A DNA stretch of 64,000 nt from NCBI GenBank assembly GCA_949286115.1, contig CASEBK010000033.1:1-64000 (forward strand). The letters are read 5' to 3'. Position numbers and translations under genes: made by a program. Below are positions 1 to 64,000 of this stretch, one piece after another (position 1 is the first letter of the stretch; each line of letters begins with the position of its first letter). This stretch comes from an uncultured Veillonellaceae bacterium (GTDB lineage Bacteria > Bacillota > Negativicutes > Veillonellales > Dialisteraceae). A model generated the notes under the pieces. It did not search any database. It was not told the DNA's origin and saw only the letters and a program-made list of their open reading frames with translations.

Positions 1-150
1 AGCCCCTTCTCTTCCAGCGCTTTCATCTGCGGAGGCGGCGCGGCAGAGAGCGTGCGGCGACAGGGAGCGCGCGGAAACGGCGCTGGCGTCGCTCGGCGAG
101 GAAGCGAAGGCGCGGCAGGCGCAGATGAAAGCGCTGGAAGAGAAGGGGCT
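1..150. repeat. 30-bp perfect inverted repeat at the window edge
   Basis: Bases 1-30 are the exact reverse complement of bases 121-150, and the match stops at base 31. The 121-150 copy lies in a good smc reading frame. The copy at 1-30 is therefore probably a fold-back or assembly artefact at a contig end rather than biology. Confidence 0.9.
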
Positions 151-2317
151 GGAAGAGAACGCCGCCCTGAAGGCGGGGGAGGAACGGAGCTTCCGCCTGC
201 TGAACTGGTGGAACGACGCCAGATCCCGGGCGGAGTCTCTCTCGTCGCAGCAGTCCTACCTCGTGAAGGCGGAGAAAGAACACGCCAGCTTCTCCAACGC
301 TTCCCGCACGGTGCTCGAGGCGGATCAGCCCTGGCAGTCTCATATCCGGGGGGCCTTCGGCGAGCTCCTCCGCGTGCCCGGCGAGTACACCGACGCGGCG
401 GAAGCGGCCCTCGGCGGGACGGTGGCGTACATCGTGACGGATACCGCCGCTGCGGCTGGCGAGATCATTCAGTGGATGAAGCGGAACAATGCAGGGCGCA
501 CGACGTTCTACCCGCTCGACGCCATGCGGCCCCGCTTTTCCGATGCGGCCGAGCGGGAGGCGGCGCGGGAGCCCGGCGTCCGGGGGATCGCCTCCGACCT
601 TTTCGGCTGCGCGCCGGGCATCGAGGAACTGAAGAAATCCATCCTGGGAAGGCTCCTCATCGTGGAGGACCTCGATACGGCCAGGCGCATCGCGAAGAAA
701 TATAAATACCGGCTGAGCCTCGTCACGCTGGACGGGCAGCTCCTGCGGCCGGGCGGCTCCATGACGGGGGGCTCGCTCCGCCGAAAGAGCAATACCTTCT
801 TCGGTCGGAAGCAGGAAATCGAAGCGCTCACGGAGAAGATCGAGCGCGCTCGCGCGGAAGCGGCTCGTCTCGAAGAGGAGCGCAAACGTCAGAACGAAGC
901 GAGCGAGGTGCTCTCCGAGCAGCTCTCCGCCTCACGGGAAGCCTGGCAGGCGTTCCATGTGGAAGAAGCCGCGGCGAAAGTCCGCCGGGAAGGGCTCGCG
1001 CGGGAACTGGCCGCGACGTCCGAGGCTGTGACGAAGGCGGAGCGCGAAAAAAGTGCGGCGGAGGCGGCAGCGGCGAAAAACGAAGCGGACCGGAAGGCTG
1101 CGGAGGCGGCGCTGGCCGCACTGGGGGAGATCCCCACCGCTTCGGCGGAAGATGCGCTCGAAGCGCTTCGAAAAGAAGCGGACCTTGCGTCGGCGCAGGT
1201 GGCGGACCGGCGGGTGGCTCTCGCCCGCGCCGAAGAGGCACTTCGCCGGGCGGAGGAATCCGCCGGGAGCCGGGAAAAGGCGCTCTCCGCCGAGCGGGAC
1301 GGAAAAGCGGCAGCGGAAAAGGAGCTCGCCCGGTGCCGCGTGGAAGGAGAAGCCATCGCCGAGGCATTACAGGCGCTTGCCGCGCAGTATGAAGCGGCGA
1401 AAGCGGCGCAGAAAGAAGCAGCGGACGCGCGGGACGCCCTTGCAGAAGCCGCAGACGTCACCGCACTCCGGCGCAGCGAGAGCGACAGAGCGCATCGGGA
1501 AGCGCAGGCGGCATCGGTGGAGCTTGAGAAGAAGCTCGCCGAGCGGGCGCTCCGCATCGAAGAAGAAAAACGCCTTGAAAAAGAGGAGATGGCCCATCTG
1601 CAGCTGGCAGGCCTCACGGAAGCATCGGCAGAGGCACTGCGCCTGCCCGGCAACATGCAGGACATCCGCCAGCGGCTGGACGGACTGCGGCAGAAGATCG
1701 ATGCCCTCGGCCCGGTGAACCCCAACGCCGAGGCGGAGTATGCTCTGGAAGCGGAGCGTCTCCAGTCCTACCGTGCACAGATCGCCGATCTCGAACAGGC
1801 CAGGGACGGTCTTGCGAAAGTCATCGAGGGGATCGACACGGCCATGGCCTCCCATTTCACGGAGGCGTTTCAGAAGGTGAACGAAGAATTTGGGCGCATC
1901 ATGAAGCTCATGTTCCACGGCGGCACGGGCCGGCTCGCGCTCACGGACAGCGCCCATCCGCTGGAGAGCGGGGTGGAGCTCTACCTCGAGCTTCCCGGCA
2001 AGAAGCGCCAGCCTCTCTCCCTCATGTCCGGCGGCGAGCGGGCGCTCACGGTAATCGCGCTCCTCATTTCCTTCCTGGCATATCGCCCGGCGCCGTTTTG
2101 CTTCGTGGACGAGATCGACGCGGCGCTGGACGACGCGAACGTGGAGCGTTTCAGCCGGATGATGGAGGAATATAAAAAACGGACGCAGTTCATCGTCATC
2201 ACGCACCGGAAAAAGACGATGGAGTATGCAGATACGCTCCAAGGGGTTACAATGGGAGAAAAAGGCGTGTCCGCGCTCGTCACGGTGCGCATGGAAGACT
2301 ACATCAAGGAGGATTAA
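2..2317 (+). CDS. smc: Chromosome segregation protein SMC, C-terminal part (5' end missing)
   Basis: SMC is a coiled-coil ATPase that folds and segregates the chromosome together with ScpA and ScpB. The visible part begins in the first coiled coil and continues through the hinge (about 310-780, ending in a GG-rich GSMTGGS loop). A long Ala/Glu/Arg coiled coil follows, then the C-terminal head with the ABC signature LSLMSGGE (about 2014-2037), Walker B FCFVDEIDAALDD (about 2098-2136) and the switch histidine in VITHRKKT. The N-terminal Walker A lies outside the window. The frame is open from base 2, but residues from bases 1-30 are unreliable because of the inverted repeat. ftsY starts 1 nt after the stop, so the two are probably co-transcribed. 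Confidence 0.95.
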   Translation, partial: APSLPALSSAEAARQRACGDRERAETALASLGEEAKARQAQMKALEEKGLEENAALKAGEERSFRLLNWWNDARSRAESLSSQQSYLVKAEKEHASFSNASRTVLEADQPWQSHIRGAFGELLRVPGEYTDAAEAALGGTVAYIVTDTAAAAGEIIQWMKRNNAGRTTFYPLDAMRPRFSDAAEREAAREPGVRGIASDLFGCAPGIEELKKSILGRLLIVEDLDTARRIAKKYKYRLSLVTLDGQLLRPGGSMTGGSLRRKSNTFFGRKQEIEALTEKIERARAEAARLEEERKRQNEASEVLSEQLSASREAWQAFHVEEAAAKVRREGLARELAATSEAVTKAEREKSAAEAAAAKNEADRKAAEAALAALGEIPTASAEDALEALRKEADLASAQVADRRVALARAEEALRRAEESAGSREKALSAERDGKAAAEKELARCRVEGEAIAEALQALAAQYEAAKAAQKEAADARDALAEAADVTALRRSESDRAHREAQAASVELEKKLAERALRIEEEKRLEKEEMAHLQLAGLTEASAEALRLPGNMQDIRQRLDGLRQKIDALGPVNPNAEAEYALEAERLQSYRAQIADLEQARDGLAKVIEGIDTAMASHFTEAFQKVNEEFGRIMKLMFHGGTGRLALTDSAHPLESGVELYLELPGKKRQPLSLMSGGERALTVIALLISFLAYRPAPFCFVDEIDAALDDANVERFSRMMEEYKKRTQFIVITHRKKTMEYADTLQGVTMGEKGVSALVTVRMEDYIKED

Positions 2318-2318
2318 G

Positions 2319-3263
2319 ATGGGATTTTTCGACAAGATCAAAAAGGGGCTGGAACGGACCAAGAAGAGCCTCATCAAAAATATTGAGACCGTCGTCATCG
2401 GCTACGCGAAGATCGATGAGGATTTCCTGGACGATCTGGAGGCGGTGCTCCTCACGGGGGATCTGGGCGTGCGCACCACGGACTACCTCATGCGCCAGAT
2501 CCGCCGGGGCGTGACGGAGGGCCGCATCACCAGCACGAAGGAAGTCATGCCCTACATGCAGCAGCTCGTGGCGGACATGCTCCGCGAGCCGCAGAAGGAA
2601 GACGCGCCGGTTCATCATCCCGAGGTGTGGCTCATCGTGGGCGTGAATGGCGTAGGCAAGACCACCACCATCGGCAAGCTCTCGAGCCAGATGCACCGGG
2701 AGGGGAAGAAGGTGCTCCTCGCGGCGGCGGATACGTTCCGCGCGGCAGCGTCCGAGCAGCTCACCATCTGGGCGGAGCGCACCGGCGCGGACATCGTGAA
2801 GCACGCCGAGGGCGCGGACCCGGCGGCGGTGGCCTTCGACGCGGTGTCGGCCGCGAAGGCCCGCGGGGCGGACGTGGTGCTCATCGACACGGCGGGCCGC
2901 CTCCAGACGAAGGTGAATCTCATGGAGGAGCTGAAGAAGATCAGCCGCGTGGTGAAGAAGGTCATCCCCGACGCGCCGCATCAGACGCTGCTCGTGCTGG
3001 ACGCCACCACCGGGCAGAACGCGGTGAGCCAGGCGAAGTCCTTCAGCGAGATCGTACCGCTCACCGGGGTGGTGCTCACGAAGCTGGACGGCACGGCCAA
3101 AGGCGGCGTGGTGCTCTCCATCACGGAGGAGCTGCACGTGCCGGTGAAATACATCGGCCTCGGCGAACGGGAAGACGATCTGCAGAAGTTCGACCCCGAT
3201 GATTTCGCCCGGGCGCTCTTCGAGACGGAAGACCACGTGCTGGAGGAGAGCACGAAAGTATAA
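2319..3263 (+). CDS. ftsY: Signal recognition particle receptor FtsY
   Basis: FtsY is the SRP-receptor GTPase that docks SRP-ribosome complexes at the inner membrane for co-translational insertion. The 314-residue protein has a short N domain (about 1-95) and an NG GTPase domain with G1 GVNGVGKTT (108-116), DTFRAAA (138-144), DTAGRLQ (190-196) and TKLDGTAKGG near 255. The long acidic A domain of enterobacterial FtsY is absent, as in most Firmicutes. The ATG at 2319 is preceded by AAGGAGG overlapping the smc end. The smc-ftsY pairing is common in Firmicutes. Confidence 0.96.
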   Translation: MGFFDKIKKGLERTKKSLIKNIETVVIGYAKIDEDFLDDLEAVLLTGDLGVRTTDYLMRQIRRGVTEGRITSTKEVMPYMQQLVADMLREPQKEDAPVHHPEVWLIVGVNGVGKTTTIGKLSSQMHREGKKVLLAAADTFRAAASEQLTIWAERTGADIVKHAEGADPAAVAFDAVSAAKARGADVVLIDTAGRLQTKVNLMEELKKISRVVKKVIPDAPHQTLLVLDATTGQNAVSQAKSFSEIVPLTGVVLTKLDGTAKGGVVLSITEELHVPVKYIGLGEREDDLQKFDPDDFARALFETEDHVLEESTKV

Positions 3264-3271
3264 GAGCATGT

Positions 3272-3315
3272 GAAAAACGCACCGGCGGGAGATCCCGTGC
3301 GGTGCGTTTTTGCGT
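3272..3315. terminator. Bidirectional terminator between ftsY and the MFS gene
   Basis: The arms AAAAACGCACC (3273-3283) and GGTGCGTTTTT (3301-3311) are complementary. An inner GC stem lies between them, and there are T or A runs on both sides, so it can serve both convergent genes. Confidence 0.85.
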
Positions 3316-3322
3316 GGAAAAA

Positions 3323-4525
3323 TCAGGCGGCGCGGCCGGAGCGGAGGTGGATGAGCGCGAGCAGCGCCGTCTCCAGAAGGCCGATGGCAAGGAGCCCGTC
3401 CTGCGTGCCGATGGCTTCGATGACGGAGGAGACGAAGAGGCTCCCGAAAGGGGCGCTCCCGAGGAAGACGAAGGAGTAGAGGCTCATGATGCGTCCCAGG
3501 TACTGCGAGGGGCTGGCCATCTGGATGGCCGTATTGCAGTGGATGAGGAAGAGGATGACGAAGAAGCCCAGCGCGGCGAAGAGGAGGAGCGCCGGCCCGT
3601 AGAGGCTCATGCGGCTCACGAGGGCAAGGCACAGGCCGCACGTGACGGCGGTCAGAAAGAGGAAGCGCTGGCTCCGCGCCTTCCGGCCCGCAGCGGAGAG
3701 GAGGCCGCCCGCAAGCGAGCCTGCGCCGATGGCAAAGAGAATGGAGCCGAAGCCGCTGATGCCCGCATGGAGCACCCGATCGGCGAAGAGCGGCCCGTAG
3801 GTGCCGAAATTCATCACGAGGCCAGACACCACCGCCATGGAGAGGAGGTTCGTCCGGATGACGGGACTCCCCTTCGCGAAGGCGAGGCCCTCGCGGATGC
3901 CGGCGAGCGCGCCGGTCTTCTCCCGCACGGGCGGCGGCTCGTCCACTTTCATCAGGAGGTAGGTGAAGAAGATGGGCACGAGGGAGAGCGCGTTCAGGGC
4001 AAACATGGAGCCGTAGTCGATGTACGTGAGGAGCCACGCCGCCAGCAGCGGGCCGAACATGCGGGTGATGTTGAAATTGGCCGAATTGAGCGCCATGGCG
4101 CTCTGGAGCTGGGCCTTGCCCACGAGGCTCGGCATGAAGGCCAGGCGAGCCGGCATGTCCACCGCGTCGATGGAGCCGAGGAGGAAAGCAAAGAAGAGGA
4201 TCCACCCGTAGGCGGCGTGCCCCGTCCAGAGGAGCACCGCCAGCGCCGCGGCCTGCACGATGTAGAGAAGCTGCGTCCCCGCGAGGATGAGCCGCCGGCT
4301 GTGCCGGTCGATCAAAAGGCCGATGAAGAGGGAAAAGAGCAGCGCCGGGGTGAACTGCATGGCCGACACGAGGCCCAGGAGGAGCGCCGAGTCGGTGAGC
4401 TCGTACACGAGCCACTGCTGGGTGGTGAGCTGGAGCCAGAAGCCGATGAGCGCGACCCACTGCATGAGCCAGAAATTGCGGTAGTTCCGGACAGCGAGCG
4501 CGGGAAAAAGCGTCGTGAGTTTCAT
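3323..4525 (-). CDS. MFS transporter, EntS/MFS_3-like exporter
   Basis: A 400-residue integral membrane protein with about 12 hydrophobic segments and the MFS loop 2-3 signature (GLLIDRHSRRLI). It resembles the MFS_3 group, which includes the enterobactin exporter EntS and many uncharacterised Firmicute exporters. The substrate cannot be told from sequence. The start at 4525 (MKLTTLF) is preceded by GGGAGGTG. An in-frame upstream ATG at 4591 would add 22 residues without a good ribosome binding site. It is divergent from rnhA and shows no operon partner. Confidence 0.8.
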   Translation of the reverse strand: MKLTTLFPALAVRNYRNFWLMQWVALIGFWLQLTTQQWLVYELTDSALLLGLVSAMQFTPALLFSLFIGLLIDRHSRRLILAGTQLLYIVQAAALAVLLWTGHAAYGWILFFAFLLGSIDAVDMPARLAFMPSLVGKAQLQSAMALNSANFNITRMFGPLLAAWLLTYIDYGSMFALNALSLVPIFFTYLLMKVDEPPPVREKTGALAGIREGLAFAKGSPVIRTNLLSMAVVSGLVMNFGTYGPLFADRVLHAGISGFGSILFAIGAGSLAGGLLSAAGRKARSQRFLFLTAVTCGLCLALVSRMSLYGPALLLFAALGFFVILFLIHCNTAIQMASPSQYLGRIMSLYSFVFLGSAPFGSLFVSSVIEAIGTQDGLLAIGLLETALLALIHLRSGRAA

Positions 4526-4554
4526 TGGCACACCTCCCGGATTTTCTGTATAAT
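4525..4554 (+). promoter_or_regulatory. Putative sigma-70 promoter for rnhA
   Basis: TTGGCA (4525-4530), an 18-nt spacer and TATAAT (4549-4554). It overlaps the start and ribosome binding site of the divergent MFS gene. Confidence 0.45.
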
Positions 4555-4678
4555 CGGTACACAGGACGGCGGCGGACAGCCGCGCATCCATAAATTTTTC
4601 TCATGGTCTCCTGCGCCTTCATCATAGCACGGCGGCGGGGGAAAGACAATTTGCCGGCAGGGCCGGCGGGGAGGACAG

Positions 4679-5290
4679 ATGGCGGCGAAAAAGAAATCGT
4701 GGTACGCCGTGAAGGCGGGGCGTCATCCGGGGCTGTACCGCACGTGGGCGGACTGCCAGCGGGAAGTGACGGGCTGGCCCGGCGCGGCGTTCAAAGGATT
4801 CTATACGAAGGAAGAGGCGGAAGCGTACCTTGCGGGCGAGGCGGCGGAGGCTGCGGACGAGGAGGCGGCCGGCGCGCTCACCGCCTATGTGGACGGCTCG
4901 TACGCGCCTTTCCTGCCGGACCGGTACGCCTACGGCGCGGTCTTCCTGTACGAGGGAAAGACGGAGACCGAGGGCCGCTGCTTCATCGACCCGGAGAACG
5001 CGGCCATGCGCAATGTGGCGGGCGAAGTGGCCGGAGCCAGGCGCGCCATGGAGGTGTGCCTTGCGCGGGGTATCCCCCGGCTCGAGCTGTACTACGATTA
5101 CGCGGGGCTCGAGAAATGGTGCACCGGTGAGTGGCAGGCCAACCGCCCCGGGACGAAGGCGCTCCGGGCGTATTACGACAGCATCCGGGACCGGCTCGCC
5201 GTTCATTTCCACAAGGTGAAGAGCCACACCGGCGTGCGGTACAATGAGCTGGCGGACAAGCTCGCGAAGGAAGCGCTCTTCGGGAAATAA
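4679..5290 (+). CDS. rnhA: Ribonuclease HI with N-terminal hybrid-binding domain
   Basis: The enzyme cleaves the RNA strand of RNA-DNA hybrids. The 203 residues comprise an N-terminal viroplasmin/RNase H1-type hybrid-binding domain (about 5-52; WYAVKAGRHPGLYRTW), an acidic Ala/Glu linker, and the RNase H fold from about residue 67. The DEDD catalytic residues appear to be D72 (YVDGS), E116 (AGEVAG), D140 (YYDYAG) and D193 (ELADKLA), with the usual histidine in KSHTGVRYNELADKLA. GGGGAGGA precedes the ATG. This is the domain layout of eukaryotic RNase H1 and of several Firmicute enzymes. Confidence 0.93.
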   Translation: MAAKKKSWYAVKAGRHPGLYRTWADCQREVTGWPGAAFKGFYTKEEAEAYLAGEAAEAADEEAAGALTAYVDGSYAPFLPDRYAYGAVFLYEGKTETEGRCFIDPENAAMRNVAGEVAGARRAMEVCLARGIPRLELYYDYAGLEKWCTGEWQANRPGTKALRAYYDSIRDRLAVHFHKVKSHTGVRYNELADKLAKEALFGK

Positions 5291-5297
5291 GAGGCGC

Positions 5298-5326
5298 TTG
5301 CCTTTTGAGAATGCCTGTGCTATGAT
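5298..5326 (+). promoter_or_regulatory. Putative promoter of the 5432-9361 gene block
   Basis: TTGCCT (5298-5303), a 17-nt spacer and TATGAT (5321-5326). It lies just after rnhA and leaves a leader of about 100 nt. Confidence 0.55.
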
Positions 5327-5373
5327 AAGGCCACAAAATCAGTATGGATTTTTCTGAACCTCAGTTCTTTTCG

Positions 5374-5410
5374 CCGTACACTCCAGCGGGGGTGTGCGGC
5401 TTTTATTTTT
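5374..5410 (+). promoter_or_regulatory. Terminator-like hairpin in the leader of the heterocycle-hydrolase block
   Basis: CCGTACACT (5374-5382) pairs with GGTGTGCGG (5391-5399) with two G-U pairs and is followed by CTTTTATTTTT. A smaller GAAC/GTTC hairpin precedes it. It lies between the promoter and the first gene, where it could act as an attenuator. I do not recognise a known riboswitch. Confidence 0.45.
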
Positions 5411-5431
5411 CAGGAAACGGAAGGAGCTGCC

Positions 5432-5962
5432 ATGGAGATCATGGACAATGAAGGGCTGGCGCTCATCCGGTCCAGACGGGCCGTCCGGTCTTACCGGCCC
5501 GACGAAGTGCCGGAAGAGCTGCTGGCCGCGGTATTGGACGCAGGGACCTGGGCGCCGACAGGCGGCGGAAGACAGTCGCCTGTCATCGTCGCGGTGACCC
5601 GTCCGGACGATCGGAAGGCGGTCGCAGAGTTGAATGCCGAGGTCATGGGCGGTCATGACGATCCGTATTACGGGGCGCCGGTCGTCATCCTGGTCCTGGC
5701 GGAACAGGATGCGGCGACCTGTGTGGAAGGTGGGAGCTGTGTGCTGGAAAATATGATGCTGGCCGCGGCGGCGGTCGGCCTCGGCTCGGTGTGGGTCCAT
5801 CGGGAAAAAGAGATGTTCGACAGCGCAAAGGGCAAGGCGCTGCTGCGTGCCTGGGGACTGTCGGAAACGCTTCGCGGTATCGGCGGCATGGCGCTCGGGT
5901 ATCCGGCGGGGCCGGGGGCGAAGCCGGCGCCCCGGAAAGAGGGCTATGTGGTCCGGGTGTGA
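5432..5962 (+). CDS. Nitroreductase-family flavoprotein
   Basis: A 176-residue single-domain nitroreductase, an FMN-dependent NAD(P)H oxidoreductase fold. It has the N-terminal RRAVRSYRPDEVPEELL motif for FMN phosphate binding, APTGGGRQ near 42-49, and the C-terminal LGYPAG motif. The family reduces nitro compounds, quinones or flavins and includes dehalogenating and ring-modifying enzymes; the substrate is unknown. GGAAGGAGC precedes the ATG, and a second ATG is three codons in. It is the first gene of a four-gene block with two amidohydrolases, so a redox step on a nitrogen heterocycle is possible. Confidence 0.85.
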   Translation: MEIMDNEGLALIRSRRAVRSYRPDEVPEELLAAVLDAGTWAPTGGGRQSPVIVAVTRPDDRKAVAELNAEVMGGHDDPYYGAPVVILVLAEQDAATCVEGGSCVLENMMLAAAAVGLGSVWVHREKEMFDSAKGKALLRAWGLSETLRGIGGMALGYPAGPGAKPAPRKEGYVVRV

Positions 5963-7403
5963 GGAAGCCGGCCGGAAGGCGCTTCCTGAGAAACAGGTCT
6001 GTCTGATCCGGAATGCGGACTGGATCCTCACGATGGACGAGCAGAGGACCCGATATCGGCATGCCGACCTGCTGTATGCCGGGCGGGAGATCCTCGAGAT
6101 CGGACCGTCACTGGAAGAGAAATACCGCGGGCGATGCGTATTTGACAGCGTGTACGAGGCGGCGGGACGGATCGTACTGCCCGGATTCGTCAATGCGCAT
6201 CACCATACCTGGCAGGCCCTGATCCGAAATATCCACATCACGCAGGGACTCACCCTGGAGCCCTGGCTGAAAGTGATGTATGAGATCTATCGATACCTGA
6301 CGCCGGACGCAGCCCGCGCAGGCGTGTATGCCAGTCTTGGCGACTGCCTTAAGACGGGATGCACCTCTTCCAATGACCTGTGGTATCCGCACCCGGTCGG
6401 AGTGCACGGCCTGATGGACGCAGAGATCGAAGCGGCAGCAGAACTGGGGATCCGGTTTCATCCCATTCGGAGCTATCACTCGCAGGTGAGCCGCGTCGTG
6501 CCGCCTGAGGTGGTGGATACGACGGAGCGGGTGATGGAGGAAGCGGCCCGGCTGGTGGAGACGTACCATGACCGCGGGCGGTTCTCCATGTGCCGGGTGG
6601 GCATCGGCCCCAGTATCGCCCAGTACGATACGGAAGAGATCCTGCAGGCGACGCTGGATTTTGCCGAGAAATACGACGTGATGGTCCATGGCCATCTGGC
6701 GGAGAGCCGCTTCGAATGGCAGTACACGAAAGAGCATTTCGGCTGTACCCCGGTGGAGTGGTTCCGGGAGCATGGCCTGCTGGGACGGCGGTTTTACTAT
6801 GCGCACGGCGTGCAGCTGGATGAAACGGATAGGCGGATCCTGGCAGAGACCGGCACGGGCATCGTGAGCTGCCCGATCTCCAATATGTATCTGAGCTCCG
6901 GAGCCTGCCCGGTCAGGGCGCTGATGGATGCGGGAGTCCGGCGTCTTGCGCTTGGCGTGGACGGACCGGCCAGCAGCAATTCCTCCAACATGATGGAGGA
7001 GATGCGGGCCGCTTACCTGGTCAGCCGGCTGTGCTATGGCGAGACGCCCTGCACGACGGAAGATATCCTGTATATGGCGACCGCCGGAGGCGCGGCGGCG
7101 CTGGGACGGGACGACATCGGCAGCCTCCGGCCGGGCATGGCCGCGGACATCACGATCCTGGACTGGGATCGGCTCTCCTGGGCGGGCGGCTGCTATGATC
7201 CGGCGGACTGCATCGTATTGAGCGGGGACGCGCGGATGGTCGATCGGGTCATCGTGAATGGACAAACTGTCGTGAGCGGCGGGAGACTGACCCGGGGCGA
7301 TGAAGAGGAGAAAAAAGAGTATGTGAATGCCGTAGGGAGAGAGCTTCTTGCCCGGGCGTCTGCGCGGCTGCCCGGACTTCGGCAGGATCTGGGCATCAAA
7401 TAA
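5946..7403 (+). CDS. Atz/Trz-type amidohydrolase, 8-oxoguanine deaminase-like
   Basis: A metal-dependent TIM-barrel deaminase. Visible motifs are PGFVNAHHHTWQ (two metal-binding histidines), MVHGHLAE (third histidine), YYAHGVQLDE (histidine) and LALGVDGPASSNSSNM (metal-binding aspartate followed by the serine/asparagine-rich loop typical of 8-oxoguanine deaminases). The QGLTLEPWL stretch also fits that group. Expected chemistry is hydrolytic deamination of an oxidised purine, or of a related triazine or pyrimidine ring. The start is uncertain: the ATG at 5946 overlaps the nitroreductase by 17 nt and gives 485 residues, and a later non-ATG start near 6000 would give the usual length of about 450. 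Confidence 0.78.
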   Translation: MWSGCEEAGRKALPEKQVCLIRNADWILTMDEQRTRYRHADLLYAGREILEIGPSLEEKYRGRCVFDSVYEAAGRIVLPGFVNAHHHTWQALIRNIHITQGLTLEPWLKVMYEIYRYLTPDAARAGVYASLGDCLKTGCTSSNDLWYPHPVGVHGLMDAEIEAAAELGIRFHPIRSYHSQVSRVVPPEVVDTTERVMEEAARLVETYHDRGRFSMCRVGIGPSIAQYDTEEILQATLDFAEKYDVMVHGHLAESRFEWQYTKEHFGCTPVEWFREHGLLGRRFYYAHGVQLDETDRRILAETGTGIVSCPISNMYLSSGACPVRALMDAGVRRLALGVDGPASSNSSNMMEEMRAAYLVSRLCYGETPCTTEDILYMATAGGAAALGRDDIGSLRPGMAADITILDWDRLSWAGGCYDPADCIVLSGDARMVDRVIVNGQTVVSGGRLTRGDEEEKKEYVNAVGRELLARASARLPGLRQDLGIK

Positions 7404-7515
7404 TTGAATCATGGCGTCCGGCCTTTCAGGACTATAAATTTTTCTGTTTCTGAACATAACAGACAAATTTACAGTCTTTTTTTTATCAATGGGAATCAGG
7501 AGGGAAACAGATGGA

Positions 7516-8139
7516 ATGAAAAAGAGAGTGCTGATCTACCGGAGCGTGCTTCTCACACTGGGCTCGATCGTATCCGCCTATGGCATTACGCTGGCCGCAG
7601 GCGCCGGATTCGGGGGCGCCACGCTGGTCGTGCTGTGGCAGGGACTGGCCCTGACAGGCGGGATATCGCTCGGACAGGCTTCCTTTCTGGTGGCAGCGGC
7701 CATGATCGGATTTTCACTGGTCTATGACCGAAAGCAGATCCGGCTGGGGACGGTAGTCTATCAGATCCTTTACAGCGGATTTGTCGATGTGTTTTACCCG
7801 CTTCATGTCTATCCGGACATGTTGTGGATGCGGCTGGCTCTCATGACGGCGGGCATCGTTATCTTTGCCGCCGGGACCGGGGCGTATGCCGCCGCCGATC
7901 TGGGGAGGGGCTCCTATGAAGCGCTGACCTTTTCCCTGGCGGAGAAGAATCATTGGGCGGTGAGCCGTGTCCGCATGAGTCTGGATTTCCTGATGGTGGT
8001 CTCCGGACTGCTGCTGGGCGGGACGTTCGGTCTGTGCACCGTCGTCACGGTCCTGTGCTCCGGTCCCATCATCCAGTGGAGCGCCGCTTTTTTTATGAAT
8101 GGATGGAAACGAAAAGGAGATATCGGAAATGGCCTATGA
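7516..8139 (+). CDS. YczE/YitT-like integral membrane protein
   Basis: A 207-residue protein with about five or six membrane segments. It resembles the YczE/YyaS family (SAYGITLAAGAGFGG and GAYAAADLGRGSYEAL, the short Gly/Asp motifs of that family). The family has no assigned function but is often next to transport or regulatory genes. AGGAGGG precedes the ATG at 7516; an ATG at 7489 in the same frame lacks a ribosome binding site. Its end overlaps the next gene by 8 nt, so translation is probably coupled. Import of a substrate for the flanking hydrolases is an inference only. Confidence 0.72.
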   Translation: MKKRVLIYRSVLLTLGSIVSAYGITLAAGAGFGGATLVVLWQGLALTGGISLGQASFLVAAAMIGFSLVYDRKQIRLGTVVYQILYSGFVDVFYPLHVYPDMLWMRLALMTAGIVIFAAGTGAYAAADLGRGSYEALTFSLAEKNHWAVSRVRMSLDFLMVVSGLLLGGTFGLCTVVTVLCSGPIIQWSAAFFMNGWKRKGDIGNGL

Positions 8140-9361
8140 TCTGATCATTCAAAATGCGCGTCTTAGAAATCATACGCTGGCGGATATCGGCATCACGGAA
8201 GGCAGGATCATTTCTGTCGGACCGGGGCTTGGCGGAGACGCGAAAGTGAAACTCGATGCAGAAGGGCGGCTGGTCACGGAATCGTTTGTCAATGGGCATC
8301 TGCATCTGTGCAAAGTCTACACGCTGGAAATGGCAGGCCAGCAGGCGCTGCAGGAATACCAGCACGGCGGTATGGGCGGAGCGATGACGGCGATCGAAAA
8401 GGCCTCCGCCTTCAAGACGGCTTACGACGAAAGCTGGATCTACAGAAACGTGGAGAAAGCCTGCGACCTGGCGGTCCGCTATGGGGTCACGCACATCCGC
8501 GCGTTTGCCGATGTGGACAGCAAAGCGAGGCTGGAAGGCGTCAAGGCGCTCCTGCGCGCGCGGGAGACGTACCGGGACCGCGTAGAACTCCAGGTGGTCG
8601 CTTTCCCGCAGGACGGCTGGCAGAGAGAACCGGGGACGGAGGCATTGATGCAGCAGGCCATGGAGCTGGGCGCCGATGTGGTGGGCGGCATCCCGTGGAT
8701 GGAGTATACGAAGCAGGATGAGGAGCGGCATGTGGCCAGCGCCTGCGCCCTGGCGAAGCGTTGGAATAAAGATATTTCAATGCTTCTGGACGACGTGGGA
8801 GACGCAGAGGAACGGACGCTCGAAATGCTCTGCCTCAAAAGCATCGAGATGGGATGGCAGGGACGTGTGACGGCGCAGCATTGCCGCGCCATGGCGCTGT
8901 ACCCGGAGAATTATTTCCGCAAGCTGTTGGCGCTGATCAAAAAAGCCGGCATCGGATTTGTGAGCGATCCGCACACAGGGCCGCTGCATGCGAGGGTGAA
9001 AGATCTCATCGAAGCAGGGATCCCTGTGGCGCTGGGGCAGGATGATATCGCGGACGCCTATTATCCTTATGGCGAATGCAATATGCTGGAAGTCGCCTTC
9101 CTGGCCAGTCATCTGCTGTGGATGACTGGATTTGAAGATATGGAGCATCTGTACGACATGGTGACCGTCAGCGCGGCCCGGGTACTGGGGATGAAACATC
9201 ATCAGCTGTGCGCCGGGGGCGATGCGGATCTCGTCATTCTCGACGAGCCGGATGTGTATCATGCGATCTGGCATCACCGCGCGCCGGCCGCAGTGGTGAA
9301 AAACGGACGGATCCTGCGCTGCGAACTGCCGGTGGAGAGGAGCATAAGCCCGGTCGGATAA
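8132..9361 (+). CDS. Cytosine deaminase (CodA)-like amidohydrolase with altered metal site
   Basis: A 409-residue amidohydrolase of the CodA group. It has GHLHL near residue 54 (two metal ligands), VTAQHCRAMA (strand-6 histidine) and GQDDIADAYYPYGECNML, which closely matches the CodA GHDDVFDPWYPLG segment containing the metal-binding aspartate. Where CodA has VHCDE (strand-5 histidine and catalytic glutamate) this protein has MLLDD, so the histidine is missing and Glu is replaced by Asp. It may act on another ring or amide substrate. GGAGATATCGGAA precedes the ATG at 8132, which overlaps the preceding gene. It closes the block. Confidence 0.78.
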   Translation, partial: AYDLIIQNARLRNHTLADIGITEGRIISVGPGLGGDAKVKLDAEGRLVTESFVNGHLHLCKVYTLEMAGQQALQEYQHGGMGGAMTAIEKASAFKTAYDESWIYRNVEKACDLAVRYGVTHIRAFADVDSKARLEGVKALLRARETYRDRVELQVVAFPQDGWQREPGTEALMQQAMELGADVVGGIPWMEYTKQDEERHVASACALAKRWNKDISMLLDDVGDAEERTLEMLCLKSIEMGWQGRVTAQHCRAMALYPENYFRKLLALIKKAGIGFVSDPHTGPLHARVKDLIEAGIPVALGQDDIADAYYPYGECNMLEVAFLASHLLWMTGFEDMEHLYDMVTVSAARVLGMKHHQLCAGGDADLVILDEPDVYHAIWHHRAPAAVVKNGRILRCELPVERSISPVG

Positions 9362-9399
9362 GCGGAAAAGGACCATACGGGTGGAAGGGGCATTCAAAA

Positions 9400-9446
9400 G
9401 AAAGCCTGCCTGCAGGGAGCCGGTCTCCCAGACGGCCTGCGCTTTC
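9400..9446 (+). terminator. Hairpin after the hydrolase block
   Basis: GAAAGC (9400-9405) pairs with GCTTTC (9441-9446), with an inner GGGAG/CTCCC hairpin. The T run is weak, so this may be a transcript-end structure rather than an efficient terminator. Confidence 0.4.
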
Positions 9447-9490
9447 CCGCCGCTGAGCGGCACATTCCGTATTTTTCCGGGCATGAGAAA

Positions 9491-9540
9491 GCCCCCATTT
9501 GGCATTCCACATGCATGCGGTTTGGCAAATGGGGGTGTTT
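9491..9540. terminator. Bidirectional terminator at the end of metQ
   Basis: CCCCCATTTG (9492-9501) pairs perfectly with CAAATGGGGG (9526-9535). It lies between the convergent hydrolase block and met operon and has T-rich tails. Confidence 0.8.
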
Positions 9541-9565
9541 TCACGCTTTTTTCCCGGGTCCGGGA

Positions 9566-10396
9566 TCAGTCCCACGCGGGCTCGATGGTGCCTTTGTATT
9601 TCTCGGCGATGAACTGCTTCACCGAGTCGGACTGGTAGGCTTTCACGAATTTCGCATAGGCCGGATCGTCCTTGTCTTTCTCACGGGCGGCGATGATCAT
9701 CACGGCGAGGGGATTGTCCTTCGCTTCGAGGAAGATGCCCTGGTCTTTCGGGGAGAGCCCGGCGCTCATGACGTAGTTCATGGTGATGACGGAAGCGTCC
9801 ACGTCGTCCAGACTGCGCGGGAGCTGCGCCGCTTCGAGCTCGCGGAATTCCAGATGCTTCGGATTGTCCGTGATGTCTGCGGGGGTCGCCGTATTGCCCG
9901 CGCCGTCCCGCAGCTTGATGAGCCCGGCCTGCTGGAGGAGCTGGAGGCCGCGGCCTTCATTGGTGGGGTCGTTCGGGATGGAGATGACGCCGCCGTCGGG
10001 GATGTCCTTCACGTCTTTCACGGTATTGCTGTAGATGCCCATGCGCATGAGAATGGCGTTGCCGATGGCGGTAAGGTGCGCGCCTTCCTGCTGGTTGAAA
10101 TTGTCGAGGAAGGGCTTGTGCTGGTAGACCGCCAGATCGAGCTCGCCGTCTTCCAGCGCCTGGTCCGGGGTGATGTAATCAGAGAATTCCTTCACGTTCA
10201 CTTTGAGGCCGTTCTTCTCTGCTTCTTTCGCGGCGGCTTCGACCACTTCCGCGTGAGGGCCGGCGGTGGCGCCTACGGTGATCTCCGTTTTCTCCGGTTT
10301 GGCCGCCGGCGCGGAGCCGGAGGAGCCGCCGCATCCGGCGATGCATGCCGCTGCGGCGAAGGCGGCGAGACTGGCGAGGATGAGTTTTTTCTTCAT
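9566..10396 (-). CDS. metQ: Methionine ABC transporter substrate-binding lipoprotein
   Basis: A 276-residue NlpA/MetQ protein that captures methionine outside the inner membrane and delivers it to MetNI. A lipoprotein signal ends in the lipobox IAGC with C22 as the lipidated residue. Family motifs include VGATAGPHAEV and the FSDYITPDQALEDGELDLAVYQHKPFL region. It is the last gene of metN-metI-metQ, controlled by the upstream SAM-I riboswitch. Confidence 0.95.
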   Translation of the reverse strand: MKKKLILASLAAFAAAACIAGCGGSSGSAPAAKPEKTEITVGATAGPHAEVVEAAAKEAEKNGLKVNVKEFSDYITPDQALEDGELDLAVYQHKPFLDNFNQQEGAHLTAIGNAILMRMGIYSNTVKDVKDIPDGGVISIPNDPTNEGRGLQLLQQAGLIKLRDGAGNTATPADITDNPKHLEFRELEAAQLPRSLDDVDASVITMNYVMSAGLSPKDQGIFLEAKDNPLAVMIIAAREKDKDDPAYAKFVKAYQSDSVKQFIAEKYKGTIEPAWD

Positions 10397-10473
10397 GATG
10401 TGGGGTCCTTTCTATAAAAAATGATTTTATATGCGGAGCCCGTGAGGGGGAGCGGGACACACAGCAAAAGGGA

Positions 10474-11127
10474 TCAGCGCTTGTCTGCGCGGCGGGCCAG
10501 ATGGCTGCCGATGAACTGGATGGCCTGGACGATGACCACGAGCACCACGATGGTGGCGATCATCACGTCGGCCTGGAAGCGCTGGTAGCCGTAGCGGATG
10601 GCCAGGTCGCCCAGACCGCCGCCGCCGATGGTGCCGGCCATGGCGCTGGAGCCGATCAGGGTGACGACGACCACGGTCATGGTTTCGATGATGGCGGGGA
10701 GCGCCTCGGGGATGAAGACTTTCCAGATGATCTGGAAGGGCGTGGCCCCCATGGATTCCGCTGCTTCAATGAGGCCGGAGGGGATCTCGCGGATGGAGGT
10801 CTCCACCATGCGCGCCGTATAGGGGATGGCCGCGATGGTGAGCGGTACGATGGCGGCGGTGGTGCCGATGGACGTGCCGGCTACGAGGCGCGTGAACGGG
10901 ATGATGGCCACCATGAGGATGATGAAGGGGATGGAGCGCACCACGTTCACGATGAACGAGAGCGGCTTATTGAGCGCCGGGCAGGAGAGGATGCCCCCTT
11001 TTTCTGTGACGACCAGGAGGATGCCCAGGGGGATGCCCACGAGGGCGGCGATGAGCGCGGAGACGCCCAGCATGTACAGCGTCTCGCCGAGACTTTTGAG
11101 AAGCAGATTAGTTATGATGGGGGACAT
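10474..11127 (-). CDS. metI: Methionine ABC transporter permease
   Basis: A 217-residue membrane subunit with five predicted membrane segments and the EAA loop (EAAESMGATPFQIIWKVFIPEALP) that contacts MetN. The start at 11127 (MSPIITN) lies inside the 3' end of metN (20-nt overlap), with GAGG upstream. A longer in-frame start at 11193 would read further into metN and is unlikely. Confidence 0.94.
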   Translation of the reverse strand: MSPIITNLLLKSLGETLYMLGVSALIAALVGIPLGILLVVTEKGGILSCPALNKPLSFIVNVVRSIPFIILMVAIIPFTRLVAGTSIGTTAAIVPLTIAAIPYTARMVETSIREIPSGLIEAAESMGATPFQIIWKVFIPEALPAIIETMTVVVVTLIGSSAMAGTIGGGGLGDLAIRYGYQRFQADVMIATIVVLVVIVQAIQFIGSHLARRADKR

Positions 11128-12148
11128 AGCCGATGACCTCGCTTTCGATGGGAAGATTATCCAAATGGGAGAGACCGGCGCGGATGTTTTCATCGGTGCC
11201 GTCGATGGTGACGATGAGCTTGCCGAAGGGCACGCCGTGGATGTAGTCGATGTTGCCGTAGAGGATGCTCACGTCGAGGCCGTATTTCCGGATGAGATTG
11301 GCCACGATGGGCTCGTCCGCCACGTCGCCCCGGAAGGAGAGACGGAGCGCCGTGAGGTCGCCGTCGTGGAGCTTTTCCTTCGTGATGTTCATATGAGCGA
11401 GCGCTTCGGGAAGCTCATTGGAGATGACGGAGCCGATGAACTTCCGGGACGTCTCCGTCTGAGGATTCGTGAAGAGATCTACCACGGAGCTCTCTTCGAT
11501 GATCTTTCCCTTCTCGATGACGGCCACGCGGTCGGCGATCTGCTTGATGACTTCCATCTGATGGGTGATCATGATGATGGTGATGCCCAGTTTCTTATTG
11601 ATGCGCTTCAGGAGCTGCAGGATGGACTTCACCGTCTCCGGGTCGAGAGCGGACGTCGCCTCGTCCGAGAGGAGCACTTCCGGGTCGGAGACGATCGCCC
11701 GGGCGATGCCCACGCGCTGCTTCTGCCCGCCAGAGAGCTGCGCCGGATACTTGTCCCGATACTCCGTGAGGCCCACCAGATCGAGGATGGCGGAGATCTT
11801 TTTCTCCTGCTCGGCCTTCGGCACTTTGGCCAGCTCCAGAGGAAAGGCCACGTTCTGAAAGACCGTGCGGCTCGAGAGCAGATTGAAATGCTGGAAGATC
11901 ATGCCGATGTGCTTGCGCTCCTCCCGAAGCTCTTTCTGGGAGAGCTTCGTCATGTCTTTGCCGTTGATGAGGACCTCGCCCGACGTGGGGGGCTCCAGCA
12001 TGTTGATGCAGCGGATCAGGGTGGACTTGCCCGCGCCGGACTGTCCGATGATGCCGAAGATCTCTCCGTCCTCGATGGTGAGGTTGATATCTTCGAGCGC
12101 GGTGATATGGCCGTCGTAGCTTTTGTTGATATGCTTCAGCTCGATCAT
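11108..12148 (-). CDS. metN: Methionine ABC transporter ATPase
   Basis: A 346-residue ATPase driving methionine uptake through MetI. It has Walker A GQSGAGKS (35-42), signature LSGGQ near 138, Walker B VLLSDEATSALD, the switch histidine in MITHQ, and a C-terminal NIL/ACT-like domain (from about 265) that binds methionine and inhibits transport when the cell is replete. AAGGAG precedes the ATG. Confidence 0.96.
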   Translation of the reverse strand: MIELKHINKSYDGHITALEDINLTIEDGEIFGIIGQSGAGKSTLIRCINMLEPPTSGEVLINGKDMTKLSQKELREERKHIGMIFQHFNLLSSRTVFQNVAFPLELAKVPKAEQEKKISAILDLVGLTEYRDKYPAQLSGGQKQRVGIARAIVSDPEVLLSDEATSALDPETVKSILQLLKRINKKLGITIIMITHQMEVIKQIADRVAVIEKGKIIEESSVVDLFTNPQTETSRKFIGSVISNELPEALAHMNITKEKLHDGDLTALRLSFRGDVADEPIVANLIRKYGLDVSILYGNIDYIHGVPFGKLIVTIDGTDENIRAGLSHLDNLPIESEVIGYVPHHN

Positions 12149-12171
12149 CTTTTACATACTCCTTATTCAAT

Positions 12172-12200
12172 AAAAAAACTTTCATCCCAAAGATGAAAGT
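12172..12200 (-). terminator. Riboswitch-controlled terminator of metNIQ
   Basis: On the minus strand the arms (plus-strand 12178-12186 and 12192-12200; ACTTTCATC and GATGAAAGT) form a perfect 9-bp stem followed by seven T. It sits between the SAM aptamer and metN. Confidence 0.9.
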
Positions 12201-12203
12201 AAA

Positions 12204-12310
12204 AGCAGCGCATCATCTTTCGGGAAATCCCGCTGGAATTGGCACCGGTTCTCTTGCGAGGGGTTGCCGCAGCTTCCTTGGGCCAGTCCCTCCGCTGCTC
12301 GTGATGAAAT
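12204..12310 (-). promoter_or_regulatory. SAM-I (S-box) riboswitch
   Basis: Read on the minus strand, the segment has the S-box core in order: AGCGGAGGGACTGGCCC, GAAGCTGCGGCAACC, then GGTGCCAATTCC and a closing P1 strand GATGATG. SAM binding stabilises the aptamer and lets the adjacent terminator form, so metNIQ should be off when SAM is plentiful. Confidence 0.95.
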
Positions 12311-12333
12311 CGTATGAAGTTGTGTTGAAACCA

Positions 12334-12362
12334 ATCTTACAGTACCATTAAGCGATTGTCAA
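12334..12362 (-). promoter_or_regulatory. Promoter of the metNIQ leader
   Basis: On the minus strand, consensus TTGACA (12357-12362), a 17-nt spacer and TAAGAT (12334-12339). It lies just upstream of the riboswitch. Confidence 0.85.
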
Positions 12363-12405
12363 TAGGGAAATCAGAAAGGGAAAACGGCGAGGCTCTAGCC
12401 GTTCA

Positions 12406-12434
12406 TTGCGGGCGCGCAGTCAGGATGATATAAT
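12406..12434 (+). promoter_or_regulatory. Putative promoter of yerC and the phosphomannomutase gene
   Basis: TTGCGG (12406-12411), a 17-nt spacer and a consensus TATAAT (12429-12434). Confidence 0.65.
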
Positions 12435-12509
12435 TATACTGAATTAAAGAAGAAAAGGATTCAGGGGCCAGAGGGCCCGTGCATTATCCGAAAGGCAGAG
12501 GAGGTCTCT

Positions 12510-12824
12510 ATGAGTGTGAATCAGCGTCTGGTCAATCCCCTGACGGATCAGCTGTTTGAAGCGATCCTGCATCTGGAATCCCGGGACGAATGCTACGAAT
12601 TTTTTGAAGATCTGTGCACCATCAACGAGCTGCGGGACATGTCCCAGCGTCTCGAAGTGGCGCGTATGCTGCGGAATGGAGAGAAATACGACAAGATCGA
12701 AGGCACCACTGGAGCCTCCACGGCGACCATCTCCCGGGTGAAGCGGTGCCTCAAGTTCGGCGCGGACGGCTACGCCAAGGTGCTGGACCGGATCGAGCCG
12801 AAGGAGGAGAAGGGCGATGAGTGA
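12510..12824 (+). CDS. yerC: TrpR-like DNA-binding protein, YerC/YecD family
   Basis: A 104-residue all-helical protein of the TrpR/YerC family. It has NELRDMSQRLEVARML followed by the helix-turn-helix region GTTGASTATISRVKRCL near 68-84. Family members are small Firmicute DNA-binding proteins whose regulon is mostly unknown. GAGGAGG precedes the ATG. It overlaps the phosphomannomutase start by 8 nt, so the two are translated together. Confidence 0.85.
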   Translation: MSVNQRLVNPLTDQLFEAILHLESRDECYEFFEDLCTINELRDMSQRLEVARMLRNGEKYDKIEGTTGASTATISRVKRCLKFGADGYAKVLDRIEPKEEKGDE

Positions 12825-14190
12825 ACCTCTCGCGATGAGCCACAGCGGCTTCAAAGCCTATGATATCCGCGGCGTCATGCCGGACGAGATCAATGAGGAG
12901 CTGGCGTACCGCGTGGGCCGAGCCTATGCGGCGCTGTATCATCCGCAGACGGTCGCCGTCGGCAGAGACATCCGCCTCTCCTCAGAGGCTCTCGCCGCGG
13001 CGGCGATTCGCGGTCTGACGGAAGGCGGCGCCGATGTGGTGGACATCGGCCTGTGCGGCACGGAAATGATGTATTTCGCCGTTTTCCACGGCAGGTTCTC
13101 CGGCGGCATCATGATCACCGCGAGCCACAATCCGATGGACAACAACGGCATGAAGCTCGTCCGGGAAGAGGGCATCCCCATCAGCGCCGACACGGGCCTC
13201 AAAGACATCGAGGCGCTCGTCTTCTCCGGCGGCTTCCCCGCCGCGGAGAAAAAGGGGACTGTCGTCAAAGAAGACGTGATGGACGACTACATCGCTCATA
13301 TCCTCTCCTATGTGGATACGTCCCGCATGAAGCCGCTCCGCATCGCGGTGGACGCGGGGAACGGCTGCGCGGGGCTGGCTTTTGAAAAGCTCAAAGGCCA
13401 TCTGCCGTTTCAGTTCGAAGAGCTCTACATGGAGCCGGACGGCACGTTTCCTCACGGCGTGCCCAATCCCATGCTGGAAGAATGCCGCGCGCCGCTCGCC
13501 GCGAAAGTGAAAGAGACCGGCGCAGACATGGGCATCGCCTGGGACGGCGACTTCGACCGCTGCTTCTTCATCGACCACGAAGGGCACTTCGTGGAAGGGT
13601 ACTACATGGTGGGGCTCCTGGCGGGGTATTTCCTTCGCCTCCATCCAGGGGAGACCATCGTGCACGACCCGCGGTGCTTCTGGAATACGGAGGACATCGT
13701 GGCGCGCCTCGGCGGGAAGGCGGCGGAGTCGAAGGGAGGCCATGCCTTCATGAAGGAAACGCTCCGCCGCGTCCACGGCATCTACGGCGCGGAGATGAGC
13801 GCGCATCATTTCTTCCGGGATTTCTCCTACTGCGACAGCGGCATGATCCCCTGGCTCATCGTGGCGCAGCTCGTCTCCGAGACGGGAAAGAGCCTCGCCG
13901 AGCTCGTGCGGCAGCGGGAGGCACTCTTCCCGTGCAGCGGCGAGATCAATCTGCCCGCGCGGGACGTGGCGAAAGTGCTTCGTGCGGTGGAGGACCGGTA
14001 CGGGCCGGAGGCGAAAGCCGTGTCTCATCTGGACGGCGTGTCCCTCGACTTCGGCACGTGGCGCTTCAATCTGCGCCCGTCGAACACGGAGCCGCTCATC
14101 CGCTTCAACATGGAGACCCGCGGAGACCGGGCGCTCCTCGAAAAAAAGAAGAACGAAGTGATGCGCTTCATCGAAGAAGCGAACGCATGA
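12817..14190 (+). CDS. Phosphomannomutase/phosphoglucomutase
   Basis: A 457-residue alpha-D-phosphohexomutase that moves phosphate between C6 and C1 of mannose or glucose, feeding sugar nucleotides for LPS or capsule. It has the four family landmarks: catalytic serine loop TASHNP (near residue 100), the metal loop DGDFDR (near 245), the sugar-binding GAEMSAHHFF loop (near 325) and the phosphate-binding RPSNTEP loop (near 425). The best match by length and motifs is ManB/CpsG-type PMM/PGM. It is co-transcribed with yerC. Confidence 0.9.
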   Translation: MSEPLAMSHSGFKAYDIRGVMPDEINEELAYRVGRAYAALYHPQTVAVGRDIRLSSEALAAAAIRGLTEGGADVVDIGLCGTEMMYFAVFHGRFSGGIMITASHNPMDNNGMKLVREEGIPISADTGLKDIEALVFSGGFPAAEKKGTVVKEDVMDDYIAHILSYVDTSRMKPLRIAVDAGNGCAGLAFEKLKGHLPFQFEELYMEPDGTFPHGVPNPMLEECRAPLAAKVKETGADMGIAWDGDFDRCFFIDHEGHFVEGYYMVGLLAGYFLRLHPGETIVHDPRCFWNTEDIVARLGGKAAESKGGHAFMKETLRRVHGIYGAEMSAHHFFRDFSYCDSGMIPWLIVAQLVSETGKSLAELVRQREALFPCSGEINLPARDVAKVLRAVEDRYGPEAKAVSHLDGVSLDFGTWRFNLRPSNTEPLIRFNMETRGDRALLEKKKNEVMRFIEEANA

Positions 14191-14219
14191 AAAAGAGCCT
14201 GGCGAAAGCCGGGCTTTTT
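14191..14219. terminator. Terminator between the phosphomannomutase and SGNH hydrolase genes
   Basis: AGCCTGGC (14196-14203) and GCCGGGCT (14208-14215) around a GAAA loop, flanked by A and T runs. It can serve both convergent genes. Confidence 0.85.
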
Positions 14220-14231
14220 GCATGGGAAGGA

Positions 14232-14831
14232 TCAGGGCGCCTCTTTGAAATGCGGCGCGAGCACAGAGGCAGCGGTGTCCGCCATGAGGGCGTAGCCGTC
14301 TCCGTTCGGGTGGACACCGTCCGCATAGAAGCGGTCGCCGGAAGGAAAGAGGCGCTGGAAATCGATGAGGGGAAGAGACAGGTCTGTCGCGAGAGCGCGG
14401 AGAAATCCGCCGTATTGACGAAGCTCGGCATTATTTTCTTCATGCTGCCAGGACGCCTGCCAGCCTGCGGCGATAGAGGCGCGCGTCGTGAGGAGCGGCA
14501 CGCCGAGCACCACGGGGATGTGGGCGGCGAGCGCGCGGATCTCTTCCTCTGCTTTGCGGCAGAGCACATCGAAGCGGATGCCACAGAGGATGTCGTTCGT
14601 GCCGCCCATGAGGAAGAGCGCCTCCCCTTCCGCGGGGTAGTGCACGACGGTCCACGCGTCGCATAGAATGTCTGAAAAGAGACGGCCGCATACGCCGTGG
14701 TTGTAGAAAGCGATCGCAGGGAAGCGCCGCGAGAGGCGGGCGATCCAGCCATCTCCGGGCGCTGCGCCGTAGCCGGCGGTGAGACTGTCGCCCCAGCACT
14801 GAAGCGCACGGAAAGTCGTGAGAGAGGTCAT
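14232..14831 (-). CDS. SGNH/GDSL-family hydrolase
   Basis: A 199-residue esterase-fold protein. Block I is WGDSLTAGYG (nucleophile serine), the Gly block is the NHGVCGR region, block III is GGTND, and block V is DGVHPNGDGY with the catalytic Asp and His. No signal peptide is evident, so it is probably cytoplasmic. Substrates in the family are acyl or acetyl esters; nothing nearby fixes the substrate. The start at 14831 has AAGGAG upstream; an upstream in-frame ATG at 14936 lacks one. Confidence 0.85.
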   Translation of the reverse strand: MTSLTTFRALQCWGDSLTAGYGAAPGDGWIARLSRRFPAIAFYNHGVCGRLFSDILCDAWTVVHYPAEGEALFLMGGTNDILCGIRFDVLCRKAEEEIRALAAHIPVVLGVPLLTTRASIAAGWQASWQHEENNAELRQYGGFLRALATDLSLPLIDFQRLFPSGDRFYADGVHPNGDGYALMADTAASVLAPHFKEAP

Positions 14832-15001
14832 GGGAGACTCCTTTCCTTTTTCTTCATCATAGGAAACGGAAGAGAGACTGTCAATGGCGGCGCAGGAAAA
14901 AGTATACACTGCAATCCCGAAAAAAGTATGATACAATAAATAAAAATTCGCAGAAAAAGAAATACTCGAAGTCCTGCAGTTCCCATCAAGGAGGTATACG
15001 G

Positions 15002-15964
15002 ATGAACAGACAACTATCTTTGGAATTTGTGCGCGTCACAGAACAGGCGGCGATCCGCAGCGGCCGTCTCATGGGCCGGGGCGATAAGGAAGGAGCGGAC
15101 CAGCTCGCCGTAGACGGGATGCATGCCCAGTTCGCGCTCACGCCCATTTCCGGCACCGTCGTCATCGGCGAAGGCGAGATGGACGAAGCGCCGATGCTCT
15201 ATATCGGCGAACACGTAGGCGCAGGCGGTGAAGAAGTGGATATCGCCGTAGACCCGGTAGAGGGGACGAACCTCGTCGCCAAAGGACAGGACGGCGCCAT
15301 CGCGGTGCTGGCCATTGCGCCGAAAGGCTGCCTCCTCCATGCGCCTGACATGTACATGGAGAAGATCTGCGTCGGCCCCCGCGGCAAGGGACGCATCGAC
15401 ATCAACGCGTCTGTCACGGAGAACCTGCGCCGCGTGGCGGAAGGGATGGACCGCGACGTGTCCGACCTCACTGTAGTCGTCCTCGACCGGGAGCGCCATG
15501 AAAAGATCATTCGCGAATGCCGCGAGGCCGGTGCGCGCATCCGCCTCATCACGGACGGCGACGTGGCGCCGGCGGTGGAATGCGGCATCGAAGGGAGCGG
15601 CATCCACATGGTCATCGGTTCCGGCGGCGCGCCGGAAGGGGTGCTCGCAGCCGTTGGCCTCAAGTGCCTCGGCGGCGATATGCAGGCCCGGCTCCTGCCG
15701 CACAACCACGAAGAAATCACCCGTCTCCACGAGATGGGCATCGACGACCCGAGCCGCGTGCTCACGCTGGACGACCTCGTCAAGGGCGACGACTGCATCT
15801 TCTCCGCCACGGCCATCACGGAGTGCAACCTCCTCCGGGGCCTGCGCTACTTCGGCGGCGGCTGCCGCACGAGTACCATGCTCCTCCGGTACAAGACGGG
15901 GACCGTGCGCTTCATCGACACCATCCACCGCTTCGGGGAAGAAAAACCGGCGGTCAAGCTGTAA
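15002..15964 (+). CDS. glpX: Fructose-1,6-bisphosphatase class II
   Basis: A 320-residue GlpX enzyme that hydrolyses fructose 1,6-bisphosphate to fructose 6-phosphate in gluconeogenesis. Metal and substrate motifs are GEGEMDEAPMLYIGE (near 57), DPVEGTN (near 85) and the GGAPEGVLAA segment (near 209). AAGGAGG lies ahead of the ATG. A TACAAT element at 14932-14937 could be its -10, but the -35 is poor. Confidence 0.95.
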   Translation: MNRQLSLEFVRVTEQAAIRSGRLMGRGDKEGADQLAVDGMHAQFALTPISGTVVIGEGEMDEAPMLYIGEHVGAGGEEVDIAVDPVEGTNLVAKGQDGAIAVLAIAPKGCLLHAPDMYMEKICVGPRGKGRIDINASVTENLRRVAEGMDRDVSDLTVVVLDRERHEKIIRECREAGARIRLITDGDVAPAVECGIEGSGIHMVIGSGGAPEGVLAAVGLKCLGGDMQARLLPHNHEEITRLHEMGIDDPSRVLTLDDLVKGDDCIFSATAITECNLLRGLRYFGGGCRTSTMLLRYKTGTVRFIDTIHRFGEEKPAVKL

Positions 15965-15988
15965 AAGCGGGAAAATATCTGTTAAAAT

Positions 15989-16023
15989 AGCGGATAAAGC
16001 CACAGGCGGTGTCCGCTTTTTTG
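15989..16023 (+). terminator. Terminator after glpX
   Basis: AGCGGA (15989-15994) pairs with TCCGCT (16012-16017), followed by TTTTTTG. It ends just before the lepB ribosome binding site. Confidence 0.7.
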
Positions 16024-16036
16024 TTTGGGAGGCGTC

Positions 16037-16591
16037 ATGAAGGAAGTTTTTGATTGGGTCTATTCCATCGTCGTCGCGCTGTTTCTGGCGATGCTCATCC
16101 ATATTTTCCTCTTCGTGCCCACGCGTGTCTCCGGGGAGTCCATGTACCCCACGCTGGACGACGGGCAGTATCTCATCGTGTCGAAGATCATGCACGTGCT
16201 TCGGGAGATGCCCGACTATGGAGACATCGTCATTATCGACAGCCGTACCCGCCGGGAGCGCTCCTGGGTGGACGATCTGACGGAGCCGATGAATAATTAT
16301 ATCGCCATCTTCAATAAGAACCGGCAGGAGCACAGCGTGTGGGTGAAGCGCGTCATCGGCAAAGGCGGCGACACGCTCGCTTTCCGTGACGGCGCGGTAT
16401 GGCGGAACGGCGAGCCGCTGGACGAACCGTACATCCATGAGCCGATGGAATTCTCCATGGACGGCACGTACACCGTGCCCGAAGGGACGGTCTTCGTCAT
16501 GGGGGACAACCGCAATCACAGCAGCGACAGCCGCTTCATCGGACCCGTGCCAGTGGATCACGTGCTGGGCCGCGTGGTGTTCGAATTGTAA
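16037..16591 (+). CDS. lepB: Signal peptidase I
   Basis: A 184-residue membrane-anchored serine protease that removes signal peptides from exported proteins. One N-terminal membrane anchor (about 8-28) is followed by the catalytic box SGESMYPTL with the nucleophile S35, the general-base lysine in WVKRVIGKGGD, and the conserved GDNRNHSSDSR box. GGGAGG precedes the ATG at 16037. The short size fits Gram-positive-type SipS enzymes. Confidence 0.94.
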   Translation: MKEVFDWVYSIVVALFLAMLIHIFLFVPTRVSGESMYPTLDDGQYLIVSKIMHVLREMPDYGDIVIIDSRTRRERSWVDDLTEPMNNYIAIFNKNRQEHSVWVKRVIGKGGDTLAFRDGAVWRNGEPLDEPYIHEPMEFSMDGTYTVPEGTVFVMGDNRNHSSDSRFIGPVPVDHVLGRVVFEL

Positions 16592-16604
16592 GCGTATGAA
16601 GAAG

Positions 16605-16627
16605 GACGGCAGAAGCCGTCTTTTCTT
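16605..16627 (+). terminator. Terminator after lepB
   Basis: GACGGC (16605-16610) and GCCGTC (16615-16620) form a short hairpin followed by TTTTCTTTT. Confidence 0.75.
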
Positions 16628-16637
16628 TTGCCCACTT

Positions 16638-16810
16638 CGAATCGCTGGAAGCAGGCGTGCTTTGCCAGTGTCGCAGGATGGAGAGCTGTCGCGGATCTGC
16701 GATTTCACAGGGCCTGTGAGCGTATCTCGTCGAAGAGGGGACGCTCGAAGCCGAAGAATAGGGGAGCCTTTCACGGCTTCTGGAAAAGGGCGGGCCCTTC
16801 GGGAGCGTCC
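16638..16810. other. Highly structured non-coding stretch of unknown role
   Basis: No convincing reading frame lies here. Plus-strand complementary pairs are CTGG/CCAG around GCA/TGC, TCGCA/TGCGA, TCACAGG/CCTGTGA, and a multi-branch element in which GGACGCTC (16739-16746) pairs with GAGCGTCC (16803-16810). That element encloses GAAGCCG/CGGCTTC and AAGGGC/GCCCTT. I found no good promoter. It could be a small RNA, a 3' UTR element or a decayed repeat. Confidence 0.4.
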
Positions 16811-16848
16811 ATGTGAGGAAACGCCTTTCCCTGATCCGGCGCAAAAGA

Positions 16849-16882
16849 AAAGCGTGTACATGTGACTGTACACGCTTTTTTG
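16849..16882. terminator. Terminator at the 3' end of the DcuC-type gene
   Basis: AGCGTGTACA (16851-16860) and TGTACACGCT (16867-16876) form a perfect 10-bp stem with A-rich and T-rich flanks, usable in both directions. Confidence 0.85.
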
Positions 16883-16890
16883 GTCTGCGA

Positions 16891-18282
16891 TCAGCCGAAG
16901 AGGATGAAGTTGCCTACGACGATGAGGACGCACGATACGGCCATGGGGATGGCGGTGCGCTTCACCAGATCGAAGGGGCTGATGCCCGCCATGCCGCTGG
17001 CGACGATGATGACGCCGGTGATGGGCGAGATGGCCCGGGCGGAGCTGGCGATGAGGTGCATCGGCAGGATCATGAAGGCGGCGTTCACACCGGTCTTGGC
17101 GGCGATCTCAGGGACGAGATTCGCAAAGGCGAAGAAGGGGGCGTTGCCGGAGCCCATGATGATGCTGCATGCGGCGATGATGCCGATCATGACGAGAGTG
17201 AGGCCCGCCGCGCCGAAGCCCGTGTGCTGCGCGCCGTTGATGAGCGCGTCGATGGAGCCGGTGGTGGTGAGGCCCTTGGCGAAGAATTCGCCGGCGATGA
17301 TGATAGTGATGACGTTGGCCAGCTGACGGCCCATGCCGTCGAAGAAGACCTGGATCTCATCGCAGACCGTTTTCGGATTGTGGGTGCGGATGAGCTGCGC
17401 CACCATGCCGATGGCCATCCCGATGAACATGGCCATGATGATGTTCATTTTCACGGTGGGGATGCAGAGCGGCGAGAAGATGAGGATGAGCGCCAGCGGG
17501 ATGACCGGCAGGAGCGCAAAGAGTTTCGGCGGATGCGCGGTCATCGCTTCCTGCTCAGACTCGTTCTCCGCATGGACGGTCACGTCGTCGGAGCGCATGG
17601 GGCGCACCACGTGGCCGTCGCGTTTATCCATGATCTTCTGGGTGAAATAGTGGACGACCGCTACTACCGGGATGACGATGCAGGCGATCGGGATCTGATA
17701 GGTGTGCCAGTAGACGACCGGATTGAGGCCGGAGATCTCCGCCGCGAGGATGGTGCCCGTATCGGCCGGGCTCCAGTCCAGGCAGAGGGTCGTCGCGATG
17801 GCCGCAGTAGCGGCGATGCGGGAGACGCCGAGCGCGACCAGGATCGGGAACATGGTGACCATGAGAAGCATCGCCAGGCCCGAGGCACTGTTGATGGCCA
17901 GACCGAGGAACATGCCGAGCACCCAGCAGGCGCTCATGACGATGTACGGCGATTTCAGCCGAAGGAGCGGCGCGATGGTGAGATTGACGAGAGCATTGCT
18001 CGCGCCGATCTTATCCATGTACCGCGCAAAACCGCCTACGGCCATGATGTTGAGGCCAAGGCCCGCCACACGGTTCGCAAAAAGAGAACGGATGAGTTCA
18101 AAGAGATCGAAACCCATGAGGCCTGTGCCTTTGCCCTCCGGCAGGATGGTGCCGTATCCCATGATGACCGAGCCGGCGAGCATGATGCCGCCCGCCATGA
18201 AGAGCACCGTCTGCGCCTTGTAGCGCTTGACGATGAGCCAGCCGGCCCAGATCGTGACGAGGGCTGCAAAAATCAGATTCAA
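16891..18282 (-). CDS. C4-dicarboxylate carrier of the DcuC family
   Basis: A 463-residue protein with about 12 membrane segments. It resembles DcuC along its length, including the SRGGDLG-equivalent region (NRVAGLGLNIMAVGGFARYMDKIGA), SASGLAMLLMVTMFPILV and the C-terminal MGSGNAPFF and SSARAISPITGVII re-entrant motifs. DcuC-type carriers move succinate, fumarate and malate during anaerobic growth, usually succinate efflux in exchange for another dicarboxylate. The start is TTG at 18282 behind AGGGGGG, with no ATG at a comparable site. A long leader hairpin and an operator-like palindrome lie upstream. Confidence 0.8.
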   Translation of the reverse strand: MNLIFAALVTIWAGWLIVKRYKAQTVLFMAGGIMLAGSVIMGYGTILPEGKGTGLMGFDLFELIRSLFANRVAGLGLNIMAVGGFARYMDKIGASNALVNLTIAPLLRLKSPYIVMSACWVLGMFLGLAINSASGLAMLLMVTMFPILVALGVSRIAATAAIATTLCLDWSPADTGTILAAEISGLNPVVYWHTYQIPIACIVIPVVAVVHYFTQKIMDKRDGHVVRPMRSDDVTVHAENESEQEAMTAHPPKLFALLPVIPLALILIFSPLCIPTVKMNIIMAMFIGMAIGMVAQLIRTHNPKTVCDEIQVFFDGMGRQLANVITIIIAGEFFAKGLTTTGSIDALINGAQHTGFGAAGLTLVMIGIIAACSIIMGSGNAPFFAFANLVPEIAAKTGVNAAFMILPMHLIASSARAISPITGVIIVASGMAGISPFDLVKRTAIPMAVSCVLIVVGNFILFG

Positions 18283-18328
18283 AAAGATCCCCCCTTATGT
18301 TGTACGTTCTGCGTCAGGTCCGCAGAAA

Positions 18329-18420
18329 AGAGGCAGAGACGGCGCTTCCGCAGACTTCGGAGAGAGATGCTCCGCTCTTCCGAAGACTGTGGAGACAGAT
18401 GAGCGCGCGGCTCTGCCTCT
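18329..18420 (-). promoter_or_regulatory. Long leader hairpin upstream of the DcuC-type gene
   Basis: AGAGGCAGAG (18329-18338) and CTCTGCCTCT (18411-18420) form a perfect 10-bp outer stem. CTTCGGA (18355-18361) and TCCGAAG (18379-18385) form an inner stem. In the transcribed minus sense the outer stem ends in TTTT, so it may be an attenuator or a protein-binding leader. It is not a riboswitch class I recognise. Confidence 0.5.
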
Positions 18421-18429
18421 GTATCCTGC

Positions 18430-18447
18430 ATTTATTGTACAATAAAT
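18430..18447. promoter_or_regulatory. 18-bp perfect palindrome, candidate operator
   Basis: ATTTATTGTACAATAAAT is perfectly self-complementary and contains TACAAT, a possible -10 for the minus-strand carrier gene. This is consistent with a dimeric repressor or activator site for that gene. Confidence 0.5.
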
Positions 18448-18643
18448 CAATATAAAATCATAGATTCATCTCACGAAGTGATGGACTTTTCAGGTTTGTT
18501 CCCGGCGGGCGCGGCATGGAAGAAAGGGAGGCGAGAGCCGCGGCGGCAAAAAATAAAAGGGCGGAACCGGGAAAAACAGTAAAAAACGAAGGGCGTTTAT
18601 GTTACAATGAAAAATATAATTTTCTGAGACAGGAGTGAATCAT

Positions 18644-19882
18644 ATGGCACATTGCAACGAAGCTTATCTGAATCTGCAGGGGTCGTACCTCTTTGCAGAA
18701 GTGAAAAAAAGAGCCAACGCCTATCAGGAGAGCCATCCCGATGCGAAGATCATCTCGCTCGGCATCGGCGACGTGACGCAGCCTCTCGCGCCGGCCGTCA
18801 TCGAGGCGATGCACAAAGCGGTAGACGAGATGGCGCATAAGGAGACGTTCCGCGGCTACGGTCCGGAGCAGGGGTATCTCTTCCTCCGTCAGGCCATCGT
18901 GGATCATGATTTCAAATCCCGCGGCGTCGACATCGACCCATCGGAGATCTTCGTGAGCGACGGCGCGAAGTGCGACGTGGGCAATATCCAGGAGATCTTC
19001 GACATCAATGATATCGTCGCCGTGACGGACCCGGTCTACCCGGTGTACGTGGACAGCAACGTCATGGCCGGCCGGAGCGGCCGCTTCGTACGCGGCGCGT
19101 TCGAGCGCATTGCGTACCTCCCCTGCTATGAGGAATGTGGATTCCAGCCGACCCTTCCGGTGCACGACCCGGCGATCATCTATCTCTGCTCGCCGAACAA
19201 CCCCACCGGGGCAGCAATGGATAAGAAAGCCCTCACCATGTGGGTGCGCTACGCGAAGCAGACCGGCTCGGTCATCCTCTTCGACGCGGCGTACGAATGC
19301 TTCATTTCTGATGAGAACATTCCCCACAGCATCTACGAGATTGAAGGGGCGAAGGAAGTGGCCATCGAGTTCCGGTCCTACTCCAAGACGGCGGGCTTCA
19401 CCGGCGTGCGCTGCGGCTTCTGCGTGGTGCCGCATGAGCTGATGCTCGAGACCGCGTCCGGCGAAAAAGTAGAAGCGAACAAGCTCTGGGACCGCCGCCA
19501 GTGCACGAAGTTCAACGGCGTGTCCTACATCGTGCAGCGCGGGGCGGAAGCGGTGTACAGCGAAGAAGGGCAGAAGCAGATCCGCGCCACCATCGACATC
19601 TACAAGAAGAACGCCCAGGTGATGCTCGAAGGCGCGAAGGAAGCAGGCCTCTCTGCGACGGGCGGCACGAACAGCCCTTACGTATGGCTCGCTGTGCCGG
19701 AAGGTATGACCAGCTGGGATTTCTTCGATTTCCTTCTGAATGAAGCGCAGATCATCTGCACGCCCGGCTCCGGGTTCGGCCCCTGCGGGGAAGGCTATGT
19801 GCGCCTTACCGCGTTCAATACGCCGGAACTCACCGCGGAAGCGGTGGAGCGCATGAAGAAAGCGCTCGCCGCGCGGAAATGA
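18644..19882 (+). CDS. dapL: LL-diaminopimelate aminotransferase
   Basis: A PLP enzyme of 412 residues that converts tetrahydrodipicolinate directly to LL-diaminopimelate, bypassing the acylated intermediates of DapD/C/E. It has the class I/II aminotransferase core with CSPNNPTGAA (near 184), the FDAAYE aspartate, the PLP lysine in SYSKTAGFTGVRCG, and a C-terminal GEGYVRLTAF arginine motif. AGGAG is positioned for the ATG at 18644; a GTG at 18635 is less likely. It supplies lysine and peptidoglycan, together with the decarboxylase at 37017. Confidence 0.94.
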   Translation: MAHCNEAYLNLQGSYLFAEVKKRANAYQESHPDAKIISLGIGDVTQPLAPAVIEAMHKAVDEMAHKETFRGYGPEQGYLFLRQAIVDHDFKSRGVDIDPSEIFVSDGAKCDVGNIQEIFDINDIVAVTDPVYPVYVDSNVMAGRSGRFVRGAFERIAYLPCYEECGFQPTLPVHDPAIIYLCSPNNPTGAAMDKKALTMWVRYAKQTGSVILFDAAYECFISDENIPHSIYEIEGAKEVAIEFRSYSKTAGFTGVRCGFCVVPHELMLETASGEKVEANKLWDRRQCTKFNGVSYIVQRGAEAVYSEEGQKQIRATIDIYKKNAQVMLEGAKEAGLSATGGTNSPYVWLAVPEGMTSWDFFDFLLNEAQIICTPGSGFGPCGEGYVRLTAFNTPELTAEAVERMKKALAARK

Positions 19883-19905
19883 TCGGTCGATATACCAGAA
19901 AGAAG

Positions 19906-19930
19906 GCGCAGCCTGCAGGGGCTGTGCTTT
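19906..19930 (+). terminator. Weak terminator after dapL
   Basis: GCGCAGCC (19906-19913) and GGCTGTGC (19920-19927) pair with one G-U and are followed by a short TTT. Confidence 0.5.
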
Positions 19931-19973
19931 CCTGCTGTCATGACGCCGCGGATGCGCGGCAGGGGGAGACACT

Positions 19974-21080
19974 ATGAGCACCAATTTACAGATCGGCATC
20001 GTGGGCCTGCCAAATGTGGGCAAGTCTACGCTCTTCAATGCCATCACAAAAGCCGGCGCAGAAGCGGCGAATTTCCCGTTCTGCACCATCGAGCCGAACG
20101 TAGGCGTCGTGGAAGTGCCGGACCACCGCCTTTATGATCTGGCGGACATGTTCCATCCGAAGAAGACGACGCCCGCCTTCACGCGTTTCGTGGACATCGC
20201 GGGCCTCGTGGCCGGCGCGTCCAGGGGCGAGGGCCTGGGCAACCAGTTCCTGAGCCACATCCGCGAGACCGACGCCATCGCGCACGTGGTGCGGTGCTTT
20301 GAAAATGAGAACATCACCCACGTGGAAGGTTCCGTCGATCCGGTGCGGGACATGGACATCATCAATACGGAGCTCTGCCTGGCGGACCTGGAGAGCGTGG
20401 ATAAGAAAAAGACGAAGACCGCCAAGCTCGCGCAGGCGGGCATCAAAGAGGCGAAGGCGCAGCTGCCGCTCCTGGAGCGTGTCTATGAAGCGCTCTCCGA
20501 CGGCACGCCGGCGCGGGCGCTCACTTTCACCGAAGACGATATGGACGTGCTGAAGGAGCTGAACCTCCTGACGCTCAAGCCGGTGCTCTACGTGCTGAAC
20601 ACGTCGGAAGACGACATCGCCGACCCGATGGCCAATCCCTACGTGCAGAAAGCCGCCGCGGAAGCGGAGAAGGAAAACGCGAAGTGGGTGCCGATCTCGG
20701 CAGAGATCGAACAGGAAGTGTCCGAGCTGGACGCGGAAGAAGCGAAGGCATTCCTCGCCGACTTGGGCGAGACTGAGCCGGGGCTGAACCGTCTCATCCG
20801 CAGCGCCTATTCGCTCCTGGGCCTCATCAATTTCTTCACCGTCGGCGCCGACGAATGCCGGTCTTGGACCGTGCACGCCCACACGAAAGCGCCGAAGGCG
20901 GCGGGCAAGATCCACTCCGACATCGAGCGCGGCTTCATCCGCGCGGAGATCGTGCCCTACGACGACCTCATGGCGTGCGGCTCTTTCAATGCCGTCCGCG
21001 AGAAGGGGCTCCTTCGCATCGAAGGCAAGGACTACGAGATCCAGGACGGAGACGTGGCGTATTTCCGCTTCAACGTCTGA
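19974..21080 (+). CDS. ychF: Ribosome-binding ATPase YchF
   Basis: A 368-residue Obg-related P-loop protein that binds ATP in preference to GTP and associates with the ribosome in stress responses. It has G1 GLPNVGKST (11-19), the G3 region [16 protein letters not shown], an inserted coiled coil (about 130-190) and the C-terminal TGS domain from about 280 ending [18 protein letters not shown] precedes the ATG. Confidence 0.96.
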
Positions 21081-21093
21081 CGCTATCACAAAG

Positions 21094-21122
21094 AAAGCAG
21101 AGTCTGCGGGCTCTGCTTTTTG
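21094..21122 (+). terminator. Terminator after ychF
   Basis: AAAGCAGAG (21094-21102) and CTCTGCTTT (21111-21119) form a perfect stem followed by T. Confidence 0.85.
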
Positions 21123-21175
21123 CGTGCGCCGTTTTCGCGGGATGATACAATGAAAGAAATGAAAAGGAGGCTCCT

Positions 21176-22318
21176 ATGATCGCATATCCATCCATCGTCA
21201 AAGGCCGCTTCGTGAGCCGGCCAAACCGTTTCGTCATCCTCATGGACATCGGCGGGACCATCGTCAGGGCGCATATGCCGAACCCCGGGCGCATGCGGGA
21301 GCTCCTCTTTCCGGGCGTTGTCCTCTACGCCGCGCCCCACGCGAAAGAGGGGAGCCGTACGGCGTACCGCGTGGTGGGCGTGGAGCGGGATGGAGAGGCG
21401 ATTCCCCTCGACACGTCCCGGGCCAACGACACTGCCGCCGCGCTCATCGACGGCGGGCGCATCCCCGGCTGGGAAGCTTACCGCGTGCTCCGGCGGGAAG
21501 TCACGATGGGTGACAGCCGTTTCGACCTTCTCATAGGAAACGAAGAAGAGCAGTTTCCCGTGGAAGTGAAGTCGTGCACGCTCTTTGGCCGCCGCGGCGC
21601 GATGTTTCCCGATGCGGTGACCGCCCGCGGGCGGAAGCATATCCTGCATCTGGGAGAGATCGGGCGGAGCGGAGGGAAAGCGGGGCTCCTTATCCTCGTC
21701 CAGTGGGACCGGGCGCAGTGGTTCCTCCCGGACTATCACACCGATCCTGACTTCGCTGAGGCGTTCTGCGCCTCCGCGCCCCATATCGACTGGAAGGCCG
21801 CGGCGCTCCGGTGGACGCCCGACTTCACGGCGCCGCAGTCGGTGCGCCTCCTTCCTTCGCCCCTTGCCATTTTGGAGCGGGAAGCGGGGAATCGCGGCGA
21901 CTATCTCCTCGTGCTGCGCCTGTCCGAGGCGCAGGATATCGAGATCGGAAGCCTCGGCACGCGCCATTTCCCCACGGGGTACTACGTCTACGTCGGCTCG
22001 GCGAAAAAGAATCTGGACCAGCGCATCGCCCGCCACCGCCGCCTGCGGAAAGGCATGCACTGGCACATCGACTACCTCCGGCAGAAAGCGCAGTGGACAG
22101 GATGTATCCCCATCCGCACGGCAGAGGACCTTGAGCACGCCCTCGCCGCGGCGGTCTCCCGCATCGCCGACTGGATCGTCCCCGGCTTCGGCTGCACCGA
22201 CTGCCGCTGCCCCTCCCACCTCTTCGGCTTCACAAAAGATCCTATGCACCTGCCGGCCTTCGTGCAGATCGAAGAGGACTTTGAGATCAACCGGCTGGAC
22301 CGGTGGGCTTCGCCGTAA
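21176..22318 (+). CDS. SfsA-family protein fused to a C-terminal DUF123/GIY-YIG-like domain
   Basis: A 380-residue two-domain protein. Residues 1 to about 222 match SfsA (RFVSRPNRFVILMDIGG, HMPNPGRMRELLFPG, EVKSCTLFGRRGAMFPDAVTARGRKHILHL). SfsA has an OB-fold plus nuclease-like domain, binds DNA and is linked to sugar-fermentation control in E. coli. From about 240 the chain matches DUF123, a GIY-YIG-like endonuclease domain, with GYYVYVGSA, RIARHRR and HWHIDYL, and a conserved Cys cluster FGCTDCRCPSHLFGF. Two nuclease-like domains in one chain suggest DNA or RNA processing. AAGGAGG precedes the ATG. Confidence 0.88.
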   Translation: MIAYPSIVKGRFVSRPNRFVILMDIGGTIVRAHMPNPGRMRELLFPGVVLYAAPHAKEGSRTAYRVVGVERDGEAIPLDTSRANDTAAALIDGGRIPGWEAYRVLRREVTMGDSRFDLLIGNEEEQFPVEVKSCTLFGRRGAMFPDAVTARGRKHILHLGEIGRSGGKAGLLILVQWDRAQWFLPDYHTDPDFAEAFCASAPHIDWKAAALRWTPDFTAPQSVRLLPSPLAILEREAGNRGDYLLVLRLSEAQDIEIGSLGTRHFPTGYYVYVGSAKKNLDQRIARHRRLRKGMHWHIDYLRQKAQWTGCIPIRTAEDLEHALAAAVSRIADWIVPGFGCTDCRCPSHLFGFTKDPMHLPAFVQIEEDFEINRLDRWASP

Positions 22319-22325
22319 GACGCAG

Positions 22326-22354
22326 TTGACAGGGAATAGGGGGGATGGTATACT
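22326..22354 (+). promoter_or_regulatory. Promoter of the Trp T-box leader
   Basis: Consensus TTGACA (22326-22331), a 17-nt spacer and TATACT (22349-22354). Confidence 0.85.
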
Positions 22355-22359
22355 TATCC

Positions 22360-22643
22360 TAATTTCAAAGCAAACTCAGTGAGCGGGAAGAGTAGCCTGA
22401 TGGCAGGCAGCGCAGAGAGCCGGCGTTGGTGGGAGTCCGGTGTGCGGTCGTCAGAGGAATGGGCCCGTGAGAGGCAGCCCGATCCGGAAACGGGGTAGGA
22501 GCTGACGGAACTTTCACCGTTAGAGGAAAGCGTATACTATCATGTATATCGTGAGCCGGGCTTGAAAGAGCCAATCAGGGTGGCACCGCGGAAGTTTGAC
22601 CTTTCGTCCCTTTGCATTCGTGCAGGGGGATGAAAGGTTTTTT
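22360..22643 (+). promoter_or_regulatory. T-box riboswitch, tryptophan-specific by specifier
   Basis: All T-box landmarks are present: stem I with the AGAGAG bulge, a distal loop GGTGGGAGTCC, a specifier loop GAATGG with codon UGG at 22460-22462, the T-box AGGGTGGCACCGCGG (22577-22591), and a terminator (22599-22610 with 22626-22638, then six T). Uncharged tRNA-Trp should turn on the downstream transporter. Confidence 0.93.
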
Positions 22644-22673
22644 AGTGATCAGGAACAGAAAGGAGCGAGTCGC

Positions 22674-24158
22674 ATGGAGCCGGTGAAGGATGTATCACAG
22701 CTTGTATTTACGAAAGCGAGAGGAGGGCGCTTCCGCTGGCTCACTGTATCGACGCTGATGCTGGCCATCGGGATGATCCTGCATCTGGTATCTCCCTCTA
22801 TCGCAGGCTTCACGCCGAACTGGATGATCGCCACGTACTGCGTAGCCATCCTTCTCACGAAGCCGAGCTTCCGCCAGTGCCTGGGCATCTGCATGGTGGC
22901 GGCGCTCATGGAGGTCTTCACGAGCAAGTCTGCATTTCCCTACGGTGACTTTGCGAGTGAATTCGCCGGGGCCTATGTGGCGGGCTTCTTCGCTCACAAG
23001 GTGCCGCCTATCCGCATCGGACGCTTCTCTATCCGGCCCATGCTCTGCGGCTTCGTGACCACCATGGTGTCCGGCACGGTCTTCGTGACGATTCTGAAGC
23101 TGGTGATGGGCATCCCCATGAGCGTTTTCCTCTACGGCATCATGCCGGCGGTGGTGCTTGTCGCAGTGGGCAACGGGATCATCACTCCCTTCCTTTATTT
23201 CCCGGCGCTCCGCCTCTTCGAGTCCATGCACTACATGGCGGACACGGAGGAGAAGGACAGTGACCACAGCGGCCTCACGCTCGCCCAGAGCCAGCCCGGC
23301 GTGGTCTCGGTGGAGCATCTCACGTATACCTATCCCTTTTCCAAAGCGCCAGCGCTCTCCGATGTGACGCTCCAGATCCGGGAGAAAGACTTCGTAGTGG
23401 TCACCGGTCCGAACGGGGCGGGCAAGACGACGCTCCTCATGGCGATGATCGGCGCGGTGCCTCATTACTACGGCGGCACCATGCGGGGGATGGTCTTCAC
23501 CGACGGCCGCGCGACGACGCAGACGAGCATCGCGGACCTCGCGTCAAGCATCGGTGTCATCCTGGCGGATTACGGCGCGCAGATCGTCACCATGACGGTG
23601 GGCGAGGAAATGGCGTTCACCCTGGAGAATCACGGCTTTCCGCCGGAGGAGATCGCCCGGCGGTCGAAGGAGGCTCTCACGAAAGTCCATCTGGATGGGC
23701 TGGAAGAGCGGAAAGTCTCGACGCTCTCCGGCGGGCAGCGGCAGCGGCTGGCCATCGCGGCGGTGCTCGCCGAGGAGCCGAAGGTGCTCGTCTTCGACGA
23801 ACCGACGTCGGCGCTCGATCCCGAAGGCATCCGCGATTTCTACGAGCTCGTGGGGAGCCTCAACCGGGATTACGGCATGACCGTCGTCGTGGCGGAGCAT
23901 CATCTGGAGGCGGTGCTCCCCTACGCGAAGCGATTCGTTCTCCTCGCAGAGGGACGCATCGCTGCCGACGGCACGCCGGAAGAGGTGATGCGTGCCATGT
24001 ACCGGCAGGGCATCTACGAAGAGGCCATCCCTGATCTGTTCCGAGCACAGCTCGACCTTGAAGCGGAGGGCGAGACCTTTGAGCGGCCTTTCCTCAGCAT
24101 GAAGGACGCCGCTGCTTCTGTGAAGAGAAATATGGCAAAGGAGGGAGCGCCATGCTGA
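22674..24158 (+). CDS. Fused ECF transporter subunit: TrpP-like S component plus ATPase
   Basis: A 494-residue fusion. Residues about 25-210 form five or six membrane segments resembling TrpP tryptophan transporters (LMLAIGMILHLVSPSIAGFTPNWMIA). From about 230 there is an ABC ATPase of the EcfA type with Walker A GPNGAGKTT, signature LSGGQRQRLA, Walker [13 protein letters not shown] and the switch histidine in VAEHH. In usual ECF systems the S component and the ATPase are separate proteins. The upstream UGG T-box and the TrpP resemblance agree that the substrate is tryptophan or a tryptophan precursor. The ATG at 22674 has AGGAG; the 26 residues read upstream fall in the terminator. Confidence 0.85.
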   Translation: MEPVKDVSQLVFTKARGGRFRWLTVSTLMLAIGMILHLVSPSIAGFTPNWMIATYCVAILLTKPSFRQCLGICMVAALMEVFTSKSAFPYGDFASEFAGAYVAGFFAHKVPPIRIGRFSIRPMLCGFVTTMVSGTVFVTILKLVMGIPMSVFLYGIMPAVVLVAVGNGIITPFLYFPALRLFESMHYMADTEEKDSDHSGLTLAQSQPGVVSVEHLTYTYPFSKAPALSDVTLQIREKDFVVVTGPNGAGKTTLLMAMIGAVPHYYGGTMRGMVFTDGRATTQTSIADLASSIGVILADYGAQIVTMTVGEEMAFTLENHGFPPEEIARRSKEALTKVHLDGLEERKVSTLSGGQRQRLAIAAVLAEEPKVLVFDEPTSALDPEGIRDFYELVGSLNRDYGMTVVVAEHHLEAVLPYAKRFVLLAEGRIAADGTPEEVMRAMYRQGIYEEAIPDLFRAQLDLEAEGETFERPFLSMKDAAASVKRNMAKEGAPC

Positions 24159-24961
24159 CGCTGAAAGACGTATCGTTCCATTACGGAAAAGAAGGGCCGG
24201 AGATCCTGCGGCACATCGACCTTTCCTTCGGCCGGGGAGAATTCGTGGCGGTCACTGGGCGGAACGGCAGCGGGAAGACCACCATCACGCGGCTCCTCAC
24301 GGGGCTCGAAAAGCCTTCCTCCGGCGCGGTCCTCTACGGCGGGCAGGACGTGACGGCCGAGGATGCCGCCGCACGGAGCCGCTTCATCGGCTATGTGTTC
24401 CAGCAGCCGGACCGGCAGATGTTTATGCCCACCGTGCGGGAGGAAGTGGGGTTCGGCCCCTATCAGCAGGGCCTTCGCGGGGCGGAGCTCCGGGAGACGG
24501 TGGACGAAGCGATGAAGCAGGCCGATGTATACCGCTTCGCCGACGAGTACCCGCGGACGCTCTCCCGGGGCGATCAGCAGCGCATCGCCATCGCGTCGGC
24601 GCTCGCCATGCACACGGAGTACATCGTGCTCGACGAGCCCACGAGCGGCCAGGACGGCCGGGAGAAAAAACGTCTCTCCGCGCTGATGACGAAGATGAAA
24701 GACGCAGGCATCACGGTGATCCTCGTGACGCACGACATGGACATCGTAGCGGGCGAATGCACGCGGGCCGTGGTCATCGCAGATCACAGCGTCGCCTTCG
24801 ACGGCCCGCCGGAGGAGCTCTTCGCGTCTGGGCGGCCCGAGGCGTGGGGCCTCGCCTGTCCCGCATCGGTGCGGCTGGGACACGCGCTCCCCGGCAGACC
24901 ATACTGCAAAGACATGGCGGCCTTCTGTGAGATGTATCGGAAAGTGAGGGGAATGAAATGA
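24152..24961 (+). CDS. ECF transporter ATPase, second subunit
   Basis: A 269-residue ABC ATPase. Walker A is GRNGSGKTT (near 35), the Q-loop is YVFQQPDRQMF (typical of EcfA), Walker B is IVLDEPTSGQD and the switch histidine lies in VTHD. The signature is LSRGDQQR rather than LSGGQ, so one composite ATP site may be weakened, as in asymmetric EcfA1/EcfA2 pairs. It overlaps the fused gene by 7 nt and the T component by 4 nt. Confidence 0.85.
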   Translation: MLTLKDVSFHYGKEGPEILRHIDLSFGRGEFVAVTGRNGSGKTTITRLLTGLEKPSSGAVLYGGQDVTAEDAAARSRFIGYVFQQPDRQMFMPTVREEVGFGPYQQGLRGAELRETVDEAMKQADVYRFADEYPRTLSRGDQQRIAIASALAMHTEYIVLDEPTSGQDGREKKRLSALMTKMKDAGITVILVTHDMDIVAGECTRAVVIADHSVAFDGPPEELFASGRPEAWGLACPASVRLGHALPGRPYCKDMAAFCEMYRKVRGMK

Positions 24962-25644
24962 TGACGAAACTGGTGCCGATCACGAAAATACTGCTCACCG
25001 GCGGCACGGCGGTGTGGGCGCTGGTGCTGCACCGTCCGGAAGCGCTTGCCGTCCTCATGGGGGCTGAGCTCCTGCTCCTCCTCGCGGCGGGACAGCTCTT
25101 CAAAAACGGAAAAGCCGTGGTCATGCTGGGCATCTTCGCCTTTTTCCTCGGTCTCATCGAATACGTCGGCGGCGGCGCGGCGGAGGAATGCGTGGTGGCG
25201 GCGCTCCGCATGATGGACATGACGCTCCTCTTCATCTATCTCCTTGGGACGACGCGTCTGCAGGACCTCACCGCTTCCATGGTGCAGCAGATGAAGATCC
25301 CCTACGAATACGCCTTCATGTTCACTGCAGGTCTCCGGTTCATTCCTGACTTCATCGAAGAGAACCGGGCCGTAGCGGAGGCGCAAGCCTGCCGGGGCCT
25401 TGCGATGGAAGGAAATTTCTTCAAGAAGATTCACCGCTACATGTCCATCGTGCGGCCGCTCATGCTCCGTTCCCTCGGTCGGAGCGAGACTATGGCGCTC
25501 TCGCTCGAGCTGCGCGGCTTCGGCGGCGGACGCCGCACCTTCATGGACAGCGTCGCGCCGAAGGGGATGGATTATCTCTTCTTCGCGGTCATCGTGCTCG
25601 TCACGGCAGCGGTCGTCTATGGGCGCCTCGCGCTGGGTCTCTGA
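24958..25644 (+). CDS. ECF transporter T component
   Basis: A 228-residue membrane protein with four to six membrane segments and the two EcfT coupling motifs ending in Ala-Arg-Gly-like triads (EAQACRGL near 143 and LELRGFGG near 183). These couple the ATPases to the S component. ATGA overlap with the preceding gene indicates translational coupling. The three genes together form a complete ECF importer. Confidence 0.86.
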   Translation: MMTKLVPITKILLTGGTAVWALVLHRPEALAVLMGAELLLLLAAGQLFKNGKAVVMLGIFAFFLGLIEYVGGGAAEECVVAALRMMDMTLLFIYLLGTTRLQDLTASMVQQMKIPYEYAFMFTAGLRFIPDFIEENRAVAEAQACRGLAMEGNFFKKIHRYMSIVRPLMLRSLGRSETMALSLELRGFGGGRRTFMDSVAPKGMDYLFFAVIVLVTAAVVYGRLALGL

Positions 25645-25689
25645 GCGCAGGCATTTGGGCGCGGAATGACTTTCATAAGCAAATATACA

Positions 25690-25717
25690 GGGCTTCTTTT
25701 CGGAGAAGCTCTTTTTT
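25690..25717 (+). terminator. Terminator after the ECF operon
   Basis: GGGCTTCT (25690-25697) pairs with AGAAGCTC (25704-25711) and is followed by six T. Confidence 0.8.
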
Positions 25718-25726
25718 CGCGCCTTC

Positions 25727-25755
25727 TTTTCACCGCGCGGGCGGTACGCTATAAT
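25727..25755 (+). promoter_or_regulatory. Putative promoter of queF
   Basis: TTTTCA (25727-25732), a 17-nt spacer and consensus TATAAT (25750-25755). Confidence 0.55.
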
Positions 25756-25789
25756 AAGTGGCGTATGTTTGAACGAAAGGAAGCAGACC

Positions 25790-26281
25790 ATGAAACAGCG
25801 CAAAGGGCTGGACGCGCTTACAGAGCTCGGCAGCCAGAAGACGAGATACAGTTTTGATTACGACCCGGGACTTCTCGAGGCGGTGCCGAACGTGCACGCC
25901 GACCGGGATTATTTCGTGAAATTCAACTGTCCGGAGTTCACGAGCCTCTGCCCGAAGACGGGACAGCCGGACTTCGCCACCATTTATATCTCTTATATTC
26001 CCGATAAGCTCATCGTGGAGAGCAAGTCGCTCAAGCTCTATCTTTTCAGCTACCGCAATCACGGCGATTTTCACGAGGACTGCGTGAATATGATCATGGA
26101 CGACCTCATCCGCCTGCTGGACCCGCGGTACATCGAGGTGTGGGGACGCTTCCTGCCGCGGGGCGGGCTCTCCATCGACCCGTACTGCAATTACGGCCGG
26201 CCCGGCACAGAGTGGAAAGATATGGCGCGGTACCGCCTGCTGCGGCACGACATGAATCCGGAGACGGTGGACAATCGCTGA
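25790..26281 (+). CDS. queF: NADPH-dependent preQ0 reductase
   Basis: A 163-residue single-domain QueF of the YkvM type. It reduces the nitrile of 7-cyano-7-deazaguanine (preQ0) to preQ1 in queuosine synthesis for tRNA. The nucleophile is C54 ([13 protein letters not shown]), with D61 and the QueF motif E77[12 protein letters not shown]. H95/E96 (FHED) complete the site. AGGAAG lies ahead of the ATG at 25790. No other que genes are in the window. Confidence 0.94.
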
Positions 26282-26294
26282 GAGGAGAAGACAT

Positions 26295-27536
26295 ATGACG
26301 GATACACTGGAAAAAGTCTATCAGGAGGCGCTGGAAGAGCTGCGCCCCGTTTTTCAGGAGATGGAACAGATCTCCCTGTACAATACGGGGAAGGTCCTGA
26401 AGGCCTTCCGCAGGCACGCGCTGTCGGCATTCCATTTCGCCCCGTCGAACGGCTACGGCTACGGCGACCCAGGGCGGGAGAAGTTGGAGGAGATATGGGC
26501 GGAGGTGTTCGGCGCGGAGGCGGCGCTCGTGCGTCCGCAGTTCGTCTCGGGCACGCACGCGCTGGCGACGGTGCTCCTGGCGCTCACGGACCCGGGTGAC
26601 ACGCTCCTTTCGGCGGTGGGCGCGCCGTACGACACGATGCAGAGCGTCATCGGGATCTCCGGAGACGCGCCGCACAGTCTGGCCAAACGGGGCGTCAAAT
26701 ATAAAGAGGCGCCGCTTCGCGGGGACACCTATGATCTGGACGCTATTCGGGATGCCGTAGACGGGACGACGAAGCTCGTGCTCATCCAGCGCTCCCGCGG
26801 CTATATGGACCGGAAAGCGCTCTTCCCGGAGGACATCCGCGCCATCATCTCCGCGGTGAAGAAGAAGAATCCCGAGGCGATCTGCTTCGTAGACAACTGC
26901 TACGGTGAATTTACCTGCCGGGAGGAACCGATCGAGCTGGGCGCGGATATCACCGCAGGCTCGCTCATCAAGAATGCCGGCGGCGGCATGGCACCTACCG
27001 GTGGCTATATCTGCGGCCGGGCAGACTTGGTAGACCGCTGCGCGCAGGAGCTCACCGCGCCGGGCCTCGGGGCGGAAATGGGCTCCTATGCGGCGAGCTA
27101 CCGGCCGTTCTTCCAGGGGCTCTTCCTGGCGCCGCACATCACGCGCCAGGCCGTCATGGGGGCAGAGCTCGCGTCGGCGGTCTTCACGAAGCTCGGCTTC
27201 CGCGTGTCGCCGGAGCCGGGGCATCTGCGGAGCGATCTCATCACGGCCATCGAGCTCGGCTCGGAGAAGAACATGTGTCTCTTTGCGGAGGCGCTTCAGA
27301 GCTGGTCACCGGTCGATTCGAACGCAAAGCCCATCCCAGGACCGATGCCGGGATATACGGACCCCATCCTCATGGCGGCGGGGACCTTCGTGCAGGGCTC
27401 GACCATCGAGATCTCCGCAGACGGCCCGGTGCGCCCGCCGTACACGCTCTACCTGCAGGGGAGCCTTACCTTTGAACATGCGGTCCTTGCCATCCTCGGC
27501 GCCGCGGAGAAGATCCTCGCGGAAGAAGGCCGGTGA
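26295..27536 (+). CDS. Met-gamma-lyase-family PLP protein (YnbB-like)
   Basis: A 413-residue fold-type I PLP protein of the family called methionine gamma-lyase family or aluminium resistance protein in Firmicutes. It has SNGYGYGDPGREKLEEIWAEVFG, the conserved VRPQFVSGTHAL segment, the FVDNCYGEF aspartate and the PLP lysine in SLIKNAGGG. Biochemistry for this subgroup is thin and the true substrate is unknown. It lies 13 nt after queF with GAGGAG upstream, so the two are co-transcribed. Confidence 0.82.
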   Translation: MTDTLEKVYQEALEELRPVFQEMEQISLYNTGKVLKAFRRHALSAFHFAPSNGYGYGDPGREKLEEIWAEVFGAEAALVRPQFVSGTHALATVLLALTDPGDTLLSAVGAPYDTMQSVIGISGDAPHSLAKRGVKYKEAPLRGDTYDLDAIRDAVDGTTKLVLIQRSRGYMDRKALFPEDIRAIISAVKKKNPEAICFVDNCYGEFTCREEPIELGADITAGSLIKNAGGGMAPTGGYICGRADLVDRCAQELTAPGLGAEMGSYAASYRPFFQGLFLAPHITRQAVMGAELASAVFTKLGFRVSPEPGHLRSDLITAIELGSEKNMCLFAEALQSWSPVDSNAKPIPGPMPGYTDPILMAAGTFVQGSTIEISADGPVRPPYTLYLQGSLTFEHAVLAILGAAEKILAEEGR

Positions 27537-27563
27537 GGCGTGCAGGAATTTTGCAGAAGTGAC

Positions 27564-27592
27564 TTTACAGGACGGAGGCTTCATGATATAAT
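27564..27592 (+). promoter_or_regulatory. Promoter of the tRNA gene
   Basis: TTTACA (27564-27569), a 17-nt spacer and TATAAT (27587-27592), ending 18 nt before the tRNA. Confidence 0.75.
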
Positions 27593-27610
27593 CATGAACG
27601 TCGAAGTCAT

Positions 27611-27686
27611 GGGGACGTAGCTCAGCTGGGAGAGCGCCTGCTTCGCATGCAGGAGGTCAAGAGTTCGATCCTCTCCGTCTCCACCA
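27611..27686 (+). tRNA. tRNA-Ala, anticodon CGC
   Basis: A 76-nt cloverleaf. The acceptor GGGGACG pairs with CGTCTCC (one G-U), the D arm is GCTC/GAGC, the anticodon stem CCTGC/GCAGG carries the loop TTCGCAT (anticodon CGC, codon GCG), and the T loop is TTCGATC. The CCA end is encoded. The CGC isoacceptor fits the GCG-rich coding of the region. Confidence 0.96.
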
Positions 27687-27693
27687 TGAATGA

Positions 27694-27725
27694 AAAGATC
27701 CGGTATGTGCCGGGTCTTTTTCTTT
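27694..27725 (+). terminator. Terminator after tRNA-Ala
   Basis: AAAGATCCGG (27694-27703) pairs with CCGGGTCTTT (27710-27719) and is followed by TTTTCTTTT. Confidence 0.85.
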
Positions 27726-27802
27726 TATCCGCCTGTCCTGAAAGGGCGCGTCGTTTTTGGTATAATGGGGAAAGAATTTTGACTCCAAAGGCGGGAATGA
27801 CC

Positions 27803-29008
27803 ATGAATATCCTACTGGCAGATTTCCATAAATACGTCGGCTACAGCGGCGGCATCGAAAACGTACTGGCGAAGATGGCGGCGGCCATGCAGGCGCGGGG
27901 ACACGCGGTGACGGCAGTCTTTGCCGATGAGAAAGAAGGAAAACCTTTCTTTGCGCTGCCCGGGGGCGTGCGGGTGTACAATCTCTATCACGTGAGCGGT
28001 ATGGCACCGGTCCGTCCCTCCGCTCTTGACAGGGCGCTCCGAGAGATCGTCCGTCCGTTCAGCCGCTCTGCTGCGCGGGACCGGAACTACCGGATGCTCG
28101 CAAAGGCCGCGCCGGCGCTCCGGGAGATCCTGTCCCGGGAGAAGCCCGATGTGATCGTCTCCTTCCGGGAGCCGACGGGACGGCTGCTTCTGGAGGGCGT
28201 CAGCACGAAGAGCCCCGTCATCTCCATGCTGCACAATGACCCGGAGGAGATCTTCACAGGCGCGCCGGAGAAAGAGAAGAAGGCGCTCCTTCGCAGCGCG
28301 TACATTCAGGCGCTCCTGCCGTCTTTCGTGGAGAAGGCGAAGCGGTATCTTTCTTATGACCGCTTCGTGGCCATTCCGAATGCGGTGGATGCGCCGGAAG
28401 TGAATGCGGACCCGGGAAAGGCGCGGAAGGTGCACACCATCACGACCGTGGGGCGGCTCACGGGGCGCACGAAACGGCAGCATCTTCTCATCGAAGCGTT
28501 CGCGCTTCTGGCGGCGGAGTATCCCGACTGGCAGGTGGAGCTCTGGGGGGCCATGTATGACAAGCCTTACGTGGCGTCTCTCAAAGCTCAGATCAGGAAG
28601 GCCGGTCTTTCGGAGCGAGTCCGCCTCTGCGGCACGACGAAGGACATGAAGTCCGTGTGGGAGAAGACAGATATTTTTGCCTTTCCCAGTCATCATGAAG
28701 GATTTCCGCTGGCGCTCTCCGAGGCGATGAGCTGCGGCATCCCTGCTGTGGGGTATAAGGACTGCCCGGCGGTGAATGAGCTCATCGAAGACGGGAGATC
28801 GGGCTTCCTCTGCGAGGAGGGCGCGGAGCCTTTCGCAGCGGCGCTCAAAAAGCTCATGAGCGACAGTACGCTGCGCCGGGATCAGGGGCTGCGGGCGCGG
28901 CTCGCCATGCGGGCCTACCGGCCGGACGTCGTGTGGGATCAGTGGGACGCGCTCCTTCGGAAGGCAGTGGGGCAGGATACAGAAGAGGCAGAGCAGGTGA
29001 AAGAATGA
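27803..29008 (+). CDS. GT4-family glycosyltransferase
   Basis: A 401-residue GT-B fold retaining glycosyltransferase. The N-terminal HKYVGYSGGIENVLAKMAAAM loop and C-terminal TTVGRLTGRTKRQHLLIEAF, plus the EGFPLALSEAMSCGIPAVGY donor-binding motif with the conserved E-x7-E, are typical of GT4. It overlaps hldE by 4 nt and so probably builds the LPS core; the sugar is not predictable. The ATG at 27803 has AAAGGCGGG at a reasonable distance, and a TATAAT is at 27761-27766. Confidence 0.86.
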   Translation: MNILLADFHKYVGYSGGIENVLAKMAAAMQARGHAVTAVFADEKEGKPFFALPGGVRVYNLYHVSGMAPVRPSALDRALREIVRPFSRSAARDRNYRMLAKAAPALREILSREKPDVIVSFREPTGRLLLEGVSTKSPVISMLHNDPEEIFTGAPEKEKKALLRSAYIQALLPSFVEKAKRYLSYDRFVAIPNAVDAPEVNADPGKARKVHTITTVGRLTGRTKRQHLLIEAFALLAAEYPDWQVELWGAMYDKPYVASLKAQIRKAGLSERVRLCGTTKDMKSVWEKTDIFAFPSHHEGFPLALSEAMSCGIPAVGYKDCPAVNELIEDGRSGFLCEEGAEPFAAALKKLMSDSTLRRDQGLRARLAMRAYRPDVVWDQWDALLRKAVGQDTEEAEQVKE

Positions 29009-30477
29009 AGCAGGAAGGCGAGATCTTTTTGAGAGAACAGGTCGCTGCTATCCGGGCAGCGGTCATCGGAGATATCATGACGGATCGCTATGTGTCCGGC
29101 AGTGTGAACCGCATTTCCCCGGAAGCGCCGGTGCCGGTGAACCTGGTAGAGGCCGAGCGGGCCGTGCTGGGCGGCGCGGCGAATACGGCGGCCAATCTGG
29201 CGGCGCTGGGCTGTCACGTCTGTGTGACGGGCATGCGCGGGGATGACGAGAGCGGCCGTATCCTGCAGCGGCTCTTTGCGGAGAGCGGCATAGACGACGG
29301 GGGCGTGATCGTCCGCGGCGGATACAGTACCATCACGAAGATGCGTATCCTCGGCGCGCGGCAGCAGATGCTCCGCCTTGACTTTGAGCGGAAGGTGCTG
29401 CTGGACGATGAAGGGCGGGCCGCGGTGCTGGCCTGGCTGGAAGAGCGGCACGAAGCGGGGCTGGACTGCATCGTCCTCTCCGACTACGGCAAGGGGTTCA
29501 TCACACCGGAGCTCGCGCAGGACGTGATCCGCTGCGGGCACAGCTGGCGCATTCCCGTACTGGTGGACCCGAAGGGGAGCGACTGGCGGAAATATACCGG
29601 CGCGTATGGCATCACGCCGAATCTGAAAGAACTGTCTGACTGCTGCGGTGCATCCATCCCCAATGAGGACGAGGCCATCGAGCGGGCCGGGGTGATGGTG
29701 CGGGAACAGTATCATCTGAAATATCTCTTCGTGACGCGATCGGAAAAGGGGATCACCAGCATCGGCGCGAAAGAGATCATCCACTGCCCGGCCATGGCGC
29801 AGGATGTGTTCGATGTGTCCGGCGCGGGCGATACGGTGATGGCGGTCCTCGCGGCGGCGCTCGCAGCGGGCAAGGACTCCGAGACGGCGCTCAAGCTGGC
29901 AAATACGGCGGCAGGCATCGCGGTGTCCCGCGTGGGGACATATCCGGTGAAGCGGGACGAAGTGCTCGACGCCTGGGAGAGCGAAGGTCGGGACCTTCGA
30001 AAAAATTATCGGCCGCTCACCTGGGAGGAGGCAGAACGAAAAGCCGCGCGATGGAGGGAGAAGGGCGAGACCATCGTCTTCACGAATGGCTGCTTCGACA
30101 TCCTGCACCGCGGCCATGTGACCTATCTCCAGCAGGCGGCGGCACTGGGCGATCATCTGCTGGTGGGGCTCAACTCTGATGCGTCCGTGCGGCGGCTGAA
30201 AGGGCCGGAGCGCCCCATCAACGGGGAACGGGACAGGGCGTTTATGCTGGCAGCGCTCCGCTTCGTGGACGACGTGGTGCTCTTCGGGGAAGACACGCCG
30301 CGGGAGCTCCTGTCTCATATCCGGCCGGACATCCTCGTCAAAGGCGGCGACTACCGCGCCGATGAAGTGGCGGGCCGGGAATATGCGGGGCGCGTGGAGA
30401 TCCTGCCCTTCGTAGACGGCTACTCCACCACGAAGACCATCGAACGCATCCGGGACCATGGAGAGAAGGAAGAATGA
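29005..30477 (+). CDS. hldE: Bifunctional heptose 7-phosphate kinase/heptose 1-phosphate adenylyltransferase
   Basis: A 490-residue fusion. The N-terminal ribokinase/PfkB-like kinase (about 1-325) has GGAANTAANLAALG and the catalytic DVSGAGDTVMA. The C-terminal nucleotidyltransferase (from about 345) has FTNGCFDILHRGHVTYL and ends with the DGYSTTKTIERI motif. It phosphorylates D-glycero-D-manno-heptose 7-phosphate and activates it with ATP for the LPS inner core. It is strong evidence for an outer membrane with LPS. It is coupled on both sides by 4-nt overlaps. Confidence 0.95.
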   Translation: MKQEGEIFLREQVAAIRAAVIGDIMTDRYVSGSVNRISPEAPVPVNLVEAERAVLGGAANTAANLAALGCHVCVTGMRGDDESGRILQRLFAESGIDDGGVIVRGGYSTITKMRILGARQQMLRLDFERKVLLDDEGRAAVLAWLEERHEAGLDCIVLSDYGKGFITPELAQDVIRCGHSWRIPVLVDPKGSDWRKYTGAYGITPNLKELSDCCGASIPNEDEAIERAGVMVREQYHLKYLFVTRSEKGITSIGAKEIIHCPAMAQDVFDVSGAGDTVMAVLAAALAAGKDSETALKLANTAAGIAVSRVGTYPVKRDEVLDAWESEGRDLRKNYRPLTWEEAERKAARWREKGETIVFTNGCFDILHRGHVTYLQQAAALGDHLLVGLNSDASVRRLKGPERPINGERDRAFMLAALRFVDDVVLFGEDTPRELLSHIRPDILVKGGDYRADEVAGREYAGRVEILPFVDGYSTTKTIERIRDHGEKEE

Positions 30478-31559
30478 AAGACGCACTCGATCTGAAGCAG
30501 AAGACCATCGTCATTTTCTACATGCTTTACTTCGGCGACATGGTATCCATCTCGCCGTTCCTCGAAGTGCTGCGCCGAGAAGCGGAAGGCTCGCGCATCG
30601 TGCTCGTCGCGGATGCGCGCTTCGTCGACGCGGTGCAGTACAATCCGAATATCGATGAGATCGTCCCCGTTGACCGCCGGCATTCAGGGCTCTGCGCGAC
30701 CTGGCGCAAGGGAAAGGAACTGGGACGCCTGCATCCGGACATCCTCTTCGTCCTCCACGGCACGTCCCGCACGTCTCTCATGGCGCTGGCGATGCGGCCC
30801 CGCTGCTGGACCGGCGAGGCGGGAACGCGGATCGACCATTTCTTTATGGATCGGGAGCTTCTGGTGGAGCGCAAGGACTGCCACGCGGCAGAAAAGTACC
30901 TCCGCGTGCTGGAAGACGTAGGCGTCTCCGACACATCGCACAGCGGTCTTCGCACCTATACCTCTCCTGCGTGGGAAGAGGCGGCAGCCCGCTTTTATGC
31001 CTCGCAGGGCATCCAGCGGGGCGACCGGCTCATCGGATTCTCCGTAGGGAGCTCGACGAAGGAGAAAAACTGGCCTGCGGAGCGCTACGGGAGAGTGGCG
31101 GATCATTTCGCGGCCAGGGGATGGCGGCCGGTCTTCTTCGGGGTGGAGAGCGAGAAGCCGCTCATCAAAGAGGCGCTGGCTCATATGAAAGAGAAAGACA
31201 GCGCAGTCATCGCGGCAGGCGCGCTCTCCATGGGCGAATTCATGGCGGCCGCATCGTGGTGCGCGGCGGGATTCACCAATGACAGCGGTCCCATGTACGT
31301 CTTCGACAGCCGCGGCGTGCCTACCATCGCGCTCTTTGGTCCGAGCAATGCCCGGCTCCATCATCCACTGGGGAAGCGGTCATGCGCGCTCTCATCGAGC
31401 GATCTTCCCATGGAGCAGGACCACGTGGCGCGCACCATTCGTGACGGAAGCTATGTGCCCATCGAGACGATCCCAGTGGAAGAAGTCATCTGCGCTGGGG
31501 AATGGGCCCTCGGCCTTCGTGAGTCGGACCGGTATGGCCGTCATTACTGCATTTTATGA
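30474..31559 (+). CDS. Glycosyltransferase family 9, heptosyltransferase-like
   Basis: A 361-residue GT9 protein (the WaaC/WaaF/WaaQ group). The N-terminal YFGDMVSISPFLEVLRRE and the C-terminal FTNDSGPMYVFDSRGVPTIALFGPS motif (the GT9 nucleotide-heptose site, family form TNDSGPMHLA) are clear. It directly follows hldE with an ATGA overlap, so it should transfer the ADP-heptose that HldE makes. Confidence 0.9.
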   Translation: MKDALDLKQKTIVIFYMLYFGDMVSISPFLEVLRREAEGSRIVLVADARFVDAVQYNPNIDEIVPVDRRHSGLCATWRKGKELGRLHPDILFVLHGTSRTSLMALAMRPRCWTGEAGTRIDHFFMDRELLVERKDCHAAEKYLRVLEDVGVSDTSHSGLRTYTSPAWEEAAARFYASQGIQRGDRLIGFSVGSSTKEKNWPAERYGRVADHFAARGWRPVFFGVESEKPLIKEALAHMKEKDSAVIAAGALSMGEFMAAASWCAAGFTNDSGPMYVFDSRGVPTIALFGPSNARLHHPLGKRSCALSSSDLPMEQDHVARTIRDGSYVPIETIPVEEVICAGEWALGLRESDRYGRHYCIL

Positions 31560-31560
31560 T

Positions 31561-31608
31561 AAAAGGAATATCCTCTGTCTGCTGCTGCAGGCGGGGGATA
31601 TTTCTTTT
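31561..31608 (+). terminator. Terminator of the LPS sugar operon
   Basis: AAAAGGAATATCC (31561-31573) and GGATATTTCTTTT (31596-31608) pair with one G-U. Confidence 0.8.
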
Positions 31609-31646
31609 ATGAGATAGGCGCGCAGTAATGTAATTAATAAAAAGGA

Positions 31647-31676
31647 TTGTATTTATAATGGAAAACATTTATAATG
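31647..31676 (+). promoter_or_regulatory. padR promoter with a direct repeat
   Basis: TTGTAT (31647-31652), a 17-nt spacer and TATAAT (31670-31675). The 10-mer ATTTATAATG occurs twice, at 31651-31660 and 31667-31676, inside this promoter. A direct repeat could be an autoregulatory site. Confidence 0.6.
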
Positions 31677-31727
31677 AAATTAATTGAAATCATCGGGCGA
31701 GTCTGTCGGTGAGGGGAGGAGGACGCA

Positions 31728-32138
31728 ATGGAAGAAGCAGTGAAAACGGCCGTGCCGGAATATAAAGAAGAGATCGATGAGCTGGCGCGCCGCCGTCAGT
31801 GGAAGCGCCTCCTCACGGCGACGTTTGTGCTGGATATCCTCACGCAGGAGAGCAACTACGGCAACCGCATCGAGCGGGAGATCTACGAGCGCACGAACAA
31901 TGTGTACCGGCCGAATCCGAACGAGCTGTACCCGGTGCTCCGCTACATGGAGAGCAAGCACTTCGTAGAGAGCCGGTGGGATTCGCCGGACAAGCGGAGC
32001 AAGCGCATCTACAGCATCACAGACAAGGGCCGCGCCGCCGTGCCGTACATGAAGGAGCAGGTGCTGGACTGGCTGGTGACGCTCCGCGCTTTCATCAGTA
32101 CCATCCAGGAACAGTTCGGCGAACCGGATGAAGAGTGA
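31728..32138 (+). CDS. PadR-family transcriptional regulator
   Basis: A 136-residue winged-helix protein. The recognition region is TFVLDILTQESNYGNRIEREIYERTNN followed by the PadR NELYPVLRYMESKHFVESRW wing region and DKGRAAVPYMKEQ. Members usually repress a nearby transporter or detoxification gene. The EamA-family gene 158 nt downstream is the natural candidate target, although a terminator lies between them. GGGAGGAGG precedes the ATG. Confidence 0.88.
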   Translation: MEEAVKTAVPEYKEEIDELARRRQWKRLLTATFVLDILTQESNYGNRIEREIYERTNNVYRPNPNELYPVLRYMESKHFVESRWDSPDKRSKRIYSITDKGRAAVPYMKEQVLDWLVTLRAFISTIQEQFGEPDEE

Positions 32139-32145
32139 CGATGAG

Positions 32146-32172
32146 CCGCAGACAGAGATGTCTGCGGTTTTT
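32146..32172 (+). terminator. Terminator after padR
   Basis: CCGCAGACA (32146-32154) and TGTCTGCGG (32159-32167) form a perfect stem followed by TTTTT. Confidence 0.88.
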
Positions 32173-32296
32173 GCGTGCTCTTTTTCTCCGGCGGCGGGAT
32201 GCGGGCGCGCGGCTTTTTTTAGAGGCAGCGGGCGCTGCGTTTTTCTTTTTCATCGGCGGATATGATACAATGCAGGCATGCAAGGAGGGAAGGCGC

Positions 32297-33199
32297 GTGG
32301 AAAAATTGGCTTTATTTTTCTGTATGACTGCCGGCGTGATGTGGGCGGGCAGCGGCGTGGCGGCGCAGCATTTCTTTGCGCACAGCGAGCTTGACGCGAT
32401 GGATCTCACCGCGTTCCGCATGTTCTGCACGAGCTTTATCATGGCGGCAGTGACGCTCTCCCGCGGGCACTGGGCGCGGAACTGGGCCGTGATGAAGCGG
32501 GAACCGCGGCTCTGGGGGCAGATCGTCTTCTATGGACTCGTGGGGCTCATGGCGATGCACTTCGCCTACTTTGAAGCGATCGACCTGGGGAACGCCGCGG
32601 TGGTGACGGTCCTGCAGTATACCTGTCCCGCCATGGTCATCTGCTGGCTGGCGTTCCGGCAGCGGGCATGGCCGGAGCCGGGCTCGGCGCTCGCGGTGGT
32701 CATGGCCATCCTGGGAACGTTTTTCCTCGTCACTGGCGGACGGTTGGACGCGCTCTCCGTGTCGCAGGACTGTCTTTTCTGGGCGATGGCGTCGGCGGTC
32801 TTTTACGCCGTGGCGGCGGTCTTTCCCAAGCACCTCACCGGGCGGCTGGATAATTCGTTCCTGCTCACGTGGGGCATGCTCTTCGGCGCGGTCGCTTCGT
32901 GGCTCATGACGGACCATCTGAATTTTCTTGACTTCTTCCATGCGGAGCTTCTGCCCGACCTCTTCGTCATCGTCGTATGCGGCACGGCGGTGGCGTTCAT
33001 CTGCTACAATGCAGGGCTGGCCTATCTCTCAGCGGATCAGGCGAGCCTTACCACGACGGTGGAGCCAGTGGCGTCGGTCCTTCTGTCGTATGTGCTCTTT
33101 CACACCACGTTCGGTCCCGTCCAGGCGGGAGGCATCCTACTCATCGTGGCGGCCATCGCTATGCCTACGCTGTGGCGGCGGCATGTGCGGAGTGCCTGA
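32297..33199 (+). CDS. EamA/DMT-family transporter
   Basis: A 300-residue protein with ten membrane segments in two EamA repeats (MTAGVMWAGSGVAAQHFF in the first; LFWAMASAVFYAVAAVF and EPVASVLLSYVLF in the second). Family members export amino acids or metabolites. The start is GTG at 32297 behind AAGGAGGGAAGG. An upstream in-frame ATG would put the ribosome binding site inside the gene. Confidence 0.83.
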   Translation: MEKLALFFCMTAGVMWAGSGVAAQHFFAHSELDAMDLTAFRMFCTSFIMAAVTLSRGHWARNWAVMKREPRLWGQIVFYGLVGLMAMHFAYFEAIDLGNAAVVTVLQYTCPAMVICWLAFRQRAWPEPGSALAVVMAILGTFFLVTGGRLDALSVSQDCLFWAMASAVFYAVAAVFPKHLTGRLDNSFLLTWGMLFGAVASWLMTDHLNFLDFFHAELLPDLFVIVVCGTAVAFICYNAGLAYLSADQASLTTTVEPVASVLLSYVLFHTTFGPVQAGGILLIVAAIAMPTLWRRHVRSA

Positions 33200-33201
33200 G
33201 G

Positions 33202-33230
33202 TTGATTATTTCTATTTCTTATGGTATGAT
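33202..33230 (+). promoter_or_regulatory. Promoter of a candidate small RNA
   Basis: TTGATT (33202-33207), a 17-nt spacer and TATGAT (33225-33230). No gene with a ribosome binding site follows before the terminator at 33391. Confidence 0.6.
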
Positions 33231-33236
33231 AAGCGT

Positions 33237-33420
33237 AAAGGATAACAGGTTCTTATCCATCCATAAGAAATATGAAGCATGCGGGATTTCTCATGGACGG
33301 ATGAGACGGTATCCCGGATCCGTTTCAGGAGCAAGTTTTGGATTGATCCATGAACCCCCTCATTTTCTTTCTCCTGTATTTCCGTAAGCAAAAAGGCCCT
33401 TTTCAGGTAGGGCTTTTTTG
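33237..33420 (+). ncRNA. Candidate structured small RNA, about 180 nt
   Basis: Between a promoter and a terminator lie three hairpins: TTCTTAT/ATAAGAA (33250-33256, 33263-33269); GGGAT plus CTCAT pairing with ATGAG plus ATCCC (33283-33315); and GGATC/GATCC (33316-33320, 33345-33349). The end is an AAAAGGCCCT/AGGGCTTTTTT terminator (33391-33419). A 28-codon frame from the ATG at 33301 has a poor ribosome binding site. I do not recognise a known RNA family. Confidence 0.5.
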
Positions 33421-33574
33421 TTTGTCTTTTTTGGGACTTTGATCATGACAGGATGCATAAAATTTCACCGTGAAGAGAAGAGGCCGCAGCAGCGGAAGAC
33501 GGGAGATGCCGCGGCACGCGCCTTTTCTGTGCCGAGAAACTGAGAGGCTTCCTGCGCGCGGGACGTTTAGTAGA

Positions 33575-33603
33575 TTGACAGATATGAATAAATATGCTAA
33601 TAT
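33575..33603 (+). promoter_or_regulatory. Promoter of the amino-acid ABC operon
   Basis: Consensus TTGACA (33575-33580), a 17-nt spacer and TAATAT (33598-33603), 30 nt before the first start codon. Confidence 0.82.
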
Positions 33604-33633
33604 GCGGTATACGTTTATGAGGAGAGGGCAAAT

Positions 33634-34386
33634 ATGAGCGAGAAAGATACGATCATCTATGATATCCGGCATATCAAAAAGAATTTCGGCAAGCTCGAAG
33701 TGCTGAAAGATATCAGCATGCAGATCAAAAATGGCGAAGTGGTGACGATCATCGGACCATCCGGCTCCGGGAAGAGCACGTTCCTTCGCTGTCTGAATCT
33801 GCTCGAGACGCCCACCGCCGGGGAATTGTGGTTCGAAGGAAAGAAGATCGACGCTTCGACAGACGTGAAGATGCTCCGCCGCGACGTGGGCATGGTGTTC
33901 CAGCAGTTCAATCTGTTCCCTATGTTCACGGTGCTGAAAAATGTGATGTACGCGCCGATGCATATTCGGAAGACGCCTGAAGCGGAAGCGCGGGATCAGG
34001 CGATGGAGCTCCTGTCGCAGGTCGGCATGGAGGACCACGCCGATTTCTATCCAGAGCAGCTCTCCGGCGGGCAGCAGCAGCGCGTGGCCATCGCACGGGC
34101 GCTGGCGATGAAGCCGAAGATGCTTCTCTTCGATGAACCGACGTCGGCACTCGATCCGGAGCTCGTCGGCGACGTGCTGGAAGTCATGAAGGAAGTGGCG
34201 CAGCGCGGCATGACCATGGCGGTGGTGACGCACGAGATGCAGTTCGCCCGGTCGGTGGCGGACCGCGTGGTCTTCATGGATAAGGGCTACATCGTTGAAG
34301 AAGGCGACCCGAAGGATATTTTCACCCATCCGAGGGAAGAACGGACGCAGACGTTCCTGAAGCGCCTGCTGCATGCGGATATTTAA
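33634..34386 (+). CDS. Polar amino-acid ABC transporter ATPase
   Basis: A 250-residue GlnQ/HisP-type ATPase with Walker [10 protein letters not shown] (near 42), Q-loop [13 protein letters not shown], signature [10 protein letters not shown], Walker [12 protein letters not shown] and the switch histidine in VTHEMQFA. The length and motifs fit polar amino-acid uptake systems. It opens an operon of ATPase, permease and two binding proteins. GAGGAGAGG precedes the ATG. Confidence 0.93.
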
Positions 34387-34403
34387 GGAGGTCCGGCGCT
34401 ATT

Positions 34404-35096
34404 ATGGATATGGTCATTGACACTGCGGTCAAATACAACGATATATTTATGTCCGGCATCAAGGTGACGATCGTCATCTCTATCATGTCGTGCTTTTTCG
34501 GCCTGCTCCTGGGCATCATCCTGGCGTTCATGAAGATCTCCGGGATCAAGGTGCTTCAGGCCATTGCTACAGCTTACGTGGAGATCATCCGCGGCACGCC
34601 GATCCTGGTGCAGATCTCGCTGGTGTTCTTCGGTCTACCGTTTCTGGGCATTCATTTCCCGAGCTTCCAGATCATGGGGGTCGACTTTGAACGTCTCTCC
34701 GCTGGTATCCTGGCGCTCATCATCAATTCCGGCGCGTATGAATGCGAGATCGTTCGCTCGGGCATCCAGTCTATCGGCAAGGGACAGCTCGAAGGGGCGA
34801 TGTCTTTGGGCTTCTCGAAATGGGAGTCCATGGTGCGCATCATCATCCCACAGGCGATCAAAAACATCCTGCCCGTCATTGGCAATGAGTTCGTCACGCT
34901 GATCAAAGAGTCCTCGCAGGTCTCTGTCATCGGTATGGCTGACCTGATGTATACGGCGACCACCATTCAGGGGATCAGCTTCCAGCCGTTCCCGCCGCTG
35001 GTCATCGTCGCGGTGTATTATTTCATCCTTACCTTCGCCGTATCCAATGTGCTGCGCGCGCTGGAGTGGAAATTCAAGATCAAAGCTGTGCGGTAA
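34404..35096 (+). CDS. Polar amino-acid ABC transporter permease
   Basis: A 230-residue HisM/GlnP-type permease with five membrane segments, the family TAYVEIIRGTPILVQISLVFF stretch and the EAA loop (EGAMSLGFSKWESMVRIIIPQAI). It is the only permease in the operon, so it probably works as a homodimer. AAGGAGG is upstream. Confidence 0.92.
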   Translation: MDMVIDTAVKYNDIFMSGIKVTIVISIMSCFFGLLLGIILAFMKISGIKVLQAIATAYVEIIRGTPILVQISLVFFGLPFLGIHFPSFQIMGVDFERLSAGILALIINSGAYECEIVRSGIQSIGKGQLEGAMSLGFSKWESMVRIIIPQAIKNILPVIGNEFVTLIKESSQVSVIGMADLMYTATTIQGISFQPFPPLVIVAVYYFILTFAVSNVLRALEWKFKIKAVR

Positions 35097-35123
35097 ATCG
35101 TGTATAAGAAAAGAGTGGTAACT

Positions 35124-35966
35124 ATGAATCGCATGATGAAAGCGGCGCTCCTCGGCCTTCTGGCAGCGGGCGTTCTGGGGCTGGCCGGATGCGGCGGAGA
35201 CAAAGCGGAAGAGAAAGCGGCGCCTCAGACGGCGCAGCAGGGAGACCTCATGAAACGGGTGAAGGAGCGGGGGACGCTCATCGTAGGGACATCGTCCGGG
35301 TTCCCTCCGTATGAGTTCCTTGATACGTCCAAACCGGACAAACCGGTAGTCGGTCTTGACATAGAGCTGGGGCAGAAGATCGCCGACAAGCTGGGCGTGA
35401 AGCTCGTCGTACAGGACATGAGTTTCTCGGCCTTGCTCTCCTCTATCGCAGCCAACAAGATCGACATCGCCATCGCGTCAATCAACGCGAGCGACGAGCG
35501 GCGGAAAGCGGTAGATTTCTCGGAATCCTATCTGCACAGCCCGCACATTTTGCTGGTCCGCAAAGAAGACGCTGGCAAGTACAAATCACTGGAAGATTTC
35601 CGAGGCAAGACCATCGGCGCGCAGAAGACGACCCTGCAGGAAGAGCTGGCGCGCACCCAGATCCCCGAAGCGAAAGTGGTGGCTCTGGAGCGACTGCCGG
35701 ATACGCTGATCGAACTGGATCAGGGGAAGCTGGACGCCGTGGCCTGCGAGGGAGTCGTGGCACAGCAGTACCTCATCATGGATCCGGAGCTGGCTGATTC
35801 GGGCGTACAGTTCAAAAAAGTGAAGAGCTCTACCAATATAGCCATTCCGAAAGGGAATGAAGATTTCGTGAAGCTCGCCAACGAAGTGATCGAGGAAAAT
35901 CAGGAAAATATCCAGAACTGGGTCCAGGAATACAGCAAGCTTGCCGTAGAGAATGCAAAGAAATAA
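35124..35966 (+). CDS. Amino-acid-binding lipoprotein, copy 1
   Basis: A 280-residue family 3 solute-binding protein. The lipoprotein signal ends GLAGC, and GTLIVGTSSGFPPYEF and DIAIASINASDERRKAVDFSESY are the family landmarks. The start at 35124 (MNRMMKAA) aligns with the start of the second copy; a GTG at 35100 also opens the frame. Ligand class is a polar amino acid, not resolved further. Confidence 0.92.
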   Translation: MNRMMKAALLGLLAAGVLGLAGCGGDKAEEKAAPQTAQQGDLMKRVKERGTLIVGTSSGFPPYEFLDTSKPDKPVVGLDIELGQKIADKLGVKLVVQDMSFSALLSSIAANKIDIAIASINASDERRKAVDFSESYLHSPHILLVRKEDAGKYKSLEDFRGKTIGAQKTTLQEELARTQIPEAKVVALERLPDTLIELDQGKLDAVACEGVVAQQYLIMDPELADSGVQFKKVKSSTNIAIPKGNEDFVKLANEVIEENQENIQNWVQEYSKLAVENAKK

Positions 35967-36053
35967 TAGACTGCTTGCGCTCATGCGGCAGTGCTGTGAA
36001 TGAAAGTGTGCGGTCAGAGCCATGCGTTGACGGCACAGAAAGGAAGTATGACT

Positions 36054-36896
36054 ATGAAGCGTGCAGTACAGGCGGCGCTCCTTGGACTTCTGGCAGCAGG
36101 GGCACTGGGCCTTGCGGGGTGCGGCGGCGACAAGCCGGCTGACAGTGCGAAGCAGCCTTCTTCTCAGCAGGGCGACCTGATGAAGAAGATCAAAGAGAAG
36201 GGGACACTCGTCATGGGGACGTCCTCCGGATTCCCGCCTTATGAATTTATCGACACGTCCAGAAGCGATAAAACGGTGGTGGGCATCGATGTGGCTCTGG
36301 GTCAGAAGATCGCCGAGAAGCTTGGCGTGAAGCTCGTCGTGCAGGATATGAGCTTCTCTGCGCTGCTCTCGTCTATCGCGGCCGACAAGATCGATATCGC
36401 CATCTCCGCGATCAACGCGACGGACGAGCGGCGGAAAGCCGTCGATTTTTCTGAATCCTATATGCACAGTCCGCATATCCTCCTGATCCGCAAGGAAGAT
36501 GCAGGCAAGTACAAGACGCTGGAAGATTTCCGCGGCAAGACCATCGGCGCACAGAAGTCGACGCTCCAGGAAGATCTTGCCCGTACGCAGATCCCGGAAT
36601 CCAAAGTGGTCGCGCTTGACCGTATTCCCGATACGCTCATCGAGCTGGATCACGGTAAGCTTGATGCCGTGGCATCTCAGGGAGTCGTGGCACAGCAGTA
36701 CCTCATCATGAATCCGGAGCTGGCCGATTCGGGCGTAAAATTTGAAAACGTCAAGAGCTCCTCCTGCGTCGCTATTCCGAAAGGGAATGAAGATATGGTG
36801 AAGCTCGTGAACGAGGTCATCGAAGAGAACAAAGACCAGATCCCGAACTGGATCCAGGAATACAGCGCGCTTGCTGTGGAAAATGCGAAGAAATAA
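36054..36896 (+). CDS. Amino-acid-binding lipoprotein, copy 2 (tandem duplicate)
   Basis: A 280-residue paralogue of the preceding gene, near-identical across long stretches (VVQDMSFSALLSSIAA and HSPHILL are shared). The changes cluster at the N-terminus after the lipobox (LAGC), at SAINATDERR versus ASINASDERR, and at ASQGVVAQ versus ACEGVVAQ. AAAGGAAG precedes ATG at 36048 and 36054; 36054 matches copy 1. Both copies would feed the same permease, perhaps widening substrate range or dosage. Confidence 0.92.
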   Translation: MKRAVQAALLGLLAAGALGLAGCGGDKPADSAKQPSSQQGDLMKKIKEKGTLVMGTSSGFPPYEFIDTSRSDKTVVGIDVALGQKIAEKLGVKLVVQDMSFSALLSSIAADKIDIAISAINATDERRKAVDFSESYMHSPHILLIRKEDAGKYKTLEDFRGKTIGAQKSTLQEDLARTQIPESKVVALDRIPDTLIELDHGKLDAVASQGVVAQQYLIMNPELADSGVKFENVKSSSCVAIPKGNEDMVKLVNEVIEENKDQIPNWIQEYSALAVENAKK

Positions 36897-36918
36897 GTTC
36901 ATATGAGCCAAAGAAGGA

Positions 36919-36949
36919 CCGCCTCCCCCATGGGGAATGGCGGCTCTTT
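36919..36949 (+). terminator. Terminator-like hairpin after the ABC operon
   Basis: CCGCC (36919-36923) pairs with GGCGG (36939-36943), with an inner CCCC/GGGG, followed by CTCTTTG. Confidence 0.55.
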
Positions 36950-36954
36950 GCACA

Positions 36955-36983
36955 TTTACTTTGAAAAAAATCAATGTTATACT
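36955..36983 (+). promoter_or_regulatory. Putative promoter of the diaminopimelate decarboxylase gene
   Basis: TTTACT (36955-36960), a 17-nt spacer and TATACT (36978-36983). Confidence 0.6.
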
Positions 36984-37016
36984 ACATCCACTAAGTCACA
37001 TCGGAGGGGGAAAACT

Positions 37017-38294
37017 ATGTCTGTCAAAACTTTGCCTTGCAGCGACGAAAAGATCCGGGAGCTGGCCGCCGAATACGGCACGCCTTTTCATCTGTATGAC
37101 GAAAAGGGAATCGTCGGCTGTGTCCGCTCGCTTCAGCAGGCGTTCGCGTGGCATCCTGATTTTCATGAATATTTCGCGGTGAAGGCGACGCCGAATCCGT
37201 GGCTGATGAAGCTTCTTAAAGAAGAAAACGTGGGCGCGGACTGCAGCTCCATGGCGGAGCTCGTGCTCTCGGAGACGGTGGGCCTTTCCGGCGACGACAT
37301 CGTCTTTTCTTCCAACGACACGCCGGACAGCGAATTTCTGAAAGCGGCGGAACTGGGAGCCATCATCAATCTGGATGACATCTCCAATCTGGACGATTTG
37401 GAGCGGCTCGGCATCGTGCCGGAAAAGATCTGCTTCCGCTATAATCCGGGACCGGAGCTCGCCCGGGGCAACGCCATCATCGGCAAGCCTGAAGAAGCGA
37501 AGTACGGCATGACTCGGGAGCAGCTCATGCAGTGTGTGGCCTGGGCAAAAGAAAAGGGCATCACCTACATCGGCATCCATACCATGGTCATCTCCTGCGA
37601 GCTCGCGCTCGACGGGCTCCTCGGCACTATCCGCATGATGTTCGATCTGGCCAATGAGATCCGCGATACGCTCGGCGTGACGGTGAGCTTCATCGACTTC
37701 GGCGGCGGCATCGGCATTCCCTACCGGCCGGAAGAGGAACCGGTGGACATCGCAGCTCTCGGCGCAGGGGCGAAGAAACTCTATGAAGAAATGATGCAGG
37801 GCTTCGACCACACCCGCATCTCCTTCGAATGCGGCCGCGCCATCACCGGCCCCTATGGCTACCTTGTGGCAAAGGCGATTCATTACAAGCATATCTACCG
37901 CAACTACATCGGCCTCGACGCCTGCATGGCCGACCTGATGCGTCCGGCGATCTACGGCTCCTATCATCACATCACCGTGGTGGGCAAGGAGAAGGAACCG
38001 GCCACGGAGGTGTACGACGTGACAGGCTCTCTCTGTGAAAACAACGACAAATTTGCCATCCAGAGAAAGCTCCCGAAGATCGAGACAGGCGATCTCCTCG
38101 TGCTCCACGATGCAGGTGCGCACGGGCACAGCATGGGATTCAATTACAACGGTAAGCTCCGCCATCAGGAGCTCCTGCTCCATGCAGACGGCACGGTGAC
38201 GCGCATCCGCCGGAACGAGACGCTGTGCGATCTCTTCGCGACGCTCGACTTCCCGGGCCTTGCGGAAAACGCGAAAAAGGCAGACGAAAAATAA
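37017..38294 (+). CDS. lysA: Diaminopimelate decarboxylase-family enzyme
   Basis: A 425-residue fold-type III PLP decarboxylase. The PLP lysine is in YFAVKATPNP (near 59), with the glycine loop DFGGGIGIPYRPEE, ECGRAITGPYG and the C-terminal SLCENNDKFA cysteine loop of LysA. It lacks the GIHCHIGSQ motif of many LysA proteins and instead has GIHTMVISCEL, as in the LysA branch of several anaerobes. It should decarboxylate meso-diaminopimelate to lysine, matching DapL at 18644. GGAGGGGG is upstream. A related decarboxylase specificity cannot be excluded. Confidence 0.85.
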   Translation: MSVKTLPCSDEKIRELAAEYGTPFHLYDEKGIVGCVRSLQQAFAWHPDFHEYFAVKATPNPWLMKLLKEENVGADCSSMAELVLSETVGLSGDDIVFSSNDTPDSEFLKAAELGAIINLDDISNLDDLERLGIVPEKICFRYNPGPELARGNAIIGKPEEAKYGMTREQLMQCVAWAKEKGITYIGIHTMVISCELALDGLLGTIRMMFDLANEIRDTLGVTVSFIDFGGGIGIPYRPEEEPVDIAALGAGAKKLYEEMMQGFDHTRISFECGRAITGPYGYLVAKAIHYKHIYRNYIGLDACMADLMRPAIYGSYHHITVVGKEKEPATEVYDVTGSLCENNDKFAIQRKLPKIETGDLLVLHDAGAHGHSMGFNYNGKLRHQELLLHADGTVTRIRRNETLCDLFATLDFPGLAENAKKADEK

Positions 38295-38303
38295 TACACA
38301 TGC

Positions 38304-38339
38304 AAAAAGCTGAAGGCATACATGTCTTCGGCTTTTTTT
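38304..38339 (+). terminator. Terminator after lysA
   Basis: AAAAAGCTGAAG (38304-38315) and CTTCGGCTTTTT (38326-38337) pair with one G-U and end in T. Confidence 0.85.
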
Positions 38340-38472
38340 ATCGGCTGTTCTCTGATCAGAGAAGTCGTTTCACTGATGGCGATACGGATACAATCCTCAC
38401 TGTGTTGTGCGGACCGTGGCATTCATGATCATCTTGCAGGGGCTCAGCGAAAGAGATACCGCTTAAAAGGAT

Positions 38473-38506
38473 TTTCTGTAATCTGTTATAATACAGATTA
38501 CAGAAA
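38473..38506. promoter_or_regulatory. Promoter-embedded 13-bp inverted repeat, candidate operator
   Basis: TTTCTGTAATCTG (38473-38485) and CAGATTACAGAAA (38494-38506) are exact complements around an 8-nt centre that contains the -10 TATAAT (38487-38492). The right arm also contributes AAAGGA, the ribosome binding site of the next gene. It could be a repressor site or a 5' RNA hairpin hiding the ribosome binding site. Confidence 0.65.
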
Positions 38507-38516
38507 GGATGACGCA

Positions 38517-39023
38517 ATGAAACTGAAACGAACGATCACAGGACTTGTGGCGGCGGGCTGTCTTTTCTTCAGTGCAGCCGACGCAGCGGCCTATACGGAT
38601 GAGCCGGAAGGCTTCGGCGATATGCACTGGGGCGATTCGGCGAAAAAGGTGAGCGAGCGCTATGCCACGCAGTATCTGGAGGACACGCTGGGCGGCGGCG
38701 CGCTCTATGCGGTGAATTTTACTGATTTCACAGAGCAGATGGGCATCCGCGGCCCGCTCGTCGTGACGGGAGCCTTTGAGAAGGATAAGCTGGTGCAGAT
38801 CAACGTGCCGCTCGCGCTGGAGAGTGCCGAGGCAGTGGATCAGGCTTTTGCGGCGTACACGTCGTATCTGGAGAGGCGGTGCGGCGCGCCCGATGAGAAA
38901 GATGATGATTCGGCGCTGTGGCTGGGAAAGAAGACCAGCATCTATGTGCAGAAGAAGCCGGAAGGCGTGCTCGTATGCTTCATGGATGCGAAAAAGATGG
39001 CAAAAAAGATGCCGAAGAAATAA
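38517..39023 (+). CDS. Exported protein of unknown function
   Basis: 168 residues with a clear signal peptide (MKLKRTITGLVAAGCLFFSAADAAA, cleavage near residue 25). The mature part starts with EGFGDMHWGDSAKKVSE, a pattern seen in small periplasmic proteins of unknown role, and ends in a Lys-rich tail. I do not recognise the family. It is followed after 15 nt by another exported protein. Its promoter carries the 13-bp inverted repeat. Confidence 0.78.
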   Translation: MKLKRTITGLVAAGCLFFSAADAAAYTDEPEGFGDMHWGDSAKKVSERYATQYLEDTLGGGALYAVNFTDFTEQMGIRGPLVVTGAFEKDKLVQINVPLALESAEAVDQAFAAYTSYLERRCGAPDEKDDDSALWLGKKTSIYVQKKPEGVLVCFMDAKKMAKKMPKK

Positions 39024-39038
39024 ATGAGGAGGAATACC

Positions 39039-39557
39039 ATGAATAAGAAACAGTGGGCGGCGGCTCTGTGTCTGGCGGCAGCGCTCGCCGCGTGTGCTTC
39101 GCCGGCGCTTGCCCGGGGCCGCGGGGGAGGCCGCATGGGCGGCGCATCCATTACGCGCACCGCGCCGAGACCGTCGTCAGGACCAGCGCAGACGCCCTAC
39201 GCCGCGCCGCAGCAGGAGCGGACCCAGCCGCGGCAGCCGATCGATCAGGGAATCGACCCAAAAGACTATGGCAAGCGGAACACCGGCCGCACGGCCGCGG
39301 CGGAACCGGGACAGCAGGCAGGGCGGAGTCAGACCACGCAGAATCAGTTCACCGGAGGTACTGGCGGATTTTTCAACGGCTTTTCCCTCTGGCCGTGGCT
39401 CTGGTTCAGCGGGCACAGCCAGGCCGCCGCAGAAGACCAGAGCGCTTCTTCCGTGCAGAGCGGTGAGGCGAAGAGCGAAGAGGAAGGCTTCCTCGCGTCG
39501 ATCAGCCGCTGGTGGGACGGCGTCGTGCAGTTCTTCCAGTCGCTGTTCAGTTTTTGA
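39039..39557 (+). CDS. Exported low-complexity protein, possible lipoprotein
   Basis: 172 residues. The signal peptide has a possible lipobox LAAC at C19, but cleavage after ASPALA is also plausible. The mature part opens with RGRGGGRMGG, then a Gln/Pro/Thr-rich segment (about 45-110), an aromatic hydrophobic stretch (GGFFNGFSLWPWLWF near 113-127) and a hydrophobic C-terminus. The Gly/Arg-rich opening recalls Tim44-like bacterial proteins, but the rest does not confirm it. GAGGAGG precedes the ATG. Confidence 0.7.
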   Translation: MNKKQWAAALCLAAALAACASPALARGRGGGRMGGASITRTAPRPSSGPAQTPYAAPQQERTQPRQPIDQGIDPKDYGKRNTGRTAAAEPGQQAGRSQTTQNQFTGGTGGFFNGFSLWPWLWFSGHSQAAAEDQSASSVQSGEAKSEEEGFLASISRWWDGVVQFFQSLFSF

Positions 39558-39574
39558 TCGAGTTCACGTCATAG

Positions 39575-39613
39575 AAAAAGACCGTCGGAGTCATCGGCTC
39601 CGGCGGCCTTTTT
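39575..39613. terminator. Bidirectional terminator between the exported-protein and acyltransferase genes
   Basis: CCGTCGGAG (39582-39590) and CTCCGGCGG (39598-39606) pair with one G-U. There is an A run before and a T run after. Confidence 0.82.
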
Positions 39614-39617
39614 GCGT

Positions 39618-40712
39618 TCAGATGAGTTTTTTGAAATAGGGGACCTTTTTGATACCCCATGTCATGGCCGCACCCAGTGTGAAGGCGGCGGTGATCCAGA
39701 GCACCGCATCGATGAAGGGGAACGATGGGAAATGGAAAAGCAGCACCTGAGTGAGCAGGCGGTGCGTCACCGCACGAGTGATCTCTTCAAAAAGCATCAC
39801 GCCGAAGGAGAGGCCACCGAGAAACACGAGGCGCCGGGACCACGCGGGAGAGACGCTGTGATGAAGGAACCACCAGCGGCAGAGGCAGTACACGAAGGCC
39901 GTGTTGAGGAAGAGGAACGAATCGTAGAAACGCTGCGAGATCGCTTCTGTGAGCGCGCCGGCGGTGTACCCGTAGAACCAGGTCATGAAAGCGGCGATGA
40001 CCGTGCCCGCCGCAGCAAGAAGGCCGAGACGGATGAGATTTTTCTTCGTGAGCCACGCCTCCGGCAGGACGTTTTCAATCCAGTAGCCGATGATGAAGTA
40101 GAAGCTCGGCTCGCTGATGGCAAGGAGCGGATTGAGGAAGCCGTTCATCTCCGCCTGCCCGCGGTAGAGGAGGAAGGAGAAGACCGGCACGCACCCTACA
40201 AAGAAGAGATTGAGCCCGATGAGATAGAGATAGTGCGCGTTCGTGAGGTTCCGCACCATCGCCCGCCAGAGAGGCAGCATGAGCAGGAAGGAGATATAAA
40301 TGTAAAGGAAATAGTACGCCGTTGCCATGTTGGACGTGTACGTGATGGAGAGGAAGCGGAGCACGCTGAAGTGACACTCCGGCACGGCGTAGAAGAACAG
40401 ATAGTTGATGAAGGAGAAGACGAGGAGCACCTGTACGAAGCGCCAGATCCGTTTTCGAAAGATGACGGAGACCGGTTCGTCCCGGCCGAGAAGGAGCGCG
40501 CCGGAGACCATGAAGAAGATGGGCACAGCGGTCTTCACCCAGAAGGGGACGAGAAGGTAGAGCGGAAACCACGGCGAGTCCTGCTGGGCCAGATAGAGCG
40601 AGAAGCCCGATGTGGACGAGTGAGTGAACATGACGAGCCAGATGCAGAGGATGCGCAGGCATTCGATGTGGAGTTTTTTCTTTTTCGCAGGCGCGGGCGT
40701 CTCAGACTGCAC
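39618..40712 (-). CDS. Membrane acyltransferase, Acyltransferase_3 (OafA/WecH) family
   Basis: A 364-residue protein with about ten membrane segments. The N-terminal ECLRILCIWLVMFTHSS holds the conserved Arg and His of this family, which O-acetylates or O-acylates exported glycans. LPS or another envelope sugar is a likely target given the heptose genes, but there is no direct link. The start is GTG at 40712 behind AAAGGAAGG; no ATG is suitably placed. Confidence 0.82.
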   Translation of the reverse strand: MQSETPAPAKKKKLHIECLRILCIWLVMFTHSSTSGFSLYLAQQDSPWFPLYLLVPFWVKTAVPIFFMVSGALLLGRDEPVSVIFRKRIWRFVQVLLVFSFINYLFFYAVPECHFSVLRFLSITYTSNMATAYYFLYIYISFLLMLPLWRAMVRNLTNAHYLYLIGLNLFFVGCVPVFSFLLYRGQAEMNGFLNPLLAISEPSFYFIIGYWIENVLPEAWLTKKNLIRLGLLAAAGTVIAAFMTWFYGYTAGALTEAISQRFYDSFLFLNTAFVYCLCRWWFLHHSVSPAWSRRLVFLGGLSFGVMLFEEITRAVTHRLLTQVLLFHFPSFPFIDAVLWITAAFTLGAAMTWGIKKVPYFKKLI

Positions 40713-40822
40713 GAAGATCCTTCCTTTCGTCGGCGGGCGCGGCGGCCCTGCCGGTGTTTGACCTATGATAGCACGGATGCGGAGCTGCCTCAAGAAAGGG
40801 AAATTTTTGCGTGCCTTCCGTC

Positions 40823-40851
40823 TTGCGCTTTCGCACGGCCTTTGATAGAAT
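40823..40851 (+). promoter_or_regulatory. Putative promoter of rpsB
   Basis: TTGCGC (40823-40828), a 17-nt spacer and TAGAAT (40846-40851). The leader of about 115 nt is GC-rich with inverted repeats and could host S2 autoregulation, which I cannot confirm. Confidence 0.6.
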
Positions 40852-40974
40852 GGGAAAGCATGAATACACATGCCGCGCGGATCCTGCATCTGTGCCGGGG
40901 CAAAAATTTTTCCATTGCCGCCGGTGGCTGCGGGGGAGGAGGCCGGCAGAGGCAAATAACAGGAGGTAAAAGTT

Positions 40975-41730
40975 ATGGCAATCGTATCCATGAAACAGTT
41001 ACTCGAAGCAGGCGTACATTTCGGTCATCAGACTCGCCGCTGGAATCCGAAGATGGCCCGGTTCATCTTCACGGAACGGAACGGCATCTACATCATCGAC
41101 CTGCAGAAGACGGTGAAGAAAGTCGAAGAAGCGTACGCTTTCCTGCGTGAAGTCGCAGCAAACGGACAGCCGATCCTCTTCGTAGGCACGAAGAAGCAGG
41201 CGCAGAACTCCATCAAGGAAGAAGCGCTCCGCTGCAACATGTTCTACGTGAATGAACGCTGGCTGGGCGGCATGCTCACCAACTTCCGCACCATCCAGAC
41301 CCGTGTGGCCCGTCTGAAAGAACTGGAAGCGATGTTCGCCGAAGGCGCTACGTCCCAGTACACGAAGAAGGAAGTCATTCTCATGCAGCGTGAACTGGAA
41401 AAGCTGGAAAAGAACCTGGGCGGCATCAAAGACATGAAGAAGCTCCCCGGCGCGATCTTCATCATCGACTCCAAGAAAGAAGAGATCGCCGTTTCTGAAG
41501 CGCGTAAGCTGCACATTCCGGTCGTTGCGACGGTCGACACGAACTGCGACCCCGACCTGATCGACTATCCGATCCCGGCTAACGACGACGCGATCCGCGC
41601 GGTGAAGCTCCTCACCAGCAAGATGGCTGACGCCGTTCTCGAAGGCCGTCAGGGCCAGCAGGAAGAAGGAGCGGAAGCTCCGGCAGAAGAAGCTGCTGAA
41701 GAGGCCGCTGCTTCGGAAGAACAGGAATAA
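40975..41730 (+). CDS. rpsB: 30S ribosomal protein S2
   Basis: 251 residues with canonical S2 motifs: [40 protein letters not shown] and the [14 protein letters not shown] segment. The C-terminus carries a Glu/Ala-rich tail. GGAGG precedes the ATG. It heads the conserved rpsB-tsf-pyrH-frr-uppS run. Confidence 0.98.
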
Positions 41731-41772
41731 TAAATAGTATCTGATATCATTTTGGGGATCAGAGCCGTGAGA

Positions 41773-41826
41773 TTAGGAATTCTGGTGCCGCCGCGCAATA
41801 CGGCAGCGGCAGGATTTCTAATTTTA
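41773..41826 (+). promoter_or_regulatory. Long hairpin in the rpsB-tsf spacer
   Basis: TTAGGAATTCTG (41773-41784) pairs with CAGGATTTCTAA (41810-41821) with some G-U pairs. A GC-rich inner stem (GCCGC.../...GCGGC) extends it. It could be a partial terminator or processing site that sets the S2 to EF-Ts ratio. Confidence 0.5.
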
Positions 41827-41864
41827 TGTGCGGCATCCCGAGTACACCAACAGGAGGTCATCAA

Positions 41865-42746
41865 ATGGCAGCGATCACTGCAAGTATGGTAAAAGAACTG
41901 CGTACCTCCACGGGCGCAGGCATGATGGATTGCAAGAAAGCTCTGACGGAAGCAGACGGCGATATGGCGAAAGCCGTAGACATCCTTCGCGAGAAGGGCC
42001 TGTCCCAGGCGGCGAAAAAAGCAGGCCGCATCGCAGCGGAAGGCGCGGTCGTTTCCTATGTCTCTGAAGACGGCAAAGTGGGCGTCATCGTCGAAGTGAA
42101 CTGCGAGACCGACTTCGTAGGCCACAACGAGAGCTTCCAGGCGCTGGCTAAGTCCATCGCCAAGCAGATCGCAGAGGCGGCTCCTGCGGACGTAGAGGCG
42201 CTCCTCGCTTCCGAAATGGAAGGCAAGACGGTAAAAGACCTCGTGACCGAAGCCATCGCCAAGATCGGTGAAAATATCTCCGTGCGCCGTTTCGAACGCT
42301 TCGAAAGCGCAGAAGGTCAGGTCTACAGCTACATCCACGGCGGCGGCAAGATCGGCGTCCTCGTCGACATGAAGGGCGGCGACGCAGAGCTCGGCAAAGA
42401 CGTGGCGATGCAGGTCGCAGCGGCGATCCCGTCTTATCTCGACCGGAGCCAGGTGCCGGCGGCTGAGCTGGAACACGAAAAAGAAGTGCTCTCCGAACAG
42501 GCCCGCAACGAAGGCAAGCCGGAAAAGATCATCGAAAAGATGGTCATCGGCCGCATCAACAAGTACTACAAGGAAGTCTGCCTGCTCGATCAGGAATTCA
42601 TCAAAGACGGCGACCTTACCATCGCAAAGCTCCTGAAATCCAAGGGTGCGGAAGTGGCCCGTTTCGCCCGCTTCCAGCTCGGCGAAGGCATCGAAAAGAA
42701 GCAGGAAAACTTCGCAGAAGAGATCCAGAAGCAGATCAACGGATAA
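41865..42746 (+). CDS. tsf: Elongation factor Ts
   Basis: 293 residues. It exchanges GDP for GTP on EF-Tu. The N-terminal UBA-like part has [25 protein letters not shown], and the core has NCETDFV and the dimerisation segment ([14 protein letters not shown]). CAGGAGG precedes the ATG at 41865. Confidence 0.98.
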
Positions 42747-42847
42747 TCGCCCCCTGCGGCAGAGGAACTCCACAATCGGCCCGGAAGGCCCGGCGCGGCA
42801 GCCATGTCCCGCCCTGCCGGTGCCTGGCTGATTCGGTATTTCCCAGA

Positions 42848-42882
42848 AATAAGAGGACACAGTTTCGTGTTCTCTTATTTTT
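42848..42882 (+). terminator. Terminator after tsf
   Basis: AATAAGAGGACAC (42848-42860) and GTGTTCTCTTATT (42867-42879) pair with one G-U and end in T. Confidence 0.88.
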
Positions 42883-42906
42883 TGGCGTCAAAGCGCTGCC
42901 GGGCGG

Positions 42907-43705
<799 letters not shown>

Positions 43706-43708
43706 ACG

Positions 43709-44266
43709 ATGTACGAAGAAGAACTGAAAAAACTGACGGAAAAAATGGATAAGTCCATCCAGTCCTTGAAGGCGGAATACTCTTCGATCCGCACGGGTCA
43801 GGCGACGGCGAGCCTTCTCGACCGGGTGCGCGTGGAATACTATGGCACGCCCACGCCGGTGACGCAGGTGGCGACGGTGTCCGTGCCGGAAGCGCGCATG
43901 CTCGTGGTGCAGCCCTGGGATCGGAGCCTCCTCAAGGAGATCGAAAAGGCGATCCTCCAGTCTGATCTGGGCCTCGTACCGATGAATGACGGCAACATCA
44001 TCCGCATGGCGATCCCGCAGCTCACGGAAGAGCGCCGCAAGGATCTGTGCAAGGTGGTGAATAAAAAGGCGGAAGAAGGCAAAGTGGCCATCCGCAATAT
44101 TCGCCGTGACGGCAATGATTTTCTGAAAAAGGAAGGCAAGAAGAGCGAAGTCTCCAAAGACGTCATCAAGGAGATGGAAGACAAGGTGCAGAAGCTGACC
44201 GACCAGAAGATCAAAGAAGTGGAAGCGGTCACGGAAAAGAAGATCAAAGAGATCATGTCTGTATGA
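43709..44266 (+). CDS. frr: Ribosome recycling factor
   Basis: 185 residues. With EF-G it splits the post-termination ribosome. Family landmarks are SIRTGQATASLLDRVRVEYYG, PWDRSLLKEIEKAI, DGNIIRMAIPQLTEERRKDL and the helical C-terminus. Its stop overlaps the next small gene (ATGA). Confidence 0.98.
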   Translation: MYEEELKKLTEKMDKSIQSLKAEYSSIRTGQATASLLDRVRVEYYGTPTPVTQVATVSVPEARMLVVQPWDRSLLKEIEKAILQSDLGLVPMNDGNIIRMAIPQLTEERRKDLCKVVNKKAEEGKVAIRNIRRDGNDFLKKEGKKSEVSKDVIKEMEDKVQKLTDQKIKEVEAVTEKKIKEIMSV

Positions 44267-44544
44267 GTGAAAAGGCTCTTTTCGAAGGGATGCCTTTTGA
44301 TGAAAATGTACGGCTCAAGCTGGCGGAGACGTTCCCGGGCGGGACGGTCTCCGGCACCCGGGGCCGTCATTATGCATTGGAGGAAGAATTCCTGTACTTG
44401 GTGCGGAGCGGGCCTCAGGCGGTCATCATGCCGCGCATGGCTTACGGCAGCGATGTGACGGCGGCTCTGGCAGAAAGATATGGCGAGGGAAAGCAGATTG
44501 TCGGAAAAACAGAATTGTCCCAGGCACGTGGCGATCATCCTTGA
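44263..44544 (+). CDS. Small protein of unknown function between frr and uppS
   Basis: 93 residues, starting at an ATGA overlap with frr and running 47 nt into uppS in another frame. Codon third positions look like real coding for this genome. The sequence has LKLAETFPGGTVSG, HYALEEEFLYLVRSGPQAVIMPRM and a charged tail. There is no signal peptide or membrane segment. I do not recognise a family. The placement suggests co-translation with frr and uppS. Confidence 0.6.
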   Translation: MSEKALFEGMPFDENVRLKLAETFPGGTVSGTRGRHYALEEEFLYLVRSGPQAVIMPRMAYGSDVTAALAERYGEGKQIVGKTELSQARGDHP

Positions 44545-45226
44545 CGGAAATGGACGCTGGGCGGAGCGGCAGGGCCGGGAGCGGACCTTCGGGCACGAAG
44601 CCGGCGCGGAAAATGTGAAGACCATCGTCCGGGAAGCCGGGCATATGGGCATCGAGCGGCTCACGCTGTATGCGTTCTCCACGGAGAACTGGAAACGGCC
44701 GCAGCCGGAAGTGGATTTCCTGATGGAGCTCTTCAAAGATTACCTGTTCGAGCAGCTGCGGGACCTCATGAAAGACGGGGTGCAGCTCCATGTGGTGGGC
44801 GAGCGGTCCCGCCTTTCGGAAGGGCTTCGCCGGGAGATCGAGTCCTGTGAGGCGGATACCCGGGACAATACGGGCCTCATCCTGAACGTGGCCATCAACT
44901 ACGGCGGCAGGGACGAGATCGTTCATGCCGCGCGGCAGCTTGCCGAAGAGGTAAAAGAGGGGAAGCTCTCGCCGGAGGACATCACGGAAGAGGCCATCGG
45001 AGAGCGGCTCTACCCGAGCGATGCGGCAGACGTGGATCTGCTCATCCGCACGGGCGGGGAGTCGCGCATCTCCAATTTCCTCCTGTGGCAGATCTCCTAC
45101 AGCGAGCTCTATTTCACGCCGGTGCTTTGGCCGGACTTCACGGTGGAAGAGCTGCATAAAGCCGTCGCATGGTACGGCGGGCGGGACCGTCGCTTCGGCG
45201 GGCTCAATGAGGAGGTAGCGCAATGA
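44498..45226 (+). CDS. uppS: Isoprenyl (undecaprenyl) diphosphate synthase
   Basis: About 242 residues. It is a cis-prenyltransferase that makes undecaprenyl diphosphate for peptidoglycan and LPS export. HVAIILDGNGRWA carries the catalytic aspartate, followed by LTLYAFSTENWKRP and LLIRTGGESRISNFLLWQ. The start is uncertain: TTG at 44498 has GAGGG at good spacing, while ATG at 44480 has only a poor ribosome binding site. It overlaps cdsA by 4 nt. Confidence 0.95.
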   Translation: MSEKQNCPRHVAIILDGNGRWAERQGRERTFGHEAGAENVKTIVREAGHMGIERLTLYAFSTENWKRPQPEVDFLMELFKDYLFEQLRDLMKDGVQLHVVGERSRLSEGLRREIESCEADTRDNTGLILNVAINYGGRDEIVHAARQLAEEVKEGKLSPEDITEEAIGERLYPSDAADVDLLIRTGGESRISNFLLWQISYSELYFTPVLWPDFTVEELHKAVAWYGGRDRRFGGLNEEVAQ

Positions 45227-46038
45227 AGGCGCGCATCCTTACCGCCATCGTGGGCATCGCTGCGGTCATCGTGCTGGTGACGGCGGGCGGCATTCCCCTC
45301 ACGGCGGCGCTCTTTGTCGTGGCGGGGCTCGCATGGATGGAGTATGCGCGGATGATGAAGAAGATCACCCATGTGTACACCGGCCCGGCGCTCACGGCTA
45401 TCGCGGTGATCCTTGGCGCGGCGGCGTCTTCTTCTCTGCCGCTCTTTGCGGCGGCCGTGCTGTGCTGTTTCATCCTGCTGCTTTTCCTCATTTTGGTGAT
45501 CGAGCGGAAAGATATCTGGGCGCTCTTTGCAACTGTTTTGGGAGCGCTCTATTTTGGCGTGGGCTTCGGCTCGTTCCTCTATCTCCGCGGCGGCGACGAT
45601 CTGCTCCTGCCGGGGGCGGCGTCGATCCACAGCGGGATATTCCTTCTGTGGTTCGCTCTCATCGGCACCTGGTCGAGCGATACCTTTGCCTATGCGGCGG
45701 GCAAAAATCTCGGCCGCCACAAGATGGCGCCCCATATCAGCCCGAACAAGACGATGGAAGGACTGGCCGGGGGCGCAGCAGGATGCATTGTGATGTGCCT
45801 CCTGTATGCGGCGTACTTTGATTTTTCGCTCCTGGAGGCGTTCTTCCTTGCGGTGATGGTGGCTATCGCCGCGCCGCTGGGAGATCTTTTCGAGTCGTAT
45901 ATCAAAAGGGTGTGCGACATCAAGGATTCGGGAAACATCCTGCCCGGCCACGGCGGTATGATGGACCGCTTTGACAGCCTGCTCTTCGTAGCGCCGCTCA
46001 TGCTGTCCTCTCTCGTGGCGATGAGGAGCTTCTTATGA
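45223..46038 (+). CDS. cdsA: Phosphatidate cytidylyltransferase
   Basis: 271 residues with about eight membrane segments. It makes CDP-diacylglycerol from phosphatidate and CTP. The C-terminal CDS signature (GDLFESYIKRVCDIKDSG followed by LPGHGGMMDRFDS) is intact. It is coupled to uppS and dxr by 4-nt overlaps. Confidence 0.96.
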   Translation: MKARILTAIVGIAAVIVLVTAGGIPLTAALFVVAGLAWMEYARMMKKITHVYTGPALTAIAVILGAAASSSLPLFAAAVLCCFILLLFLILVIERKDIWALFATVLGALYFGVGFGSFLYLRGGDDLLLPGAASIHSGIFLLWFALIGTWSSDTFAYAAGKNLGRHKMAPHISPNKTMEGLAGGAAGCIVMCLLYAAYFDFSLLEAFFLAVMVAIAAPLGDLFESYIKRVCDIKDSGNILPGHGGMMDRFDSLLFVAPLMLSSLVAMRSFL

Positions 46039-47198
46039 AAGAGATCGCAGTACTTGGCTCTACCGGCTCGATCGGCACGCAGACGCTGGACGTGCTCCGT
46101 CTGCACAAAGACCGTTTTCATGCATCCGTGCTGGCGGCCCATCACAGCGTCGATGTGCTCCTTGCGCAGGCAGAGGAATTTCAGCCCCGGTGTATCGCCG
46201 TGACAGATCCGGAGGCCGGGCGGGCGTTTCGCGCGCGCTATGACGGTCCTGCAGAAGTGCTCATCGGAGAAGAGGCGCTTCTCGAAGCGGTGCGCCGCAC
46301 TGACGTAGACCTCGTGGTAGTGGCTGTGGTGGGCATCGCGGGCCTTGCGCCGACGCTTGAAGCCATTCGGCAGGGGAAAGAGATCGCTCTCGCCAACAAG
46401 GAAACGCTCGTCACCGGGGGCGCGCTCGTGACGGAGGCGGCGGATCGGGCGGGCATCACCATTCGTCCCGTGGATAGCGAGCACAGCGCCATTTTCCAGT
46501 GCCTGCTCGGGCAGGACAGGAAAGGCGTGCATCGTCTCATCCTGACGGCCTCCGGCGGTCCCTTCCGCGGACGGTCCAGGGAAGAGCTGGCGCAGGTGAC
46601 GCTGGCAGACTGCCTGAAGCACCCCACGTGGCACATGGGCCGGAAAGTGACCATCGACTCGGCCACCATGTTCAATAAAGGACTGGAGATCATCGAGGCG
46701 CACTGGCTCTTCCGCGTGCCTTACGACCGGATCAAAGTGGTGGTGCAGCCCCAGAGCCTCATCCATTCCATGGTGGAGTACGATGACGGCTCCATCATCG
46801 CCCAGATCGGCGAGCCGGATATGCGCCTTCCCATTCAGTTTGCGCTTACCTGGCCGGAGCGGCTTCCTTCGCCGTCTCATTCGTTTCTCGACTGGGGCCG
46901 CATCGCTTCGATCTTCGTGAGCGAGCCCGATGAGACGGTCTTCCGTTCGCTCCGCCTGACGGTGGATGCGGGGAAAGCCGGCGGCACGGCGACGACTGCG
47001 CTCAACGGAGCGGATGAAGAAGCAGTGGCGGCCTTCGTGAGGGGAGAGATCTCATTTCTCGATATCTTCAGCGTGGTGGAAGACGTGCTGGATCAGTGGG
47101 AGACATCGCCCGTGCGGACGCTGGACGACGTGTGGGACGCAGACCATCGCGCGCGGGAAGCGGCGCGGGCGTCCATCCGGAGGCGCAGACTATGCTGA
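46035..47198 (+). CDS. dxr: 1-deoxy-D-xylulose 5-phosphate reductoisomerase
   Basis: 387 residues. It makes 2-C-methyl-D-erythritol 4-phosphate, the first committed step of the MEP isoprenoid pathway. NADPH-binding LGSTGSIGTQTLDV (8-21), LANKETLVTGG, the metal and substrate motifs VDSEHSAIFQ and SGGPFRG, and MFNKGLE are all present. It overlaps rseP by 7 nt. The isoprenoid supply serves uppS upstream. Confidence 0.97.
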   Translation: MKEIAVLGSTGSIGTQTLDVLRLHKDRFHASVLAAHHSVDVLLAQAEEFQPRCIAVTDPEAGRAFRARYDGPAEVLIGEEALLEAVRRTDVDLVVVAVVGIAGLAPTLEAIRQGKEIALANKETLVTGGALVTEAADRAGITIRPVDSEHSAIFQCLLGQDRKGVHRLILTASGGPFRGRSREELAQVTLADCLKHPTWHMGRKVTIDSATMFNKGLEIIEAHWLFRVPYDRIKVVVQPQSLIHSMVEYDDGSIIAQIGEPDMRLPIQFALTWPERLPSPSHSFLDWGRIASIFVSEPDETVFRSLRLTVDAGKAGGTATTALNGADEEAVAAFVRGEISFLDIFSVVEDVLDQWETSPVRTLDDVWDADHRAREAARASIRRRRLC

Positions 47199-48214
47199 CG
47201 GCGATCCTGGCGCCCATTATCCTGTTCGGCCTCATCGTGCTCATTCATGAAGGCGGCCATTTCATGACGGCCAAGCTCACCGGCATGAAGGTGGAGGAAT
47301 TTGCAGTGGGCTTCGGACCGAAGCTCTGGTCCAGGCGATGGGGCGAGACGATGTATTCGCTCCGGGCGATCCCGCTGGGCGGGTACAATAAGATCATGGG
47401 CATGGCGCCGGGCGAATCGACTGATCCACGGGCGTTTACGGAGCGTCCCGTGTGGCAGCGCCTGCTGGTGATCTCTGCCGGTTCGCTCATGAACATCTTT
47501 TCTGCGTTCCTCATCTTTGCGGGACTGTTCCTCGCCGTAGGCGTGCAGTCGTTTCCTAATACGCCGGTCATCGGCACGGTGCTGCCGGATTCGCCGGCGG
47601 CTGCGGCCGGCCTGCGTCCGGGAGACCGGATCGACGCGGTGGACGGGGAAGCCGTGTCGCAGTGGACGGACATGGCAGGACTTCTCGGCACACGGGGAAA
47701 TCGCGTGGTGACGCTCTCGCTCACGCGGGGCGATGCGGCGATCTCCGTCTCCGTCATTCCGAAAGAGCAGGGCGAAGGCCGTGCCATGGTGGGGATCACT
47801 CCCGCGCTGGACAGCCGACCCGTGGGCCTTGGCGAAGCGGCGGCGCTCGGTGCGGACCGGTGCCTCTTCGTGGTGAAAGCGGTCGTCACCGGCCTCGGGG
47901 CGATCGTTACCGGTCAGTCTTCTGATGTGGCCGGGCCGATCGGCGTGGCGCGCATGGCGGGCGCTGTGGCGGAGGTGGGGGCTGTGCAGTTCCTGCTGTT
48001 CTTTGCCATCCTGAGCCTGAATCTTGGTATTTTGAATCTGTTTCCCATTCCGCTGCTGGACGGCGGGCTGCTCTTCCTTACGATCGGGGAGGCGCTGTTC
48101 CGCCGGAAGCTGTCGGAGCGGGCGCTGTACTATATCCAGACCGTGGGCGTCACCATCCTCGTGGGGATGTTCCTTTTTGCGACGTTCAACGATCTTTCCG
48201 CGCTTGCCAGGTAG
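47192..48214 (+). CDS. rseP: Site-2 membrane metalloprotease RseP
   Basis: 340 residues. The zinc site HEGGH is at about 19-23 in the first membrane segment, a single PDZ domain lies at about 120-200 (GLRPGDRIDAVDGE), and the second zinc ligand is in NLFPIPLLDGG (near 290). It cleaves membrane-embedded anti-sigma factors or signal-peptide remnants. The ATG at 47192 overlaps the dxr end. Confidence 0.94.
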   Translation: MLTAILAPIILFGLIVLIHEGGHFMTAKLTGMKVEEFAVGFGPKLWSRRWGETMYSLRAIPLGGYNKIMGMAPGESTDPRAFTERPVWQRLLVISAGSLMNIFSAFLIFAGLFLAVGVQSFPNTPVIGTVLPDSPAAAAGLRPGDRIDAVDGEAVSQWTDMAGLLGTRGNRVVTLSLTRGDAAISVSVIPKEQGEGRAMVGITPALDSRPVGLGEAAALGADRCLFVVKAVVTGLGAIVTGQSSDVAGPIGVARMAGAVAEVGAVQFLLFFAILSLNLGILNLFPIPLLDGGLLFLTIGEALFRRKLSERALYYIQTVGVTILVGMFLFATFNDLSALAR

Positions 48215-48259
48215 CGGCGCGGCCTCTGTATTTCTTACGCGGAAATAAAGGAGACGACT

Positions 48260-49324
48260 ATGAAGCAGACAAGACAGGTCTCGGTGGGCCGTGTGCGAAT
48301 CGGCGGCGGTGCCCCCGTTTCCATTCAGTCTATGGGGACGATCAATCCCATCGATACGGCGCGGGCAGCGGCGCAGATCAATGCGCTCGGTGCGGCTGGT
48401 GCGGACATCGTGCGCGTAGCGGTGCCGGATAAGAAAGCGGCAGAAGCGCTGAAAGAACTGAGAAAGCTCACCGCTGTGCCGCTCGTGGCGGATATCCACT
48501 TTGATTACCGTCTGGCGCTCACCGCCATGGAAGCGGGCATCGACGGTCTGCGCATCAATCCCGGCAACATCGGCCGCAGAGAAAACGTGGTGAAAGTGGT
48601 GGAGCGGGCAAAGGAAGTGGGCATTCCCATCCGTATCGGCATCAATGCAGGATCGCTGCCGCAGGATATTCTGGATGCGTACGGCGGACATCCCACGGCG
48701 GAAGGCATGGCGGAGGGAGCCATGCGCCATGTACGCATCCTGGAGGAGGAAGGCTTCCGTGACATCGTGCTCTCCGTGAAATCGACGGACGTGCCCATGA
48801 TGGTCCGGGCGAACCGCATCCTCTCTCGGGAGACGGAGTACCCGCTCCATCTGGGCGTGACGGAGGCGGGCACCGAATACCGGGGCACCATCAAGTCCGC
48901 CATCGGTATCGGAGCGCTCCTCTTGGATGGCATCGGCGACACGACCCGCGTGTCGCTCACAGACGATCCGCTGAAGGAAGTGCGCGCGGCGAAAGAGATC
49001 CTGTCGGCGCTCGGCCTTGCGCAGTACGGGCCGGTGCTCATTTCCTGCCCAACCTGCGGGCGAACGCAGGTCGATCTCATCCACATCGCCAAAGAAGTGG
49101 AGGAACGGCTGAAAGAGTTCAAATCGCCGCTTCGCATCGCCGTCATGGGGTGTGCGGTGAACGGTCCCGGCGAAGCCAGAGAGGCGGATTTCGGCATCGC
49201 CTGCGGCAGAGGCAGCGGCCTTCTATTCAGCCGCGGCCAGGTGCTCCGCAGCGTGCCCGAAGGGGAGCTCGTGGAAGTGCTCATGAATGAGATCCGGCGG
49301 TATGAAGAGGCGCGGCAGGCATAG
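48260..49324 (+). CDS. ispG: 4-hydroxy-3-methylbut-2-enyl diphosphate synthase
   Basis: 354 residues. It is an Fe-S enzyme of the MEP pathway. The cluster cysteines are in SCPTCGRT and GCAVNGPGE, and the barrel part has SIQSMGTINPID and LRINPGNIG. AAGGAG is near the ATG. It follows dxr and rseP in the common Firmicute order. Confidence 0.97.
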   Translation: MKQTRQVSVGRVRIGGGAPVSIQSMGTINPIDTARAAAQINALGAAGADIVRVAVPDKKAAEALKELRKLTAVPLVADIHFDYRLALTAMEAGIDGLRINPGNIGRRENVVKVVERAKEVGIPIRIGINAGSLPQDILDAYGGHPTAEGMAEGAMRHVRILEEEGFRDIVLSVKSTDVPMMVRANRILSRETEYPLHLGVTEAGTEYRGTIKSAIGIGALLLDGIGDTTRVSLTDDPLKEVRAAKEILSALGLAQYGPVLISCPTCGRTQVDLIHIAKEVEERLKEFKSPLRIAVMGCAVNGPGEAREADFGIACGRGSGLLFSRGQVLRSVPEGELVEVLMNEIRRYEEARQA

Positions 49325-49341
49325 TTTTTGCACGCGCCTTG

Positions 49342-49370
49342 TTTCCATGGACGGGCAAAAGTTTTATAAT
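49342..49370 (+). promoter_or_regulatory. Putative promoter of proS
   Basis: TTTCCA (49342-49347), a 17-nt spacer and consensus TATAAT (49365-49370). Confidence 0.55.
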
Positions 49371-49433
49371 AAAAAAGATTTCATTTTTATCATTGCATAG
49401 AGGCCGAAGGAGGCCATACAGGAGGAGATTTCG

Positions 49434-51158
49434 TTGTTAGCATCCAGATTGTACAGCCCGACGCTCAGAGAGATCCCGGCAGAGGCCGTGGTCATCAGCC
49501 ACAAATATATGCTCAAGGCAGGCATGATCCGCAAGATCGTAGGCGGCATCTACGTGTATCTGCCGCTGGCATGGCGCACACTTCAGAAGATCGAAGCGAT
49601 CATTCGCGAGGAGATCAACAAGACCGGTGCGCAGGAGATCCAGATGCCCATCATCCAGCCGGCGGAGATCTGGCAGCAGACGGGCCGCTGGGCGGTGTAC
49701 GGCGACGAGATGTTCCGCCTGCAGGATCGTCACGGCCGTCAGTACTGCCTCGCGCCGACCCATGAGGAAATGATCACCACGCTGGTCCACATGGACACGA
49801 GCTCATACAAGCAGCTTCCTGTGAGCCTCTATCAGATCCAGAACAAATACCGCGACGAGCTCCGTCCCCGTTTCGGACTGATGCGCGGCCGCGAATTCAT
49901 CATGAAGGACGGCTATACCTTTGATAAGGACTGGGAAGGGCTCGACCGCCAGTACAAACTCATGTACGACGCGTATACCCGCATCTTCACGCGGTGCGGC
50001 CTTCATTTCCGGCCCGTGCTGGCCGATTCCGGTGCGATCGGCGGCAGCACGACCCACGAATTTGAGGCGCTTGCCGATTCGGGCGAAGCGGATGTGGCGT
50101 ACTGCCCGCACTGCGATTTCGCGGCCAATACGGAAGCAGTCGTGCCGAACACGCTCCCCTGTGCGGTGCGCAGTGATAAGGAAAAAGAACTGGTGGCGAC
50201 GCCCGGTCAGCATACCATCGAAATGGTGTGCGATTACCTCCATGCGCCGGTGTCTCAGTCCGTCAAGGCCGTGGTGTATAAGCTGGATGACAAAGTGGTG
50301 CTCGCCATGGTGCGCGGCGACCACGAAGTGAACGAAGTGCGCCTCCAGAACATCTACGGCGCTTCCATTATCGCCATGGCTTCGGATGAGGACTTGGCGC
50401 GGTGCGGCCTCACCGCCGGCTACATCAGCCCCATCGGACTTCACCGCACGGATGATTTCGACATCGTCGTGGATGCATCCGTCATGGAGATGCAGGACGC
50501 CTGCTGCGGCGGCAATCAGAAAGACATGCACTATATCCATGTGAATCCGGCCCGCGACTTTGGTGACGTCCGCGTGGAGACCATCCGCATGATCAATGCA
50601 GACGACGTGTGCCCGAAGTGCGGCGCCCCCATCGAGATCAAGAAAGGCATCGAGGTAGGGCAGGTCTTCAAGCTGGGCACGAAGTACAGCGAGGCATTGG
50701 GCTGCACCTATCTCGATCAGAACGGGAAATCGCAGCCCATGGTCATGGGGTGCTACGGCATCGGCGTATCCCGCACCATGGCAGCGGCCATCGAGCAGAG
50801 CCACGATGATGACGGGATCATTTGGCCCGTGGCGATCGCGCCGTATGAAGCGGTCATCGTGCCGGCAAACAATAAGGATGAAACGGTCATGGCGGCAGCG
50901 CGCTCTCTCTACGATGCCTTCGAAGAGAAGAGCGATGAAGTGGTGCTGGACGACCGGAATGAACGGGCGGGCATCAAATTCAAAGATGCCGACCTCATCG
51001 GGTATCCGGTGCGCGTGACCATCGGCAAGAAATGGCAGGAGTCGGGCAATGTGGAGATCCGCATCCGTCGGACCGGCGAGACCATCGAAGTGCCGCTCGA
51101 TGCGTGCAAGGAAAAGGTGATGGAGATCTTGGCCGACCTTCACGCCAGAAATCAGTAA
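49434..51158 (+). CDS. proS: Prolyl-tRNA synthetase, bacterial type with INS domain
   Basis: 574 residues. Class II motifs are present: motif 1 around IIREEINKTGAQEIQMP, motif 2 RDELRPRFGLMRGREFIMKD, and motif 3 GIGVSRTMAAAIEQ. The editing INS domain (about 230-390) sits between motifs 2 and 3. The start is TTG at 49434 behind CAGGAGGAG; no in-frame ATG lies before the conserved LYSPTLREIP start region. Confidence 0.96.
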   Translation: MLASRLYSPTLREIPAEAVVISHKYMLKAGMIRKIVGGIYVYLPLAWRTLQKIEAIIREEINKTGAQEIQMPIIQPAEIWQQTGRWAVYGDEMFRLQDRHGRQYCLAPTHEEMITTLVHMDTSSYKQLPVSLYQIQNKYRDELRPRFGLMRGREFIMKDGYTFDKDWEGLDRQYKLMYDAYTRIFTRCGLHFRPVLADSGAIGGSTTHEFEALADSGEADVAYCPHCDFAANTEAVVPNTLPCAVRSDKEKELVATPGQHTIEMVCDYLHAPVSQSVKAVVYKLDDKVVLAMVRGDHEVNEVRLQNIYGASIIAMASDEDLARCGLTAGYISPIGLHRTDDFDIVVDASVMEMQDACCGGNQKDMHYIHVNPARDFGDVRVETIRMINADDVCPKCGAPIEIKKGIEVGQVFKLGTKYSEALGCTYLDQNGKSQPMVMGCYGIGVSRTMAAAIEQSHDDDGIIWPVAIAPYEAVIVPANNKDETVMAAARSLYDAFEEKSDEVVLDDRNERAGIKFKDADLIGYPVRVTIGKKWQESGNVEIRIRRTGETIEVPLDACKEKVMEILADLHARNQ

Positions 51159-51191
51159 GACCTGGCAGTCATTTGCCGACAGGAGGCGCTC

Positions 51192-51470
51192 ATGGACGAA
51201 CTGGACGCAGTGAGAGAAGAGATCCGCAAAGTGGACAAAGACATGGTCGCGCTGTTTGAAAAGCGTATGGCCCTGTCTCGGGAAGTGGCGCTCTGCAAGA
51301 TGAAGAGCGGCATGCCGGTGTATGATGCGGCGCGGGAGGAGAAGAACATTCGGGAGCTGTCGGCGCTCCTTGAGGATGCAGCGGATCAGCCCTATTTCCA
51401 GCGGTGGTATCAGCTGCTCATGGATATCTCCAAGGAGCGGCAGCGCGCGGAAAAAGGAAAGCGGTCATGA
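51192..51470 (+). CDS. Chorismate mutase, AroQ type
   Basis: 92 residues of the all-helical AroQ fold, with the N-terminal LDAVREEIRKVDKDMVALFEKRMALSREVALCKMKSG pattern of the family. It converts chorismate to prephenate for Phe and Tyr. CAGGAGGCG precedes the ATG. It overlaps recD2 by 4 nt, an unusual partner. Confidence 0.9.
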   Translation: MDELDAVREEIRKVDKDMVALFEKRMALSREVALCKMKSGMPVYDAAREEKNIRELSALLEDAADQPYFQRWYQLLMDISKERQRAEKGKRS

Positions 51471-53593
51471 CAGAGGAGATCGAGGGCACCGTCTCGGCGG
51501 TGGTCTTTCACAGCACGGACGGCGTATTTTCTGTCTTTCGGCTGAAACAAAAAGAGAGCGGAAAGTCAGTCACCGCGGCGGGGCAAGTAGGCGTGCCCTC
51601 GGTGGGACAGACGGTCGCTCTTCGGGGATGCTGGGTGCGGCATCCCCGTTTTGGCATGCAGTTCAAAGCGGAGTCGATGGCGGAGGTGCGGCCGGAGTCG
51701 GCGGAAGACATTGTGCAGTACCTCGCTTCCGGCGAGATCGACGGCGTCGGTCCTGCCATGGCCCGGCGCATCGTAGACACCTTCGGGAGCCGCACGCTCA
51801 CCGTGATGGATGAGGAGATCGATGCGCTTCTCTCCGTGCCGGGCATCGGGCCGAAGAAGCTGGAACAGATCCGCGCGTCCTATGCGGCGGGGGCAGAGCT
51901 TCGGCAGGTGGTGCTCCTCCTTCAGTCCGCCGGCGTGCCTTCCCGGTTCGCGGCGGTGCTGCAGAAGCGCTATGGCGACGGCCTGATGCGCGTGCTGGAG
52001 AAGGAGCCGTACCGCATGGTGAGGGAGGTCTCGGGGATGACTTTTCAAATGGCGGACCAGATCGCCATGAAGAGCGGCATCAGCCCGCAGGACGAAGAAC
52101 GCATCCTCTGCGGCATCTTTCACGTGCTCACCACGTTTTCCATGGAGGGGCACTGCTGCGTGCCTGCCGGCGCGGCGTATCAGGAGGCGGCGCGTCTCCT
52201 GCATCTGGATGGGGAACTGGTGATGACTGCGGGACGAAGCGCTGTGGAGATCGGCGAGCTGCCGTCCGTCGTATGGCGGGACCGGCTCTTTCTGTACCTG
52301 CCTTCGCTTTATGAAGCGGAGACGGAGTCCCGGCATCGGGTGGGGCTCCTCCTTCGCGCGCCATACCTGGGGAGCGCTGTGCTGGCTATTCAGAAGTTTG
52401 AACGGGAGCATCATCTGACGCTGGCGGCAGAGCAGAAAGAGGCCGTGGAGTCTGCCATGAGCTCGGGCCTTCTCATCATCACCGGCGGCCCGGGGACGGG
52501 GAAGACCACGCTCATCCAGGCGATCCTCACGGCGGCGGAGCAGCACGGGAAGAAAGTGCGCCTCATGGCGCCGACGGGCCGAGCGGCGAAGCGCCTGTCG
52601 CTGGCGAGCGGACGCAATGCGGACACGATCCACAAGGCGCTCGAAGCGGAGCGGCACGGAGATAAGACCTTCTTTGCGCGGAATGAGTCGGAGCCGCTCA
52701 AGGAAGATCTCATCATCGTGGACGAAGCTTCCATGATGGACATGCTCCTCTTTTATCGCCTGCTCTGCGCACTGAAGGAGGGAGCGCGGCTCGTCCTCGT
52801 AGGGGATACGGATCAGCTCCCGCCGGTGGGGCCGGGGGCGCCGCTGAAAGACCTCATCGCCTGGGGGGACGTGCCTGTGGTGCGGCTTCAGCATATCTTC
52901 CGTCAGCAGGAAGGGAGCGGCATCATCGAGAACGCTGCCCGCATCCGGGAAGGACGTCTGCCTGAGCCGGACATGGCGGGCGAGTTTCAGATCTGTCTCG
53001 CGGAGAGCGAAGAAGAGGCCTTTCAGCTGGTGATGCACCTGTGCCGCGAGGGACATTACGAAGAAGACGCGCGGAAATGGGACATGCAGGTGCTCTCTCC
53101 CATGTACAAAGGGCTCTGCGGCGTGGATCATCTGAACGAAGCCATCCAGCGCTATGTCCAGGGCGGGGCCATAGAGGGACGCGGCTTCCGCAAAGGGGAC
53201 AAGGTGATGCAGACGCGGAACGATTATGAGAAGGGCGTCTACAATGGGGACATCGGCATCGTGTGGTCTGCCGCTGGGCCGAAGGTCTTCGTCCAGTTTC
53301 CGGAAAAAGAAGTGGTCTATGAAGGGGACGAACGGCGGGACCTGCAGCTCGCCTATGCGGTGACAGTGCACAAGAGCCAGGGCAGCGAGTATGACACGGT
53401 CATTTTCGTGCTGCTTCCGTCGCAGCGGATGATGCTCCAGCGGAACCTGCTCTACACCGGCGTGACGCGGGCGAGCCGGCGGACCATCCTCATCACTTCA
53501 GGCAGCGCGCTCGCCGCAGCGGTGAGGAACCATCGCACTGCCGGGCGGTGCAGTCTCTTCCTGCCGCTCCTTGCAGGGGAGGCGGAGCCGTGA
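51467..53593 (+). CDS. recD2: RecD2-type ATP-dependent DNA helicase
   Basis: 708 residues. It is a superfamily 1B 5'-3' helicase found in bacteria without RecBC partners, acting in repair and replication. The N-terminal OB part (about 1-75) and tandem helix-hairpin-helix region (IDGVGPAMARRI, VPGIGPKKLEQI, about 90-140) mark RecD2. The helicase core has Walker A GGPGTGKTT (340-348), VDEASMMD (motif II), GDTDQLPPVGPG, and a C-terminal VHKSQGSEYDTV motif. It is coupled to comF by 4 nt. Confidence 0.94.
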   Translation: MTEEIEGTVSAVVFHSTDGVFSVFRLKQKESGKSVTAAGQVGVPSVGQTVALRGCWVRHPRFGMQFKAESMAEVRPESAEDIVQYLASGEIDGVGPAMARRIVDTFGSRTLTVMDEEIDALLSVPGIGPKKLEQIRASYAAGAELRQVVLLLQSAGVPSRFAAVLQKRYGDGLMRVLEKEPYRMVREVSGMTFQMADQIAMKSGISPQDEERILCGIFHVLTTFSMEGHCCVPAGAAYQEAARLLHLDGELVMTAGRSAVEIGELPSVVWRDRLFLYLPSLYEAETESRHRVGLLLRAPYLGSAVLAIQKFEREHHLTLAAEQKEAVESAMSSGLLIITGGPGTGKTTLIQAILTAAEQHGKKVRLMAPTGRAAKRLSLASGRNADTIHKALEAERHGDKTFFARNESEPLKEDLIIVDEASMMDMLLFYRLLCALKEGARLVLVGDTDQLPPVGPGAPLKDLIAWGDVPVVRLQHIFRQQEGSGIIENAARIREGRLPEPDMAGEFQICLAESEEEAFQLVMHLCREGHYEEDARKWDMQVLSPMYKGLCGVDHLNEAIQRYVQGGAIEGRGFRKGDKVMQTRNDYEKGVYNGDIGIVWSAAGPKVFVQFPEKEVVYEGDERRDLQLAYAVTVHKSQGSEYDTVIFVLLPSQRMMLQRNLLYTGVTRASRRTILITSGSALAAAVRNHRTAGRCSLFLPLLAGEAEP

Positions 53594-54240
53594 ATTGGGG
53601 AGAGGCGCTGCTCAGTCTGGTCTTTCCCTGCTGCTGCCCGGGATGCGGACGCATGACGGAGGCGGAGCGGCCGTGGTGCGAGGCGTGCCTACGGAAATTC
53701 TGGGAGCCTCGGCTTATCAGCGGCTCCCACAGCGGAGCGCTGGAGGGGTGCTACACCTGCTGCCGCTATACCGAAGGCATTCGGGCCTGCATCATCCGGT
53801 TGAAATATAATAGGGAGAAGTCTCTGGGCCGCGCGTTTCCCATGCTGCTGGAGCGTTTCCCCTGGTGGGACCGGCTCGCGGCGTACGATTTGGCCGCGCC
53901 CGTTCCGCTCTCCCGCGCGCGGAAGAAGAGCCGCGGCTACAACCAGTGCGATGTGATCTTTGCGTCTTTCATGAAACGCGTGGGAAAGACCTACGATGCG
54001 GAGCTTTTGGTGCGGCTCCGCGACACGAAGGTCCAGTCGACGCTCGACAGAGAGGCGAGGCAGCAGAACGTGAAAGACGCTTTTCATGTGAACCGCGGCC
54101 GCAGTGTGGCGGGGCGGCACATCCTGCTCCTGGACGATGTCTACACCACCGGGGCGACGCTTCGGGAGGCGGCGCGGGAACTGCGCCGGGCGGGCGCCGT
54201 CTCCGTGATGGGATTTACCGCTGCGAGCGGCGCACGATAA
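53590..54240 (+). CDS. comF: ComF family protein
   Basis: 216 residues. The N-terminal zinc-finger-like cysteines (CCCPGCGRM, CEACL, CCRY) and the C-terminal phosphoribosyltransferase-type motif LLLDDVYTTGATLREAA identify ComF. The protein is needed for DNA uptake in competent bacteria, but many non-competent species carry it. The start is GTG at 53590 inside the recD2 stop, with GGGGAGG upstream. Confidence 0.93.
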   Translation: MNWGEALLSLVFPCCCPGCGRMTEAERPWCEACLRKFWEPRLISGSHSGALEGCYTCCRYTEGIRACIIRLKYNREKSLGRAFPMLLERFPWWDRLAAYDLAAPVPLSRARKKSRGYNQCDVIFASFMKRVGKTYDAELLVRLRDTKVQSTLDREARQQNVKDAFHVNRGRSVAGRHILLLDDVYTTGATLREAARELRRAGAVSVMGFTAASGAR

Positions 54241-54242
54241 AA

Positions 54243-54277
54243 GACCCCGGTCATTGGAATGACTCGGGGCCTTTTTA
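54243..54277. terminator. Bidirectional terminator between comF and the HD-GYP gene
   Basis: CCCCGGTCATT (54245-54255) pairs with AATGAC-CGGGG (54258-54269, one bulge). There are T runs on both strands. Confidence 0.8.
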
Positions 54278-54294
54278 TAGGGCCTTCGTAGAGA

Positions 54295-54900
54295 TTACGG
54301 ATACAGCACGTGGAGGAAGGCGATCACGACTTCCGGATCGAACTGACTGCCGGAGCCGCTGAAGAGCGCCTGTGTCACGTCCTGCTTCGTCCGCTGGGGA
54401 AAATCCGGCGCGGAGTAGATGGTGCCGTCGTAATAGTCAGAGATGGCGAGGATGCGCGCGCCCAGCGGAATGTTCACGTTCTTCAGGTGCTTCGGATAGC
54501 CGCCGCCGTCCCAGCGCTCGTGATGAAAGCGGATGTAGGGGATGAGGTCCTGACAGGCGGGATTCGTCTCCAGCATGTTCGCGCCCAGGTCAGGATGCTT
54601 CTTGTACTGCTGGTATTCTCTCGTAGACAGGTTGGGGTAGCGGGAGAGCACGCGATTAGCCACCGTGAGGAGTCCGATGTCGTGAAGGAGTCCCGCATAG
54701 TGGATGAGCGTCACCTCATTGGCGGGCAGGCGCATGTGGAGCGCCGTCGCTCCGGCAAAGTTGGCGACCCGCACAGAATGCTCATAGAGCGCCTGCGATT
54801 TGAGGCGCATGAGGTAGGTGAAGTGGAGCGTGATATCTTCCAGCGTGTCCCGGATGCTGCTGAACGCAGCGGGCGTTTGAAAGAGAGAAGAAGTATACAT
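54295..54900 (-). CDS. HD-GYP domain protein
   Basis: 201 residues with a single HD-GYP domain and no receiver or sensor domain. The HD part has LLHDIGLLT and KKHPDLG; the GYP part has HHERWDGGGYPKHLKN. HD-GYP proteins usually hydrolyse cyclic di-GMP. The canonical HDIGK is HDIGL here, so activity is uncertain. The start at 54900 (MYTSSLF) has a weak ribosome binding site (GGATGG); a TTG at 54933 is less likely. Confidence 0.83.
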   Translation of the reverse strand: MYTSSLFQTPAAFSSIRDTLEDITLHFTYLMRLKSQALYEHSVRVANFAGATALHMRLPANEVTLIHYAGLLHDIGLLTVANRVLSRYPNLSTREYQQYKKHPDLGANMLETNPACQDLIPYIRFHHERWDGGGYPKHLKNVNIPLGARILAISDYYDGTIYSAPDFPQRTKQDVTQALFSGSGSQFDPEVVIAFLHVLYP

Positions 54901-54960
54901 GAGAGACCATCCGCAGAGAAATGCCGCCTGCAAAAGGCAGCGGCAGGAAACAGAGGCAAA

Positions 54961-54990
54961 GAAAAAGCAGCACAGGCTGCTTCTTTTTTT
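54961..54990. terminator. Terminator between the small GNAT gene and the HD-GYP gene
   Basis: GAAAAAGCAGC (54961-54971) and GCTGCTTCTTTTT pair around ACAG. On the minus strand it ends the small GNAT gene. Confidence 0.82.
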
Positions 54991-55008
54991 ATGAGGCCGG
55001 GAAAGGAG

Positions 55009-55260
55009 TCACGCTTTGTCGTGACGCTTCAGCCATGCAGTCATATAGGAGCACTCTGAACGGATCTCTTTATGCTGACTTCGGGTGTAGTCCCAGGCGG
55101 CGCCGGCAAGCTGCCCTGCCAGCCCCCGTCCGGAGAGCGCAGACGGCACGACCGTGTGGAGCACGGTGACAGCCCCGTCATCCTCTTTGTATTCCAGCCA
55201 GGAAATGCCTTCCGGATTTTCAATGGTGAATTTATGATTTGTCGTATCGTGATGGACCAT
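55009..55260 (-). CDS. Small GNAT-like acetyltransferase (YjdJ/COG2388 group)
   Basis: 83 residues, far shorter than typical GNAT proteins but the normal size for this subgroup. HTVVPSALSGRGLAGQLAGAAWDY is the acetyl-CoA-binding motif A, and CSYMTAWLKRH is the conserved C-terminus. The substrate is unknown. AAAGGAGG precedes the ATG. Confidence 0.85.
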   Translation of the reverse strand: MVHHDTTNHKFTIENPEGISWLEYKEDDGAVTVLHTVVPSALSGRGLAGQLAGAAWDYTRSQHKEIRSECSYMTAWLKRHDKA

Positions 55261-55450
55261 GACAGCCGCCTCCTTTACCGTTTATTTTATAAAATTTCCC
55301 GCCGCTCGTCAAAAGGCTTTGCCGTGTATGCCTATTTCCTATAGCGCGGCGGCATCCATGATGTATAGGAGGCTGACACCGCGCGCAGGTGTGGTATGAT
55401 GACAGATAGCGGCCTGTGAAAAAAATACAGAGCAGGCCGCACGGGATTTC

Positions 55451-55479
55451 TTGACAAAACGGGAATTTCCCTATATACT
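55451..55479 (+). promoter_or_regulatory. Promoter of the infC-rpmI-rplT operon
   Basis: Consensus TTGACA (55451-55456), a 17-nt spacer and TATACT (55474-55479). Confidence 0.88.
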
Positions 55480-55483
55480 TTTA

Positions 55484-55590
55484 CACGTATCAATTGCAAG
55501 AAGAAGTCATCCGCTTCTCACCTTACAAGGCTCGCGCTACTAAGGTCACGCATGAATTCATGGCGGACGGCTTCGGCTGTCCGCTTTTCC
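55484..55590 (+). promoter_or_regulatory. infC leader with intrinsic attenuator (L20-type autoregulation candidate)
   Basis: The leader of about 140 nt carries CCGCTTCTCACC, as in Firmicute infC leaders. It ends with GCGGACGG (55563-55570) pairing with CTGTCCGC (55577-55584), then TTTTCCTT. In Bacillus-type leaders L20 promotes termination here. Confidence 0.65.
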
Positions 55591-55622
55591 TTGCAATGAA
55601 AACTTTTTCGGAGGTGAAAAGA

Positions 55623-56132
55623 ATAAGTAGGGAACTCAGTATCAATGAGCAGATCCGCGCCCGCGAGGTCCGGGTCGTCAGCGATACAAACGAACAGTTG
55701 GGGATCATGGCTCTTCGCGATGCGATTCGTCTGGCCGAGGAAAAAGGACTTGATCTCGTGGAGGTCGCGCCGAACGGCAAGCCTCCGGTGTGCCGCATGA
55801 TGAACTACGGCAAGTACAGATATGAACAGCAGAAGCGCGATAAGGAAGCCAAGAAGAAACAGAAGATCTTCCAGATCAAAGAAGTCAAACTTCGTCCGAA
55901 TATCGAAGATCACGATTTCTTCGTAAAGCTGAAGCATGCCCAGCGTTTCCTTGCGGACGGCAACAAGGTCAAGGTGACCATCATGTTCCGCGGCCGCGAG
56001 ATGACGCATCCCGAACTGGGCAGAGAAGTCCTGGACCGTGTGGTCAAGGAGCTCGGAGACACGATTGTTCGCGAGAAGCCGCCGAAAATCGAAGGCCGCA
56101 ATATGACGATGGTCATTGCGCCGAAAGCTTGA
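55623..56132 (+). CDS. infC: Translation initiation factor IF-3, ATA start
   Basis: 169 residues. It prevents premature 50S joining and checks start codons. The N domain has [13 protein letters not shown] and the C domain has [14 protein letters not shown] and REMTHPELG. The start appears to be ATA at 55623 behind GGAGG with 8-nt spacing. Upstream in-frame GTG (55614) and ATG (55596) have no ribosome binding site and would add residues not found in IF-3. A non-AUG start is the known basis of infC self-control. Confidence 0.93.
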
Positions 56133-56148
56133 TAAAGGAGAGATTATT

Positions 56149-56346
56149 ATGCCGAAAATGAAAACTCGCCGCGCTGCAGCAAAGCGCTTCACGGAAACCG
56201 GTTCCGGTCAGTTCAAGAGAAACAAAGCATTCCACAGCCACATTCTTGAAAAGAAATCCCCGAAGAGAAAGAGAAATTTCAGAAAAGCAGCGATGATTTC
56301 CAAGTCTGACTACAAGCGTGTAGTGAGAATGCTGCCGAACGGCTAA
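56149..56346 (+). CDS. rpmI: 50S ribosomal protein L35
   Basis: 65 residues with [14 protein letters not shown] and the [10 protein letters not shown]-terminal segment. AAAGGAGAG precedes the ATG at 56149. Confidence 0.97.
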
Positions 56347-56365
56347 GAGAAGGAGGATCTGAAGA

Positions 56366-56716
56366 ATGGCAAGAGTAAAAAGCGGACTTACGAACCACGC
56401 AAGACATAAAAAGATTCTGAAACTGGCAAAGGGCTATAGAGGCGCTCGTCACGCACAGTTCCGCAAGGCGAACGAGCTCGTCATGAAGGCTCTCTACTAT
56501 GCAAGAAGAGACCGCAGAGCGAAGAAGAGAGAATTCCGCAAGCTTTGGATTATCCGCATCAACGCGGCAGCTCGTCAGAACGGCCTCACGTACAGCAAGC
56601 TGATCGCAGGCCTGAACAAGGCGGGCATCGAAGTGAACCGCAAGATGCTTTCCGAACTGGCGATCCACGATCCGGCAGCGTTCACGAAGCTCGCAGAAGC
56701 AGCAAAGAATGCGTAA
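56366..56716 (+). CDS. rplT: 50S ribosomal protein L20
   Basis: 116 residues with the canonical [20 protein letters not shown] and [22 protein letters not shown]20 assembles early on 23S rRNA and in Firmicutes also represses its own operon through the infC leader. Confidence 0.98.
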
Positions 56717-56724
56717 TGAAAAAG

Positions 56725-56756
56725 AAGATGTGTCCTACCTGGACGCATCTTTTTTC
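56725..56756 (+). terminator. Terminator after rplT
   Basis: AAGATGTGTCC and GGACGCATCTT pair around TACCT and are followed by TTTTT. Confidence 0.85.
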
Positions 56757-56775
56757 GTGACAAAAGGAGACGCTC

Positions 56776-57246
56776 ATGGATGTACGATGGAGCGGCCTGG
56801 AGGAGATCGAGGCGTGGATGATGCTCACAGAGGAGGTGCGGGCGTATTTCCCCGGTCTGGAGACGGAGGAGGGGATGCGGGCGCATCGTCAGACGCTGCT
56901 GAGGTATATGAAGGCCGGGCGGGCGCTTTCCTGCTGGATGAACGGGGCGCTGGCAGGCGTGCTTCTGTATACCCTGTCGCCGGGGTCGCTGGATTTTCTG
57001 GCGGTGCGAAGCAGATGCCGCCGCTGTCATGCGGCGGAAACGCTGATTCGGGCGGCGCTGGAGGAGATCGGACCGGGAGAGGTCACGGTGATGACTCATC
57101 GGGCAGGCGTGCCGGAAGGGCAGGCGGCACGAACCCTGTATCGAAAAATGGGCTTTGAGGAAGGACCGGTGACAGAGGCATTCGGCGCGCCCGTGCAGGT
57201 GCTGTATCTGCGAAGGGTCGCAAAAGAAAAAGACGGACGGGAATGA
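56776..57246 (+). CDS. GNAT-family acetyltransferase
   Basis: 156 residues. The C-terminal half has the late GNAT motif GQAARTLYRKMGFEEGP, and the N-terminal half shows a weak domain with ALAGVLLYTLSPGSLDFLAVRSRCRRC. The substrate is unknown. AAAGGAGA precedes the ATG. The stop lies inside the terminator stem shared with the next convergent gene. Confidence 0.75.
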   Translation: MDVRWSGLEEIEAWMMLTEEVRAYFPGLETEEGMRAHRQTLLRYMKAGRALSCWMNGALAGVLLYTLSPGSLDFLAVRSRCRRCHAAETLIRAALEEIGPGEVTVMTHRAGVPEGQAARTLYRKMGFEEGPVTEAFGAPVQVLYLRRVAKEKDGRE

Positions 57247-57264
57247 ACCTGTCCGTCTTTTTTT
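57230..57264. terminator. Bidirectional terminator between the GNAT and 2-hydroxyacid dehydrogenase genes
   Basis: AGACGGACGGG (57231-57241) and CCTGTCCGTCT (57248-57258) pair with one G-U, with A and T runs outside. It overlaps the end of the GNAT coding sequence. Confidence 0.87.
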
Positions 57265-57271
57265 GTATCGG

Positions 57272-58213
57272 TCAGCAGATGACGTTTTTCTGCCGGCCGT
57301 CTTTCCATGCCTGAATATTGTCAAATACGATGGCAGCGCGGCGCTCCATGGCCTGGCGGCTGAAGAAGCCGATGTGCGGCGTGAGAAGGCACCGCGGCGC
57401 CGAGAGGAGCGGATGGTCCGCGGGAAGCGGCGGCTCTGTGTCGTACACGTCGATGCCCGCTCCGCCGATGCGTCCGTTTTTCAGCGCATCAGCCAGCGCA
57501 GCGGCGTCTACGATGGGACTGCGGGCGGTGTTGATGAGAAGTGCTGTTGGCTTCATGAGCGCCAGCTCCCGTGTGCCGATGAGGCGGCGCGTTTCCTCCG
57601 TGAGCGGCAGATGGATAGATACGATGTCGCAGGTAGAAAGGAGCGTGTCCAGATCGGTGTAATGGATGGCATCGTCTTTTGGCGTGCGGCTCCATCCCCA
57701 CACATCGCAGCCGAAGGCGCGGGCGAGCTCTCCCGTGCGGCGGCCAATCGCGCCGGTGCCGATGATGCCGAAGCGCTTGCCGGCGATCTCCGTGCCGAGG
57801 AAGCCTGCGCTGCCCTGACCGCTGCGCACGGCCGGGTCTGCCTGCGGCAGCGAGCGGCAGAGGGAGAGGACCATGCCAAAGACGAGCTCGGCGACGGCTT
57901 CCGTGGAGTAGCCGGCGCAGTTGGAGACGGCGATGTGATGCTCGCGGCAGTAGGCGATATCTGCATGGTCTACGCCGGTAAAGGCGATGCAGAGGTAACG
58001 AAGCTGCGCCGCCTGGGCGAGGGCTTCTGCCCGACAGGGATAGTTCGCGATGACCGCGGCGTCCGCAGAAGCGAGGCGGCGGCCCAGTTCCGCCTGATCG
58101 GACGGGCGGTCGACGTAAGTCTCGATGGTCCAGCCTGCTTCGGAAAGAGGACTGAAAAGTTCGCGAAGATGCGCGTCAGAGACGGCAAGAGGTTCGGCAA
58201 TGACTAATTTCAT
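57272..58213 (-). CDS. D-2-hydroxyacid dehydrogenase family protein
   Basis: 313 residues. The NAD-binding motif is IIGTGAIGRRTG (near 150). The catalytic Arg is in NTARSPIVD, Glu in DVYDTEPPL and His in LTPHIGF. It reduces a 2-keto acid to a D-2-hydroxy acid or the reverse. The substrate (lactate, glycerate or phosphoglycerate type) is not set by sequence; it lacks the ACT domain of long SerA proteins. AAAGGAG is upstream of the ATG. Confidence 0.9.
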   Translation of the reverse strand: MKLVIAEPLAVSDAHLRELFSPLSEAGWTIETYVDRPSDQAELGRRLASADAAVIANYPCRAEALAQAAQLRYLCIAFTGVDHADIAYCREHHIAVSNCAGYSTEAVAELVFGMVLSLCRSLPQADPAVRSGQGSAGFLGTEIAGKRFGIIGTGAIGRRTGELARAFGCDVWGWSRTPKDDAIHYTDLDTLLSTCDIVSIHLPLTEETRRLIGTRELALMKPTALLINTARSPIVDAAALADALKNGRIGGAGIDVYDTEPPLPADHPLLSAPRCLLTPHIGFFSRQAMERRAAIVFDNIQAWKDGRQKNVIC

Positions 58214-58238
58214 GAAGAAACTCCTTTCAAATAGAAAC

Positions 58239-59120
58239 TCAGGAATGGCGGCAAAGACGGAGCAGCGGGCGGCTGGGGAGCTGCGACCAGAAGACCCCGG
58301 CGGTCATGCAGGCCACGCCCATAAGCTCCCGGGCGGTCATCGTTTCGCCGAGGAAAAGAAAACCGCCGATGCCGCCGAAGACCATCTCCAGACTGAGGAT
58401 CATGGAGCACTCCGTAGGCGGCAGATATTTCTGGCCGATGCTCTGCAGGGTATATCCCACGCCGGTGGAAAAGATCCCCGTGTAGAGAATCGGCTGCCAC
58501 GCGGCAAAGAGCGCTCCGAGGTCGACGGTTTCAAAGGCGGCCGCGCCGGCCAGATTGAGCAGGCCGCACACGAGGAACTGCCCCGCGGAGATCTCCACGG
58601 GATTGTACCGCGCCGATGCATAATCCAGATAGAGGATGTGGCCGGCAAAGCAGACGGCGCAGAGAAAGACCAGCAGGTCCCCCGTGCCGATGGTCAACGT
58701 TTCTGTGACGGACAGCAGGTAAACGCCTGTGATGGCCAGCACGGCGCCGACGGCGTGATTGAGGCGGAGGACATTGCCCAGAAAAAGCCCGAAGATGGGC
58801 ACGAGCAGGATGTATGTCGCCGTGATGAAGCTCGCCTTGGATGCCGTCGTATAGAGCAGGCCGCACTGCTGGAGCACCATCCCGCCGCAGAGGATGCAGC
58901 CCGCGAGGGATGCGGCGAGCCAGCAGGGAAATGACGCTCTCTTCGCTGGAGGCGACGGATGAGTCCAGAGAAGCACCGGCACGAGCGACACCGCGCCGAT
59001 GAGCGAGCGGACCGCATTGAACGTGAGCGGGCCGATGTCATCCATGGCGACGACCTGCGCGGTGAATGCGAAGCCCCAGATCGCGGCGGTGAGCACGAGA
59101 AGAAGACGATAGCGGATCAT
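58239..59120 (-). CDS. EamA/DMT-family transporter
   Basis: 293 residues with ten membrane segments in two EamA repeats (LTAAIWGFAFTAQVVAM; LVFLCAVCFAGHILYLDYAS). The second repeat ends in ECSMILSLEMVFGGIGGFLFLGE, the family signature. It is a second DMT carrier, not closely similar to the one at 32297. The start at 59120 (MIRYRLLL) has only a weak AGG; upstream ATGs extend the chain without a ribosome binding site. Confidence 0.83.
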   Translation of the reverse strand: MIRYRLLLVLTAAIWGFAFTAQVVAMDDIGPLTFNAVRSLIGAVSLVPVLLWTHPSPPAKRASFPCWLAASLAGCILCGGMVLQQCGLLYTTASKASFITATYILLVPIFGLFLGNVLRLNHAVGAVLAITGVYLLSVTETLTIGTGDLLVFLCAVCFAGHILYLDYASARYNPVEISAGQFLVCGLLNLAGAAAFETVDLGALFAAWQPILYTGIFSTGVGYTLQSIGQKYLPPTECSMILSLEMVFGGIGGFLFLGETMTARELMGVACMTAGVFWSQLPSRPLLRLCRHS

Positions 59121-59244
59121 AAGCACGACCTGATGAATGATTTGGGCAAAAAGATTGCCATCCATGATTTCTGTTATGGCATTCATTATAATATAATTAT
59201 GAAAAGAAAGAAATATTTCGTGAATAGGGAAGGCGGTAGAGACG

Positions 59245-60054
59245 ATGAAGATACGGCTGGCGGCGATCGATCTGGACGGGACGCTGCTTCGCGACGACAT
59301 GACCATATCAGATTTTTCAAAGGCGGTGATCCGGAAAGCGGCAGAACAGGTGAAGATCGTCGTCGCCACAGGGCGCATGTTCGACTCCGCCCGGGAGAAA
59401 GCATGGCTGCTCGGTCTGGGCGACGTGCCGGTCATCTGTTACACCGGCGCTTGGATCGGTCTGGCCGAGTCCGGCCGCATCCTCTGCCGCGAAGGGATAC
59501 CGCTCTGCACGGCTGAAGAGATCCTTCGCGACGGGCGGGAGAAGGGATGGCTGATCCAGTCCTACATCGATGATAAGATCTGCCTGCCCGCACCGTCGGA
59601 AGCCGAAGAACGCTGCCGGAAATACCGGTCCAAAGCGGCGGTCTATCTGGGAGACCGCTTTTATCATCCTGCCAAAGAACCGACGCGGCTCATCGTCGTG
59701 GAAGAAGACGAAGCCGCGCGGGAAGCCATCAGGATCTTCCTGGAGGCGCACTATGGAGACATCGTCGAGATGGTCCATCCCGGCGATATGTTTCTCGACA
59801 TCCATAAAAAAGGCGTATCCAAGGCCAGCGCGCTCCGCCGCCTGGGCAGTCGCTGGGGCATCGTGCCGGAAGAGATGGTCTCCTTCGGAAATACAGAAAA
59901 CGACGCGTCCATGCTCGCCATGACCGGCCTCTCCTACGCCGTCGCAAACGCTGAGCCAGAAGCCAAAGCCGCCGCCAAAGAGATCCTCCCCCTCACCAAT
60001 AACGAAGACGGCCCCGCTCGTCAGCTGGCCAGGCTCCTTCACATCGCCCTATAG
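59245..60054 (+). CDS. Cof-type HAD phosphatase
   Basis: 269 residues. It has HAD motif I DLDGTLL (9-15), motif II TGR (near 42), the C2 cap (about 80-190), motif III lysine in KGVSKASAL, and motif IV GNTENDASML. Members dephosphorylate sugar phosphates or FMN/PLP-type cofactors. GGAAGGCGG lies ahead of the ATG. Confidence 0.9.
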   Translation: MKIRLAAIDLDGTLLRDDMTISDFSKAVIRKAAEQVKIVVATGRMFDSAREKAWLLGLGDVPVICYTGAWIGLAESGRILCREGIPLCTAEEILRDGREKGWLIQSYIDDKICLPAPSEAEERCRKYRSKAAVYLGDRFYHPAKEPTRLIVVEEDEAAREAIRIFLEAHYGDIVEMVHPGDMFLDIHKKGVSKASALRRLGSRWGIVPEEMVSFGNTENDASMLAMTGLSYAVANAEPEAKAAAKEILPLTNNEDGPARQLARLLHIAL

Positions 60055-60193
60055 ACGGACAATCCCCATTCGCGCAAAGCAGCGGTAAACAGAGGCCTGA
60101 TCAGCATAAAATCACAATCTTTCGCATAGCAGAAAACCGCTTCGCGAAATCCTCCCTGCCAACGCCAAGCAGATCTCCCCAAATGAGCAGACA
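60055..60193. other. Intergenic stretch before the CRISPR relic
   Basis: No coding, tRNA or terminator signal seen. A further repeat unit would be expected at about 60126-60158 by period, but the sequence there shows only a faint tail-like resemblance (CGCGAAAT). It may be an eroded repeat or leader. Confidence 0.5.
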
Positions 60194-60429
60194 GTCACAT
60201 CCCCCGCGGGATGTGTGGATTGAAATATGAATGCCGAGTCAGGTATTGACGCCGTCCGCGAGTCACATCCTCCGCGAGATGTGTGGGGTGAAATTGTATC
60301 CAGTGGGCGTCGTTGCCGCTCCCCTTCCCATCGCATTCCTTGCGGGGTGCGTGGATTGAAATAACTGGAAGGCGGGCCTTGCCGTGTGAGATCCCCGGTC
60401 GCACTCCTCACGGAGCACGTAGGTGAAAT
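60194..60429 (+). CRISPR. Orphan, decayed type I-C-like CRISPR array (4 repeats, 3 spacers)
   Basis: Four degenerate repeats lie at 60194-60226, 60262-60294, 60330-60362 and 60398-60429 (33, 33, 33 and 32 nt), separated by three spacers of exactly 35 nt. They start GTCACATC, GTCACATC, ATCGCATT and GTCGCACT and end GTGGATTGAAAT, GTGGGGTGAAAT, GTGGATTGAAAT and GTAGGTGAAAT. They match the type I-C repeat pattern (GTCGCACTCC...GTGGATTGAAAT). No cas gene is in the window, and each repeat differs from the others, so this looks like a relic. Confidence 0.85.
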
Positions 60430-60936
60430 GGGAGGATAAAAATAAGTGAGAATTAAAGAACTCAAATAAAAAGGCTCACAAAATTGCCTGATGCAGACGA
60501 GCGGCTGATGGCTCGATCGTCCAGCGCGATTTTGGAGCTTTGTTGTAAGAGAGAATAGCTGCTAAGCAAAACGCCGGGCGGCGCATTTTTTCCGGTGCGA
60601 GGAGGCGGCATGGGGCGTACCGTGTGGTTCGTGTTTTATGGGATGAAATGAAACACTGAGACGAAGTCGGGGCACCAGGAATGATTTGAGAATGCGGCGG
60701 ATTATGAATGCGGAATAAAAGCCTGTATGGGAAGAAACGACGGGGAAATGACAGGGAGCACATAGGCCTGCTTTAGATGAAACATGACGGCTGGAAAGAT
60801 GGGGGCCGCCGCAGCTCTGCAGGATGGGGAGACACGTAATTTGGGCGTGGGACATCGCGGTTCGAATACGGGTCAAAATTTAGAAAGGACATCTTCTTTG
60901 GCAAAAGGGAAGGAGGCTCTGTGATTGATGCAAATA
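60430..60936. other. Intergenic stretch without a supported gene
   Basis: About 500 nt. Short frames exist but have no ribosome binding site or recognisable protein. A GGTTCGAAT element near 60860 resembles a tRNA T-loop, but no cloverleaf surrounds it. Base composition is lower in GC than the flanking genes. It may be eroded CRISPR-locus or mobile DNA. Confidence 0.5.
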
Positions 60937-60978
60937 AAAACAGGCGGTCTGCCTATGGTGGGGCAGGCTGCCTGTTTT
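60937..60978. terminator. Terminator after the gamma-carbonic anhydrase-like gene
   Basis: AAAACAGGC (60937-60945) and GCCTGTTTT (60970-60978) pair, with an inner TCTGCC/GGCAGG-type stem. It serves the minus-strand operon. Confidence 0.85.
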
Positions 60979-60996
60979 GTTTTGTATGAAGAACGA

Positions 60997-61554
60997 TCAG
61001 AAGACTGCGGAGCCGTCGAACTGTTCGCCGCCGATGTTCGGGTTCGCGCCGTACTGGATGGCCCATTCGTACTTGTATTTGAGGGCCTGTTCGTGGAGCT
61101 TCTGCATGACGTCCTGGGTGCGGACGATCTTGCCGGGGACGCCGACCACGAGGGAGTGGGGCGGGATGACCTGGTTGGCGAGGACGAGCGCACCAGCGGC
61201 GATGATGGAGCCGCGGCCGATCTTGGCGCCGGTGAGAATGGTGGCGTGCATGCCCACGAGGACGTGGTCTTCGATGGTGCAGGCGTGGACGCAGGCGCAG
61301 TGGCCGATGGTCACATAGTCGCCGATGATGCACGGATGGTCGTCGGCCACGTGGAGGCAGGAGAGGTCCTGCACGTTGGAACATTTGCCGATGGAGATAT
61401 AATTCACATCGCCGCGGGCGACGACGCCGGGCCAGAGGCTGGACTCCGCGCCGACGCGGACGTCACCGTAAAGATGGACGCCCGGTGCGACGAAGGCGTT
61501 TTCATCGATCTGTGGGGTGATGCCTTTGAAACTCTGAGAATGCAGTGTATACAT
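60997..61554 (-). CDS. Gamma-carbonic anhydrase-like hexapeptide protein (YrdA/PaaY group)
   Basis: 185 residues of left-handed beta-helix repeats. The zinc histidines are in LHVADDH (near 68-72) and IGHCACVHAC (near 84-90), with RGDVNYISIGKCSNVQD just before. Family members bind zinc; carbonic anhydrase activity is proven for a few only. AAGGAGG precedes the ATG. It lies 37 nt after the FabK-like gene in the same operon. Confidence 0.9.
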   Translation of the reverse strand: MYTLHSQSFKGITPQIDENAFVAPGVHLYGDVRVGAESSLWPGVVARGDVNYISIGKCSNVQDLSCLHVADDHPCIIGDYVTIGHCACVHACTIEDHVLVGMHATILTGAKIGRGSIIAAGALVLANQVIPPHSLVVGVPGKIVRTQDVMQKLHEQALKYKYEWAIQYGANPNIGGEQFDGSAVF

Positions 61555-61591
61555 GGCGATTCCTCCTTTTCAATGCATTGAGAAATGATCC

Positions 61592-62536
61592 TTATTTCAG
61601 CAGGCTGCCTGCGAGCGCGAGCCGTTCTTCGGTCTCGGTGACGAGTTCGTCGATGATCTCCTGCACGGGCTGGATGCGGTTCAGGCGGTTCAGGGACATG
61701 CCGACGAGGACGAAGCCGTTCTCGGTGTCGCCTTCCATCGCGCCTTTCCAGTTGGTGCCGCGGGCCATGGCCATGAGTTCTTCTTCCGGAGCGCCCACAT
61801 ATTCGCGGGCAAGGTAGCTTTCGCTCCATTTGTTTTTCAGACCGCGTACGCTGTCGTTTCGGGTGAAGCCGGTGACGGTGGAGTCGGTGTCGACGGCGTT
61901 GATGATGGCCTCTTTGGCATTCGGATGGAGGATGCATTCTTCCGCGAGGAGGAAGCGGGAGCCCATCTGTACACCGGACGCGCCCATGACGAGCGCTGCC
62001 GCGATGCCGCGGCCGTCTACGATGCCGCCTGCGGCGATGACCGGGATCTCGATCTCGGGGATGACGTTTTCCATGAGAGCCATGGTGGTGAGCTTGCCGT
62101 CATGGCCGCCGGCTTCCATGCCTTCGATAACGAGGGCGTCGGCACCTTTGCCCTGCACGCGCCGCGCAAGCTTTACGCTCGGTACGACGGGGATGCATTT
62201 GATGCCGTGCGCCTGAAGCGGTTCGAAATAGGGGACCGGATTGCCTGCGCCGATGGTGACGAAAGCTACTTTTTCATCGCACACGAGCTGAGCGATATCG
62301 TCTTTGTTCGGAGACTGCAGCATCAGATTGACGCCGAAGGGCTTATTCGTGATGTCTTTGACTTTGCGGATCTGTTCCCGCACTTTATCCACGGGCAGGC
62401 CGCCGGTGGCGATCACGCCGGTCGCGCCGGCATGGCACATGGCGGAGACGAGCGTCGCTTCCGACAGATACGCCATCGCGCCCTGCACGATCGGATAATC
62501 GATGCCAAGAAGTTCAGTCAATTTGGTTTTCCACAT
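61592..62536 (-). CDS. FabK-like enoyl-ACP reductase II / nitronate monooxygenase family protein
   Basis: 314 residues of an FMN TIM barrel. It has PIVQGAMAYLSEATL, GVNLML, the ADALVIEGMEAGGHDG catalytic loop, PVIAAGGIVDGRGIAAAL and GASGVQMGSRFL. FabK reduces enoyl-ACP in Firmicute fatty-acid synthesis; nitronate monooxygenases share the fold. There is no fab cluster nearby to decide. AGGAGGG lies ahead of the ATG at 62536. Confidence 0.88.
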   Translation of the reverse strand: MWKTKLTELLGIDYPIVQGAMAYLSEATLVSAMCHAGATGVIATGGLPVDKVREQIRKVKDITNKPFGVNLMLQSPNKDDIAQLVCDEKVAFVTIGAGNPVPYFEPLQAHGIKCIPVVPSVKLARRVQGKGADALVIEGMEAGGHDGKLTTMALMENVIPEIEIPVIAAGGIVDGRGIAAALVMGASGVQMGSRFLLAEECILHPNAKEAIINAVDTDSTVTGFTRNDSVRGLKNKWSESYLAREYVGAPEEELMAMARGTNWKGAMEGDTENGFVLVGMSLNRLNRIQPVQEIIDELVTETEERLALAGSLLK

Positions 62537-62610
62537 ATCGATCCCTCCTAAATGATCGGCTGTTAAAAATGATTTTTTTGCACATAAACGGCAAATGATT
62601 CTACATTCGC

Positions 62611-62639
62611 ATTATAGAAGCATTTTATATAAAAGTAAA
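62611..62639 (-). promoter_or_regulatory. Promoter of the FabK-like/carbonic-anhydrase-like operon
   Basis: On the minus strand, TTTACT (62634-62639), a 17-nt spacer and TATAAT (62611-62616). Confidence 0.65.
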
Positions 62640-62755
62640 GGAAGCGCAGGACCCGGCGTGACGAGCGCAAAACGGGAGAAAAGGATGGAGAGGACAACTG
62701 AAAAGAGGGAGATGGGCGGCATGGCGGGGGCGGAAGCAAATAAAGGCAGCCTCGA

Positions 62756-62784
62756 TTGTGAAGGAACGGGAAATATGATATACT
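62756..62784 (+). promoter_or_regulatory. Promoter of cggR-gap
   Basis: TTGTGA (62756-62761), a 17-nt spacer and TATACT (62779-62784). Confidence 0.65.
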
Positions 62785-62819
62785 GAAAACATCCAAGAAG
62801 GTGTTATTTTAACTCTGAT

Positions 62820-62843
62820 GGGACAAAAAATGTCCTCCGGGAT
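62820..62843 (+). promoter_or_regulatory. CggR operator
   Basis: GGGAC (62820-62824), six A, TGTC (62831-62834) matches the Bacillus CggR half-operator pattern CGGGAC-N6-TGTC. A second, partial CGGGAT follows at 62838-62843. The site lies about 30 nt after the expected transcript start, so bound CggR could block elongation. Confidence 0.75.
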
Positions 62844-62856
62844 GGGAGGCGAGAGA

Positions 62857-63903
62857 TTGGAAGAAGATTCACTGATGGCGCTGCTCGTGCCGGAGATGAT
62901 GGAGCAGGCGGCGGAGCGGTATGAGCTGCTCCGGCAGATCGCTCTGTCGCAGCCGGTGGGGCGGCGCCTCCTGGCGGTGCAGACGAAGCTCACCGAGCGG
63001 GTCGTGCGCAGCCATGTGGAGGCCATGGAGCGCTCCGGGCTGGTGACGATCCAGCCGGTGGGCATCCGTCTCACGGCGAAGGGAGAAATGGTGCTGGCTC
63101 CGCTCTCGCGGTATTTTCTGAAGCGGCCGTCTTTTGCAGAGCTGGAGCGGCAGCTCATGGTGGTGCTCTCCATGAAGCAGGTCATCCTCGTTCACGGGGA
63201 TATGGATCAGAATCCCGCTGTGAAGCAGAATGTGGGGCAGGAAGCGGCGCTCGCGCTGTCCCGCCGTCTGAAGAGCGGACAGATCCTTGCTGTGTCCGGC
63301 GGCACTACGATGGCGGCCCTTGCGGCGGCGCTCCCTCATCTTTCTCTGGATGTGACGGTCGTACCGGCTCGGGGCGGCTTCGGCGAGAAGATCGAGTACC
63401 AGGCGAACACGGTGGCTGCGGTGACCGCGGAAAAGATCGGCGGCACATACCGCATGCTCCATATCCCCGATGGTTTCAGTCCGGCATTGATCGATATGCT
63501 GCGGAAGGAGTCACCGGATCTCGTGGAGATCGAAGCGCTCATTCACCGGGCGGACATTCTGGCGATCGGCGTGGGAGAGGCGAACCGCATGGCCCAGCGG
63601 CATCAGCTGGAGTCGGGACGAAAGAACCGGCTCCTTACGGCGGGCGCCTGCGGGGAGGCGCTGGGGCTCTATGCGGATATCGAAGGTCATGTCCTTTACC
63701 GCATGAACAATGTGGGGATCGCACTGGAAGAACTGCAGAGCATCCCCCACGTCATCATCGCCGCCGGCGGCGCGTCAAAGGGCGCAGCCATCCTTGCCAT
63801 GGCGCGGGCCGGCGTGAGGGGCACTCTGGTCACTGACGAGGGAGCCTGTCGGGAAATACTGCGTATCGCGGCGGAAGAAAAATTACATGCTCGTCCGTCG
63901 TAA
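62857..63903 (+). CDS. cggR: Central glycolytic genes regulator CggR
   Basis: 348 residues of the SorC family. The N-terminal winged helix (about 18-80; ERYELLRQIALSQPVGRRLLA and TKLTERVVRSHVEAMERSGLV) is followed by the sugar-phosphate-binding domain with ILAVSGGTTMAALA and GACGEALG. In Bacillus it represses gapA and lower-glycolysis genes until fructose 1,6-bisphosphate is high. TTG at 62857 follows GGGAGG at ideal spacing; an ATG at 62818 lies inside the operator and is less likely. It is adjacent to gap in the same orientation. Confidence 0.93.
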   Translation: MEEDSLMALLVPEMMEQAAERYELLRQIALSQPVGRRLLAVQTKLTERVVRSHVEAMERSGLVTIQPVGIRLTAKGEMVLAPLSRYFLKRPSFAELERQLMVVLSMKQVILVHGDMDQNPAVKQNVGQEAALALSRRLKSGQILAVSGGTTMAALAAALPHLSLDVTVVPARGGFGEKIEYQANTVAAVTAEKIGGTYRMLHIPDGFSPALIDMLRKESPDLVEIEALIHRADILAIGVGEANRMAQRHQLESGRKNRLLTAGACGEALGLYADIEGHVLYRMNNVGIALEELQSIPHVIIAAGGASKGAAILAMARAGVRGTLVTDEGACREILRIAAEEKLHARPS

Positions 63904-63949
63904 AAAATAGATCACATTTACGGATTCCAATGTACAGGAGGGAATGCAA

Positions 63950-64000
63950 ATGGCAACAAAAATCGGCATCAACGGGTTCGGCAGGATCGGACGTCTCGTA
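63950..64000 (+). CDS. gap: Glyceraldehyde-3-phosphate dehydrogenase, N-terminal 17 residues only
   Basis: MATKIGINGFGRIGRLV is the NAD-binding start of GAPDH; the rest is beyond the window. CAGGAGGG lies 8 nt ahead of the ATG. It follows cggR by 46 nt with no terminator seen between, matching the Bacillus-type cggR-gap operon. Confidence 0.95.
   Translation, partial: MATKIGINGFGRIGRLV

Follow-up and report, generated by a model that had tools for sequence, protein, structure and literature searches.

A degenerate type I-C-like CRISPR array at a rearrangement scar in a Veillonellaceae genome

Type I-C CRISPR arrays consist of 33-nt repeats that end in GTGGATTGAAAT and are separated by spacers of 34–36 nt. 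Repeat mutations in CRISPR arrays build up leader-distally and spread via duplicated repeats (PMC4869251), and among hairpin-forming repeats the compensatory base pairs differ between members of one motif family (PMC3783184). Degenerate repeats also occur in CreA genes, which have two divergent repeats and no leader (PMC8501985, PMC9458426). Here, we describe a locus in an uncultured Veillonellaceae bacterium that can be compared with each of these. It resembles type I-C arrays in its repeat length, 8-bp hairpin, GTGGATTGAAAT handle, 35-nt spacers, and an I-C cas operon in the same genome, but it lacks identical repeats, a detectable leader, and adjacent cas genes. Like the leader-distal degenerate repeats of other arrays (CRISPRDetect, PMC4869251), it combines trailer-ward mutation with preserved spacing, as does the intact I-C array of a sister species, G002; however, its leader-proximal part is absent, and decay has reached all four repeats. 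As with the ectopic repeats of CreA/CreR, the repeats are divergent, show no detectable leader, and share the genome with a complete type I system; in contrast to CreA/CreR, there are four of them in regular spacing, and no neighbouring promoter gave a seed match.

The locus lies near the right-hand end of the window (the whole 64,000-nt stretch of DNA analysed) and comprises four type I-C-like 33-nt repeats in a strict 68-nt period (Table 1). The original prediction, made from the letters of the window, had placed a relic CRISPR array here, with every repeat different and three spacers of exactly 35 nt, all of which was borne out; it had counted three repeats and overlooked the fourth. Compared to the intact host repeat, GTCGCACCCCTCGCGGGGTGCGTGGATTGAAAT, repeats 1 to 4 carry 5, 9, 4, and 11 mismatches out of 33, the last figure being partly inflated by a one-base deletion. 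When the surrounding kilobase was subjected to 200 dinucleotide shuffles as a chance control, the best match had 12–17 mismatches, as against 4–11 in the relic repeats, and elsewhere in the 64-kb window a single stretch falls within 12 mismatches of the host repeat. The locus thus has the kinship to the resident repeat, the regular spacing with unique spacers in the 34–36-nt range (35, 35, 35), and the I-C cas genes in the genome that mark a type I-C array, but not the near-identity of repeats, no two of the four being alike; since all of them differ, it is a relic rather than a working array. Repeat 1, whose five differences from the host consensus are all transitions, has kept a perfect hairpin and an unbroken 11-nt 3′ handle, and repeat 2 has the 4-21 and 7-18 pairs in common with it. 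Repeat 3 has two G-U wobbles, a foldable hairpin, and an unbroken handle. Repeat 4 is the most decayed, with two broken stem pairs and the one-base deletion in its handle. By predicted fold, the canonical hairpin is lost in repeats 2 and 4 (in repeat 2 it is not the minimum-energy fold), and the handles of both are mutated.

Table 1. Features of the relic array and the surrounding scar (positions are those of the window)
Feature	Position	Strand	Description
Non-coding rearrangement scar holding the relic	60055..60996	.	Flanking genes not neighbours in two sister species
Relic repeat 1	60194..60226	+	GTCACATCCCCCGCGGGATGTGTGGATTGAAAT
Spacer 1	60227..60261	+	35 nt
Relic repeat 2	60262..60294	+	Private C10T, G16A, A26G, T27G
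Spacer 2	60295..60329	+	35 nt
Relic repeat 3	60330..60362	+	Host-type with G1A, C7T, C8T, C12T
Spacer 3	60363..60397	+	35 nt
Relic repeat 4	60398..60430	+	8-17 pair of sister-species type

The host species, placed in the Dialister family on the basis of its nearest named hits, is represented by one genome (1.86 Mb, 49 contigs), in which curated models identified a complete type I-C operon, cas3, cas5c, cas8c, cas7c, cas4, cas1c, and cas2, on the same contig as the relic (C33). The operon spans about 85619–93385 (cas3 to cas2), 25 kb downstream of the relic, and an intact array of identical repeats runs from 93508 to the contig end; operon and array together lie 25–33 kb downstream of the relic. 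Contig C26 opens with more identical repeats, and contig C3 has a four-repeat mini-array. These findings agree with the expectation of a type I-C array with cas genes elsewhere, for which a search of the rest of the genome had been proposed. Because the genome contains both the complete operon and intact arrays, we regard the relic as a decayed satellite of the resident system: it is very probably a fragment of one of its type I-C arrays that was cut off, carried lineage variants of the repeat, and then decayed neutrally.

Several further features of these arrays were observed. The end of C33 inside the array (L029:13985-14045) decays into G runs and resembles a sequencing or assembly artefact; C26 starts in the same repeat type, and the two contigs may join there. 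Several spacers of the main array on C33 and C26 (L029:13680-13984, L030:45-215) share RCAATAGGCA..., ending in a T run, a resemblance suggestive of related sources. The C3 mini-array (about 78628-78864, minus strand; L031:8629-8865) has three perfect host-type repeats, one decayed repeat, and three 35-nt spacers. A prophage that also encodes an amidase endolysin and an integrase harbours this mini-array, immediately upstream of a gene for an LPD3/LPD23 protein. The I-C array of G002 (contig C1, about 53600-54900) contains three inserts of 366, 250, and 410 bp (L077:9604-9969, 10136-10385, 10486-10895) between otherwise good repeats, in place of the usual 33–37-nt spacers. The protein fragment encoded by the second insert matches an LPD3/LPD23 large polyvalent phage protein (50% identity over 42 aa). 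The inserts could be oversized spacers, the result of misassembly, or the outcome of recombination with a phage mini-array. A viral contig (IMGVR_UViG_2636415832_000004, L112:7100-7400) holds an I-C-like mini-array with five repeats; one of its spacers occurs twice in tandem.

The exact spacing had been taken as something that random decay would not leave standing, which proved wrong. In the intact arrays of the host genome, 35 nt is the commonest spacer length (13/26, followed by 34 nt with 7/26 and 36 nt with 5/26), and its frequency is 0.34 when the host genome is pooled with G002. Three consecutive 35-nt spacers therefore have a probability of about 0.04 (genomes pooled) to 0.12 (host alone). 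Beyond this, the spacing of the relic requires merely the absence of indels between the repeat starts, a distance of about 205 bp; the single indel of the relic, in the handle of repeat 4, lies beyond the last repeat start.

The stems carry two kinds of change. In repeats 1 and 2, A4-T21 and T7-A18 replace the host G-C and C-G pairs, and in repeat 4, T8-A17 replaces the host C-G pair. T8-A17 is the consensus state of the sister species G002 (GTCGCACTCCTCGCGGAGTGCG), and the T7-A18 pair is also present in G011, of the same family; an exact-pattern search for the complete repeat-1 type found no match in the other genomes searched. Read from the sequences, these two-sided differences are repeat-lineage variants, as found between species of the genus. 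Six stem changes are private, each to a single relic repeat, with three breaks and three G-U wobbles: one C-A break and one G-U in repeat 2, two G-U from C-to-T changes in repeat 3, and two breaks in repeat 4. None of the six is compensated, and almost all changes in the relic repeats are transitions. The claimed matching of changes between the two arms therefore holds for the lineage states (4-21, 7-18, and 8-17) but not for the private changes, and repeat 3, which had been quoted as compensated, retains its two C-to-T changes as wobbles. Uncompensated private changes fit neutral decay after an earlier active period, and they lend no support to the suggestion that the hairpins of the relic were under selection. 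Repeat 1 still has a flawless hairpin and handle, and its two co-changed pairs have a probability of 0.036 if changes are independent; selection on the hairpin is therefore likely for the active phase of the array, and neutrality is apparent only in the decay that followed. The intact array of G002 shows a similar course: its last two repeats differ from the consensus by 5–7 changes and have either a single broken pair or three wobbles, and this trailer-end decay resembles that of the relic repeats.

Alternatively, two arrays of unlike repeat type may have recombined and then decayed, leaving a fossil of composite origin, which is unlikely, though the strongest of the other readings. Repeats 1 and 2 share four states absent from repeats 3 and 4, and repeat 4 matches the sister-species type, so the proposal that two repeat types were joined is upheld weakly, for the lineages of repeats 1-2 versus 4. 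However, leader-end variants copied on acquisition give the same pattern, and their spread within one array suffices; in addition, the G-U intermediates of repeat 3 at 7-18 and 8-17 fit stepwise change within one lineage.

It is quite improbable that the locus is a retained orphan mini-array, still transcribed and Cas5c-processed, with its hairpins under selection. The hairpins and handles of repeats 1 and 3 and the complete I-C system in the genome speak for it, but repeats 2 and 4 have neither a canonical hairpin nor an intact handle, none of the private changes is compensated, and no promoter-like site was found on the + strand in the relic region. The proposed search of the spacers against phages, plasmids, and the host likewise yielded, at the sensitivity of each search, no protospacer for spacers 1–3: none in phages, none in plasmids apart from one chance-level match, none in IMG/VR viral contigs (exact 20-mers), and none in the own and sister genomes (blastn).

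Still less probable is a CreA/CreR-like origin, in which ectopic degenerate repeats would give a guide RNA that represses a nearby toxin or the cas operon. The divergent, leaderless repeats of CreA genes and the presence of the relic and the cas operon on the same contig are in line with it, but the locus has four repeats with array-like 35-nt spacers, not one or two. When seed positions 1-5 and 7-11 plus a TTC PAM (PMC8501985) were scored against shuffled spacers, matches in the flanks and the cas operon were at chance level (best 7/10, no better than shuffled spacers); the lowest tail among nine tests was 4/100, for spacer 3 upstream of cas3. Just as doubtful is an exapted guide source, in which the intact repeat 1 and spacer 1 would still give rise to a crRNA-like RNA guiding Cascade to a chromosomal site of weak match, a role for which the hairpins would have been kept. 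Transcription or processing of the relic to any effect today is improbable.

The position of the relic was compared with G001 and G002, two other species of the genus (bins labelled Veillonellales and Veillonellaceae). The 942-bp scar has a HAD-IIB hydrolase gene on its left and a gamma carbonic anhydrase gene on its right. In both sister species, an epimerase and a response regulator come after the HAD-IIB hydrolase gene and no CRISPR is present there; the neighbour of the gamma carbonic anhydrase gene is a small acetyltransferase-like gene (55009-55260 in the window), from which an infC-rplT-...-HAD block separates it in the host genome. Since the sister species have other neighbours on each side, the relic lies at one margin of a rearranged block. 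On C3, which has the epimerase end of the former junction, a galE-like gene is followed by an IS3-type transposase and the prophage, whose own mini-array is about 4 kb away. Recombination between arrays was considered as the cause of the rearrangement and is not adopted here: the arrangement on C3 is suggestive but offers no usable junction. The scar and its flanks showed no domains and no cas or prophage homology beyond the repeats themselves, and a search of RNA families gave no match at the array. Upstream of repeat 1, the best local alignment scores to two leaders were equalled by 74 and 39 of 1000 shuffles. As no leader-like sequence is demonstrable there, the orientation of the relic and its trailer-end origin rest on analogy.

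Taken together, the relic would most likely be what is left of the leader-distal (trailer) end of an array, or of a small satellite array, formerly served by the chromosome's own I-C Cas proteins. The compensated stem differences would be older than the decay and would have spread by repeat copying during spacer acquisition; the fragment was then probably separated from its leader and cas genes during the rearrangement of this stretch and, after that, would have decayed mostly by transitions. The relic is a genomic fossil of an ordinary kind, and nothing points to present-day selection on its hairpins. Although of little import for general biology, it marks a chromosomal breakpoint in the genus and neatly illustrates that an array fossil can show "compensated" repeats in the absence of selection today: repeat lineages differ from one another by compensated pairs, which decay does not produce.
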